Shown: piece by piece, positions 1 through 52,730 of the stretch
Numbering within the stretch: position 1 is the stretch's first letter
Layout of the letters: each line of letters opens with the position of its first letter
NCBI GenBank assembly: GCA_031264185.1
Contig: JAISEL010000141.1
Coordinates: 1 to 52,730, forward strand
Origin: Deltaproteobacteria bacterium
Lineage (GTDB): Bacteria; Desulfobacterota; Desulfarculia; Adiutricales; Adiutricaceae
Reading direction: 5' to 3'
DNA length: 52,730 bases
Made by a program: the position numbers and the translations under genes
The notes under the pieces: generated by a model
The model's database searches: none
Told to the model about the DNA's origin: nothing
Seen by the model: only the letters and a program-made list of their open reading frames with translations

Positions 1-1337
1 GCCAGCAGGAAATTTAAATTAGAACTGACATTGCTCTTCTTTTTTCCTGATTCATACTGATACCAGTTAAAAGCTTTTAAATTGCTGGCGTTATAGTCGT
101 GAATGGAAAATTGATATGCTGCTGTGGACGGCCAATTAGTACGTCCGGTCGGAGTGTCAAAAACGGAGTTTTTCGTCGTTTGTTTGTATCCGTTAAATCC
201 AAGCGTGACATTATGAGATACCGGTCCGGTCGGAAATTCGCTGTCAATATAAAAATATCCTCCTTCGGAGGTCCTGACAGCATTTTCAGCCATGATGCTA
301 AATTGATATTCAGTGTTATTATTAACAAACGAACTAGCTGTTGTATATAACATTTTCCGGCTGTCTTTCCGGTGGTTAAAAGCCATTCTAAGCTTAAACA
401 TATCATTTATTTTATATTTTATCCCTACTCCTAAATTTAATGAATCAACATCATTAAAAGTATCATCAGGACCCCATAATTTTGAACCGTCCATCGGTTC
501 CGGTATGAACGGCAAACCGACATCCCCTGTCCAAAACTGCGTCTGACGCCCGTTTAAATGATATTGCCCATAAGACCCGTTGAGCTGAATCAGTAAATCG
601 TCATTGGGTTTAATATCCAGAGCTCCGCTGATAAGAAATCTGTCCAATTCTTGGTTTTCAATATTTGTTTCGCCGCCCTGTTTAAATACATTGAACCTGT
701 AGGCGAATTTCCCATCTTTATCAATTTTTCCGCCAAAGTCAGCGTGACCGTAATACTGCTGACCTCCGTAATTGCCCAGGCTAATTTTTCTGAGCGTTTC
801 CTGAGTCGGACGTTTTAAGACGTAATTCAAAACGCCGCCGACATTCCCGGCTCCGTAAAGGAACCCGTTTAATCCGCTCATTATTTCCACTGAAGACACA
901 TCCTCTAAAAACACGCCTAAAGCCAATGAATCAGACGGAATGCCATTTATAAGCATATGACTTGATCCGAAACCGCGTGTTGTGATATTGCTAATCATAT
1001 TAATGTCAAATACTGATGACATTGTCAGGGGATTCATTTTAAAAACTTGTTCCGGATTTCTGGCCTGAGTATTTTCGATCAGTTTTTCCGATATTACAAA
1101 CATAGAATACGGCGTATCAAGAATTTGTTTATCCCCCCACACCCCCAATTCTTCATAGGTCGATTTTCTGTACCCAACATCTTCGCCTCCGTCAGCAGGA
1201 GCAAAAAAGTCCACCTGCACCACATCCAAATCCTGGCTGCCCGGATCGCCGTCAGTTTGAGAGAAGCCGGCGCCGCTGTTAACTATTAAACAAATTTGCA
1301 GCAGCAATAAACACACAATACGACTAAAATTAGACAT
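1..1337 (-). CDS. TonB-dependent siderophore-type outer-membrane receptor (N-terminal part, runs off the window)
   Basis: The reading frame starts at an ATG at 1337-1335 behind a good ribosome site (AGAGGGGA) and stays open to base 1, so only about 445 N-terminal residues are present and the C-terminal barrel is cut off by the window. Residues 1-26 look like a signal peptide (basic start, long Leu/Ile/Val run). Next comes a plug domain: the phrases ITTRGFGSSHMLINGIP and VEIMSGLNGFLYGAGNVGG are typical of the FhuA/FpvA-like plug, including the conserved G-x-G-x-x-G-G-V stretch. After about residue 180 there are alternating aromatic strands such as YGHADFGGKIDKDGKFAYRF, typical of the barrel. 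The family imports ferric siderophores or similar ligands with TonB energy. The ligand cannot be told. No clear Fur box was seen upstream; an AG tract lies about 310 bp upstream. Confidence 0.9.
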   Translation of the reverse strand, partial: MSNFSRIVCLLLLQICLIVNSGAGFSQTDGDPGSQDLDVVQVDFFAPADGGEDVGYRKSTYEELGVWGDKQILDTPYSMFVISEKLIENTQARNPEQVFKMNPLTMSSVFDINMISNITTRGFGSSHMLINGIPSDSLALGVFLEDVSSVEIMSGLNGFLYGAGNVGGVLNYVLKRPTQETLRKISLGNYGGQQYYGHADFGGKIDKDGKFAYRFNVFKQGGETNIENQELDRFLISGALDIKPNDDLLIQLNGSYGQYHLNGRQTQFWTGDVGLPFIPEPMDGSKLWGPDDTFNDVDSLNLGVGIKYKINDMFKLRMAFNHRKDSRKMLYTTASSFVNNNTEYQFSIMAENAVRTSEGGYFYIDSEFPTGPVSHNVTLGFNGYKQTTKNSVFDTPTGRTNWPSTAAYQFSIHDYNASNLKAFNWYQYESGKKKSNVSSNLNFLL

Positions 1338-1910
<573 letters not shown>

Positions 1911-2096
1911 TCAGTCAATTTCACAGGCTTGAATATCATTACCGTGGGCTAATTCATATCCTGTCTTTGGACCATAATAAAAAGTATTTTTCTCCGGCTT
2001 GCTGCTTTCTTCTGATTGAATCTGCATCAGACGGCTGCTGGAAGAACAGCAGGCCCTAATCAAGTGTCCGCGCATACAGGGGTGATGTGCCTTCAC
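1911..2096 (-). CDS. Possible small Cys/His-containing protein (61 aa)
   Basis: A GTG-initiated frame of 61 codons without a strong ribosome site. Its N-terminus is rich in Cys and His (HHPCMRGHLIRACC), with one more Cys near the end, which could suit metal binding. I have an impression, not a demonstrated match, that short proteins with an HPCMxGxLIxAC start occur in deltaproteobacteria. It points the same way as the TonB receptor but is about 570 bp upstream of it. It could also be a chance frame in a non-coding region. Confidence 0.3.
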   Translation of the reverse strand: MKAHHPCMRGHLIRACCSSSSRLMQIQSEESSKPEKNTFYYGPKTGYELAHGNDIQACEID

Positions 2097-2614
2097 TAGG
2101 GCACTTAATTTACTTTTCCCGAACTGTTTTATTCGTCTTCGTTATTGTCTGGCAATCTAACATCATAAAAATTACTTGTCAAGAATTTTTACCATTACCA
2201 AACAGTACATTAACCAACTTCGATGATGTCTGATGGCCAGTTTTAATTTGATTATCATCAAAGACGGCATTCGGATGTCTTCATTCGGGTTTCTTCCCAC
2301 GCTTTCATGACTTCACGCTCAAGAAGCCGGACCTCTGCCCTTGGTTTTAGATTCACTCAGTCTTTTTTAACACCTAAAGGCCGCCATTCCGCCAATTATT
2401 ACTATAAACTGGGCACAAAATTCTTAAGTCCTGCCGGTCAGCCCAAACTTGAGTCTGGCGGTCCGTTTTTAGGATATGTTCCGGGGAGCCGTTTAATTTC
2501 AAGTCTTTGCCTGAATTTGCTGTGCTGTCATGAGCCATAAAGATCTTAAAGCCGAAAATTTGCTAAAATATAACAAGACTAAAGCGCCGTAACTTCATAC
2601 TCAAGGGAGACAAT
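2097..2614. other. Intergenic region, no supported gene
   Basis: AT-rich to mid-GC sequence before the TraB/GumN gene. A 77-codon plus-strand frame at 2307-2540 resembles no family and has no ribosome site, so it is not called. The last bases contain the GGGAGA ribosome site of the next gene. Confidence 0.4.
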
Positions 2615-3526
2615 ATGACCTCACATTTCCCCAGCCGAGCCGTCTTAGCTCGAATCGGCCTGACCTTTTTTCTGGCCTGGATTATTTTGTGCCCAACGGC
2701 ACCTCTTCGGGCTGAAAACCGGGGCCTTTTATGGCAGGTGACTGACAGCCGGGGTCATGAACTCTATCTTATGGGGTCTTTTCATGTCGGTAACGCCGGA
2801 ATTTATCCCTTAAACGAGGCCATAAGCCAGGCCTTTGCCCGCAGTACCCGTCTGGCTGTGGAAATTGATATAAACAGCCTGTCCGATGCTGACAGCGGTT
2901 TTATGCTCAAAAACGCCTATAATCCGCCTGACCTGACTTTAGATGCCCAGCTTAGTCCCAGAACCCGCGCCCTTCTGCCCAAAGCCTTTAAATTTATCCC
3001 CCAAGCGGTTATCCAAAGGATGCGGCCCTGGTTCGCCTCTATGCTCCTGGAAATTCAATCACTGGCCGCCAGCGGTTATTCGGAGGTGTTCGGTTTGGAT
3101 CTATACTTTTTAACTCAGGCCCGGGCCCGTCAGATACCTATTCTGGAGCTGGAGTCTTTTCAGGAACAGATGACCTTTTTCGTGAACTTGTCTCCTGATG
3201 AAAACGACTTATTTTTATGGGGGACATTGGAGGAGCTGGACCGGGAACAGGCTGTATTTGACCAGTTTCTGGCCGCCTGGAAGGAAGGCGACGCAGAGAA
3301 ATTTTACACTGCAGCCACAGAAAGCCTCCGTAAGTATCCGGAGCTTAAACCTATAAACGACCGGTTAATTATCCAGCGCAACTGGAACATGGCCGCCAGA
3401 ATAGCTCCCTGGTTTCTGGAAAGAGGTCAGGTAACATTTGTGGTGGTAGGGGCCGCTCATCTGGTCGGGCCGGACGGTCTTCCGTCTTTAATGGCCAGAG
3501 CCGGCCTTACTGTAACTCAGCTCTAA
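2615..3526 (+). CDS. TraB/GumN family protein, exported
   Basis: 303 residues with an N-terminal signal sequence (about residues 1-33, ending PLRA). The family hallmark GSFH lies at residues 54-57 (LYLMGSFHVG), followed by an acidic patch (LAVEIDINS), and the C-terminal second motif GAAH ends at residue 282. These paired His/Glu motifs define the TraB/GumN/Tiki fold, proposed to be metal-dependent proteases; the substrate in bacteria is unknown. The ATG follows GGGAGACAAT, a clear ribosome site. The LolA-like gene starts 22 bases downstream on the same strand, so the pair, perhaps with nadA, is probably one transcript. A periplasmic location is inferred from the signal peptide. Confidence 0.85.
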   Translation: MTSHFPSRAVLARIGLTFFLAWIILCPTAPLRAENRGLLWQVTDSRGHELYLMGSFHVGNAGIYPLNEAISQAFARSTRLAVEIDINSLSDADSGFMLKNAYNPPDLTLDAQLSPRTRALLPKAFKFIPQAVIQRMRPWFASMLLEIQSLAASGYSEVFGLDLYFLTQARARQIPILELESFQEQMTFFVNLSPDENDLFLWGTLEELDREQAVFDQFLAAWKEGDAEKFYTAATESLRKYPELKPINDRLIIQRNWNMAARIAPWFLERGQVTFVVVGAAHLVGPDGLPSLMARAGLTVTQL

Positions 3527-3548
3527 CCGGAAAATAAGAGGATATCAG

Positions 3549-4244
3549 GTGCTTTACAAGAAATTCTTCCCTGCATGGACTGCGGGGATCATTATTTTGA
3601 GCCTAAGTTTGGGTTCTTCTTTATCTCTGGCCGCCCCGACCGGTCAGGAGATCTTAAACGGACTGTCCGAACGCTATAAGGGGCTGACGGCCCTGGAAGC
3701 CGCCTACAGCAGGACCACCCAGACGCCCATGTCTCAGGGAGTTTTTAAGACTTCAACCAGCCAGACGGCCGGAGGTCATCTGTCCTGGCAGAAACCGGCC
3801 GCTTTAAGGCTTGACCAGAACAGGCCCACCCAGGAACTGATGGTTACCGACGGATCCACGGTCTGGTGGTATCTGCCGGCCGAAAAGCAGGTCCATGTTT
3901 ACCGGAAATTAAATCTGGCCGGCGAAATGGCCCCGCTTTTGTCGTTTTTAACCAACTTAAGTGAGCTAAAGAAAAGCTTTAAGATTAAAAAATCCCCGGA
4001 AGAGCCGGACCGGCCAGGGCAGATGGGTTTAATTTTAGAGCCCAAGAAAAAAGATTCTCTGACCGGTCAGATTGCGGCCTTTTGTGACCGGAACTTTCAG
4101 CTGACCGGCTTTGCTCTCATTGCCGTGACCGGGGAACGAACGGATTTTTATCTGACTGAGGTTCAGACCGCTTCCCCTCCGGCCGGAACATTCGTCTTCG
4201 AAGTTCCCAGGGGCGTTAAAATCATTGAAGAAACTGACCAGTAA
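3549..4244 (+). CDS. lolA: Outer-membrane lipoprotein carrier protein, LolA-like
   Basis: 231 residues starting at GTG, supported by AGAGGATATCAG just upstream. Residues 1-28 form a signal peptide. The mature part has the LolA layout: an N-terminal helix (ILNGLSERYKGLTALEAAY), then beta strands with the family pattern LSWQKPAALRLDQ, a glutamine/threonine strand, VTDGSTVWWYLPAEKQVHVY and LSFLTNLSELKKSF. LolA shuttles lipoproteins across the periplasm to the outer membrane. A lytic transglycosylase with a possible lipobox and a LysM lipoprotein in this window are candidate clients. It sits between the TraB/GumN gene and nadA with short gaps, consistent with co-transcription. LolA-fold proteins can have other roles, so exact orthology is inferred. 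Confidence 0.85.
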   Translation: MLYKKFFPAWTAGIIILSLSLGSSLSLAAPTGQEILNGLSERYKGLTALEAAYSRTTQTPMSQGVFKTSTSQTAGGHLSWQKPAALRLDQNRPTQELMVTDGSTVWWYLPAEKQVHVYRKLNLAGEMAPLLSFLTNLSELKKSFKIKKSPEEPDRPGQMGLILEPKKKDSLTGQIAAFCDRNFQLTGFALIAVTGERTDFYLTEVQTASPPAGTFVFEVPRGVKIIEETDQ

Positions 4245-4265
4245 GTCCGGTCAAAGGAATCCAAT

Positions 4266-5189
4266 ATGTCCGAGGTTATAGTCCCGGAAAAAGAACAGAT
4301 CGCCCGTCTGGCCAAAGACCGGGATGCGGTGATTCTGGCCCATTATTACTGTATCCCCGAAATCCACGAAGTTGCCCATTTTGTCGGCGACTCACTGGGG
4401 CTTTCCCAGGAGGCGGCCCGCAGTCCGGCCAAAGTCATAGTTTTCTGCGGTGTCCACTTTATGGCCGAAACGGCCTCTATTCTCTGTCCGGAAAAAACCG
4501 TTTTGCTGGCCAATGCCGAGGCCGGCTGCCCAATGGCCGATATGGTTGAACCCGAAGCTCTGGAAAAGAGGAAAGCCGAGCTGCCGGGAGTTCCGGTTTT
4601 GACCTATGTCAACTCCTCTGCCCGGGTTAAAGCCTTAAGTGATATCTGCTGCACTTCGGCCAATGCGGTGGCAGTCTTAAAATCCCTGCCGCCGGAGAGG
4701 ATCTTAATGACTCCGGACCGCAATCTGGCTGTCTACGCCCAGAGTTTTGTCCCCCAAAAAGAAGTTCTTCTGTGGCCCGGTTTCTGTCCCACCCACCACC
4801 GTCTTAACTTAGACGAGATTTTGGAGCTTAAAAAACAGCATCCGAAAGCTCTGGTGGCGGCCCATCCCGAGTGCCAGCCGAAAATTTTGGAACAGGCCGA
4901 TATCATAAGTTCCACCAGCGGTATTATCGCCAGTTGCGGAAAAAGTGAGGCCCGGGAATTTATCATCCTGACCGAATGCGGCGTTCTGCATCCATTAAAG
5001 AAGCAAAACCCCGGCAAAACATTCTATGAGCCCAGAACGCCCATGGTCTGTCCGAACATGAAGAAAAACACGGTCCAGGATATTGTTAAGGCTCTGGAAA
5101 CTCTGACCCCGGTCATTAAAGTGCCCGAAGAAATCAGGATTCCGGCTCTGGCGGCAGTGGAGAGGATGATGGCTGTCCCCAGGGATTAA
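4266..5189 (+). CDS. nadA: Quinolinate synthase
   Basis: 307 residues, the usual length for the short NadA type. It condenses iminoaspartate with dihydroxyacetone phosphate to quinolinate, in the de novo NAD pathway, using a [4Fe-4S] cluster. Visible hallmarks are ILAHYYCIPEI near the start, CGVHFMAETA, AEAGCPMAD (Cys88), WPGFCPTH (Cys174), HPEC, STSG and VCPNMKKNT (Cys262). Cys88, Cys174 and Cys262 fit the three cluster ligands by position. The ATG has AAAGGAAT upstream. No nadB or nadC is next to it, so the rest of the pathway must be elsewhere. It is followed by a nucleoside deoxyribosyltransferase-like gene on the same strand. Confidence 0.95.
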   Translation: MSEVIVPEKEQIARLAKDRDAVILAHYYCIPEIHEVAHFVGDSLGLSQEAARSPAKVIVFCGVHFMAETASILCPEKTVLLANAEAGCPMADMVEPEALEKRKAELPGVPVLTYVNSSARVKALSDICCTSANAVAVLKSLPPERILMTPDRNLAVYAQSFVPQKEVLLWPGFCPTHHRLNLDEILELKKQHPKALVAAHPECQPKILEQADIISSTSGIIASCGKSEAREFIILTECGVLHPLKKQNPGKTFYEPRTPMVCPNMKKNTVQDIVKALETLTPVIKVPEEIRIPALAAVERMMAVPRD

Positions 5190-5236
5190 GGACTTTAAAC
5201 TTCCGGCGCATGTGAAAGAGTGAAAGAAGGTGAATT

Positions 5237-5734
5237 GTGCCCTCGGTTTATCTGGCCGGACCGGACCTTTTTTACCCCGGGTACCCGGCTCTGATTAAAA
5301 AAACTGTTTTTACCGGCGCAGAACTGGGCTTTAATGTCCTCTTTCCCGGAGACGGAGATTCAGCCCACCCGACGGAAATTTTTCAGAGAAATCTGAAGTG
5401 CATTAATGACTGCGACGGGATAATAGCCAATCTTAACCCTTTCCGCGGCCATGAACCCGATTCCGGGACTGTCTTTGAAATAGGCTACGGTTACGCTCTG
5501 GGCAAATGGATAGTTGGCTACATGAAAGATCAGCGCGATGTTCTGTCCAGACTGAAAGACATACCAGGCTGCCTTAAGCCGGACAGCCTGACCTGCGCCG
5601 ACGGCTCGCTGGTGGAAGATTTTGGGCTCCCGGTCAATTTAATGCCCTCCCTGGCCCTGTGGAGTCTGACCGAAACTTTGGAGCAGGCATTGATTATGGC
5701 GAACCGAAAGCTGATTTTAGACGACGCTCTGTAA
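5237..5734 (+). CDS. Nucleoside 2-deoxyribosyltransferase family protein
   Basis: 165 residues beginning at GTG with GAAGG upstream. The N-terminus VYLAGPDLF, the central CINDCDGIIANLNPFRG and the sequence PDSGTVFEIGYGYALGK match the nucleoside 2-deoxyribosyltransferase fold. In the last of these, a Glu in the G-T-x-x-E segment is normally the catalytic nucleophile. Enzymes of this family cleave or transfer deoxyribose between nucleobases or hydrolyse deoxynucleoside monophosphates; substrate preference cannot be read from sequence. It is 47 bases downstream of nadA and ends facing gpmI. Confidence 0.85.
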   Translation: MPSVYLAGPDLFYPGYPALIKKTVFTGAELGFNVLFPGDGDSAHPTEIFQRNLKCINDCDGIIANLNPFRGHEPDSGTVFEIGYGYALGKWIVGYMKDQRDVLSRLKDIPGCLKPDSLTCADGSLVEDFGLPVNLMPSLALWSLTETLEQALIMANRKLILDDAL

Positions 5735-5799
5735 GATCTGTAAGACAGGATCAGGGGAAAGCATTAAATCAACAAAGCCGATCAGCCCCGATAATTTTA

Positions 5800-7359
5800 T
5801 CAGACCAGAAGACTTTCGGCCGTCATCTCCGGCGGAACCGAAAGTTCCATTAAGTTTAAAACGGTCGGGGCCACGTCGGACAGTTTCCCCCGGCGGCCGG
5901 TTATCTTAGCCTTGGGTTTTAAAGCCGTATAAGCGCATTCCACCGGAAACAGAGTGTGGCTCGTTTTAACCAGACCGGTCTGAGGATCGATCATCTCTTC
6001 GGCGTTACCGTGGTCGGCAGTCACTAAGACGTGATAGCCCGCAGCCAGAAGAGCCGGTACAATCTTACTCAGGCAGGTGTCCACCACTTCGGCCGCCCTG
6101 ACCGCCGCCTCCATGACCCCGGTATGGCCGACCATATCGCAGTTGGCGTAGTTAATGACTATAAAAGGATAGTTCTGGGGGAGATATTTGGCAGTAAATG
6201 TATCCGTCAGGATAAAAGCTTCCATTTCCGGATGACTGGCAAAGGTGGCCGGATCAAAGCGGCCCGGTATTTCCACCTGCTCCTCCAGAGGAAAGGGTTT
6301 GGTGGATTTGCCGTTAAAGAAGCTGGTCACGTGCCGGAATTTCTGGGTTTCGGCCAGCCTGAGCTGCTTTAAGCCGGCCAGAGAGACGACCTCACCCAAA
6401 AGTCCGGGCATCCCGCCTTCCCCGCCCATGGGGCCCAGCAAATATTCGGTAAATTCATCGTAATAGCGGGTTAAACCTAAGTATTTAACTTTCGGCCCCC
6501 GGGGTCTTCGGCCCGGATAATTCGGATCGCAGAAGGCCTGGGTCAGCTGAATGGCCCTGTCCTGACGGAAATTGGTGTGGAAAACACAGTCGCCCTCGGT
6601 GAATCCCCCATACCCGGCCTTTTTGACGGGCGGAATATACTCGTCCACCATATCAAAGCCGTCCGGAGTTTTTTCCGTGGCCCAGGCCAGCTCGACCGCT
6701 TTAATGGGCTCTTCGGCAAATTCTTTGGCCTGGCCGAAAACCAGAGCCTCATAGGCCAGATCAGTCAAAGGCCAGTCCCGGCTGCGGTCCATGCCGTAAT
6801 AGCGGCCCATCATGACCCCGATGGAGGCCTTCCCGGCCTCTTTCAGGACAATTTGCAGTTTAGCGATAAATTCCGGCGATGATCTGGGCGGAGTATCCCG
6901 GCCGTCTAAAAAAGGATGAACAATAATTGACCCCGGAGGGTTTTCCTTTCTGGCCTGACGTATAATTTTAAACAAATGCTCCTGATGGGCGTGAACCCCT
7001 TCATCCTGGAGTAAGCCCAGAAGATGAAGAGTTGAGCCTTTCTCCTGCCAGCAAGAAATCAATTCCCGCCATTTAGCCAGCTGAAAAAATGTTCCGTCCC
7101 TGAGGCCGTCATCTATACGTTTAAGTTCCTGGATGACTATCCTGCCGGCGCCCATGTTCAGGTGCCCCACCTCGCTTGAGCCCTGATAACCGTCCGGAAG
7201 TCCCACCGGTTCCCCGGCTGCGTCCAAGAGTGTCCATAAATTTCTGTCTTTTAACAGACTGTCCATAAAAGGGGTCCTGGCCGCCAGAACGGCATTGCCC
7301 GGAGCGTCCTCGCGGCGGCCCCAGCCGTCGCGGATAATGAGGCAGACCGGCGTAACCAT
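5800..7359 (-). CDS. gpmI: 2,3-bisphosphoglycerate-independent phosphoglycerate mutase
   Basis: 519 residues, the full size for the cofactor-independent, metal-dependent mutase that interconverts 3- and 2-phosphoglycerate in glycolysis. The N-terminal metal motif LIIRDGWG (Asp11), the catalytic serine segment SSEVGHLNMGAGR (Ser62 by alignment with the family) and the second metal segment VTADHGNAEEM are all present, as are HPFLDGRDTPP and MGRYYGMDR of the transferase domain. AAGGAG precedes the ATG at an ideal distance. The gene is divergent from groES and convergent with the deoxyribosyltransferase gene. No sign of damage. Confidence 0.97.
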   Translation of the reverse strand: MVTPVCLIIRDGWGRREDAPGNAVLAARTPFMDSLLKDRNLWTLLDAAGEPVGLPDGYQGSSEVGHLNMGAGRIVIQELKRIDDGLRDGTFFQLAKWRELISCWQEKGSTLHLLGLLQDEGVHAHQEHLFKIIRQARKENPPGSIIVHPFLDGRDTPPRSSPEFIAKLQIVLKEAGKASIGVMMGRYYGMDRSRDWPLTDLAYEALVFGQAKEFAEEPIKAVELAWATEKTPDGFDMVDEYIPPVKKAGYGGFTEGDCVFHTNFRQDRAIQLTQAFCDPNYPGRRPRGPKVKYLGLTRYYDEFTEYLLGPMGGEGGMPGLLGEVVSLAGLKQLRLAETQKFRHVTSFFNGKSTKPFPLEEQVEIPGRFDPATFASHPEMEAFILTDTFTAKYLPQNYPFIVINYANCDMVGHTGVMEAAVRAAEVVDTCLSKIVPALLAAGYHVLVTADHGNAEEMIDPQTGLVKTSHTLFPVECAYTALKPKAKITGRRGKLSDVAPTVLNLMELSVPPEMTAESLLV

Positions 7360-7482
7360 AGGTTTTCTCCTTAAAATAATATAGACACCCCCTAAGTATA
7401 ACCTATATTACTGGATTTTGGCTCCCGGATTTCGGGTCTTACTGAAATTTCCCTGGGGTTAAAAATTTTTTTTCTTCTGACC

Positions 7483-7510
7483 TTGACAATTGGCAGTCAG
7501 TGTTTATATT
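7483..7510 (+). promoter_or_regulatory. Sigma70-type promoter of groESL
   Basis: A consensus TTGACA at 7483-7488 is separated by 16 bases from TATATT at 7505-7510. It lies directly upstream of the CIRCE operator and about 195 bp before groES. This is the classic housekeeping-promoter-plus-HrcA arrangement. Confidence 0.75.
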
Positions 7511-7519
7511 AGCAGATGC

Positions 7520-7546
7520 TTGGCAATCTAAGGCCTTGAGTGCTAA
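7520..7546 (+). promoter_or_regulatory. CIRCE operator (HrcA binding site)
   Basis: The right arm GAGTGCTAA (7538-7546) matches the CIRCE consensus exactly, the spacer is exactly 9 bases, and the left arm TTGGCAATC (7520-7528) matches TTAGCACTC at 7 of 9 positions. It begins 10 bases after the -10 box, as expected for HrcA repression of groESL in heat-shock control. The hrcA gene is not in the window. Confidence 0.85.
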
Positions 7547-7705
7547 CTTTTTGGGCCTGGCTCTTTTTATTGAATTTATTTTTTAGCCTTAATTAACCTA
7601 ATTTATAGTCTGATCACAACAATTTCAGCCTATTACGGTTGGAATACCATTTCTTTTTAGTCGGGAGTATCCCGGCCTCCCGCTTTGAGCGGAAAGGAGC
7701 AGCAC

Positions 7706-7993
7706 ATGAATCTTCGTCCTTTGTCCGACCGCATCCTGGTCAAACGCATGGAAGATGAGGAAAAAACCAAGGGCGGCATCATTATCCCGGACACGGCCAA
7801 AGAAAAGCCCCAGCAGGGAAAAGTCGTGGCCGTCGGTGAAGGCAAACTGATGGATAACGGCACCCGGGTCAAAGCCGGGGTCAAAGCCGGTGATCACATT
7901 CTTTTCGGCAAGTATTCCGGCACCGAGATCAAGATTGACGGCGAGGAATACCTGATCATGCGTGACGATGATATCTTCGGGATCCTCGAATAA
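7706..7993 (+). CDS. groES: Co-chaperonin GroES
   Basis: 96 residues from the ATG at 7706, which has AAAGGAGCAGCAC directly before it. An upstream in-frame TTG at 7685 is rejected because it would put the ribosome site inside the gene. The start [13 protein letters not shown], the mobile-loop region [18 protein letters not shown] and the end [14 protein letters not shown] are standard for GroES, the heptameric lid of the GroEL cage in the cytoplasm. It is the first gene of the groESL operon, under the CIRCE element, with groEL 149 bases downstream. Confidence 0.98.
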
Positions 7994-8109
7994 CACTGCG
8001 CTTTTCGGCCTGTAAGGCCGCTTTCAGCCGCAGCGGGCTCTTCGGCCCCTTATTTTCCGGGTTTTCCGGCAGTAATTCAGCTTTTGGGCCCCGGCCCTTT
8101 CTAATTTAA

Positions 8110-9786
<1,677 letters not shown>

Positions 9787-9816
9787 GAGCCATCCGCTTT
9801 TCTTGACTTTACCATG

Positions 9817-9853
9817 GGTCCTGGTTTATATTTTTAAACCAGGACCTTTTTTT
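9817..9853 (+). terminator. Rho-independent terminator of groESL
   Basis: A perfect 12-bp stem (GGTCCTGGTTTA at 9817-9828 with its complement at 9835-9846), a 6-base loop and seven T residues follow the groEL stop codon by about 30 bases. Confidence 0.93.
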
Positions 9854-9937
9854 GACCTTAAAGTCACACAAAATGGCCTGCTGATTTGCTTTTGCTTTCA
9901 TAAATCGGAGAGAATATAGCCAGAAAAACATAAAAAT

Positions 9938-9965
9938 TTGATCTCTGGCTAGAATTAGCTATAAT
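9938..9965 (+). promoter_or_regulatory. Putative sigma70-type promoter for the PUA/EVE-like gene
   Basis: TTGATC (9938-9943), 16 bases, then a consensus TATAAT (9960-9965). It lies about 85 bp before the start at 10052 and beyond the groESL terminator. Confidence 0.5.
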
Positions 9966-10051
9966 GCTGATGCTGACTAGGGCAGAACCGGTCCGGAAAT
10001 TATAGCTGTTCCCGTAAGGCGGCAGCCATCTTAGCTGAACAGGGGCGACCT

Positions 10052-10573
10052 ATGATAAAAAAACTGTGGGTGGTCAGACCGGAGCCGAATTTTGTCAACC
10101 GGCTGCCGATGTTCCTGGAAAAAGATATTGTGGCTATCGGCTGGCCGGCGGTGGGTGATTTGAGTCAGGGCCAAAACCGGGATTTTCTGGCTTACCGGCT
10201 TTGTCAGGCTTACCGGCACTATCTGGACACCAAAAAAGACGATCTGGCCATGGCCGTAGGTGTCTTAGACCGGTTCGTCAATCAAATCAAACTGGGGGAT
10301 TATGTCTTAATTCCCCAAAACGGTGATGTTTTTGTCAGCGAAGTGACTGGAAATTACTCTTTTCAGCCGGAATTGGGCCACGACGGACCCGAAGCCGGAT
10401 ATCCCCATTGGCGTAAGGTCAGGTTTCTTAAAAACAAACAGCCCTTCTCCCACATCCGGAACCTGCCCCTGGGAGTCCGCCGGGCCATTGACTGCCATCT
10501 GTCGGTTTTTTCCATCCACGCCGCAGCTGTGGCCATGTGGTCGCTTATCAAACAAAACAGCGGCGCCCCTTAA
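10052..10573 (+). CDS. PUA/EVE-like domain protein (as in N-termini of Mrr-like restriction proteins)
   Basis: 173 residues. The order WVVRPEPNFVNRLPMFLEKDIVAIGW, then a DLS motif, a helix, then IKLGDYVLIPQNGDVFVSEVTGNYSF and YPHWRKVRFL resembles the small PUA/EVE-like domain fused to Mrr-type nucleases or found alone, often next to DNA-modification genes. The nuclease domain is absent here, so it probably binds modified nucleic acid or acts as a sensor; this is inference. Its stop codon overlaps the stop of the convergent M48 gene by 4 bases. A separate promoter is proposed upstream. No mobile element adjoins it. Confidence 0.55.
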   Translation: MIKKLWVVRPEPNFVNRLPMFLEKDIVAIGWPAVGDLSQGQNRDFLAYRLCQAYRHYLDTKKDDLAMAVGVLDRFVNQIKLGDYVLIPQNGDVFVSEVTGNYSFQPELGHDGPEAGYPHWRKVRFLKNKQPFSHIRNLPLGVRRAIDCHLSVFSIHAAAVAMWSLIKQNSGAP

Positions 10574-12000
10574 CCTTTAGAATCTTTAATAATCTCCTCG
10601 AAATCTCTGATGTTCTGCTCACAGCGGGACTTATAAGTGCCTCCGGTCGGAGATTTAATTGCTTCTCTGCAGTGAAAAACAGCCTGCTTGGGCTGCCCCA
10701 CATCCCCAAAATACCTGGATAGCAAGTAATGTCCTTTAGCCAGCTGGCCGTTCTGTCCAAAAAACCGGCCCGCCAGTTCCAAAGCTTCCGGATAATCGTC
10801 TCCGGCCATTTCCACAGCCTGATCATATAAACCGGAAGCTTCCCGTGTTTTGGCTAAAAGTTCGTAGGCTCTGGCCAGACCGACCGTCGGCAGGAGACTT
10901 TTGTCCTGAGACCTGGCTCTTTCAAAAAACCCGGCGGCTTCCTGGGTTTTTCTTCTTTTTATGGCTATCTCACCCATGTCGGCCAAATATTCGGCATTGT
11001 TGGGGGAGACGGCCAGAGCTTTCTGGATAAACTCACTGGCCAAATTCAGATTAAGCTCCCGGGCCGCCAGTAAGCCTAAACCGTGGAGAGCCGAGGCGTC
11101 GCTGGAATTGGTTTCCAGCCTCTTTTGAAAAAGGCTCCTGGCCCGGCGGGTGACGGCCGATAAAGCCAGAACCCGGTCCTGGACAGCCCGGAAAGCCGGA
11201 TCAGGGGGAGCCGGCGGCTGATTAGCCTGATCACCAAAGGTGGAGGCCATTCTGGAGGTCAGCCCGGGGTGGGTGCTCAGGTAATTGGGCATATCCGAAG
11301 AAAAGTGATAGCTTTTTTCGTTCATGATCTTAAAAGCCCCGTACATATCCCTGGCGTTGTAGCCGGCTTTGATCATATAAGAACGGCCTTTACGGTCAGC
11401 CTCAGTTTCGTCGGCTCTGGAGTTGGCCAGCATGGCCTGAATTGAGGCCCCGGCCGAACCCATCATCAGAGCCTGGCCCAAAGCTCCGGTATTAGAGCCG
11501 CCGCCCCCGGCCGAGGCCAGAAGCACTCCGGCCAGAACTCCGGCCAAAGAGGCCATGGAGGCGGTCCGGCCGGCTTCCTGCCGCCGGGCAAAATGCCTGG
11601 AGGTTATGTGGGCTACTTCGTGGGCTAAGATAGCCGCCAGCTGCCCTTCATTGTCCAGACTTATGATGGTTTCCGTGTGCAGGTAAATGTAGCCGCCCGG
11701 CACGGCAAAAGCGTTTAAGCCGTCACTTTGGATGACGTAGAAATGAAAAGGAAAGCTCTGGGGACCGGCGGCTTTTAGAATTCTCTGGCAGATCCGGCGG
11801 ATATACTGGTTAACTAAGGGATCATTAAAGAGTACTTTTTGGGCCGCCAGCTGTAAGTGAACTTTGCGGCCCAGTTCCAGCTCCTCTTTTTGGGAAACAG
11901 CCTGAGCCGGAGCAGTCCAGAGAGCCTGAGCCAGGATTAAGAGCGAGATCAGTCCGCAGTAGGCTGATTTAGCCGCAAGGGAGACCGGTATTTTTGACAT
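10570..12000 (-). CDS. Periplasmic M48 family metalloprotease with TPR repeats (BepA-like)
   Basis: 476 residues. A signal peptide covers about residues 1-34. The zinc motif HEVAH is at 127-131 (ILAHEVAHITSRH) and the third ligand Glu lies in SRADETEADRKG near residue 203. A Gly/Ala/Ser-rich hydrophobic stretch follows the active site. Residues about 300-470 are tetratricopeptide repeats (for example ALHGLGLLAARELNLNLASE). This layout matches BepA/YfgC, a periplasmic protease that checks outer-membrane protein assembly. GGGAGG precedes the ATG. It lies 61 bases downstream of the NEW3-domain gene on the same strand, suggesting joint transcription. Confidence 0.92.
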   Translation of the reverse strand: MSKIPVSLAAKSAYCGLISLLILAQALWTAPAQAVSQKEELELGRKVHLQLAAQKVLFNDPLVNQYIRRICQRILKAAGPQSFPFHFYVIQSDGLNAFAVPGGYIYLHTETIISLDNEGQLAAILAHEVAHITSRHFARRQEAGRTASMASLAGVLAGVLLASAGGGGSNTGALGQALMMGSAGASIQAMLANSRADETEADRKGRSYMIKAGYNARDMYGAFKIMNEKSYHFSSDMPNYLSTHPGLTSRMASTFGDQANQPPAPPDPAFRAVQDRVLALSAVTRRARSLFQKRLETNSSDASALHGLGLLAARELNLNLASEFIQKALAVSPNNAEYLADMGEIAIKRRKTQEAAGFFERARSQDKSLLPTVGLARAYELLAKTREASGLYDQAVEMAGDDYPEALELAGRFFGQNGQLAKGHYLLSRYFGDVGQPKQAVFHCREAIKSPTGGTYKSRCEQNIRDFEEIIKDSKG

Positions 12001-12061
12001 TTTTAGATCCTCCCGTTTTTAATTCCCCGGAACAGGATAAGTTATTACTTTAAAGTGCGTG

Positions 12062-13267
12062 TCATCTTCGCCCCAGTTTCCGAAAAGTATAGCCCAAAGC
12101 CCCGACCACCAGGACAATTAAAGCCGCCCCTACCCAGGTCCAGGCCGCATTAGCCCGGACCGTGACCCTGAAATCAAGATTGCTCTGGGCTTTTTCCCCT
12201 TGGATACTGACCCCCAGGCCGTAATCGCCCACCAGGGCGTTGGGGGCAGGGGTAACGGTCATTTCCACTAAAGTGGGCGAAGATCGTCCGGCCAGGTCGT
12301 TTAATTTTTCCGGCTTGAACTCCACCTGCCAGTTATCTGGCTTGACGGCCATAAAAGTGATTTCTTTCTGGCCGGCCGAACCTTCATTTAAAATATACAG
12401 ACTGACGGTTATGGGCTGACCGACTTCGGTAGCCATAGAAAGCAGTTCGTTGGCCGTAACGGCCCTGATTTTATAGGTGCCGGTCAGGTTGATGGTCAGC
12501 TGGGCCTCAGCCGAACCGGCCGGAGTTTCGGCTTTGACGGTCAGGGGATAGCTGCCCACTTCGGCCTGGTAAGCCGGATTTATGTCCAGAGTCACAGACC
12601 GGCTCTGGCCTTTGGGCACCTGGATAGAAGAAATCTGTTTTTCCTCATAGCCCGGTTTAAAAGAGGCCTCCCAGTTCTGGGGAGTATCGGCGATTAAATT
12701 GACCAGGGCGTCTTCGGCGGCGTTATTTTTTATATCCAGAGAAAAAGCAAACCGGCTGTCGCTGGGACCGGATATTTCCGGGTAAGCGGTACTGATGGTC
12801 AGAGCCTGACGGCTTCTTTTCTCGGCCACAACCTTTAAAACCGTCCTGCTTTCCACTGTTTTCTGGCCTGTTCGGCTCCTGACCCGGACAGCCAAAGGGT
12901 ACCGGCCTTCCTTAATTATGTCTTCGCCCTCTGGCGGCCAGGCCTGAAGGTTTAAGGAGGCGTTTTCCTCTGCTCCCAGGTAGATGCCTGACAGGACCGT
13001 ATTGAATCGGGTTATTTCCGTGGACCAGCCTTGGGGGCTTTCTATTACCTCTATATCAAAAGTATCGCCTCGTAAGCCTAAATTCTGAAGGGTTATCTCC
13101 AGACTGACCTCACTGTCCGGACTTATGACCTGATCCACATAAGTAAAAGCGATCGCGTAGTCATAGGCCGTGGCCAGCATTCCAGGCTGCGCTAATGCCC
13201 GGTCTTCCCAACCTGAGCCCAAAAGGGCCAAATTTAAAGCCAGAATAGTCCCCAAGAGTTTTTTCAT
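12062..13267 (-). CDS. NEW3-domain (alpha-galactosidase associated) exported membrane-anchored protein
   Basis: 401 residues with a signal peptide (1-26), at least two to three Ig-like NEW3 repeats and a C-terminal membrane helix (WTWVGAALIVLVVGALGY) followed by a short basic tail. Repeat hallmarks are LEITLQNLGLRGDTFDIEV, FSLDIKNNAAEDALVNL with TPQNWEASFKP, and LYILNEGSAGQKEITFM with KPDNWQVEFKP. Most of the protein should lie outside the membrane. In other genomes such proteins often sit beside ABC-2 transporters; none is here. Its partner is the M48 protease downstream. The role is unknown. Confidence 0.75.
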   Translation of the reverse strand: MKKLLGTILALNLALLGSGWEDRALAQPGMLATAYDYAIAFTYVDQVISPDSEVSLEITLQNLGLRGDTFDIEVIESPQGWSTEITRFNTVLSGIYLGAEENASLNLQAWPPEGEDIIKEGRYPLAVRVRSRTGQKTVESRTVLKVVAEKRSRQALTISTAYPEISGPSDSRFAFSLDIKNNAAEDALVNLIADTPQNWEASFKPGYEEKQISSIQVPKGQSRSVTLDINPAYQAEVGSYPLTVKAETPAGSAEAQLTINLTGTYKIRAVTANELLSMATEVGQPITVSLYILNEGSAGQKEITFMAVKPDNWQVEFKPEKLNDLAGRSSPTLVEMTVTPAPNALVGDYGLGVSIQGEKAQSNLDFRVTVRANAAWTWVGAALIVLVVGALGYTFRKLGRR

Positions 13268-13651
13268 GCAAAAATAAAACCTCCGAAAAAATGCGGGCCA
13301 ACCTCAAATCATAACGGCTCCTATTGGTTTAATATAGTAGCATGAAAACGGGCTTGAGCCAAATTTCCTGCCTTTTAAGGGCGGCTATGGAGTTTGGATT
13401 GTGGTAATTTGTCCATAAAAGTGTGGCCAAATGACCATAGTTACACTCTATCTAAGTGTCCATTTCACCAAAAGTCGAAAGCGGCCGGAGACAATAAATA
13501 TACTACCGATCGATCGCCTTGAGAGAAAAGCGAAAAAATGACATATAATCTTTAAATTTTATAAAGAAAAAACAGGGAAAGAGAGAAATTGAAGGAATTA
13601 TGACCAAATATACAATATTTTTTCTCCAAACACTACAACCGAGAGTACAAT
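13268..13651. other. Intergenic region, no supported gene
   Basis: The part nearest 13267 carries the GGAGG ribosome site of the NEW3 gene (about 12 bases from its ATG). The remainder is AT-rich with no convincing frame, hairpin or repeat. Confidence 0.4.
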
Positions 13652-13861
13652 TTACTTCGCCGCCGAGACCGCCCTGCCTTTGGGAGCGGTTCCGCCAAAA
13701 ACTTCTTCCCGGCGTTGCTGACAGACCAGAGTGTTGCGGTTAAAGCAAGCATTACTCTGATCGTTTGCCGTTTCATACCAGCAACACTGATCAGCCCAAT
13801 GGCAGCTTGGATACTTGGAATCCAATTTGGGTTCTTTGCGGGTAAAAATACTGATCGCCAT
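13652..13861 (-). CDS. Small cysteine-rich protein of unknown function (69 aa)
   Basis: The ATG is preceded by AGAGGTGG at close spacing, a good ribosome site, which is the main reason to call it. The five Cys residues are grouped as C-x5-C-C-x12-C-x8-C (SCHWADQCCWYETANDQSNA, then CFNRNTLVC), a pattern that could bind a metal or form disulphides. There is no signal peptide. It follows the lytic transglycosylase gene on the same strand, 123 bases downstream. I recognise no family. Confidence 0.5.
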   Translation of the reverse strand: MAISIFTRKEPKLDSKYPSCHWADQCCWYETANDQSNACFNRNTLVCQQRREEVFGGTAPKGRAVSAAK

Positions 13862-13984
13862 TTTCCACCTCTAAGGCAGGTCGTCCGAAATCCGAAACGA
13901 AACAGTTAAAAAAAGCCACTGACTGGTGTCTGCCTGTTCTCGGACCAGGCTTACTCTAAAAAATAAGCAAAATTTAGGCCAATT

Positions 13985-14926
13985 TTAAATCTTACCCGGG
14001 GTCCGGAACAGGTAAGGCCCTCCGGATAAAGTCTCCTGATGGGCCAAGTGAGGATTCAAAAACCTTAAGGTCTTATAATCGCACTTGTATTTCTCCGCCA
14101 GCTTCACCCAGGTCTGGGGAGTTTCAAAAGTTTCCGATGTTTCCCGAAAATTTAGGGGTCTGTATAAATTCCTGGGAGTTGTATCGGCCAGCCCCAAGTT
14201 ACTGGCGCCGGCTAAGACCAGTTTTATAGCCGCAATTCGGTAAACATAGCGCTCAGTTTCCCGAGGGAGTCTGAGCTGATAATAATCTCTGAAACCCTGG
14301 GCCGATATGGCCTTGGCAATTCTGGCCTCCCCGGCGTTATAAGCGGCCATGGCCAAAGCCCAATTGCCGAAATTCTGTCTTAAGCCTCCCAGATACTTAA
14401 TGCCGGCTTGAAGTACGTTTTCCGGCAGTAATCTCTGATCTTCCTGACGATTAACCTTCAGTCCGTACCGTCGGGCTGTACTGGGAATAAACTGCCAGAT
14501 TCCGGCCGCCCCGGCCGGAGAAAAGACTCCCGGCCTTAAGTCGCTTTCCGCTACAGCCAGATATTTCAGATCATCCGGCAGACCGCTGGCTTTTAAAGCC
14601 GCTTCAATGGCCGGAAAATATCTCTTGGCCCGCCTTTGCCACAGCCCAACCTGAGCCGGGTGACTAACAGCCAATAAAAATTCCGCTTCCAGCCTTTCTC
14701 TGACCGACGGCAGTTCCAAAGGCAGGGTTTCGCCGCACAAAATGACTGTCCCCGGCATTTGGTAATCCGTTTTCAGGCCTCCGGGTTCTCCCATAAAAGG
14801 GACTGTTTCTCTTACCCCGGGAGCCTCCACCTTTTCCAAATTATCCAGGTTGAAGACGCACCCATTGGAACCAAGAAAAGTCAAAAGCGCTGGAACCAAA
14901 ACACATATGGAAAAACGCAGGCGCAT
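13985..14926 (-). CDS. Lytic transglycosylase (SLT domain), probable lipoprotein
   Basis: 313 residues. A hydrophobic leader ends at Cys23 in a weak lipobox (SNGC), suggesting a membrane-anchored lipoprotein. The SLT catalytic core is clear: LKYLAVAESDLRPGVFSPAG with catalytic Glu127, then AGIWQFIPSTARRYGL, NVLQAGIKYLGGL, and NWALAMAAYNAGEARI. The C-terminus (TWVKLAEKYKCDYKTLRFLN) resembles a degenerate LysM peptidoglycan-binding motif. This matches the MltD-like group, which cleaves glycan strands to anhydromuropeptides. No strong ribosome site is seen before the chosen ATG. Confidence 0.9.
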   Translation of the reverse strand: MRLRFSICVLVPALLTFLGSNGCVFNLDNLEKVEAPGVRETVPFMGEPGGLKTDYQMPGTVILCGETLPLELPSVRERLEAEFLLAVSHPAQVGLWQRRAKRYFPAIEAALKASGLPDDLKYLAVAESDLRPGVFSPAGAAGIWQFIPSTARRYGLKVNRQEDQRLLPENVLQAGIKYLGGLRQNFGNWALAMAAYNAGEARIAKAISAQGFRDYYQLRLPRETERYVYRIAAIKLVLAGASNLGLADTTPRNLYRPLNFRETSETFETPQTWVKLAEKYKCDYKTLRFLNPHLAHQETLSGGPYLFRTPGKI

Positions 14927-16849
14927 GGTGATTGGAGTTTCAGTATTTTGACAAAAACAGTCTCAAAAGACCCAGAGCCGGATCAGTCATTGATCGCCTC
15001 ATTGGTTTCATTGATTGCCTAAGACTATAGACCCTCTCTAACCGGATGGCAAGAGTTTTTTTACAGGTCCATAAAATTTATTTTACAGTATCTCTGGTGC
15101 TCCTTAACATTTTCATCTTTTTATTTTGTTTTTTTTATATTACTGACCATTAGATAAAATTTTAATAATCGTTGAAACTTTTATAAAAATCTAATCGCCT
15201 CTGAAATTCCAGTTTTTTCACAGCCAGAACCAAAAAATAGCCGTTCCTGGCCGGACCGCCGGGTTTTTTTCTCCCAGCCGCTCTGAAAAACACCCCGGAG
15301 AATTAAAAAATTCTTTTATGTTAAAAAATTAAACACCTGATTTGCCCGAAATTTGACAATTTTTATATTAAATTTAGGTAGACCTATTTTCGCTTTGTGT
15401 CAAAAATTTAGTTCTCCGGCTCCGGACTATTGAAAACTGACTAAAAATTGACCTTTTTTTCGGCCATTGGAACTATTTTCCGTTCAGCCGCCGTTCAAAG
15501 ACAAAGACTCTGGACTTTACCGGCCGGGGAGCTGCCAAAATCAGAATTTTCGCTTAACTGCTGTCTTTGCGGACCGCTTCCCCCAGATCCTGGCTTAATT
15601 AAGATCTGCCCGCCGGGTCAATACCCGGTCATCTCTGGCGGTTGACTTTCCTGGAATATCAGCTTCCCCTTGGCCGCCCGCAGGCCGAGGCCCAACTCCC
15701 TTTTCCTCGGACTGGGACGACCAAACAAAAGAGGCTCTGAATCCCCCTCTCCTTTTGAGCAGCTCCCGGCTTTTGATTCTTGCTCGGATAAAGGACCTTA
15801 TTAATTGTGCCTCCCCTGTCCTTTCCCAGAGCCTTAAACCGGTAATGCCCGCCAAAAGGCAGCTGACAGATTTGAAGCCCTGTAAGTCAGAAAGCAGCCG
15901 CTTTGACCGACAGGACTTTCCGGACTCGCGGCAGCCAGGTCTCAACTGCCTGACCAAAGCTGCCGGAGATCATCTTACTTTTCCAGGACATGGAACATGG
16001 CTATTCCACAGTAAAAGACCTCAACCCAGAATCTTTCGCCTCTCTGCCGCTGTCTGCTGACTCCGCAGCGTACCCGGCCGAAGGCCGCGTCCCGGAAAAA
16101 TCGGGCTGGGCCCGCTTACAGATGCTGAAGTCCGATCCGCGAAAAGGCCCATAAAGCACTTTTCGGCGTAAGAGAAAAGCCAGGCCGGACCATAGCGCTT
16201 AGGGGGCTGGTTAACCATTGGGCCATGTCAGCCTCGGGCGACAGTCCATGGATACCGCAGTCAAATAGAGTCGGACTTTGGACCGTATGTCCCAGAAATA
16301 TAGAACAATGCTTATGATAGCAGCATGATTAGCTTGGATTCGTCCGTGATTCGGACAAAAATCAGCCGACCATGTGTCGGAACTTTTTATCTCATGCAAC
16401 GTTATTATCACCAAACCCTGGCGGCAATTCAGGTCCATAGCAGACCTCAAGGACCATCATCCGGCCTCGTCTCTTCGGGACCGTCGGCTGGCAGTCCGGG
16501 ACGGTCATTTCGGCTGACGGCAGCCGGCCCTGGCAGAACCAGCCTATCTGAGCCAGCCGGGAGAAATTAACAAAATCCTTAAGATAGAATCCGCCAGAAT
16601 TTTGGAAAAAAATTATTCCCAAATAGGCCTCTTATGGTAAGATAGAAAATAATTCAAACGGCGGCCGTACCATTTATTAGGTTCTCAGGCTAGGTCTAAA
16701 ACCGCTCAGGTCTCGTATATTTGACTTCTGCCGGCATGAGGCCGAAGAACATTTTTGCTAAAGTACAGTGCCGATCGGCTCCATTCTTCAGATTAATTAT
16801 TCTGGTGAGGAATCTAACGGCCGACAAAAGGGTAAACCTTGTTTGTTCT
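14927..16849. other. Gene desert of decayed sequence
   Basis: About 1.9 kb without a supported gene. 15050-15440 is AT-rich; from 15.5 kb the base composition returns to that of coding DNA and many overlapping broken frames appear on both strands, the pattern expected of old pseudogenes. I could not identify the original genes. It leads into the IS630-type relics. Confidence 0.5.
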
Positions 16850-17340
16850 CAGGAAGAATCAGAGGCGCCTGAGGACTTAAGCCGCAGCGAAACTCCCCGA
16901 AAAACGGGGCGCCCTGAGGGCTAAGGCAATGTTACTGTGTTCATCCGGGCTCCCACCGCGTGGCAGCCAAAATTCTGGGGATAGGCATTTCCGCTGTCAT
17001 AAATTGGCAGACCAGGAACAAAGCCTCAGGCATAGACGACCTGCTGAAATAAGGTCATAAAAAGAAAGCTCCTGAATTTGATGATGAGTCAAACAGAAAG
17101 GAAGTTTTGGACATTATTTCGTCTCCTACGCCTGTGGGGGAGTTCGGCTGGAAAATAAAGGCCGCTGCCGGCAGGGCTGGTTTTTCATACAGCAGGACCA
17201 GAAAGATTATACTGAACGCAGGATTACATTTTGACAATAAAAAGCCATGCTTGGTCAGTACAGACTCTCAGTTTGAGCTGGACGCCGGTGGCAGCGGTCA
17301 TCGGCCTGACTCAAGATGAGGAAAGCTCCTCTGTTCCCCG
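16850..17340 (+). pseudogene. IS630-type transposase relic A (N-terminal half, broken)
   Basis: From 16960 to 17283 one frame of 108 codons, with a single internal TAA, reads as the N-terminal half of an IS630-type transposase. It shows a helix-turn-helix (VAAKILGIGISAVINWQTRN), then VLDIISSPTPVGEFGWKIKA, a second helix-turn-helix ending SRTRKIILNAGL, and the family phrase LVSTDSQFE. The segment before it (AMLLCSSGL, 16926-) is in another frame, and the sequence after 17284 continues in a third frame (AAVIGLTQDEESS). The catalytic DDE part is missing. It is decayed and cannot be active. Confidence 0.75.
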
Positions 17341-17712
17341 GAAGACACAGAGACTCCTGAGGCCTGGAGCAGCAGCGACAACCCCGGTAAACGTTATGCA
17401 ATTAAAGCTAAGGCGGTGTTACTGAGTTCAACCGGACTTATCAATTCCGAGATCGCCAAAAGACTGTATGTATATCGCAATACTATCTTGAAATGACGGA
17501 TGAAATACGTTGTCCCCGGAATTGGCGGGCTTACGGAATCAACTCATTCGGGGAAAATACCGGTATCAGAGATCTGCTTCATCTCAGAGTCAGTCTGTCC
17601 GGGCTTTAAATGCACTGGCCATGGAGCTTGGTATTTCTATTTACAAGGTCAAAAAATATATGCGGAACTTAGGAACACCCCATGCAGGCAAAAAATTTTG
17701 CCGGACCGGTGA
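17341..17712 (+). pseudogene. IS630-type transposase relic B (N-terminal part, broken)
   Basis: A second, separate N-terminal fragment directly follows relic A. AIKAKAVLLSSTGLINSE, then IAKRLYVYRNTILK, a stop, RMKYVVPGIGGL and THSGKIPVSE give the first helix-turn-helix and linker. After a frame change, RALNALAMELGISIYKVKKY gives the second helix-turn-helix. It repeats the start of relic A (compare AMLLCSSGL with AVLLSSTGL), so two related elements or a duplicated end lie in tandem. No catalytic part remains. Confidence 0.7.
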
Positions 17713-18239
17713 ATCGACCGCCTGAGGCGGACAAATCGGTCAAAAAATTATGCCGCCCTTTTGTCTGCCGGCACAGCCTGTTTATAAGGATCCACCCTTA
17801 ACGTGAGGCAGTCGCTCGGACCAGTCAAAAAATGTTTTTCACGGTTTAGTGTTCTTCCTCGTCGTGCAGCGGATTTTTCTGGAACTGACCATTTCCGTGC
17901 CGGCCTTAACTTCCAGGTTACTGAACTTGGGGCACATAGCCGGTGCCGCAACAGTGAGAATCAGGATTTGGCCGCCAAACCGGATAATGATTTACCTGGC
18001 TAGTGTATGTCCCTGTCCGAAACATCGGGGACAGGCTTCTTCCATTGCGACTGACGGTCTTGCCAAAAGTCCACGCCTAAAAGTAAAATCCCTGTCTGGC
18101 AAAAGCGCGGGACCTTTAGTCTGTTAGTGTATTTTTAACGACTTCAAAAGGATTCTATAACTCCATATCGGCTTTGACCCTTAAAGTTTTTCAGGTTTTT
18201 ATAATATATTTTAATTCTAAGTATTATATAAAGGCAACT
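17713..18239. other. Intergenic region, no supported gene
   Basis: Broken short frames only. There is a sharp switch from mid-GC to extremely AT-rich sequence near 18180, just before the membrane protein gene. Confidence 0.4.
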
Positions 18240-19096
18240 ATGATTTCTAAAAATAATTTTTATATATCAACGGTATTAAAAAAGACATATTATTATTATT
18301 TAATAAATAATAAATATATATTTATAATTTGTCTTATATTATTATATAGTATTTATATTTTAATATATATAGCTATACATAAATTTTTACCCGATATCTT
18401 GTTCTTTTTTAGATATATTGGTATTCAAATTTTATTTATTTTTTTTATATACTCTCTTCAGGAATATCGTATCATGTTGTAAATAAAGTATCAGACACAT
18501 ACTTCGACCTTAAAGAATTTTATTTGTTTTTTTTACGCCGTATTATTTCATTATCTTTTTATTTTACAGTTTTTTGCATATATTATATTATTGTTTTTTT
18601 AGCTTATTTGTTCCTATTTATTATTTCTGGTGCCATTTTTGATCCTATTTTAGCACTTGGACCTCCTGAATTAGCTTCAATTTTAGCTATTATACTTATT
18701 TTTATATATATATTTATTTTTATATATTTTTTCAGCAGTAAATTTTTAATATTACCAATTTTTATTAATGATTACTTCAATTACAATGAAAGTCTTAAAA
18801 AAAGCAGATCATTCACTAGTTCAAAAATAATCAAAGCAAAAATGACTTTAATTTTTTTCATATTATTTATTTTTTATTATATAATTAGCCTATTTTCTAC
18901 AATCTTAATCTATTTAAGTATTTTTATCAACCAAAATGCAGATTTTTTATACCAAATTTTTACTTTCACTCATTCAACTTATATAGAAGATTTTTCCAAA
19001 AAATTTTTTTATATTTCTTCATTATTTTCCGTTCCATTATCTTTACTTATAAATATTATGACATCTATTATATATGTTGAACTGCAATCTGATTAA
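18240..19096 (+). CDS. Multi-pass membrane protein (YciC/DUF975-like), reading frame changes at a T8 run
   Basis: Two frames together make one family-like protein. The first runs from ATG 18240 (AAAGGCAACT upstream) to a stop at 18480-18482. The second covers 18447-19096. The seam is at eight T residues (18439-18446); adding one T would join SKNNFYISTVLKKTYYYYL and several helices to SSGISYHVVNKVSDTYFDLK and LILPIFINDYFNYNESLKKS. The latter matches the conserved cytoplasmic region before the last helices in YciC-like proteins. At least five or six membrane helices are predicted by eye. The gene is far more AT-rich than its neighbours. It may be a pseudogene, a sequencing artefact, or expressed by slippage on the T run. 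The function is unknown. Confidence 0.6.
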
Positions 19097-19436
19097 AAAC
19101 TATCGTATCACTTAAAATATCATTAAAATATTACTAATATTTTTAGTAAATTCCCATTAATGAACTAATAAAAATATCACTTTATTATGCTGGGTTTACT
19201 GTTGTGTTGTTTCCTGCAGGGAAAAATCGTACCCGCTCGGCATCAGAGCCTTCCACTGGGAGAGACTGACCCGAGCATCCGGGAAAGCCTTTGAATACAC
19301 CAAAAAGCGGATCAGAAATTCATGGGAGTATCCAACCCTCCAACCACAATGGCAGTGTGTCCATTAATTTGGTCTTTTGGAATCTTGCCAGTCAGCCGTC
19401 AAGCAGCAGATCTTGTTGTTCCCGGGCCAAATTGTC
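19097..19436. other. Intergenic region, no supported gene
   Basis: AT-rich at first, then mid-GC from about 19200 with broken frames. No family was recognised. It leads directly into dispersed repeat R1. Confidence 0.4.
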
Positions 19437-19719
19437 CAAAAATAGACGGAGGATTTTGTCCAGGAATTGAGACGATAAGCTTGTCCGCGTTTACATGAGT
19501 TTGCCGCAGCTCCCATTAAAATTCTCGCCTTCTTAAATAACTGATACGGACCTTCACAAGGTTTCTGACAATGACCATGGCCGGTCCAACTCCATATCCA
19601 TCAGCCGGGGTGCCATTTTTTCCATAAAATTCAATACTTCCGCCGTATTAGATGCATTACAGACAACGGACATTCTCAGGTGTCTGACAATGGCCACTGC
19701 CTTCAACAACTCCATCAAT
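19437..19719 (+). repeat. Dispersed repeat R, copy 1
   Basis: About 283 bp that aligns end to end, in the same orientation, with 51422-51707. The best-conserved block is TAGATGCATTACAGACAACG followed by a (A/G)-rich junction and CATTCTCAGGTGTCTGA; ATTGTCCAAAAA near the left end is also shared. Neither copy has an intact frame. It may be a relic of a transposable element or a non-coding repeat. Confidence 0.8.
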
Positions 19720-19790
19720 CCGGCTGCCCTATTTGTTTCCCTAACCCGAGTTTACAAGTTATTTTAGCATATCCTTATAACTAGCTGAAA

Positions 19791-19808
19791 TTATTACGGT
19801 TTTTCCCT
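19791..19808 (+). repeat. Direct repeat flanking the IS1634 element, left
   Basis: TTATTACGGTTTTTCCCT, matching 21674-21691 at 16 of 18 positions in the same orientation. A candidate target duplication. IS1634 is known to make unusually long direct repeats. Confidence 0.5.
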
Positions 19809-21673
19809 CTTATGTCTAGACAAACTCTCAGGCAATTTTCTACAATTTTGCCCCATATCTTTGGAGATGATATTTGTTAATATAATCTTGCGAAATATTT
19901 GAAGACTCACTGAAATAAGAGGTAACTCTTTGCTGATCCTTTTTTTCACCAAAATTAATGGCTAAAACTTGTTTAGCGCTATTGAGTTCTGTCAGCAATC
20001 TATTGATTGATATATCGTGCCCCAATTCATTCATTTCGAGCTTGAGCAAGCAGCATAATGTCAAAGCTAAAACACAGTAAAAGGCATGAACTCTTATCGT
20101 CCTGTCTGTGAAATGCCGGACCGGCCTGAATGAAAGATATTTGATGTTCTTCATTTGCCTGAAATCTTCCTCCACGTGAAACTGAGCCCTGTATGCTGCA
20201 ACGATTTGTTCATTGCTCCAATCATTTCTATTGGTAAACAAAATGGTTTTTCCAAGGTGATTGCTTTTAACAATATCTAAAGAATTATAATCTATATAGT
20301 AATCAATGTATATATGATTATCATTGCCTATGCCTATATTGAACTTGAATATTTTTTTCATATAATCAGCTGATAATATGTCTTTAACATTTTTTGACAC
20401 AGAGTCGAATGTTGGCTTTTTGCCTTTAGAGATCTTTCCTTCAGCCCTAAGCTGCAATCTGTCTTTCAGTGCCTGCAGCGACTTTTTACATTTATCCATA
20501 TTGGCCTCAATGCCAACCAACTGCGAATCACGAAGGCACGGGTTATCGGTGACAAGCACAGTTGCCAATTGATTACAGACCTCCTTTTGAGTTCTGAAGG
20601 CAGAAGCCTTTTTGAACTGCGCGCCAACCAGCGGGGCATATTGATTTCTTTCCGTTTCCAATAGTTCCGGGCACTGGTTGAGACGCAGCCCGCCAACGAA
20701 ATGGTATTTTTGAATCGTATCATCTTCAAGCATAGCGACGATATTTTCAGAATTATTTCCTTTATCAAATATTAAAGTAGTATCGTTTTTATCATCTGAC
20801 ATTAGGGCGCTTCTTGCTTTTAATTTATCAATAATATCTATAAATTGTTTTGAATCGCATTTATTCCCAGGATATATTTCATGGAATAAAGGTATGTTGA
20901 ATTCCGGGCTTACCATTAGCGACAAGCCGATAATCTTAAGGTCAGTTCTCTTTTCTTTGCTATGGCCGCGTTGCGGGATTGCAGCCGGATTGGAAGTGTC
21001 AATATAGGTCATGAAGTTGGTATTATCAAACAAAAGGCTCCCGGTCGAAACTTTATACTTATTGACAATAACCGCAGTCAGTTCATCCTCAATGGCAGTA
21101 ATCTGTTCTTGATCAAGTCCAGTCATATGATTCCAAAAGCTTTGGCTGGACAAGGAATGCTTTGCAGCATCCGGGAACATGCCGGTTAAGGAAGTCTGCC
21201 TGAACCATTGGAAAAAAGACAGTTTGCTGACAGGCGCAATGGCGCGGTTGATGGCCGCCAGTTGAATATATGACCCGATTGAAAGGCCTTGGCTCCTTTT
21301 TTTTGCATACTTATTAATTATGTCTGCAACACCCAGTCTTTCGGAAAGGTCATATAGGGCGGCCTCAGCTCCAAAGCTGAGAACTCTTACAATGTCAGGA
21401 TGTTTAGTTTCGGGTGTTTCTGGTGTTTCGGCTTTGGACTGGATGTCAGCTCTGGCGGCAAAAAGTTGTTCGGCTGTCCCTAACCGGTCAATTATCACTT
21501 GGTGGGATCTGCCATTTTTCCATTCGGATCGTGCTATATAATAGTAGGTATTATTGCCGGATTTCCTGTGAGTAATATAGGCCATTCCGTGACTAACTCC
21601 AAAGTAGTTTATCTATGAATTTAATTTTAACTCCAATCATCTTTATTTGTCAAGTGTCTGTAGAAAAAAAAAT
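19809..21673 (-). mobile_element. IS1634-type insertion sequence (approximate ends)
   Basis: Bounds are set by the two flanking direct repeats, not by confirmed inverted repeats. The element would hold a single transposase gene with about 90 bp of upstream AT-rich DNA and 30 bp downstream. Confidence 0.5.
19840..21585 (-). CDS. IS1634 family transposase (full length)
   Basis: 581 residues with no internal stop. The start MAYITHRKSGNNTYYYIARS and then HQVIIDRLGT are typical of the IS1634 branch of IS4-type transposases. Candidate catalytic residues are Asp187 in LLFDNTNFMTYID, Asp274 in TLIFDKGNNS and a Glu near residue 477 in FHVEEDFRQMK. The enzyme catalyses cut-and-paste movement of its own element. 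It is the only full-length transposase in the window. Terminal inverted repeats could not be set by eye, but an 18-bp near-identical direct repeat flanks the gene. Confidence 0.93.
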   Translation of the reverse strand: MAYITHRKSGNNTYYYIARSEWKNGRSHQVIIDRLGTAEQLFAARADIQSKAETPETPETKHPDIVRVLSFGAEAALYDLSERLGVADIINKYAKKRSQGLSIGSYIQLAAINRAIAPVSKLSFFQWFRQTSLTGMFPDAAKHSLSSQSFWNHMTGLDQEQITAIEDELTAVIVNKYKVSTGSLLFDNTNFMTYIDTSNPAAIPQRGHSKEKRTDLKIIGLSLMVSPEFNIPLFHEIYPGNKCDSKQFIDIIDKLKARSALMSDDKNDTTLIFDKGNNSENIVAMLEDDTIQKYHFVGGLRLNQCPELLETERNQYAPLVGAQFKKASAFRTQKEVCNQLATVLVTDNPCLRDSQLVGIEANMDKCKKSLQALKDRLQLRAEGKISKGKKPTFDSVSKNVKDILSADYMKKIFKFNIGIGNDNHIYIDYYIDYNSLDIVKSNHLGKTILFTNRNDWSNEQIVAAYRAQFHVEEDFRQMKNIKYLSFRPVRHFTDRTIRVHAFYCVLALTLCCLLKLEMNELGHDISINRLLTELNSAKQVLAINFGEKKDQQRVTSYFSESSNISQDYINKYHLQRYGAKL

Positions 21674-21691
21674 TTACTATGGTTTTTCCCT
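21674..21691 (+). repeat. Direct repeat flanking the IS1634 element, right
   Basis: TTACTATGGTTTTTCCCT, the partner of 19791-19808 with two differences. If it is a target duplication, the two mismatches imply the insertion is not recent. Confidence 0.5.
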
Positions 21692-22200
21692 TGCAAGGCT
21701 ATTTTATAGGTTGTAATTTAATTATTTCATAATCTAATTAATTTTCAAATATCATTTTTTAATTTAAAATATGATAAAAAGGTTTTATTAAAAAAATCGA
21801 ATAAGTCTGCAGAGAAGAAAAAAATTAATCCAATTTTCCCACAAAAATGTAAGTTTATCTATGGCCAGGACAATAAAATTTCGTTCCTGTTCGGCGAGCA
21901 AAACGGCTCGGATGATCAATTATAAAAAACAGTATTTTACCTTATAATAATTCTAATCAGCTATTTATATACATCTTTAAGTTTTATTTATAATGTGTTT
22001 AGAAATTAATAAGGCGTTGAGGGCGGCTTTATTAGCAGGCACTAAATTTTTAGAATTATAATTTGTTTATCTAGGATATGTCTCGTAACATATTGAAATT
22101 ATTAAATAATTTGACAAACCTCTCATAACTTGTAAACTCGGGCTAAGGGCCTGTTAAAAAATTACTGCAGTATCTGAGGCGTTTATGAAATACCAGCTTT
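21692..22200. other. AT-rich intergenic region, no supported gene
   Basis: Low-complexity AT-rich DNA between the IS1634 element and the ISAzo13 relic. No frame, tRNA or hairpin terminator could be supported. Confidence 0.4.
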
Positions 22201-22400
22201 ATGGAAGATAAGCTGGCTGTCACAAATAGGGCTTATGCCCTTCCGGCGCCAACTACAGACGAAAGGCATTAACGATTGTTTCTGAGAGCTTTCGCTGAGG
22301 CGTTGGGGCATGAAGGGATTGTAGCCGCTGCCGGGAGAGTCGGTGCAGATCGTCAGACTGTATCTAGGCAGAAAAGAAATATTAGCCTCCACGGCCACAA
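22201..22400 (+). pseudogene. ISAzo13 family transposase relic (N-terminal fragment)
   Basis: From ATG 22201 the frame reads MEDKLAVTNRAYALPAPTTD, one stop codon, then RLFLRAFAEALGHEGIVAAA and GRVGADRQTVSR. This is the ISAzo13 N-terminal pattern (a DERQRRLFLAxEAxALGxGGI-like block followed by a helix-turn-helix). Only about 65 codons remain. It is a different copy from the element at the right end of the window, judging by sequence divergence. Confidence 0.7.
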
Positions 22401-22629
22401 ATAAACGCAGATCTCGCTCGCTGAGATGGGAAGAGAGTTGTTTAGACCTCTGTTTGATTTTAATTTCTACATTAATACAATAAATTTATCATAATATATC
22501 AAAAAAACGAATCATTTATTTTAAAATACAAATTAAAACAATTTTTATGCCTTATAGTTTATATATTTTTTGAAATAAAAAATCACTAATGGAGCATCTG
22601 TTTTGAAGAGTCCCCTAAGCTCCCAAAGT
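22401..22629. other. AT-rich spacer
   Basis: A very AT-rich stretch between the ISAzo13 relic and the beta-CASP RNase gene. Nothing further is supported. Confidence 0.4.
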
Positions 22630-24225
22630 CTATGGCCTTAAAATCATCTCCTCGGCCTGATTGAGTAAGTTTTCCAGATTGGCCAGTTCGGAAGGGCCCA
22701 ACGGCACCGGCCGGTCGGCCATAATGGCCGCAATTCTCTCCAGACGCTCCTGAAAACTTTGACTCCAGCTGACAGCCATCATCGGTTCGGGTTCAGGGAC
22801 TTCTTCAGGCTTCAGGCCCGGACCCTCCACCTCAATGACCTCCCGCCAGTAAGGAATCGCGGTCTCCAATTCAGGAAACAGCTCTTTTAAATGCTTCTGA
22901 AAAGCCACGGTGCCGGACTCTTCCCCGTGGACCAAAACTACCTTCAGGCCCTGATGAATCTGGGGCCTGAGCCATTCCACCAGTTCGGCCTGATCGGCGT
23001 GGCCGGAAAAGCCTCCGATGGTATGGATTTTCGCGTTAACTACCACCGATTCCCGGAAGAGCTTAACCGCCTCGGCTCCGTCTACCAGCCTCCGGCCGGT
23101 CGTGCCCTGAGCCTGGAAACCGACAAAGACAACGTGACAGTTATCGCGCCACAAATTGTGCTTCAGATGGTGAAGAATCCGCCCGGCGTTGGCCATGCCG
23201 GAGCCGGCCACAATAATGGCCGAACCCTGGATCTGGTTAATTTTCTGGCTGTCCTCCATGGATTTGGTGACTGTCAAGGCGGACATGGTTAAGGGGCTGA
23301 AGCCGTTTCGGATAAGTTCCCGGGATTTTTGGTCAAATAAGTGCTGATTTTTGACATAGACTCCGCTGGTGGCGGTGGCCAGAGGCGAATCCAGGATAAT
23401 GGGTATGTCTCTGGGGATTTTGCCCTCATGCCATAAAGTGGACAGCAAAAAAAGAATTTCCTGGGTTCTTTCCACGGCAAAAGCCGGAATCAAAACCTTC
23501 CCTCCGGACTTTCTGGCCTGATGGATAACGGAGATAAGTTCATCCACCGAAGTGTCCAAATCTTTGTGGCGCCGGTTACCGTAAGTCGTTTCCATGAAGA
23601 TCATGTCGGACTCAGGCGGAATCTGGGCGTCGGGTATCAATAACTGGCCCTGGCGGCCTAAATCCCCGGAAAATAAAATCCGCTCCGTCCGTCCCTGACA
23701 GCTGGCCACCAAATAAGCGCTGGCGGCTCCTAAAATGTGTCCGGCGGCCAGTAGGGTCAGAAAAACGCCCGGCTGAATCTCAACCGCCTGATTAGACGGC
23801 AGGGGCGATAAAAGCGTATTGGCCAGCAGAGCGTCTTCTTCTTCATACAAAGGCTCAACCGTCCTTTGGCCCTGACGCTTATTCTTCCGGGATTTCCAGA
23901 CCGCTTCCTGAGACTGGATGTGGGCGGCGTCCTGCCACAGGATTTTCAAAAGTTCGCAGGTAGCCACGGTAGCGTAAACCGGGCCTCGGTAACCGGCTTT
24001 AACCAGTCTGGGCACTAAACCGGAGTGGTCCATGTGGGCGTGGGTTATGACCACCGCTTTAACTTCCGAGGGTTTATAGAGGTCAGTATTAAAATTTCTG
24101 AGTTCAGTCTGGCGGCCCCCCTGAAAAAGACCGCAGTCTAAAAGGATCAAGCCGCCCGAAGAATTATCCAATTGGAAGCACGAACCGGTGACAGTCCTGA
24201 CAGCGCCCAAGCATTTAATTTTCAT
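22630..24225 (-). CDS. Metallo-beta-lactamase / beta-CASP family ribonuclease (YSH1/CPSF-like)
   Basis: 531 residues. The metallo-beta-lactamase motif is HAHMDHSG (His62, His64, Asp66, His67), preceded by the strand GLILLDCGLFQGG. Further motifs are AGHILGAASAYL and LFSGDLGR. The beta-CASP domain follows, with ETTYGNRRHKD, the PAFAVERTQEIL segment, VAGSGMANAGRILHHL, and FSGHADQAEL with C-terminal VLVHGEESG. Bacterial members are RNA exo/endonucleases of the archaeal-CPSF type. The last 60 residues are an acidic, family-variable tail. It lies 30 bases after proB on the same strand, so the two are probably co-transcribed, although the functions look unrelated. Confidence 0.93.
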   Translation of the reverse strand: MKIKCLGAVRTVTGSCFQLDNSSGGLILLDCGLFQGGRQTELRNFNTDLYKPSEVKAVVITHAHMDHSGLVPRLVKAGYRGPVYATVATCELLKILWQDAAHIQSQEAVWKSRKNKRQGQRTVEPLYEEEDALLANTLLSPLPSNQAVEIQPGVFLTLLAAGHILGAASAYLVASCQGRTERILFSGDLGRQGQLLIPDAQIPPESDMIFMETTYGNRRHKDLDTSVDELISVIHQARKSGGKVLIPAFAVERTQEILFLLSTLWHEGKIPRDIPIILDSPLATATSGVYVKNQHLFDQKSRELIRNGFSPLTMSALTVTKSMEDSQKINQIQGSAIIVAGSGMANAGRILHHLKHNLWRDNCHVVFVGFQAQGTTGRRLVDGAEAVKLFRESVVVNAKIHTIGGFSGHADQAELVEWLRPQIHQGLKVVLVHGEESGTVAFQKHLKELFPELETAIPYWREVIEVEGPGLKPEEVPEPEPMMAVSWSQSFQERLERIAAIMADRPVPLGPSELANLENLLNQAEEMILRP

Positions 24226-24255
24226 TGAGAATAAATCCCTAAAACGTCAATTTAA

Positions 24256-25377
24256 TTAACCGGGAAAAATGACCAGATTGTCGCGGTGGATGATCTCGTC
24301 AGAATGGCTGTAACCCAGCCGATCGGCTATTTCCTGACTCCCGAAACCCATAATCTGCCCCACTTCCGGGGCGCTGTAATTAACCAGCCCTATGCCGAAA
24401 GGTTCCCCGTCGGACAGACTGACGGAAACTGCGTCGCCGGCCGCGAACAGCCCTTCCACTCCGGCCACCCCGCCGGGCAAAAGACTTTTGCCCCGCTCTT
24501 TTAAAGCGACTGCGGCGCCGGTGTCAACCACGAGCTTGCCTTTTGGGCGGGCAGCCATGGCCAGCCAGTGTTTATAAGCTCCCCTGGGGTGGCGGGCCGG
24601 TTTAAAAAAAGTGCCCAAAGCTTCTCCGTCAATTATCCGGAGTAAGATATCCCGGGTCTGGCCGTTGGCAATCAGACTGGACACCCCTCTTTCGGCCAGG
24701 TGACCGGCGGCCCGGACTTTGGTGAACATGCCGCCGGTACCTAAGGGCCCGGAACCGCCGGCTAAAGCTAAGAGGTCCGGGGTGACTTTGTCCACTGTCT
24801 CAATCAATTTGGCCTTTGCATTTTTTTGGGGATCACTGTCAAAAAGCCCGTCCTGATCGGTCAGGTTAATAAAAAGATCCGCCTCGACCAGACTGGCCAC
24901 CAGAGAGCCTAAAGTGTCATTGTCTCCAACTTTAAGCTCCTCAACAGCCACAGTGTCGTTTTCATTAATGGCCGGAACGAGCCCGTTTTCCAGTAAGGTA
25001 GTCATGGTGTGGCGGGCGTTAAGGAAACGGACGCGATTGGCCAGATCATCGGCCGTTAAGAGTATCTGGGCCACTTTATGGCCAAACGCCCCGAAGGCCT
25101 TTTCCCAGGCTGTCATTAATGCGACCTGACCGGCTGCGGCTGAGGCTTGTTTTAAGCGGAGAGTCCCGGGCCTTTCCTTTAAACCAAGTTTACTGAAGCC
25201 CAATGCCACCGCTCCGGAGGTGACCAGAACACAGTCCAGCCCCACCCTTTTAAGTTCAGCCATCTGCCCGGCCAGAGCCTTAACCCGGCCCATGGCCAGA
25301 CCTTTATCCCCGCAGATAAGCTGGCTGCCGACCTTGACGACCATCCGCCGAACTTTTTTAAGGGTCTGTCTTGTCAT
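24256..25377 (-). CDS. proB: Glutamate 5-kinase with PUA domain
   Basis: 373 residues, the length of the kinase-plus-PUA form. The kinase part has VVKVGSQLICG, VTSGAVALGFSKLGL, QILLTADDLANRVRFLNARH, NENDTVAVEELKVGDNDTLG and GGMFTKVRAAGHLAERG, all signatures of the amino-acid kinase fold specific to ProB. Residues from about 280 form the PUA domain (GKLVVDTGAAVALKERGKSL). It phosphorylates glutamate in the first step of proline synthesis and is normally feedback-inhibited by proline. proA is not adjacent. The ribosome site before the ATG is weak; a start 11 codons later is possible. Confidence 0.96.
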   Translation of the reverse strand: MTRQTLKKVRRMVVKVGSQLICGDKGLAMGRVKALAGQMAELKRVGLDCVLVTSGAVALGFSKLGLKERPGTLRLKQASAAAGQVALMTAWEKAFGAFGHKVAQILLTADDLANRVRFLNARHTMTTLLENGLVPAINENDTVAVEELKVGDNDTLGSLVASLVEADLFINLTDQDGLFDSDPQKNAKAKLIETVDKVTPDLLALAGGSGPLGTGGMFTKVRAAGHLAERGVSSLIANGQTRDILLRIIDGEALGTFFKPARHPRGAYKHWLAMAARPKGKLVVDTGAAVALKERGKSLLPGGVAGVEGLFAAGDAVSVSLSDGEPFGIGLVNYSAPEVGQIMGFGSQEIADRLGYSHSDEIIHRDNLVIFPG

Positions 25378-25501
25378 TCTGAAATTGAATATTTTCTTTA
25401 ACTGCCAATAAAAAGTGAATTATAAAACTCTCTCAATTTATCAATAAAAAAAGGCGCAAAAATTTAATTATTTCTGGAATCTATATTATTTTCAGACCTT
25501 T

Positions 25502-26026
25502 TTATCTGGCCGGAAGGGTCAGGACATCGCCCACCCAGACCATCTGATTAGTCCGGTTTTTAAGATACGGATTTAAATCCAGAAGCGTCTGAACAGAAGT
25601 TCCGAATCGGCTGGCTACGCCGGACAAAGAATCCCCGGTCTGGGCCCGATACGTTCTTGGCTGACCGGACTGATTCGGCCCCGGCTGACCGCCCGTTCCG
25701 GCCTGAACCGTCCCGCCGGCCAAAGGTCCTTCCGGCAGGGGCTGACCGTTTAATTCGGCCGTAGCCCGGGCAATTTGATCGACTAAAGCATCGCGCTCTT
25801 TATAAACACTGGTCAAAGCCCGATCTAAAACGGCCGCCTCCTGGCGGGCTGCGGCCAGTTCTGCTTCCAGGGCAAATGTCTCCAGGCGCAAATTTTCCAT
25901 ATCCTCATCGGAGACCGACGAGCAGCCAAAAGGAGTATAAAGTAGAAAGACCGCTAATATCACCCCCAGCCAACCCTTGACATTCGGGTTAAATCTTTTG
26001 GGTTCAACTCTGGGGAACGGACTCAT
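25502..26026 (-). CDS. LysM-domain lipoprotein with coiled-coil segment
   Basis: 174 residues. After a basic, somewhat long N-region, a hydrophobic stretch (VKGWLGVILAVFLLYTPFGC) ends at Cys35, a plausible lipid-modified cysteine. Residues about 40-92 are an Ala/Glu/Leu-rich coiled coil, then a Gly/Pro/Gln linker. Residues 127-172 are one LysM domain (YRAQTGDSLSGVASRFGT, then LLDLNPYL and VWVGDVLTLP), which binds peptidoglycan. GGAGAG precedes the ATG. It probably bridges membrane and cell wall. It stands alone, 124 bases upstream of proB. Confidence 0.85.
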   Translation of the reverse strand: MSPFPRVEPKRFNPNVKGWLGVILAVFLLYTPFGCSSVSDEDMENLRLETFALEAELAAARQEAAVLDRALTSVYKERDALVDQIARATAELNGQPLPEGPLAGGTVQAGTGGQPGPNQSGQPRTYRAQTGDSLSGVASRFGTSVQTLLDLNPYLKNRTNQMVWVGDVLTLPAR

Positions 26027-26603
26027 GTACTTCTCTCCTGACCTCCTCTGGTTTAGCCTTTTACTTTACCATTAAACGACTGTTTTTTCAACCAGACTTT
26101 CAAGATCATCAAAATATCGTTAATTTTCCAAAAATTATTCTACTAAAAATATTAACAGAGCAATAAAAATAAAAAAAGATGTATTTAAATCGTATTAATC
26201 TCTAAAGATATATAAATTGCTTATATTAAAGCAATATTCACCAAAACAAACCATTCAGCGATTTGCCGTTCAAAACTTTGGTCTTTTGGCCAGAACATCT
26301 GCCAGCAGCCACAGTCACTGCCTAGCCTCCTCTTCATATTACGCAATCATCTTTAACTTTGGCCTGACCCGGAGGCCGGCACAAATTTTTTATTTGCAGA
26401 TGTTAAATTTCTGGAGATCACTGCCTTAAGACGCGTCAGTCCAAACGTTCAAATCTTCTTGACCGGACAGTAAGGCCGCCCGGGATCTTTCGCCAATTGC
26501 CGATTTTAAAGGAGCAGTAATTAAAGACAATAATGCTGGTGCTAAATTCCTTAACACTGGAGCGGTTATCCCTGAAAGCGCGTCACAGCTGACTGACTTA
26601 TTA
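26027..26603. other. Intergenic region with a possible gene fragment
   Basis: No supported gene. From about 26479 to the left edge of the MITE, one frame is open (RDLSPIADFKGAVIKDNN, then NTGAVIPESASQLTDLL) and its composition looks coding. It has no recognised homologue and no start. It may be a remnant of a gene interrupted at 26603. Confidence 0.35.
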
Positions 26604-26775
26604 ACCCGGCGGATAATTATGATAGATCAAGTATTCCTTATTATTTATAGATTATCACGGTATAATAATTCTTTAACCATACTACAAATAGACTATAGAA
26701 ATTGCATAATTTTTGAGTATGCTAAAGACTGAAGAAACAAAGGATAAACTCTTTTATCAAAATTATCCGCCGGGA
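26604..26775. mobile_element. MITE A, copy 1 (172 bp)
   Basis: The ends are inverted copies: CCCGGCGGATAATTATGATA at the left and its complement (with one interruption) at the right, flanked by TA on both sides (26602-26603 and 26776-26777). It carries no coding capacity and is about 85-90 percent alike by eye to 40941-41113. TA duplications suggest mobilisation by an IS630/Tc1-type transposase, of which only broken relics are seen in this window. Confidence 0.85.
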
Positions 26776-27098
26776 TAATATTTTACGCAAAAGTGAGTAT
26801 TCTGTCCATGAAATGCATCCATTGCTGATATTTAACATTACTGCGGTCTTGAAAACAATTTATAATTACATAACCAGGAGGCTGTCAGCCGCAGTATTGG
26901 ACACCCTTGTTGTGTCCTCCCGCACAGATCTCCAAATAAATATTTTTGCAGATTTTTCATATTTCAAGCGCCAGGGGCCGGGATTCCAAAAATCCATTTC
27001 CATCAGCAAAAGCGCCAGTAAATAACCGCTGCTTTTGACAAAAACCGGAATGACCGGCCCCGGTAAATTGAATAAAGCCTGCCCAGGCCGGTTTTGGC
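26776..27098. other. Intergenic region, no supported gene
   Basis: Starts AT-rich and becomes GC-richer towards the DUF2156 gene. A 70-codon plus-strand frame at 26813-27025 has no ribosome site or family resemblance. Confidence 0.4.
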
Positions 27099-27983
27099 CT
27101 AAAACTGCTCCAAAGTAACCACATACTTTCTGGACATATGATCGGGTTTTAAAGACTCTTTGGAAAATCTGAGGCCTGGCAGGCCCAAATCCTGTTCCCG
27201 GTTAATGTACTTCATGGCCCCATAGTAGCGGCGGCAAAAATTACTGCACAGGGCCACGTAAATGCCCCGGATGTCGGGATTGCCCTTTTCCGCATGGATT
27301 ACAGCCGTATCCGGATTCAAGACTTCACCGATGGTAAAAGCCTCTATTTTACCCCCAATCCGGATGGCCAGGCCATGAAGATTTAAGGTCTCCAGATTGG
27401 CCAGTAAAAGATGAACGGCTTTTTTCTCCATAATCAGATGGGACTGAAGTCCGATTTTTTCCGTTTTGGCTGTCAGCCACAGATCTTCCACGGTTGAAAG
27501 CTCCGGAATGAGATCCCTTGTCACCTCCAGAAGTTCATACCGGTTATTCTGCACAAAACTATTATAGTGATTTTTTTTCTGATGCATCCGGCGGCCGCTT
27601 AAATTGATAAGCTTTTCTGACAGATAGACATAATCGTCATTATCGGGATCGGATTCCACTTTCCAGTCAGGCCGCAGCTTCCCCATTAAGTCGGCCAGTT
27701 CCTGGGGCACCCGTGACATTTTAGGCACAGTTAATTCATTAAACAGAAATTCAGCCGCCTTCATTTTATCGCCCCCGCCTAAAGGAGGCAGAGCAAAGGG
27801 GTCTGAATTTTCGGGGTGAGCCAGAAGACAAAGGCAATCAAAAGCTTTTGTCCAGGTAAAATGGTAATATTCGTTCCATATGAACATATTGGTGAAATTG
27901 ACATCTGAGGTGGTCAGAGGACAAGCCTGCTCCGCTTCCCGAAAAACATCCTGATCGCCTATGCTTAATTCCTTAAAGCTCAT
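27099..27983 (-). CDS. DUF2156 family protein (GNAT-like, LPG-synthase C-terminal-like)
   Basis: About 294 residues from the ATG at 27983 (GAAGGAG lies 11 bases upstream; another in-frame ATG at 28016 would give 305). The start FKELSIGDQDVF and the N-terminal SDVNFTNMFIWNEYYHFTW are typical of DUF2156, as are MHQKKNHYNSFVQN in the middle and the C-terminal MKYINREQDLGLPGLRFSKE. The fold has two acetyltransferase-like domains, related to the lipid-aminoacylating part of phosphatidylglycerol lysyltransferase. No membrane part is present. The substrate is unknown. It follows the hybrid kinase region on the same strand across an opposite-facing boundary of only 86 bases. Confidence 0.8.
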   Translation of the reverse strand: MSFKELSIGDQDVFREAEQACPLTTSDVNFTNMFIWNEYYHFTWTKAFDCLCLLAHPENSDPFALPPLGGGDKMKAAEFLFNELTVPKMSRVPQELADLMGKLRPDWKVESDPDNDDYVYLSEKLINLSGRRMHQKKNHYNSFVQNNRYELLEVTRDLIPELSTVEDLWLTAKTEKIGLQSHLIMEKKAVHLLLANLETLNLHGLAIRIGGKIEAFTIGEVLNPDTAVIHAEKGNPDIRGIYVALCSNFCRRYYGAMKYINREQDLGLPGLRFSKESLKPDHMSRKYVVTLEQF

Positions 27984-28069
27984 TGTATCCAGAGCTCCTT
28001 CGAGCGTTATACACATTATAACACCTGACTGATTAAGTTTTCACTGACCGGAAAGAGAGGATAAAAAAC

Positions 28070-30979
28070 CTAGACGGGTTTGACTTCTTCAGGCAGCCAG
28101 CGGACTAAAGTCCGGAACAGTTCCGGCACATCAATAGGTTTTGTGACGTGATCGTTCATACCCACAGCCAGGGAGAGATCTTTATCCCCGCTCATAGCGT
28201 GGGCAGTCATGGCCACTATGGGCAGATCCTTAAACCGGTCCATCTTACGGATTTCTTTTGTCGCGGTCAAGCCGTCCATTTCAGGCATCTGGATATCCAT
28301 CAGGATCAGATCAAAATTGCCCTTCTGGACCATATCCAGCGCTTCTAAGCCGTTATTGGCGATTTTGACCTCAAAACCGGCTTTCTTTAAAATTTTTGAG
28401 GCCACCAGCTGGTTGACCTCGTTGTCTTCGACCAATAAAATGAGCCGGCCCTTCAAATGGGTCAGCATTTCGGTGTAATCGGCCTTGGGTTTAGGCTTGG
28501 CCGGAATATTGGACGTGTTGTTCAAAAGACCGGTCAAACCCGCCAAAAGGTTGGCCTGGGATATTGGTTTTGATAAGACGGTTTTAATGTCCAGCTTTTG
28601 GATCTTATCCTGAATACCGTCCGGAGTCAGGCCGGACACCATCAGAACAGCCACCGGTTTAGCCGGGGCAAATTCATGATACAGCTGGCTTATGGTCTCT
28701 AAGCCGTCCAGCTTGACCATTTTATGGTCGACCAGCATAATGTCCGGCACTTCCAGTTCGCCTTTTAAGCGGTTGGCTTTAATGCGGTTGACAGCCGATT
28801 CCCCCGATGAGGCCCTGGATACGGTAAAGCCGGCGGACATAAGATTGGAGGCTAAAATATGCAAGGCTGACGGATTATCGTCAATGGCCAGAGCCAGCCG
28901 TCCGGCAAAGGGTTTTGGGGTTTTATCCTTCTGCCAGGCCTCAGCCAGTCCGAAACGGGCCGTAAAAATAAAGGAACTGCCCTGTTTGGGTACGCTCTGG
29001 CACCAAATCTGGCCGTTCATCATTTCCACCAGCCTTTTGGTGATGGTCAGACCTAAGCCGGTGCCCCCGTAACGCCTGGTCGTGGAGGTGTCGGCCTGGG
29101 AAAACGGCGTAAAAAGGCGGTTCATCTCTTCCTGAGTCATGCCGATACCAGAGTCCCTAACCGTAAACTTCAGCGTCATGACCTGGGGGATCTCGTCATC
29201 GACCATTTCCATTTTTATGCCCACTTCTCCCTGGGCGGTAAACTTAATGGCGTTACTGACTAAATTATTCAGTATCTGTGACAGCCTGACCGGATCGCCT
29301 ATGACAGTCTGGGGAATATGTTCAGGCATATCCAAGTAAAACTCCAGATTTTTTTCTGAGGCTCTGATGGCTATCAGATCCATGGTCTCGGAAATTATCT
29401 CATCCAAGTTAAACTCAATATGCTCCATCTCCAGTTTGCCTGCCTCAATTTTGGAGAAGTCCAGGATATCGTTTATGATCCTGAGCAGTGTTTTGGCGGC
29501 TTTTAAGATTCGGTTGACGTAATCGTACTGCTGCTTGTCAAGTTCACTTTGCAAAGTTAAATGGGAAAGCCCGATGATGGCGTTCATGGGGGTCCGGATT
29601 TCGTGGCTCATATTGGCTAAAAACTCGCTTTTTGCCTTAGTACTGGCCTCGGCCAGCTCTCTGGCCATAGATAAAGCGTGTTCCTTTTCCACCATTTCGG
29701 TGATGTCCATAAGCCAGAACAGATAGCCTATATCTCCGTAATATTCCGTTTTAAAGGCATTTAAAAGCATGTGCCTTACCTGGCCGTCCCCGTCATAAAT
29801 CACTGTTTCCTGCCAGGCCAGGCGGCCTTTTTTCTCCAGTGACTTTAAAATAAAATTATACTGCTCCTCATTGGCAAATATTCGGGACAGCTGCTCGTCA
29901 ATGGTCAGTCCCAGAGATTGCCGGGCAAAAGGCGAAAAAAATCTTATGAGACCGCCGACACTGACCAAAAAAGCAATGGGACTGTTGTCCAGTATCTTCT
30001 GAAGAAGGGATCGTTCCCTTTCGACGGCAGCTTCGGTGGCTTTAAGACTCCTTATATCCCGGATAAAACTGACTAAAATGTCGCCTCTGGGAGTGTGGAC
30101 CCGGACCTGATTGACATCGGTCTGGATGGGGTCGCCTTCCAGCGTCTGAAAAAGCCATTCAAACTCATCATGGCCTTCAGCAAAGGTTTTTTGGAGGTGA
30201 CCCCGGAAAGCCTCTTCGGAAAACTGACCGTCGGGCTGATAGGGAGGCGATAAAGAGTTAAAGTAATCGTTGAAGGAGCTTTTATTCGGCAGCCCGAACA
30301 AAGGCACCACCGCTTCGTTGGAATCCAGATGGTTGAAGGAAGTGTCCCAGAGGCTGCAGACTTCGGACATACTGTCCATCATGAGCTTGTAGTGTTCACT
30401 GGTGGCGTAGTCGGCCCCCAGAGACTGGTAATCGTCCCGCTGGGCCACCGGATTCAGAATCCTGAAAAAACCGGTAATTAAAAGCTCTTCCCCTCTGGTC
30501 ACGCCGGCAAAGGTCTGAGCCTGATGCCACCTGCCTTCTTTGGGCACAAAGATTAAGTGATCTAAGTGAAAGCCGTCCTGCGTGCCGGACAGGCAGGCCG
30601 TGACCTGAGCCGCAAAGATTTCCTGATCCTGAGGGTGAAGAAGTTCCGTCAGAAGTTCAATCCCGTCTCCGTCCAGCAGTTCCGGGGTCAGACCTAATTG
30701 GGCTGCCAGTTCGGGACTGAAAGTAATCCGGGACTGGGTGACCGGGGCATCTCCGTTGAGGCTTCTGGAGAGCCGGGCCGTAATTCCGCTTAAACCGCCG
30801 GCAGCCAAAATACTAGCCAACCCGGCAGTCGGGCTTATGTCTTTTTCTCCGGGACTGACCCCAATGGAAACTTTCCACAACATCTTTTGAAACTGTCTAA
30901 TGTCTGTGAACGTAAAAGGCGCGTGCCCCGACCTTTTACCCCAGCCGGCCAACCGGCTAGCTGAGGTCAGTGACCTCAA
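28070..30979 (-). CDS. Hybrid sensor histidine kinase with PAS domains and two receiver domains
   Basis: Up to 969 residues with no clear membrane segment. Residues about 60-430 hold PAS-like sensory segments, including one ending in a PAC-like strand (YGDIGYLFWLMDITEM). The H-box is EFLANMSHEIRTPMNAIIGL with phospho-acceptor His459. The ATPase boxes are NNLVSNAIKFT, VRDSGIGMTQEEMNRLF and RYGGTGLGLTITKRLVEMM. Receiver 1 (LALAIDDNPSAL, then MLVDHKM) looks weaker; receiver 2 (LILLVEDNEVNQLVASKI) has Asp895 in LMDIQMPEMDG. The TTG start overlaps the LysM gene by 23 bases; an ATG at 30883 is an alternative. No output domain is fused, so the phosphate must pass elsewhere. Confidence 0.93.
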   Translation of the reverse strand: MRSLTSASRLAGWGKRSGHAPFTFTDIRQFQKMLWKVSIGVSPGEKDISPTAGLASILAAGGLSGITARLSRSLNGDAPVTQSRITFSPELAAQLGLTPELLDGDGIELLTELLHPQDQEIFAAQVTACLSGTQDGFHLDHLIFVPKEGRWHQAQTFAGVTRGEELLITGFFRILNPVAQRDDYQSLGADYATSEHYKLMMDSMSEVCSLWDTSFNHLDSNEAVVPLFGLPNKSSFNDYFNSLSPPYQPDGQFSEEAFRGHLQKTFAEGHDEFEWLFQTLEGDPIQTDVNQVRVHTPRGDILVSFIRDIRSLKATEAAVERERSLLQKILDNSPIAFLVSVGGLIRFFSPFARQSLGLTIDEQLSRIFANEEQYNFILKSLEKKGRLAWQETVIYDGDGQVRHMLLNAFKTEYYGDIGYLFWLMDITEMVEKEHALSMARELAEASTKAKSEFLANMSHEIRTPMNAIIGLSHLTLQSELDKQQYDYVNRILKAAKTLLRIINDILDFSKIEAGKLEMEHIEFNLDEIISETMDLIAIRASEKNLEFYLDMPEHIPQTVIGDPVRLSQILNNLVSNAIKFTAQGEVGIKMEMVDDEIPQVMTLKFTVRDSGIGMTQEEMNRLFTPFSQADTSTTRRYGGTGLGLTITKRLVEMMNGQIWCQSVPKQGSSFIFTARFGLAEAWQKDKTPKPFAGRLALAIDDNPSALHILASNLMSAGFTVSRASSGESAVNRIKANRLKGELEVPDIMLVDHKMVKLDGLETISQLYHEFAPAKPVAVLMVSGLTPDGIQDKIQKLDIKTVLSKPISQANLLAGLTGLLNNTSNIPAKPKPKADYTEMLTHLKGRLILLVEDNEVNQLVASKILKKAGFEVKIANNGLEALDMVQKGNFDLILMDIQMPEMDGLTATKEIRKMDRFKDLPIVAMTAHAMSGDKDLSLAVGMNDHVTKPIDVPELFRTLVRWLPEEVKPV

Positions 30980-33266
30980 TCTGACCGTCCCCGGCCGTCC
31001 CAGGGCCGGACTCGGACGGCGGCGGGGTCTGAATAACGGTCGGCGGAGGATCTGCTGAACTTACGGGCGGCCCCTGACCGGCCGAAGGAACCGTCTGGCT
31101 CTGAGCCGCCCGGTAATGCAAAACGACCGTATTCTGGTTAGGATCTAAAGCCACCATATTGTCAGGCAGCGCAACGCTGGTAAATAAGTAGGACCGGCCG
31201 CCGTAGAAAAAGCTCTGACCGCTGATGGTCATATCTATATTTGGTCCCCCTGTTGAGCTGCCGTTCAGGACGAGACCTGATTCCAGCTTGATGTCCAAAG
31301 CCGCCAGGACTGATTTTAAAACCGACTGGATATCTTTGCCGGAGGAGATGACTTTAAAATCATTGCGCCTTAATACTTCCAGGTCCTCGCTGGACAGATC
31401 CCCGTATTCCAGAACTATCCGGCTAGGCCCGGCTTCCCAGAACACCGGAGGTGCAGCATTGGGGCCCAGCTCGGCGCCGCCGGTGACTATCCGGCCCCTG
31501 GTCAGCTCGACTTTAATGCCTAAACGGGGAGAAAAGCCGAAGGATTTAATAAGAGACGAAGCAAAAGCCGAAGGATTCTGACTGTCCACCTCAATGACCG
31601 TAAAATTATTAATAGGCGTGGGTGATTTATTGGGTTCGGCCAGAGCCAGACCTTTATATAAATCAATGACCGTAATGCCGTGATTGGCCAAAAACCTGAC
31701 CCAGGCCTGGGGAGTGGCGTTATCCGGAGCCGGGGCAAAGTTAACAATGACCGGCTGACCCCGATTCCAGTCTTCGGCTGTGGGCCAGATAAGCCAGTCA
31801 GCCGTAATTTTCAGTTTAACGTCCCGGCCCCCTTCAAAGGACTGGGTTCTGTTGTAGATCCGGTAATAGGAGCACATGGGCCACAGACGCTCTATGACCT
31901 TCTCCATGGCCTCGCCCCTGGTGGGCTGGAAGATCATGTAGTCCGGGTACTTTTCCCGGGTCCTTTTTATCAGATCCACCCCCAGGCTGCGGCTCATGTC
32001 CAGAACTATCCGGTGGCCGTTTCTCATTTCAATGACCGGAATTGAGGCCGTATCAATATCAAAATGGGGCGGCTCGTCCAATGGCAGAAAAAGGCGCCCT
32101 TTGTTGGTAAACGTCTCCCCTAAGCGGGTAAAGATAACTCCCAGAATAGTCCTGGCATTTTGGGAATCGGCTGTCGGCATGGGGGCCGGCGGCTGACGCT
32201 TGGTGGAGATGGTAAATTTGGGGTTGGTCCTTCTCTCTGGGGTCTTATCAGGGGTCCGGAGTCTCTGGTCGCCAACCTGACGGCTGGCAGCAATAACCGG
32301 AGCCCTGGGAGTCTGCTCGGCTGTAGTTACAGCCATATCCGGAGCCTGGGTTCTGGACCGGGGAGAAGAGTAGCCGGCCTGATAACCGCCGTCTGTGGGA
32401 ATCCTCAGCTGGGCACCGGCCACAATGATATTGGGATTTTTTAAATTGGAATTAAGGGATAATGTAACTTTAATCAGATTCCGGTAAATAAGGTCCGGAT
32501 CCACCCCTTCCCGCCTCAAAAGCTTTTCTAATGTATCGCCTTTGCGGACAGTAACTGTCCTATAGACTGTCCCGTCGGGAGCCGTATCTAAAGGGCCGTC
32601 GTTGCCCTGAACCTCTCTTCGGTTCCGTCCGGGGGCAGCTGGGGCCGGCGACGGCTCGGCCGGAGCCTCCGGGGCCGGAGGCGCGGTCACGGACGGAGCC
32701 CGGCTGGGATCGTCTAATTCCTGAGTCGGCAGAGGAATGGCCCGGGAAGAGCCGGACGACTGAACCGGCGGAGGTGACGGAGGTGCCTGCGGCGGCTGTC
32801 CGGCCATTTCGTAAGAAACCGCCCCCGGCGGCAAATCGTCTTCCACCGGCAGCGGCGGCGGTTCGGGAGCTTTTTCCGGTTCTGCGACTCTGGGTGCGGG
32901 CAGATAAAGATCCTGACCCGGTGCAATGAGATCTGGATTGGCAATGGCCGGATTAAGCTGTTTAACCAACCTGATAAGCTGGGCCTCCCGGTTGGCGTTA
33001 GGGACTGAAGGCCATAAACCCCGCTGTTTGAGGATGCCGGCTAAATTGTCCCCATGAGCTACGGTATAAGAGTCTATGGTAAAAGTCAGATCTTCAAAGG
33101 TATAGACTTCCACGGTCTTAGTCAGAGTAATGGTGCTGTCCGTGGGTTCCGGCTGGGCCAAGAGACCGGCTGGCCGGAATAATAAAAAGCCCAGCCAAAA
33201 CAAAAGTCCTATTCCCAAAAAAACGGAAATTGGCTTTCGTACTCGGAAACATTCATATTTTAGCAA
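30957..33266 (-). CDS. Large exported protein with two LysM domains and a proline-rich linker
   Basis: 769 residues. The start is TTG, supported by GGAG 8 bases upstream. An N-terminal membrane/signal segment (about 15-37) is followed by a LysM-like domain (YTVAHGDNLAGILKQRGL to PGQDLYLP, about 67-122), a Pro/Ala/Glu-rich linker, and a second LysM (VRKGDTLEKLLRREGVDPDL to GAQLRIP, about 238-290). The large C-terminal half (about 370-720) has no family I recognise; it has beta-rich phrases such as RIVLEYGDLSSEDLEVL and ends with a Pro/Ser tail. It is probably a cell-wall-bound periplasmic protein. Overlap with the hybrid kinase start suggests coupled expression and a possible wall-sensing link. 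Confidence 0.75.
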   Translation of the reverse strand: MLKYECFRVRKPISVFLGIGLLFWLGFLLFRPAGLLAQPEPTDSTITLTKTVEVYTFEDLTFTIDSYTVAHGDNLAGILKQRGLWPSVPNANREAQLIRLVKQLNPAIANPDLIAPGQDLYLPAPRVAEPEKAPEPPPLPVEDDLPPGAVSYEMAGQPPQAPPSPPPVQSSGSSRAIPLPTQELDDPSRAPSVTAPPAPEAPAEPSPAPAAPGRNRREVQGNDGPLDTAPDGTVYRTVTVRKGDTLEKLLRREGVDPDLIYRNLIKVTLSLNSNLKNPNIIVAGAQLRIPTDGGYQAGYSSPRSRTQAPDMAVTTAEQTPRAPVIAASRQVGDQRLRTPDKTPERRTNPKFTISTKRQPPAPMPTADSQNARTILGVIFTRLGETFTNKGRLFLPLDEPPHFDIDTASIPVIEMRNGHRIVLDMSRSLGVDLIKRTREKYPDYMIFQPTRGEAMEKVIERLWPMCSYYRIYNRTQSFEGGRDVKLKITADWLIWPTAEDWNRGQPVIVNFAPAPDNATPQAWVRFLANHGITVIDLYKGLALAEPNKSPTPINNFTVIEVDSQNPSAFASSLIKSFGFSPRLGIKVELTRGRIVTGGAELGPNAAPPVFWEAGPSRIVLEYGDLSSEDLEVLRRNDFKVISSGKDIQSVLKSVLAALDIKLESGLVLNGSSTGGPNIDMTISGQSFFYGGRSYLFTSVALPDNMVALDPNQNTVVLHYRAAQSQTVPSAGQGPPVSSADPPPTVIQTPPPSESGPGTAGDGQIEVTDLS

Positions 33267-33423
33267 TGAAGCTGCTCCGTCTTTAGAAGGTTGGATATCG
33301 CCCGTAGCGGCCGGCCCGGTGTATCGGCCAGACCTGGGAGTGATTTAAGAAAATAATCCAAAACTTATCTTGTTACTATACCACATTTTGAGACGGCCGG
33401 AGCCGGCCTCAGTATTTGCTCCC

Positions 33424-35151
33424 TTAAAAATCATCATCCATGGGCAACACATTGTCCAAAGCCTTCTGACTGACTTTTTTAGACTGGATCATAGGTTTGG
33501 GAGCCGGCTCCTTTTCTTTGATCGCGCTTAAGGAAGTCACCCTGGCTTTTTTGGACTCCTGGCCTTTCGCCGGCTGCCAGCCGATACTCCAGCCATGGAG
33601 GATAGAAGCAATCTTCCGGATAGTCCGATTCAAAAGCGTGGCCTGGCTGTTTAAAGCCTGGGATATATTTTCCGTATCGGCTGCCTCAACCGCATTTTCC
33701 TGAGTAACCTTATCCATCATGGCTATGGACTGGTGAACATCCTGGATAGCTCTGGCCTGGCTCTGGGAGGCTTGGGTGATATTATCCACCAGCTCGGCCA
33801 CTTCATCGGAGGTGGCCACCAAAGACACAAAACTGGCCTCAGCCTGACTGACCAGCTGGGCCCCGTCATTTATTCTTCTGATGCTGCCGGCCAGCATGGA
33901 AGTGGTATTTTTAGCCGCTTCAGAAGAGCTGTTGGCCAGGTTGCGGACCTCATCGGCCACGACCGCAAAACCGACTCCGGCTTCCCCGGCCCGGGCCGCT
34001 TCAACTGCCGCATTTAAGGCCAGAATATTAGTCTGAAAGGCTATTTCCTCAACTGATTTTACTATCTGGCTGCTGGCCTGGCCGCTGCTTTTTATTTCTT
34101 CCATGGCCAAAGAGATCTGCCCCATAGCGGCGTTGGCCTCGGCCACAAAAGATTTGGCCTTATCCATCAGTTCTTTGGCCTGATCGGAATGCCCGGCATT
34201 GCGCTTGGCCATATTCAATAAATCTTCCAGACTGGAGATGGCCGCCAACACGGCCCGGGTATTGTCCGAGGCTCCTTTGGCCAGAGATTTGGAAGAACCG
34301 GAAAGCAAGCGGACCGTACCTGTCACTTCCCCGGCGCTCTGCTCTAAACTGCCCAGAATCTGCCTTAAGGGCTTAATGACTGTGCGGAAAATGTAGAGCA
34401 CCAGCAAAGCGGTCAGAACGGCCAGACCTAAAAAACCCAGCCCCAGACTAAACGCCACATTTCTGACGGCCAGCCCGGAATCGGCTTTATGGCCCTGAAT
34501 CTCTTTTAATAAACCATGATCGTAAACCAGAATCTTCTTCCGCTGCTCTTCAATCAGCCGGGATTTTTCGCCAAAATCCGTGGCCGGGCCTTTTAAATCA
34601 GGCAAACCCGCATAGCCGTCACTCTGGCGCCTGAGATTATCTTCCCCGCCCCTTAATGAGCTGAGCCACTGGTCAAAAGCCCGGCTGTCCAGGCTGTCCT
34701 GCTCCATAAGACCGAGACCCATGACAACTAAGTCATAAAAAGTTTCGGATTTGGCCGACCGGCCAAGCTGTTCGGCCCAGGCCAGAGAATTACTCCGGAA
34801 TCCGGCGGCCGCGTTAGCCCGCTGGGCAGTCAAAGTTTCCAGTTCGGCCTGGCTTTGGACCAAAAACCCATAGGTCTGCCCGGCTCTGCCTGTCAAACTG
34901 TCATTATCCGGCCGGCTGTCAGATCTTAAATAGTCAGCAAAGACCGATTCTGAAGCCCGGGGAAACTGAGAACCCACCCCAATAACCTGACCGGTTCGGA
35001 AACCCAGCTCAAAAGCCTGAGCTCGGGCCGACTCCGCTTCTTTCCCGGCGTCCTTCAGAGCCATGACCGCCATTAGGATAATTACCAGAGTGGCCAGCAA
35101 AACCAGAGAAAAACTTAAAACGATCTTAAGGCTTAAAGTCAGGTTTTTCAC
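33424..35151 (-). CDS. Methyl-accepting chemotaxis protein
   Basis: 575 residues from a GTG with AAGGA upstream. The first membrane helix is at about 9-29 ([20 protein letters not shown]), then a helical periplasmic sensor domain to about 225, and a second membrane helix ([20 protein letters not shown]). A HAMP-like linker ([20 protein letters not shown]) follows, and the signalling hairpin tip is [20 protein letters not shown] followed by [14 protein letters not shown]-type residues. It transmits ligand sensing to CheA/CheW. No che genes lie nearby. The basic C-terminal tail lacks an obvious CheR-docking pentapeptide. Confidence 0.95.
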
Positions 35152-35632
35152 CAGCCAACATCCTTGCCATTGGCCATGCCGGAGACAGGCAGCTTCTGAT
35201 AATCTCTAAAGGCAGGCAGCTTGGAAAAAGAAATTATTTGACGAAATGAGCGGCCCTTGCCCAAATTGTCCGGCCCGGCCAAGCCGGAACTATTCCTCAC
35301 AATTAAAGTTGGCTGGGTAGGATTGATAAAAATGCCGGAAAATTCAATTTTGTCAGGTTCTAATTTTAAAAAATAACCAACTTATCAAAAATGATAGACC
35401 TCATAATCCAAAAAGTCAAGCCGATGTGGGGCATTTTAGGTTAGATGGCCGGGTTTTGGAGCGTTTCTGAGGATTTTGCCGGGCGGTTTAAATTTATGTT
35501 ATTTAGACATTTACAAGACAAATAATGTTTATATTTAATACTTTATGCTTATTAAAATTGCCAGGGAAATGTTTGCTCTCTTTTTCAGTCTAACATATAA
35601 TTTTGTTATTTTATATTCTATTATCTGTAAAT
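35152..35632. other. Intergenic region, no supported gene
   Basis: Upstream region of the chemoreceptor gene, AT-rich towards 35600. No frame of note; promoter elements could not be fixed with confidence. Confidence 0.4.
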
Positions 35633-35660
35633 AAAAAAACCGCTGTCTCAGTTTTTCAGC
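35633..35660 (-). terminator. Possible terminator of the V4R-diguanylate cyclase transcript
   Basis: On the minus strand a GCTG/CAGC stem with an 11-base loop is followed by GG and seven T residues, just after the stop codon of the cyclase gene. The stem is short. Confidence 0.35.
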
Positions 35661-35669
35661 TGACTTTTT

Positions 35670-37046
35670 TCATTTATTGGGCAAAGGTCCCTGGAGGGGC
35701 GGAGGAATCTGACCGCCGGAACCCGGCCCGCTGTCGGCAATCTCACTTAAAGCCGTAATGGTTTCCGCCTCCATAGGCAAAGTCCCCAGCGAAGGCATAA
35801 TCTGAGCCGGCCGGCTTTCCGCTGACGAATCGGACAGCCTTTCCTCCGGCGCGGCTGGGGACGCCAATTCAGGTTCAGGCTCGGGAACAATCAGATCCGA
35901 TGGCTTAACGGATATAAGCGAGGGGAGGATATGAGCCACCGCAGTCTGGAGCTTTGATTCCTGGAGCGCCGACGGTTCCGGTTCTGGTAAATTTTCCCGT
36001 CTTAAAGGATCCATGCCTACCCAACAAACCTGGTTCCGGCCGCTTTTCTTGCCCATATAAAGCCCTTCATCGGCTTTAGCCAGGAGTTTTCTTAATATTT
36101 CTTCGCAGGGATCAGAATCGGACAGAGCATCTTCCTGGGACAGAGTGGCCAGACCTATACTGATGGTCAGGGGAGTATGGCAGTTGGGCGCCGGATCAGG
36201 CCGGGCGGCAATCTCGGTTTTCAGGCGTTCGGCTATCACCAGACCGCCGGCAAAATTTGTCTGGGGCAGCAGTAAAACAAACTCTTCCCCGCCGTAACGG
36301 GCAAAGATGTCAGTATTCCGCTTCAGCTCATTAATGATTTTAGTTACATGAATAAGGGCTGAATCACCACTTAAATGACCGTAAGTATCATTAAAAAGCT
36401 TAAAGTGGTCTAAATCCATCATTAAAAGACAAAGATCAGTGCCCTGACGCCGGGTAAACTCCACTTCCCTCTTGCCGGCCTCATTAAAGTATGCCCGGTT
36501 ATAGATGTGGGTCAGTGGATCATGAAGAGCCTGATTGCGGTAGTTGTTCTCGCTTTCCTTTAAAGCCGCCTCAAACTGGTCCCGGCGGTGGATCTCTTTT
36601 TGCAGCTCCTCGGCCATTTTGGCCAGTTCTTCCTGTTTTTCCTGAATCTCCTTTTCGTGGTTACGCAGTGAGGAAGTCATCAGGTTAAACGCCTCGGAAA
36701 AATCCCCCATAAAGTCCACAGTATGGCTGTAATCGCCGGAAGCCGCAACTTTAAACTGCCAGGCCAGATGGGAGAGGTTGGCTAAAATAGCCTTCAAGCT
36801 TCCGGAAGTGGCCCCCTTCTTCACCAGACGCAGATCCAAGTCGCCCTTGGCAAAATTGCTCAGGGCGTTTTTGATTTCCGTGGTATGCTGATAAAGGGAG
36901 TTAAAAGTGTCCCACTTCGCGTATTCAGGAGGCAAAACAGGTGTTTTGCTCTCCATGACTACCTTTTCCAAAAACTTGAACATGGACTCTGCCTGGGCCC
37001 TGGTAAAAGTTTTTATCCTGTTTTTAAAGGGGGCCTCTTCTGCCAA
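35670..37046 (-). CDS. Diguanylate cyclase (GGDEF domain)
   Basis: 458 residues from TTG with AGGA upstream. The N-terminal half is helical with a HAMP-like segment (LDLRLVKKGATSGSLKAILA) and a coiled coil before the catalytic domain. The active loop is ARYGGEEFVLLL near residue 250, the intact GGEEF form that makes cyclic di-GMP from two GTP. An RNTD sits five residues before it, fitting the RxxD inhibitory site, so product feedback is likely. HDPLTHIYNRAYF and DLDHFKLFNDTYGH are also standard. About 90 C-terminal residues form a Pro/Glu/Ser-rich tail. No membrane segment is obvious, so it is probably cytosolic. It lies 68 bases after the V4R gene. Confidence 0.94.
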   Translation of the reverse strand: MAEEAPFKNRIKTFTRAQAESMFKFLEKVVMESKTPVLPPEYAKWDTFNSLYQHTTEIKNALSNFAKGDLDLRLVKKGATSGSLKAILANLSHLAWQFKVAASGDYSHTVDFMGDFSEAFNLMTSSLRNHEKEIQEKQEELAKMAEELQKEIHRRDQFEAALKESENNYRNQALHDPLTHIYNRAYFNEAGKREVEFTRRQGTDLCLLMMDLDHFKLFNDTYGHLSGDSALIHVTKIINELKRNTDIFARYGGEEFVLLLPQTNFAGGLVIAERLKTEIAARPDPAPNCHTPLTISIGLATLSQEDALSDSDPCEEILRKLLAKADEGLYMGKKSGRNQVCWVGMDPLRRENLPEPEPSALQESKLQTAVAHILPSLISVKPSDLIVPEPEPELASPAAPEERLSDSSAESRPAQIMPSLGTLPMEAETITALSEIADSGPGSGGQIPPPLQGPLPNK

Positions 37047-37114
37047 TTTTTAATCCTAGTAAGGCCGGCTAAGGTCAGCTAGAGCCGTCAGACAGTCCCA
37101 AACCGGCCAGACCG

Positions 37115-37645
37115 TTAGCTCTCTACCGGTTTCGGCTTGGCTTCAAAACGGCAGGTTCGCTCGTTGGTACACCAGCAGTCTATTTCCTTGACATCAAAGA
37201 CACGGCCGGTGAAAGATTCCAGTATACCGGCAATAAAACCTTCGTCATACACGCAAACCCCGTAGCCCAGTTCCGGCAGACCCGAACAGTCCAGATCTTC
37301 GGACACCGTTACGGTACACTCCAGGTTTTCGGAGAATTTTTCCACCTTGAAAATTCCAATGCCTATGTCCCTTAACACGGTCTGCAGCTGCTTGACCAGA
37401 TCGTTGATATCCGTAGGTTGATGATCTAAGACATTTTCATAAAAGTGACGTCCGGCCAGAGCTCCGGCTTTGAAAAAAATCCTGTCCGCAGCTTCGGTCC
37501 CATATTCCTGCTCCAGGATATCCCGGGTGCAAAACTGGAGAAGCCGGTAGGCTTCGATCCGGAGGGTCGGCCCCAAATTGGGTCTGGCCGTATCAAGATC
37601 CCCTATAAGTTCCCAGGTAAATTCATACTTACGGTCTTCGGTCAT
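37115..37645 (-). CDS. V4R-domain sensor protein
   Basis: 176 residues; GGAGA lies nine bases before the ATG. The N-terminal phrase LGPTLRIEAYRLLQFCTRDI and later AGALAGRHFYENVL belong to the V4R (4-vinyl reductase) region, and the C-terminal FDVKEIDCWCTNERTCRFEA is its Cys-rich hallmark, able to hold a metal or small ligand. Such proteins bind small hydrophobic ligands or metals and often pair with signalling partners. It is the first gene of a two-gene unit with the diguanylate cyclase, so it probably tunes cyclic di-GMP output. This link is inferred from position. Confidence 0.85.
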   Translation of the reverse strand: MTEDRKYEFTWELIGDLDTARPNLGPTLRIEAYRLLQFCTRDILEQEYGTEAADRIFFKAGALAGRHFYENVLDHQPTDINDLVKQLQTVLRDIGIGIFKVEKFSENLECTVTVSEDLDCSGLPELGYGVCVYDEGFIAGILESFTGRVFDVKEIDCWCTNERTCRFEAKPKPVES

Positions 37646-38230
37646 AAAAATACGTCTCCGTGAAAAAAGGTTAAGTTATCCGGTTTTTAGCCGTTTCTAA
37701 GGTCCGGGGCGGTCTTTAAGGATACCAGGATCTCAATGTCCCGGCCGGGACGACAAGGGCTTAGGAGATCTTGAACTAAAATCTTAGTTCAGGTCTGTAG
37801 GGATTAAACCGCCAGAACCATGTTAATTGAAGGCATCAGACAATCAATAATAAAACCATATCTATGTAAAAGAGACTTTTCACATATAGATTAAGTTGAA
37901 TAATATAAAAATTTTTTTAGTTTTTATCTTAATAAGCGTTAAGCTAAACAAAAATAAGTACTCTATCAAAATGAATATTACTTGTAAACGCCGCCTAAAA
38001 GGGGACCCGTAGATTTGTCGCTCACAAATTTCCTTTTCCATTATATTTAGAAAAATTATTTCCGTCAAACCGCCCGCCCCCGCCAGCCGGGTTTTGTATG
38101 CCCGGAGGACTTCATCAAATCCCAGGCCCCGCACCTTACCTATCGGCCCTGTTAACCGGTCTGTGAAAATCATTTGGTTTTTCCGGCCGGGTCATTTAAA
38201 ATCAGGACCAGCAGGATCTAAGGAGACTCC
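37646..38230. other. Intergenic region, no supported gene
   Basis: A divergent promoter region between the V4R and tadA genes. A minus-strand frame at 37880-38173 mixes an AT-rich hydrophobic tail with GC-rich sequence and has no family match, so it is not called. AAGGAG for tadA lies at the right end. Confidence 0.4.
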
Positions 38231-38734
38231 ATGGACAGTCCCGACCGAATCTTTTTTATGCCATTAACTCCCAGTGACAGCCAATTATTCATGGCCGCCG
38301 CCCTGGTTGAGGCCCGGAAAGCCGAACAGCAGGGTGAAGTGCCGGCCGGAGCTTTAATTGTCGACCCCTCGGGTCAGATAATAACCCGGGCCCATAACCA
38401 AGTCATAGGCCTGTGCGATCCCACAGCCCACGCCGAGATCTTAGCCATCCGCCAGGCAGCGGAAATTTTGGGCAATTACCGCCTGACCGGATTAACCCTG
38501 GTTTCAACCCTGGAACCCTGCCCCATGTGTCTTATGGCCGCTATCCATGCCCGTCTGGCCAAAGTCTGCTACGGGGCCCCGGTGCCTAAATGGGGAGCGG
38601 CCGGTTCTCTTTTAGACCTCCAGAACCTCTCGGGTTTTAATCATCGCCTGGCAATAGAGGGCCTCATCCTTGCCGAACCCTGCGCCGAACTAATCAAATG
38701 TTTTTTTCAAAAGCGCCGGGCCGATATTAATTAG
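38231..38734 (+). CDS. tadA: tRNA-specific adenosine deaminase
   Basis: 167 residues; the ATG follows AAGGAGACTCC. The zinc site is complete: HAE at 67-69 (PTAHAEILAI) with catalytic Glu69, and PCPMC with Cys97 and Cys100 (TLEPCPMCLMAAIHARL). It deaminates A34 of tRNA-Arg(ACG) to inosine. The N-terminus carries about 15 extra residues compared with the usual start. hisD begins 20 bases downstream, suggesting one transcript. Confidence 0.94.
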   Translation: MDSPDRIFFMPLTPSDSQLFMAAALVEARKAEQQGEVPAGALIVDPSGQIITRAHNQVIGLCDPTAHAEILAIRQAAEILGNYRLTGLTLVSTLEPCPMCLMAAIHARLAKVCYGAPVPKWGAAGSLLDLQNLSGFNHRLAIEGLILAEPCAELIKCFFQKRRADIN

Positions 38735-38754
38735 CTGATTGGGGAGATTTTTCC

Positions 38755-40050
38755 GTGCCCATTGTTGAAAAAATCAAAGATCTGACCAAATCCCGCCGTC
38801 TCCGGATTTTAGACCGGGCCATGGCCGACTTCAAAGAGACCCTGGTCACGACCCGGGCTATATTAGATCGCTTAATCCGCGAGCCGGCGGCCGAACTGAC
38901 CAGAGAATACGGGGCTTTAAAAAATGATTTATCGCCAAAAGATCTCCTGGTCAGTCCGGAAGAACTGGCTGCGGCCCAAAAACAGGTTGGTCCCGGGCTG
39001 ATTACGGCTTTAAAAACAGCTCTGGAAAATATCCGCACCTTCCATGAAAGCCAAAAAGAGAGGCCCATGTGGCTGACGGAAATAAAACCGGGCCTTCTGG
39101 CCGGCCGGATTACCAGGCCCCTGGCCAAAGTGGGTGTCTATATCCCAGGGGGAAGAGCGGCTTACCCCTCAAGCGCTTTAATGAACATTGCCCCGGCCCG
39201 GGCAGCCGGAGTGGAGACTATTGCAGCCGCAACTCCCCCGGGTCCGGGATTTTTAGCCCGGCCGGAGATTCTCGTGGCCGCCCATATGGCCGGAGCCACC
39301 GAAATCTATAAGCTGGGCGGGGCCTGGGCTGTCGGCTCTTTAGCTTACGGCCTGCTGGGGCTCCCGAAAGTGGACAAGATTGTCGGTCCCGGCAGTTCCT
39401 GGGTTACGGCAGCCAAGATGGCGGTTTTTGGGCAGGTGGATATCGATCTGCCGGCCGGACCGTCGGAAGGTTTCATCATCTGCGATAGTTCAGCTGACCC
39501 GCAGCCTTTGGTCTGGGACTTTCTGGCTCAATTGGAGCACGATCCTCAGGCCGCCGCCGTTTTAGTATCCACTTCTCCTAAAGTGGCCGAAGCCGTAGCC
39601 AGAGGCGTGGATCAGGAACTGGCCCGGATGGAAAGAGGCCAAATTGTCGAGTCGGCCTTAGTCAACGCCGCCATCTTAGTAGCCGCAGATCTTAATGAAG
39701 CCTTTGAACTGGCCAATGAGTATGCTCCTGAACACCTCCAGCTGGTCATAGAAGATCCGTTAAGCCACTTGGGCCGAGTCAAAAACGCCGGCTCAGTTTT
39801 CCTAGGTCCCCATTCCCCGGTCCCGGGAGGAGATTACGCCACCGGGCCCAATCACGTTCTGCCGACCGGAGGTGCGGCCCGAGCTTTTTCCGGCCTTTCG
39901 GTGGATACGTTTTTGAAAAAAATTTCTTTCCAGCACTTAAGTAAAGAGGCCTTAGCCGAGATTGGGCCAACGATCATTACCCTGGCCAAAGCCGAAGGTC
40001 TGGCGGCCCACGCCAAAGCCATAGAAATCCGCCTTAAAGAGCTTCAATAG
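38755..40050 (+). CDS. hisD: Histidinol dehydrogenase
   Basis: 431 residues from GTG, with GGGGAGA upstream. The two-step NAD-dependent oxidation of histidinol to histidine is supported by PLAKVGVYIPGGRAAYPSSA, KIVGPGSSWVTAAKMAVFGQ, DLPAGPSEGFIICD, DFLAQLEHDPQAAAVL and EYAPEHLQLVI. GGDYATGPNHVLPTGGAARA is the substrate- and zinc-binding region. Length and motif order are normal. It is the only histidine-biosynthesis gene here and lies behind tadA. It is convergent with rlmE, with 18 bases between stop codons. Confidence 0.97.
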   Translation: MPIVEKIKDLTKSRRLRILDRAMADFKETLVTTRAILDRLIREPAAELTREYGALKNDLSPKDLLVSPEELAAAQKQVGPGLITALKTALENIRTFHESQKERPMWLTEIKPGLLAGRITRPLAKVGVYIPGGRAAYPSSALMNIAPARAAGVETIAAATPPGPGFLARPEILVAAHMAGATEIYKLGGAWAVGSLAYGLLGLPKVDKIVGPGSSWVTAAKMAVFGQVDIDLPAGPSEGFIICDSSADPQPLVWDFLAQLEHDPQAAAVLVSTSPKVAEAVARGVDQELARMERGQIVESALVNAAILVAADLNEAFELANEYAPEHLQLVIEDPLSHLGRVKNAGSVFLGPHSPVPGGDYATGPNHVLPTGGAARAFSGLSVDTFLKKISFQHLSKEALAEIGPTIITLAKAEGLAAHAKAIEIRLKELQ

Positions 40051-40068
40051 TTTCGTGCACGGGTGACA

Positions 40069-40689
40069 TTAACAATCTGTGAGCCTAATAAAACCCCGGC
40101 CCAATATAAAGATCTCCTGACTGTTTTTTCGGGTAGCTTTGGGTTTCAAGCGGACGATTTGCCCAAAATACGGCCTTATGGTTTTTATATAGTCTTCCCC
40201 GTCCTGACTTTGAAAGAGCTTAAATAAAAATAAACCGCCGGGCGTTAGAAGCTTTTTAGTCCAGGACCAGGCCGCCTCAACCAGTTCCAGGCTTCTGGCC
40301 TGATCCACTTCCCTGCGTCCGGATGTCTTGGGGGCCAAATCCGACAGTACTGCCTCCAACCCGCTTCCGGTCAGGGCTAAAATTTCATCTATCCACTCTT
40401 CATCTTTCAAAAGATCTCCGGCCAAAAGTCTGACATTCCCTGGAAAACTGCCGGGAGGGACAGATAAATCCAGACCCACCACCAAACCTCCTGGACCTAC
40501 TTTTTCGGCTGTGTACAAAGTCCAACTGCCAGGGGCGCAGCCTAAATCCAGAACTTTCTGGCCCGGCCGGAATAACCGGTATTTTTGGTCAAATTCAGCC
40601 AGTTTGAAAACTGAACGGGCCGGATAACCTTCTTTTCTGGCCTCACGGCTGTAGTGGTCATCCAGGCGGGAACGGTCCTTAATGCTCAT
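40069..40689 (-). CDS. rlmE: 23S rRNA (uridine-2'-O-)-methyltransferase (FtsJ/RrmJ)
   Basis: 206 residues; a run of six G residues sits just before the ATG. The SAM-binding motif is VLDLGCAPGSWTLYTAEKVG, with AVLSDLAPKTSG and LFLFKLFQSQDGED as later core motifs (the Asp and Lys of the catalytic set). The start SRLDDHYSREARKEGYPARS and then VFKLAEFDQKYRLF are typical. It methylates U2552 in the large ribosomal subunit; in E. coli it is heat-shock induced. Its upstream side borders the transposase relic with nested MITEs, so the accessory island begins directly at this gene. Confidence 0.95.
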   Translation of the reverse strand: MSIKDRSRLDDHYSREARKEGYPARSVFKLAEFDQKYRLFRPGQKVLDLGCAPGSWTLYTAEKVGPGGLVVGLDLSVPPGSFPGNVRLLAGDLLKDEEWIDEILALTGSGLEAVLSDLAPKTSGRREVDQARSLELVEAAWSWTKKLLTPGGLFLFKLFQSQDGEDYIKTIRPYFGQIVRLKPKATRKNSQEIFILGRGFIRLTDC

Positions 40690-40829
40690 TACCCCCCCTT
40701 TTGGTAAAATCCCATTGCACAGAGAATCAATTGAACATTATTTCATCGTGAAAAAGTCCAATAAACATAAATCAGGGTATTCCGTCAAACTACGTGAGGA
40801 TGATCTGGCAACAGAACTGGAACACACTA

Positions 40830-40935
40830 GTGTATCGACGCTTAAATTCGGTTACCTTTTACGTGCCCAAATTTTGTGAGGTTATCCCGCCGTTATCGCT
40901 TAAGGGGGAGTAACCGAATTTTACCGTCGATACAC
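40830..40935. mobile_element. MITE B (106 bp)
   Basis: The ends are inverted repeats of about 26 bp, GTGTATCGACG-CTTAAATTCGGTTAC at the left and its near-complement at 40910-40935 with two or three mismatches. TA lies on each side (40828-40829 and 40936-40937). It has no coding capacity and can fold into a long hairpin. Only one copy is seen here. Confidence 0.75.
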
Positions 40936-40940
40936 TATTA

Positions 40941-41113
40941 ACCCGGCGGATAATTATGATAGATCTAATACTCCTTATTATTTATATACGATCACGGTAT
41001 AGTAATTTTATATCCATACTATAAACAGACTATAGAAGCTGCATAAATCTTTGAGCATGCTGAAGACTGGAGAAACAAAGGATAAACTCTTTTATCATAA
41101 TTATCCGCCGGGC
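40941..41113. mobile_element. MITE A, copy 2 (173 bp)
   Basis: Same element as at 26604-26775, same orientation, with terminal CCCGGCGGATAATTATGATA and its exact complement at the right end. TA flanks are at 40939-40940 and 41114-41115. It lies three bases beyond the TA flank of MITE B, inside the transposase relic. Confidence 0.88.
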
Positions 41114-41333
41114 TAATAGATGGTTCGTACTTATTAGCAATCATATTAAAGACGTACAGAAAGCTTTTGATATTTATAGATTGAAAGACGTTGTCGAAAA
41201 AGGCTTTTGGAAGTATAAAAATAGCCTTGGTCTGGAAAGATTGCGGGTGCATAGTGATATCTGTGCTCATAATAAAAAATTTATTGTTTTTATTGCATTA
41301 ATTATATCTTTTTGCGTCTATAAAATAATGTAA

Positions 41334-41610
41334 GACTATAAATTGCATCTAGTACAGATAAGCGTTTGACTAAAATGAAATAAAATATATAACTTTACAT
41401 ATAATACAATTGAACAAATAAGTTTCTTTTCAATGCAAATATATCCAATACTGTCTGAATAGATGCAAAAAATAATTTTAAGGAGAGTGTAATTAAATTA
41501 TTTACTGTTAAAAATATAAAATTTAATTATTTTCAGCTCCTTATAGGAATTACAAGTAATCTTTCGGCCTTCCTCGCGTAAAATATCGTTGTCACGGCAT
41601 CAACGCTAAC
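41334..41610. other. AT-rich 3' flank of the defence operon
   Basis: Very AT-rich. TAATTAAATT at 41490-41499 and its complement at 41520-41529 could form a weak stem with a 20-base loop; it lacks GC pairs and is not called a terminator. Confidence 0.35.
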
Positions 41611-43374
41611 TCATGAACAAATCAGGGAAGTTAATTCGTTCTTTATTCTGTCCCAGCAAGCATCTTTTTTACACCATTCGGAAATATTAGAAACCCCGGC
41701 GGAAGCCATAATACTCGTATTTACGGCTTCGGCAATTTCTATTATATTTTTTTTAACATCCTCAGGAATGGCTTGTATTTTCCATACAGCTTGAAATATG
41801 GAATCGGTTTGTCCTTGTCGCTTGAGCTTTTCAGCCAAGACAGCCAGAGTATAGGCAACAATATTAGCTCTGTAGCCTCCGTACCAAGGCTGCTTATTGA
41901 TCATTGCTTCTGTTTTACGAAACAGTATGGCACGGGCGATAGACTTCTTAAAAAAAGACTCATTGAATATATCTTGATTTATCTTCCATTCTTTTTCTAT
42001 CCTTTTAGCGAATTCAGCAAAATTTTTTTGCGCCCCTTTATTTACAGAGACAGGACAGCCAAACCACACATTTTCATATTTTCCCAAATCTGTTTTCGAA
42101 ATCAACTGTGATTTGGGATGATCCGTCTGAAATCTTCTCTTTGCGGCAGGCGTCATCTTTGTCTGCTCATCGGCATACTGTCCACGCGCTCGTTCATAGA
42201 ACCAGTATGTTCCATGCAAATTACCAGCAATTGGTGGGGCAGCCACCTGCCTTGACAAACGTTCATATTTAATTTGAAACGGATGGTTTGCATCAAAATC
42301 AGCATCGACTATACGATTTTGTGTATTGGCATATCTCGATATATTTGGAACCACAGTTTCGCTGATTTGACTGGGAACGATGGAAAGTTTCATTTGAACT
42401 GAAACTTTCGATAGATCGGCATTATATTTTCGTTTGGCATACAACAACGACGCAGTGGTTTGACCTCCATTTACGATTTGTAGATCGTTTACTGATTCCA
42501 GCAATAGAAAATTATCTCCTGTTCTTTTCACTTCAACTGATGCAGCAGTAGCGCTTATTCCATTGTTATAGGCAAAAAACATCTGAGGCGAAATTTTAAT
42601 TGTTTCAATAATCCCTTTATTGACTTTTCCACGCGCCTGTAGGAAGCATCTCACATTATTTTCCAACAGTTTGCTGCCGAATTTATCATAAAGACCAGCT
42701 AATACTTCGCCAGGCAATACTGCTAAATAGTATTGACAATTGTCACCAAGGGAAGCGACAGGTAAACAAGGGAGATTGTAGCCAGTAAGATCGGAGAAAG
42801 ATATTTTCAATGGTTCTCGTTCTCCGTTAGATGCCATCATGCGACAAAACCTGGAGATATCCCAGATATGAACATCAACCGATATATTTTGAATGTCAGA
42901 AACGCGTATCGCCCGTTTGGTTCTTACACTCAAGTTCCGTTCTGATAACAGATATAAAGAAACTTTGCTGATATCGGCACGCCGCTCACGGATAAGACGA
43001 CCAAGAACATATTCAGGCGAAGTTTCTTCGAATCCAGTGTAAAAGTCATTCTCTAAACATTTCGAGAAAAAACGTTTAGCTCTGCGAATAATTTTTACAG
43101 CTTCATCATTGTTGATATTATTCAATTGCTCAAGGTCTTCAAAATCGGCAATAAATAAATACAATACCCCATCTTCGGTGAAATCATAGCCGTTGATTTT
43201 AGCCTCTTCTGGTTTAGTGCAGTAACAATACTCAAATCCTTCTATTTCCGCAGCGTCAATCAATTGGTCGGTAAAATAGTGCATAAACTCTTCGGCAGTC
43301 GCTTTGGAGTTAGTGTCAGCCCTGACACTCAAATTCATACGGAAGTCCTGATAAAAATCAGCAAGTGAAGCCAT
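41611..43374 (-). CDS. AIPR (abortive phage infection) family protein
   Basis: 587 residues, last gene of the six-gene operon, starting 3 bases after the stop of the PD-(D/E)XK gene. Family motifs are MFFAYNNGISATA, LQIVNGGQTTASLLYAK and ISRYANTQNRIVDADF in the middle, and YWFYERARGQYADEQTKMTP after them. The AIPR family is named after phage-abortive-infection proteins and recurs in restriction-like operons together with Z1 proteins; its biochemical activity is not settled. No membrane segment or signal peptide. Base composition is more AT-rich than the neighbouring core genes, as in the whole operon. Confidence 0.88.
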   Translation of the reverse strand: MASLADFYQDFRMNLSVRADTNSKATAEEFMHYFTDQLIDAAEIEGFEYCYCTKPEEAKINGYDFTEDGVLYLFIADFEDLEQLNNINNDEAVKIIRRAKRFFSKCLENDFYTGFEETSPEYVLGRLIRERRADISKVSLYLLSERNLSVRTKRAIRVSDIQNISVDVHIWDISRFCRMMASNGEREPLKISFSDLTGYNLPCLPVASLGDNCQYYLAVLPGEVLAGLYDKFGSKLLENNVRCFLQARGKVNKGIIETIKISPQMFFAYNNGISATAASVEVKRTGDNFLLLESVNDLQIVNGGQTTASLLYAKRKYNADLSKVSVQMKLSIVPSQISETVVPNISRYANTQNRIVDADFDANHPFQIKYERLSRQVAAPPIAGNLHGTYWFYERARGQYADEQTKMTPAAKRRFQTDHPKSQLISKTDLGKYENVWFGCPVSVNKGAQKNFAEFAKRIEKEWKINQDIFNESFFKKSIARAILFRKTEAMINKQPWYGGYRANIVAYTLAVLAEKLKRQGQTDSIFQAVWKIQAIPEDVKKNIIEIAEAVNTSIMASAGVSNISEWCKKDACWDRIKNELTSLICS

Positions 43375-43377
43375 TGG

Positions 43378-44346
43378 TTACTCTTTGCATAATGTTTCAT
43401 CATCGAAAGTAAATGAATCTATTGATTCAAGAGAAATATCATACAGTACATTGAATACGCCAGCCGGTAAAGTTGAACGTACAAGTCTCGGGAAATTATC
43501 AGTCACGAGATAAATAAGCTGCTCCGGACATTTAAAATTTGGAAAATTATAAAATGGCAGCGGTGAATAGGAAAGAGAGTTTAGCTTCATATCAAAAACA
43601 GCCTCGTCATCGGCAAGCGAGATTTGTAACCGAAGGTCCATTATCAGGCTGTTTAAGGAAAAAGAGGCCGCGTCTTTATCAACTTCAATCAATCTGAAAA
43701 TCTTCAAAAAAAGTTTTGACTGAATTGTTTCAAGCTGGTCTTCAGAAGAAATTCTTATCTTTCCCCTTTCCCGGCCAAAAAGAGTTTTAATCTCAACAGC
43801 CGTATCTCCAACTACAAAATCCTGATTGCCGCCATTAGGGCCAATCCATGATTCAAGAGATTTTCCCACACTATATCCAGCCTGTATCATCTGCCGTAAA
43901 AATAACAGTTCGCCGATCAGTCCTCGCACTTGCTGTGGTGTTAAAAGACTTCGACCTCCAGATAAAAAATTCTTCCAGCGACGAATATGTTGAAAAGTTG
44001 CAATAACTACTCCATATGAATTTTCAGTTGTTTTAATGGCACTAGTCAGAGCACAGCAAAAATCAAAAAAAATATCGCTGTTAGTTGCTGATTCCAAAAA
44101 AAGTACCAGACACTGCCGTCCTGCTTCTTCATAGGGTCGTAAATCCGTCTTTAGTCCTTTTATATGAATGATGCTTTTGTTATAAATATCTCTCTGATCT
44201 CCGTCCAAACTGATAATCAGCATTTTGGTATTGTCGCCGTCTTTGCCCCAAAAGATATCGCCAGTTTTGTGGTCATCATGTTTTCGAACATGAATGCCGG
44301 ATATCGGGCGCGAGATATCCAGCCAAGGATTTCTCTCGTCATTCAT
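43378..44346 (-). CDS. PD-(D/E)XK motif nuclease-like protein
   Basis: 322 residues from ATG 44346, which overlaps the end of the Z1 gene by 8 bases (ATGAATGA), a typical coupling. A start seven codons earlier (44367) is possible. The nuclease core appears as RGLIGELLFLRQMI (Glu), then NQDFVVGDTAVEIKTLFG, giving the E-x(n)-D-x(n)-E-x-K pattern with EIK as the catalytic end. This matches the PD-(D/E)XK-motif proteins that accompany Z1 and AIPR genes in restriction-like operons. It is likely the DNA-cutting subunit, but that is inferred from the motif. Confidence 0.82.
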   Translation of the reverse strand: MNDERNPWLDISRPISGIHVRKHDDHKTGDIFWGKDGDNTKMLIISLDGDQRDIYNKSIIHIKGLKTDLRPYEEAGRQCLVLFLESATNSDIFFDFCCALTSAIKTTENSYGVVIATFQHIRRWKNFLSGGRSLLTPQQVRGLIGELLFLRQMIQAGYSVGKSLESWIGPNGGNQDFVVGDTAVEIKTLFGRERGKIRISSEDQLETIQSKLFLKIFRLIEVDKDAASFSLNSLIMDLRLQISLADDEAVFDMKLNSLSYSPLPFYNFPNFKCPEQLIYLVTDNFPRLVRSTLPAGVFNVLYDISLESIDSFTFDDETLCKE

Positions 44347-47047
44347 CGTCAAACCCCGTATTGTCATAATCGCCGAAATCTTCTTTCATTTGTTGCAGCC
44401 AAATCTGATTTACCACAACATCAACTGACTTATCGAATTCTCCGCGAGGAAAGCTGACACTAAAAGCAGGAGCCATATTATTAAGCATATCATTTTTTTC
44501 GTCACAATTGATCAAATGAAGCATCAAAAGAGGTTTATCTCTAACTGTTCTATAATCAGCATCTGAAGCCTTTCTTCCATCAGAACTGGCATTTGACTCA
44601 GCCAGATGGATTTGGTCATTGGTTAGTCCGAGTTTTTCATCATTGCGGCTAGCAACTCTGTTTTTTGTAAGACGCCATACATCGTCATTGTAGTTGCCTG
44701 ATTTATTTCTTCGGAGTTGATATCCAAGAGGGTATTCATCTCCATATGGTTTATTGGCTTCGAGTGAAATAAACAAAACATCACCCGAGTCATATCTGGA
44801 GGAAATAATCTCAAGAAAATCTAGGACAGCAGTTTTCAATACCCCAAGTTCCGGACAGACAATAAATTGGCGCAAAAATTTATCCATTTCCTGCAAAGGA
44901 ACATCCCTGACGATCCATCCCTTGGAATTGGCCGTGACACCGCCGGGGCAGGCCTGCTCAACGTTATTTGCTCCAAGACTACACCCAGTTTCAAGATAAT
45001 CTTTTATCAGTTGCCGATTAAAACAGTTGGTTTTTACATCATGCGGTAGCAAATAAGATTCTCTCAACTGCCCGGAGAGATTCCAGCGCATGGTTACATT
45101 TACGCCATCTTTCATTTTACCAGGAGCTGTGATCATTAAACTGTCGGCAGAATTGCGTACATACAGTCCGAAGTCTCTGGGGTTACATTTTTTTTGCCGC
45201 ATGATGACAATTTGCTGTCTCAAATCATCAGTCGCAACGGCTATATGATTATACCAGTTAATAGACTGCCCGTTCAGCCATACCGTGCAAATATCATCAT
45301 AACCATCACGATAGCCGAACCAGCGCCCCATTTGCATTAATGTGTCATACATTCGAGTATTGCGATACATATAGCTGGTGCAAAGGCCTTCAAGCGTCAA
45401 TCCGCGAGAGAGGCTTACCCCGCCAACCGCCAATACTGTCCGCCCGACGTTGTAACCGTCATAGTCAAGCAGCTCATCCGAGCCACTGTTAATAAGCAGA
45501 ATATCAATGGAATCAACAGCCGTGAACAAAGCTCCTTTAACGCTTTCCCATGATTCAGTTAATGGTTCATTATGCCTAGCTTTAAAAAATTTAATAAAAA
45601 TATCCTCCAGACACGCCAAATCATTATTTTTACGCGCTTCGTCAGTTGAAAGTTTGTAATTAAGCTGTATCGCATTTTTTAAATTTTGAACATAATCGCG
45701 AATGATATTCCTTGCTTCCTGCTGGACTTTTGTGAATCGTGAAACATTTACCAACATAGAAGCATGAAATTTCCCCTGCTCCCGTACTTCCCTGATCGCC
45801 CTAGACAGAATAAATACGTTGATTGCCTCATGAAGAGATGGTGGCAATCCGTTTTGAAAGTTGAAGTGTTTATTGTGTTTCAGGGGGACAAAATGTTCCG
45901 CATCCTGGATTTCGACAAGTATCCTGCTGCTGTAATCATCATCAATAAAAACTTTATCAGGCCCGAAGTATGTACTAGGGGCATCAAGCCAGTATATGAA
46001 ATCTCTGGGAAAAAGATCATCACCAATGTTGAGAACATTTGCGTCAGGATTAATAAAAATATTAGCAAATGGAGTGGCTGTATAGCCGACATAACTTGAT
46101 TTACTGAAAGTAGCCAAGATTCGCCGCAGAAGTGAATTTGTTTTGGTCGGATCTGTTTCAGAGTTATTGGTGTTTATGGAGGCATTATCCGCTTCATCAT
46201 CAACCATTAATAAAGGGACGTCTTCAATCGTCCCATCACCTTTGGCATTAAGTTCTTTCAGCCACTTTAAAAGATTATTCAGGGTTGTAACGTTCTTTTT
46301 TATAACCACTACCAACGGTTTACTGAAGTCATTTATTTTCCAGCCGCTCTGATTAGCAGTTCTTTTGTTAAAGTCTTCATCTTCCGTCGTCAAGGTTACC
46401 GGATAAGGATGCTCAGTTTCCCCACGTTGAATGGCCAATTCACCTACACCGGTTGCTTTATTTTTTCGTTGCTGATTGCTGGAACGACCGATAAATCCGT
46501 CTTCAACACGTTGTTGAGTTTGCTGTCGAAGACTGTTATGAATACCAGCAATTATTATTATGAACTTGTACCCGGCATCAGCCGCTTTTGTAACCAGTCC
46601 CAGATAGTTTGCCGTTTTTCCTGACTGCACCTGTCCAATAACAAGTCCACGTCGATCCCATTTTCCATCTGAATGTGGGTCTTGTAAATGGCCAAGAATT
46701 TTATGGGTTGATTTATCAATTGCTGAAATAACGGCAGGTGACCAGTTCTTGTGTTTCAGGTATTGTTTGTAAGCTTCAGAATAGACCAATACAATATTAC
46801 GTTTTCCAACCCATTGTTCATCATGGTCGGCATCCTGATTAACGAGTGACACGCCTAAGCTCATTTTTGTATCGAATCTTTTTAAAACGGTATCGATCAC
46901 AAAGTCCGGTGAGCCTGTGAAATTAAGCGATTCGGCCAGTTTACGCACCAGCTTTGAAACCTCAGTATATTCAGGAACTGAGTATCTATCTGAATATACC
47001 GTCATAATGATATTGACAAATTTTTCCTGAGTAGTCGGATCATACAT
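44339..47047 (-). CDS. Z1-domain P-loop ATPase (SF2 helicase-like)
   Basis: 902 residues, starting one base after the GHKL gene stop. Walker A is GQVQSGKT at 138-145, with RRGLVIGQVQSGKTANYLGL as the family phrase. Walker B is DDEAD at 283-287 (LLMVDDEADNAS). A helicase-like motif follows (SSYVGYTATPFANIFINP), and the Z1 hallmark is GGVSLSRGLTLEGL then YDTLMQMGRWFGYRDGYDD, which carries an arginine-finger-type motif. Z1 proteins are the ATP-driven motor of predicted restriction systems; strand separation or translocation is assumed, not shown. It is the largest gene of the operon. Confidence 0.93.
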   Translation of the reverse strand: MYDPTTQEKFVNIIMTVYSDRYSVPEYTEVSKLVRKLAESLNFTGSPDFVIDTVLKRFDTKMSLGVSLVNQDADHDEQWVGKRNIVLVYSEAYKQYLKHKNWSPAVISAIDKSTHKILGHLQDPHSDGKWDRRGLVIGQVQSGKTANYLGLVTKAADAGYKFIIIIAGIHNSLRQQTQQRVEDGFIGRSSNQQRKNKATGVGELAIQRGETEHPYPVTLTTEDEDFNKRTANQSGWKINDFSKPLVVVIKKNVTTLNNLLKWLKELNAKGDGTIEDVPLLMVDDEADNASINTNNSETDPTKTNSLLRRILATFSKSSYVGYTATPFANIFINPDANVLNIGDDLFPRDFIYWLDAPSTYFGPDKVFIDDDYSSRILVEIQDAEHFVPLKHNKHFNFQNGLPPSLHEAINVFILSRAIREVREQGKFHASMLVNVSRFTKVQQEARNIIRDYVQNLKNAIQLNYKLSTDEARKNNDLACLEDIFIKFFKARHNEPLTESWESVKGALFTAVDSIDILLINSGSDELLDYDGYNVGRTVLAVGGVSLSRGLTLEGLCTSYMYRNTRMYDTLMQMGRWFGYRDGYDDICTVWLNGQSINWYNHIAVATDDLRQQIVIMRQKKCNPRDFGLYVRNSADSLMITAPGKMKDGVNVTMRWNLSGQLRESYLLPHDVKTNCFNRQLIKDYLETGCSLGANNVEQACPGGVTANSKGWIVRDVPLQEMDKFLRQFIVCPELGVLKTAVLDFLEIISSRYDSGDVLFISLEANKPYGDEYPLGYQLRRNKSGNYNDDVWRLTKNRVASRNDEKLGLTNDQIHLAESNASSDGRKASDADYRTVRDKPLLMLHLINCDEKNDMLNNMAPAFSVSFPRGEFDKSVDVVVNQIWLQQMKEDFGDYDNTGFDDE

Positions 47048-47048
47048 T

Positions 47049-48503
47049 TCATGCCTCTTTACTTATTTTGCTCAACAGGTCATCGCGGCCTGATAGTCCT
47101 GGAATGATTTTTACCATCGAAAGAAAATCATTCCATCCACATCCACTCTCAATGCAGACAGCATGGTAAAGTTCATTAAGCTTGTTCAGTAGCACATCAT
47201 CCGGTTCCACGCCGGTCTCTATCGAATTCGGATCTGAGGAAAACTCTGAATAAATCAAATTAACCGGCAATTGTCTGACAACAGCATCCAGATAATTTTT
47301 AAACAGTTGTCGATCTGTGCCATCAAGGGCAGTCAAGACTTTTTGAAGAAGGGGATGATTTCTGTTCAAATCAAAAAATACTTTCCCCGATGCGGCCCTT
47401 CTTTCCCAAATTGTGTGGCTCTTGTCAGGATTAACCTCAGCTATCGCCTGCCCGCGTCTTTTAAAAATTCTGGAACTACTTTCCAAAACTCCAGGAAGAA
47501 GTCGAGACAATTGTTTGCGAACATCAACATGTAGGCGGGTTTTCGATTTTTTGATATCAATTACCCAGTAGTCATCCTGGTCGCTTGAAAAATCAACCTG
47601 TATTCTTGCCAGTTTCGTAATTTCGCTTCGACTTGCCGTTGACAACCACGTTCCCCAAATCAGCAGCCGTTTATTTCGGTAAACATAGATCCCCTGATTA
47701 TCATAAAAATTACTTATTTTGTTGTAAAATGAATATTCAGATTTCGTCAGTTTTGTATAATGAGGGAGAACAAAAGGTGTAATTTTTACTCTTGCCCCGG
47801 CGATTGCTACATATTCAGGCGCAAAATGCTGTGTCGCCTGATATTTGCGGCAGAAAGGATCAAAACATTCTACCTGCTTGCCGTTGATTTTAATTTCTAA
47901 TTTTTTGCCGGTGGCTTCACCATCAAGAAATCGATGAAAAACGAGACTGAGATGATGCTCAAGCGCTGCTATTTCAGCTGACACAGCTTTTGCATCAAGC
48001 CGGTCTAATTTTCGCCACAAAACAAGTGTACCACTTTTCGGGAGACAATCAAGCAGCGGTATTTTTGCGATCTCCATTCCGTTGTGGAGAGTTAAAAGCC
48101 ACTTGTCCGTCCGGTCAATCTCATCCAGATCTTGAGTCACGGCAACGATCTTACCGTCCTGCCTGGAAGCGACTGTAAGCATCCGACACTGTGAGTAAGT
48201 GGCTGTTTTTAACCCCAATCCGAATTTACCAAGATCGCTGCTCCTACGCCGATTGTCTTTTACTGAAGAGCCAAGCCTCATGGCTTGTTGAAGGGATGCT
48301 TCATCCATGCCAATGCCATCATCAACGACTGCTATGATGTTCTCTCCATTAATTTCGCGAAAATGTACATCAACCATACCGGCACAGGCACTTATTGAAT
48401 TATCAATAAGGTCAGCAATAGCCGTATCAAGTGAATACCCGATATCCCTCATGGATGATGAAAGAGCAGCGGCTCCAGGTGGATGCTCTATTTTATGTCC
48501 CAT
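47049..48503 (-). CDS. GHKL (HSP90/MutL/MORC-like) ATPase
   Basis: 484 residues from ATG 48503, which overlaps the vsr stop by one base (TGATG). An in-frame TTG one codon earlier is less likely. The Bergerat fold motifs are all visible near the N-terminus: N-box DTAIADLIDNSISA, G1 VVDDGIGMDEA, and G2 LGKFGLGLKTAT. Residues about 230-330 include IYVYRNKRLLIWGTW and the basic KLARIQVDFSS region, like the second domain of MutL/MORC proteins. Such ATPases dimerise on nucleotide binding and act as DNA clamps. MutL/MORC-like ATPases in restriction-modification neighbourhoods are a recognised theme. There is no fused nuclease. Confidence 0.88.
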   Translation of the reverse strand: MGHKIEHPPGAAALSSSMRDIGYSLDTAIADLIDNSISACAGMVDVHFREINGENIIAVVDDGIGMDEASLQQAMRLGSSVKDNRRRSSDLGKFGLGLKTATYSQCRMLTVASRQDGKIVAVTQDLDEIDRTDKWLLTLHNGMEIAKIPLLDCLPKSGTLVLWRKLDRLDAKAVSAEIAALEHHLSLVFHRFLDGEATGKKLEIKINGKQVECFDPFCRKYQATQHFAPEYVAIAGARVKITPFVLPHYTKLTKSEYSFYNKISNFYDNQGIYVYRNKRLLIWGTWLSTASRSEITKLARIQVDFSSDQDDYWVIDIKKSKTRLHVDVRKQLSRLLPGVLESSSRIFKRRGQAIAEVNPDKSHTIWERRAASGKVFFDLNRNHPLLQKVLTALDGTDRQLFKNYLDAVVRQLPVNLIYSEFSSDPNSIETGVEPDDVLLNKLNELYHAVCIESGCGWNDFLSMVKIIPGLSGRDDLLSKISKEA

Positions 48504-48919
48504 CAAGCACCAGCCTTTAATTTCCCTATGATTCCATACAATATCTTTTGTGGACTCTTCTTTAATTCACATTCCCAAACTATAATTATTTTCCAGCCTG
48601 CATCGGACAATACACGGACATTTTTCATATCCCGCACGACATTGCCATCCAGTTTTTTTTTCCAAAAATCTACTCTTGTTTTTGGCAAAACAGAATTAAT
48701 GCAACCATTATGCCTATGCCAAAAGCAGCCATGCACGAAAATAATAGTTCTATATTTCTTCAACACCAAATCAGGGCAACCAGGGAGCTTTTTATCATAC
48801 AACCTATAACGAAATCCAGCCCGATGAAGCATGGACCGTAGTGCTTTTTCCGGCCCCGTATTTTTGCTCCGAATGCGTGACATATTCCAACTTCTTTTAT
48901 CCTGTGATATATTGTCCAC
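48503..48919 (-). CDS. vsr: Very short patch repair (Vsr-type) endonuclease
   Basis: 138 residues, full length. Catalytic features are LPGCPDLVLKKY (Asp50), FVHGCFWHRHNGC (zinc/active-site His and Cys) and the terminal WKIIIVWECEL; the start SWNMSRIRSKNTGPEKALRS is also diagnostic. The known role is nicking next to T:G mismatches made by deamination of 5-methylcytosine. It begins 6 bases after the methyltransferase stop and overlaps the GHKL gene start, so the three are tightly coupled. Vsr-fold proteins can also act as restriction nucleases, which cannot be excluded. Confidence 0.95.
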   Translation of the reverse strand: MDNISQDKRSWNMSRIRSKNTGPEKALRSMLHRAGFRYRLYDKKLPGCPDLVLKKYRTIIFVHGCFWHRHNGCINSVLPKTRVDFWKKKLDGNVVRDMKNVRVLSDAGWKIIIVWECELKKSPQKILYGIIGKLKAGA

Positions 48920-48925
48920 TGCTTT

Positions 48926-50464
48926 TTATCCTTTAATTCGATTTAAAACACCAGCCACAACGGACGCGATCTGCTTTGCCAATGCAGGAGGGACGGCATT
49001 TCCAATTTGCAAATAGCAGGCACTTCTTGACCCTTCAAAGTGATAATTATCAGGAAAAGTTTGTAACCTAGCCGCCTCTCTAACTGTAAGACTCCTGCAC
49101 TGCTCTGGATCATAGTGGATAAAATAGTGTCCATCTTTGGCGATATGTGATGTTACAGTTGTTGCCTCACTGTCAGCGAGTTGAACCTTAAAGCGATCAT
49201 CAAAAGCAAGGACTGCAAGTCCACTTTGCACATTTTTATGAGCTGGATGCAAGAATTCAGGGAAATCTTTAAGTTTTGGACTTTTGCCAACCACCTCGGA
49301 AAAGACGCTGGCAAATAGATACCTGTGTAGATCAGAGGCCATGTGAGCTCGTGCTTCATGCCCGGGAATAGCAACCATATTTGAATCGTAAAGGTTCTTG
49401 ATCGTAGGGTGTATATCGCCATGAACTTGCAGCTCATATTTGGTACTGATATGAGACAGTTCTTTTGTCTTTATCAGCTCCAAAACATCCCGCACCCGAC
49501 CTATGATTCTGTCCGAAAAAACAGTTTTGGGTAGCTCACTGTCAAGTCGGGCAAGATTAAATTTGGAAATCGACAAGCGCCAGTTTTTAAGGCTATCTGG
49601 CTCTTTGGACAAAGTACTTCTTATTGGCGGCAGATCGCCTATGGCATCTTTAACTGATGGCGCTTTTGACCGTACAAGGCATTCAGGGTTTACCTTCAAA
49701 TTTTCACAGATGCCAAGTATAAAAATGCGGTGCCGAGCCTGAGGTATGCCATATTCTTCGGCATTGACCGTAAACAGAGCCGGATTTTTTTCGAAAGTAA
49801 TCTCCCCTTTTTCAGTAAAAGAATATAAACGATAGCGTAGTCCATTGGCATGGCCTTTAGTCGCCTTTAATGGAGAATGCAAATCTGCCAAAATTCTGTC
49901 AAGTATGTTCTTGTTGTTAACTTTGGCTGATAGCAAACCCGTCACGTTCTCCATCACAAAAACTGGAGGGTGATGCGTGGTGATGAAGTTCAAGTATTCT
50001 TCATAGAGGAAATGTTTTTGGTCTACCGCAAAACGAGGGTCGTTTTTCCTTCTTGAACGGCCGATCAAGGAATAGGCCTGACAGGGAGGGCCTCCAACGA
50101 GAACCCACCTCCTGGATCGGCCAAGCTTTTTTTTGACTATTTCTGTCAGCAATTTTCTGTTGTTTTCCTCTAAAGACAACTTTAAGGCTGTTCCGGCAGC
50201 TTTACTAACCTTAATTTTATGCTCATTATAAAAAACATCCAAGGAGATGCGGCCAGTAATATAGTCATAATACTCATCCGGATATTCATTGTCATTAAAC
50301 TGTCGTAAAACATGCCGCAAGACCAATGTTTTATGAGCGAATTCTTCACATTCAACAGACAAAAAACTCGTAAAGGCCGGTTTATTATCGTCATTTTTTA
50401 AGCTGGCAAACCCTTCTCCCAATCCTCCAGGACCAGCGAATATATCAATTACAGGAAAGGCCAT
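48926..50464 (-). CDS. dcm: DNA (cytosine-5-)-methyltransferase
   Basis: 512 residues. The C5-methylase motifs are in order: I (VIDIFAGPGGLGEGF), IV (VGGPPCQAYSLIG, catalytic Cys128), VI (FVMENVTGLLSAK), VIII (QARHRIFILGI), IX (REAARLQTFPD) and X (YLQIGNAVPP). The stretch between motifs I and IV is about 40-50 residues longer than in small Dcm/HhaI-type enzymes. It is the first gene of the operon, with AGGA about eight bases before its ATG. It would mark self DNA; the target sequence cannot be told from here. It forms a Dcm-Vsr pair with the next gene. Confidence 0.96.
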   Translation of the reverse strand: MAFPVIDIFAGPGGLGEGFASLKNDDNKPAFTSFLSVECEEFAHKTLVLRHVLRQFNDNEYPDEYYDYITGRISLDVFYNEHKIKVSKAAGTALKLSLEENNRKLLTEIVKKKLGRSRRWVLVGGPPCQAYSLIGRSRRKNDPRFAVDQKHFLYEEYLNFITTHHPPVFVMENVTGLLSAKVNNKNILDRILADLHSPLKATKGHANGLRYRLYSFTEKGEITFEKNPALFTVNAEEYGIPQARHRIFILGICENLKVNPECLVRSKAPSVKDAIGDLPPIRSTLSKEPDSLKNWRLSISKFNLARLDSELPKTVFSDRIIGRVRDVLELIKTKELSHISTKYELQVHGDIHPTIKNLYDSNMVAIPGHEARAHMASDLHRYLFASVFSEVVGKSPKLKDFPEFLHPAHKNVQSGLAVLAFDDRFKVQLADSEATTVTSHIAKDGHYFIHYDPEQCRSLTVREAARLQTFPDNYHFEGSRSACYLQIGNAVPPALAKQIASVVAGVLNRIKG

Positions 50465-50952
50465 TACAAAAGTCCTATAGAATTATTCACGTTCGATTAA
50501 CAAATCTGCGAAAACGATAACAGCCGCAAATGTTCACAGACTGGAATGCCAAATTTAGAATCATATTAGCGACTTTCTGTGGATTCTAAAGAACAGTGGC
50601 GCGAGACACCCGAAAAAATCAGAGCCAATCCTCCCCAGCGACACCACACACAGCTTGATTTATCCACATCCTTTGCATAAATCATCCCTCAACGTCACTT
50701 CGCGTTCCTTAACCGTGCCTTAGATATGGATGGTTTAGGCATCATCCACAGACAAAATTCAGCCGTATTCAGCCTCTTTTTTGAACCCATGCCAAATATT
50801 GAGCATAACACCTGACCACTGTGACCACTCTACGGGAAACCTATGGGCAAGCAAAGAGGAGCCATGTCACCTTAATAATTCCAAATTGTTTTCAAGATCG
50901 CAGTTATGCTTAATAACAGCAATGGAGTCACGCATTGGCTATAATACTTATC
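50465..50952. other. Upstream region of the defence operon, no supported gene
   Basis: Contains the likely promoter of the methyltransferase operon, though no -35/-10 pair is clear enough to call. Short broken frames only. A 71-codon plus frame at 50781-50996 runs into the inverted-repeat element and is not called. Confidence 0.4.
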
Positions 50953-51403
50953 ACGGCCTCACGAAAAGCCCGCTTTCTAGAAAATTAGATTTGTAACATG
51001 ATGATATTATATATTTTTTTAACTTACCTTCTGAAAACAGTGGTTTTTGCGAATCCATCACTTATTTTTACCTCATAAAAGTTAGCTATAGCTGACTATT
51101 TTAGATATAATTACAATTATGGTCAATAATAGTATGTCTACATTATTGATTCTAATTACTACTTTCTTAAAAGCGACATAGAATGGTATTAAAAATAGCC
51201 ATCCCGCAGTTTACTTGTTAGACTTTATTATTCATTTTATGCCCTAATTATAATGAATATCAAAATAATAAACCCCTCATTTGTGAGAATTCTAATTTTG
51301 ATGGCTTCGCAACCCCCCTGCTTTCATAAGTCGAGTTAAAATAATATAATATTAGTAAGTTACAAATCAAATTTCCTAGAAAGCTGGCTTTTTGCGAGAC
51401 CGT
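50953..51403. mobile_element. Inverted-repeat element, 451 bp
   Basis: The left 73 bases (50953-51025) and the right 73 bases (51331-51403) are complementary at roughly 80 percent of positions. Shared blocks are AAAAGCC, GCTTTCTAG and GATTTGTAAC on the reading towards the centre. The interior is AT-rich with no frame. It may be a non-autonomous transposable element; flanking duplications are not evident. Confidence 0.55.
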
Positions 51404-51421
51404 CAATTTTGTTTTACTGGA

Positions 51422-51707
51422 CCAATTGTCCAAAAAGTAGACAGATAATCTTGTCCAGGAATTGACGAAAAATTTGCCCAACTCTACATAGTTTGCCATA
51501 GCTCCCATTCAAATTATTTCACTTCGTAATTAACTAATACGGAGATTTACTTAGTGTCTGATAATGACCGTGCCTAGCCAACAATTCATCATCTATAAGT
51601 GACTGTTTCTCCTAAAATTTGATACTTTCGCCACATAAGATGCATTACAGACAACGGGCATTCTCAGGTGTCTGATAATTGCCATGGCTAGACACCAACT
51701 CGATCAA
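51422..51707 (+). repeat. Dispersed repeat R, copy 2
   Basis: Aligns with 19437-19719 in the same orientation and is more AT-rich and more decayed than that copy. Conserved blocks are AATTGTCCAAAAA, CTTGTCCAGGAATTGA, and GATGCATTACAGACAACGGG followed by CATTCTCAGGTGTCTGATAA. Confidence 0.8.
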
Positions 51708-52143
51708 ACAGAAAGTTTCTTTTTTCCCCCTACCATTAGATCTTTAATGATTTCTCATCAGTATCGGTATGAAAGACTATTGGACAAGTTTTTCACTTTA
51801 ATTATATTCGTAAATCCTGATTGGACAAGTTTATCCTCACTACTGGACGACAAGGATCTTGGACAAAATCACCCGTCTATTTTGGGAAAAGCACATATCG
51901 CCCACAACACTACTAATTTCAATGGAGTTCTGAATGCGAATACGCCGCTTATTATAAATACATTTCACAGTAAAATCAATATAAATTAATACTCAAACTT
52001 TAAGTTACTGTATTTGTTATATTTTTTTAAATTTTATTTGTACCATAGACCTTTCCGAAGGACCTTAGGACGTGTCAAACAATAATTTGACTATTTTGAC
52101 ATATTATAATATTTTTGCCAAGTCATCAGGAGGTAAAGGTATT
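51708..52143. other. Intergenic region, no supported gene
   Basis: AT-rich. A 101-codon plus frame (51684-51989) starts inside repeat R and has no ribosome site or family match. The ribosome site AGGAGGTAAAGG for the transposase lies at its right end. Confidence 0.4.
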
Positions 52144-52730
52144 ATGGAAGAGCGAATAAAGATGATGTTGCCTCAGTTGAACGAGATCCAAAAGCGATTT
52201 ATTTTTGGCAAGCGAAGCTCTTTCATATGGGCGTGGAGGAATAGCAGAAGTCATACGGATTACAGGATTTTCTCGTAATACAATTAAGCGTGGAATAAAT
52301 GAACTAAAGAGCGGGGTAAAGTACGATGAGAGAGTACGTAAAATTGGTGGCGGCCCAAAGTTTGCTGAAAAAAATTATCCTGGCATCGAAGATGAAATCA
52401 GCAAATTGATAAACGGCTCAGCATATGGAAATCCTGAGCGTGTGCTGTCGTATACAACTGATAGCCTGCGTAAAATTGAGGCTGAGTTAAAAGTGAGAGG
52501 GATAAATGTGAGCTATGAAACAATAAACAAAATGCTCAACTCAATGGGATACAGCAATCAAGCCAATAAGATGATGATGCAGGTTAGCGAACCTCATCCT
52601 GATAGAAACGTACAGTTTGAGCATATAAACGCCACGGCTGCAAAATATATCGAAGCGGGCAATCCCGTCATTTCCGTTGACGCGAAAAAAAAAGAAAATA
52701 TTGGAAACTTCAAGAACAACGGAAGGGAAT
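52144..52730 (+). pseudogene. ISAzo13 family transposase, frameshifted and cut by the window end
   Basis: From ATG 52144, with AGGAGG upstream, the frame gives MEERIKMMLPQLNEIQKR, the normal ISAzo13 start. At 52198-52200 one extra T moves it out of frame. The true continuation, FLASEALSYGRGGIAEVIRI, then TIKRGINELKSG, RVLSYTTDSLRKIEAELK and GNPVISVDAKKKENIGNFKN, runs in the +1 frame without a stop to the last base. The first catalytic Asp (SVDAKKK) is present. It is nearly intact apart from the shift, so the damage is recent, or the shift is a sequencing error or is bypassed by slippage. Confidence 0.85.

Follow-up and report, generated by a model that had tools for sequence, protein, structure and literature searches.

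Two IS630-type MITEs in an IS1634-family transposase relic beside rlmE

Known relatives and organization of the locus

The IS630/Tc1-mariner family and its MITEs, as known from IS630 of Shigella sonnei and from ISY100, duplicate a target TA upon insertion. IS630 of Shigella is reported to prefer a TA embedded in CTAG (Tenzen and Ohtsubo 1991, as cited in PMC2170065). The two MITEs described here lie in a 52,730-nucleotide stretch of a deltaproteobacterial contig (hereafter, the window). They likewise duplicate TA, appear to be short internal-deletion derivatives, as are known in this family, and have full-length relatives encoding a DDE_3 transposase, a Pfam domain of the IS630/Tc1-mariner group. 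Compared with known members, they have sequences peculiar to this lineage. The gene they interrupt belongs to the IS1634 family (IS4 superfamily) and retains the conserved C-terminal helix of that family (YRxKDVVEKxF...LxxLRVHSD). Unlike IS1634-family members, it is truncated N-terminally, stops well before the end of its relatives and is split by the two MITEs. We are highly confident that the locus as a whole is explained by an IS1634-family relic hit at one TA by two IS630-type MITEs, probably B and then A. The features are as follows.

40721-40829, plus strand: left piece of the relic, ending in the target TA (40828-40829); 91/109 identical to contig C74 of the same genome (C74:47987-48095)
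40828-40829: TA, left target duplication of MITE B
40830-40935: MITE B, 106 bp, an inverted repeat with ends GTGTATCGACG/CGTCGATACAC, which align with an IS630-type element
40936-40937: TA common to both elements, being the right duplication of B and the left duplication of A
40938-41116: MITE A, 179 bp, ends TTAACCCGGCGGATAATTATGATA / TATCATAATTATCCGCCGGGCTAA, with boundaries taken from 36 copies
41117-41118: TA, right target duplication of MITE A
41119-41333, plus strand: right piece of the relic, ending with a TAA stop (41331-41333); 183/212 identical to C74, in the register of the left piece
26601-26778: second MITE A copy in the window, 178 bp, intergenic, 88% identical, with TA on both sides

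The order at the locus is relic-TA-B-TA-A-TA-relic, and A directly abuts B. The earlier note, made from the sequence of the window, had described two inverted-repeat elements, each between TA dinucleotides, and both are present: the arms at B (40828-40855/40910-40937) span 28 nt with 93% identity, and those at A (40935-40961/41093-41119) span 27 nt with 96% identity.

Excising both MITEs opens the reading frame, as the note had proposed, and the joined sequence encodes the C-terminus of a transposase, with homology crossing the seam. In a profile search, NCBIfam NF033559, the model for IS1634 family transposases, hits the joined fragment with an E value of 1.9e-11; the match falls short of the whole-protein cut-off, as expected for 106 residues. 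The double label IS4/IS1634 given to the relic thus narrows to IS1634. An intact 530-residue relative in another genome of the same family matches NF033559 with an E value of 2.1e-57, and intact relatives of 529 to 608 residues are found in many genomes of that family. Only the last ~100 residues of the transposase are left in the window; the relic has neither a complete DDE catalytic domain nor terminal repeats. Homology of the left piece starts at AGAGAATCAATTG, 31 bases beyond the start codon of rlmE, and an old IS1634-family insertion sequence would have decayed here to the C-terminal end adjoining that gene. Both MITE insertions postdate the IS1634 copy, in agreement with the relative dating in the earlier note.

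The nearest named relatives of the window rlmE are found in metagenome-assembled genomes of Deltaproteobacteria and Candidatus Adiutrix and in strain Smac51. In one related genome (record L154, 83-601 and 1018-1539), two extra rlmE-like genes, 40% and 47% identical, precede rlmE. The relic is also adjoined by a five-gene Mza-type defence system (41611-50464, minus strand) encoding a C5 cytosine methylase, a GHKL ATPase (MzaB), a Z1 protein (MzaC), a PD-(D/E)XK DUF4420 protein (MzaD) and an AIPR protein (MzaE).

The two MITEs and their families

MITE B keeps the boundaries originally assigned to it. A single full copy is present in the genome, and partial relatives occur on contigs C44 and C77. 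The left ~55 bases and the right 41 bases of B align to the left and right ends, respectively, of a 1664-bp element (C74:115975-117638) that carries DDE_3 coding pieces (E 3.1e-13). Having termini derived from the two ends of an IS630-type element, MITE B is, judged from this alignment, an internal-deletion form of an IS630-type element.

MITE A is far more abundant, with ~40 genomic copies of 177-179 bp. The earlier note had placed it at 40941-41113. In 36/36 A-type copies examined, TTA and TAA (or a near variant) lie outside those ends, with TA beyond them, in the arrangement TA-TTA...TAA-TA. The element is therefore 40938-41116 and reads TTAACCCGG...GGGCTAA, flanked by a duplicated target TA. 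Independent support for this type of boundary comes from a second empty-site comparison: a 99-bp element of the A-repeat class interrupts the B-family element at C44, and alignment with the uninterrupted C74 copy places TTA...TAA inside the 99-bp element.

The nearest copy of MITE A (C38:16792-16970) is 97% identical, and the insertion at the window locus is therefore probably recent. With up to 3 mismatches, the A repeat has 321 matches in the genome compared with 0 for a reversed control, which indicates that elements of several lengths share it, among them classes of 89, 99 and 178 bp. Full-length elements of 1209-1210 bp on C94 and C111 carry the same terminal inverted repeat and encode a DDE_3 transposase. 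Similarity between the interior of MITE A and the 1210-bp elements is weak and confined to the left side (for one element the internal score is 60, with 52 as the highest value after shuffling, and for the other 49, with 51 as the highest); no similarity to these elements was found in the right interior. To judge by the common repeats, MITE A belongs to a large family of IS630-derived elements in this genome.

A search of 97 related genomes, of which six belong to the same genus, found no member of the MITE A family. The public genome and viral collections searched, which may not include this genome itself, contained no exact copy of the 20-base repeat. A 1417-bp sequence (C39:38563-39979) was considered as a full-length partner of A and rejected, as it is an A copy (bases 164-1580 of C39:38400-40150) with a nested 1236-bp IS630-type element. 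The nested element, with ends TTACCACGGCACG, lies at a TA, and its removal restores a 179-bp A copy. The A repeat also occurs ~100 bases from the contig end (about bases 92-127) in C5, C36, C41, C57, C66, C79, C86, C125, C139, C145 and others; MITEs with this repeat probably broke the assembly at many contig ends.

Target site and order of insertion

Because A abuts B with a single common TA at 40936-40937, both elements entered one TA, inside CTAG. When B (40830-40935) and A (40938-41116) are removed and a single TA is kept, the corrected empty site is GAACACACTAGATGGTTC, whose TA lies in CTAG. The note had instead postulated two sites at most 11 bases apart and had read a preferred target from that spacing. 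As both elements used the same TA, the spacing disappears, and the sequence context of the B family is the better ground for a target preference.

TA duplication in a CTAG context was found for the B family at four loci. The base preceding TA is C and the base following it is G in 6/6 readable flank bases (in the window and at C74 both flanks are readable, at C44 and C77 a single flank), the same target as that of IS630 of Shigella. Six such bases are expected by chance with p ~0.0002, a value to be read with the shared ancestry of these loci as elements in mind, as they are not fully independent. The A family has no significant preference of this kind: CTAG is found at 2 of the 35 sites that could be read, where the background is 1.1% (p 0.057), and its sites lean to ATAA and ATAT contexts.

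The codons ACT AGA TGG of the relic align with GCT GGA TGG-type codons of its relatives, and the corresponding target in C74 reads CTGG. Hence, CTAG must have arisen in the lineage of the relic or been lost in C74. The missense change that creates CTAG, GGA to AGA, replaces a glycine that the relatives conserve and suggests that the relic may already have been decaying before the insertions.

The first base of MITE B is G and its last is C, so that CTAG is rebuilt at each of its junctions. In the proposed course of events, ACT AGA TGG in the relic would have supplied a CTAG, and the 106-bp MITE B would have inserted at its TA, leaving CTAG at each junction. The 179-bp MITE A would then have inserted at the TA of the right-hand junction of B. 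TA would have been duplicated at each insertion, and both MITEs were presumably mobilised in trans by IS630-family transposases.

The flanks suggest, from sequence context, that B entered first. In the reverse order, the TA of CTAG would first have received A, and B would have followed at the left-hand TA of A. That junction does contain a TA, which alone suffices for IS630-type transposition. However, it reads CTAT, and B would have had to enter CTAT, unlike every readable B-family flank (C-TA-G). We therefore prefer B followed by A and regard the reverse order as unlikely, though it is the most serious of the alternatives.

Head-to-tail stacking occurs elsewhere in the genome. At C76:17245-17815 (bases 88-374), two elements of the A-repeat class abut with one common TA, as in the window. 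This is the one clear further case (C76:17429-17450). Scattering 160 elements over TA sites at random would give ~0.1 such cases; as the elements avoid genes, the true expectation exceeds 0.1, and no preference is claimed. Since the terminal G and C of B-type elements rebuild CTAG at both junctions, IS630-type MITEs might conceivably serve as landing pads for later TA-specific elements, favouring head-to-tail stacking at common TAs, an idea that we consider doubtful.

The paralogous empty site

An uninterrupted version of the relic is present in the same genome. The best match, C74:47984-48307, is 78% identical, spans both flanks and joins them directly, and it is unbroken except for one TAG. 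With the corrected boundaries, the flanks match C74 ungapped, with an identity of 0.83 on the left and 0.86 on the right (the latter counted over 41119-41330 at offset 0). All remaining offsets from -12 to +12 yield only 0.22-0.36. In ten related records, the region upstream of rlmE was checked and showed no such relic; the empty site is consequently represented by a paralogue only, and not by an orthologous locus.

This match also bears on the integrity of the contig. The genome is a 166-contig assembly in which joins at repeats carry some risk, MITE A has ~40 copies, and several contigs end beside its inverted repeat; the locus could thus be a chimeric join at MITE A. The two flanks align with a single paralogue without a break and in the same register, which is not expected of a random join, and an assembly artefact is very improbable.

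The seam likewise decides against the junction originally drawn, in which A spans 40941-41113, the two TA sites are distinct and the ancestral protein reads ...LEHTINRWF.... That joined frame is open, and TA is present at its boundaries. However, it retains six bases of MITE A, namely TTA from the left end and TAA from the right, read across the TA. The resulting codons (I-N) have no counterpart in the paralogue on C74 or in five intact relatives of the same family, where the alignment shows a gap, and the 6-base shift breaks the ungapped match. Taken with the 36 A-type copies, this leaves the version with hardly any credibility. Equally implausible is the arrival of B and A as one composite unit, which their adjacency at a single common TA might suggest: the outer ends are unlike each other (GTGT... 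and ...CTAA), the genome holds no second full B copy and no other B-A pair, and no B stands beside the nearest A copies.

Two successive insertions at one TA, B probably before A, account for the locus. It is a clean, datable instance of IS630-type MITEs stacked by insertion, for which the same genome supplies an uninterrupted paralogue as the empty site. It also settles where the members of an abundant MITE family in this lineage truly begin and end. These are ordinary features of bacterial mobile-element biology, and the general view of such elements is unchanged.
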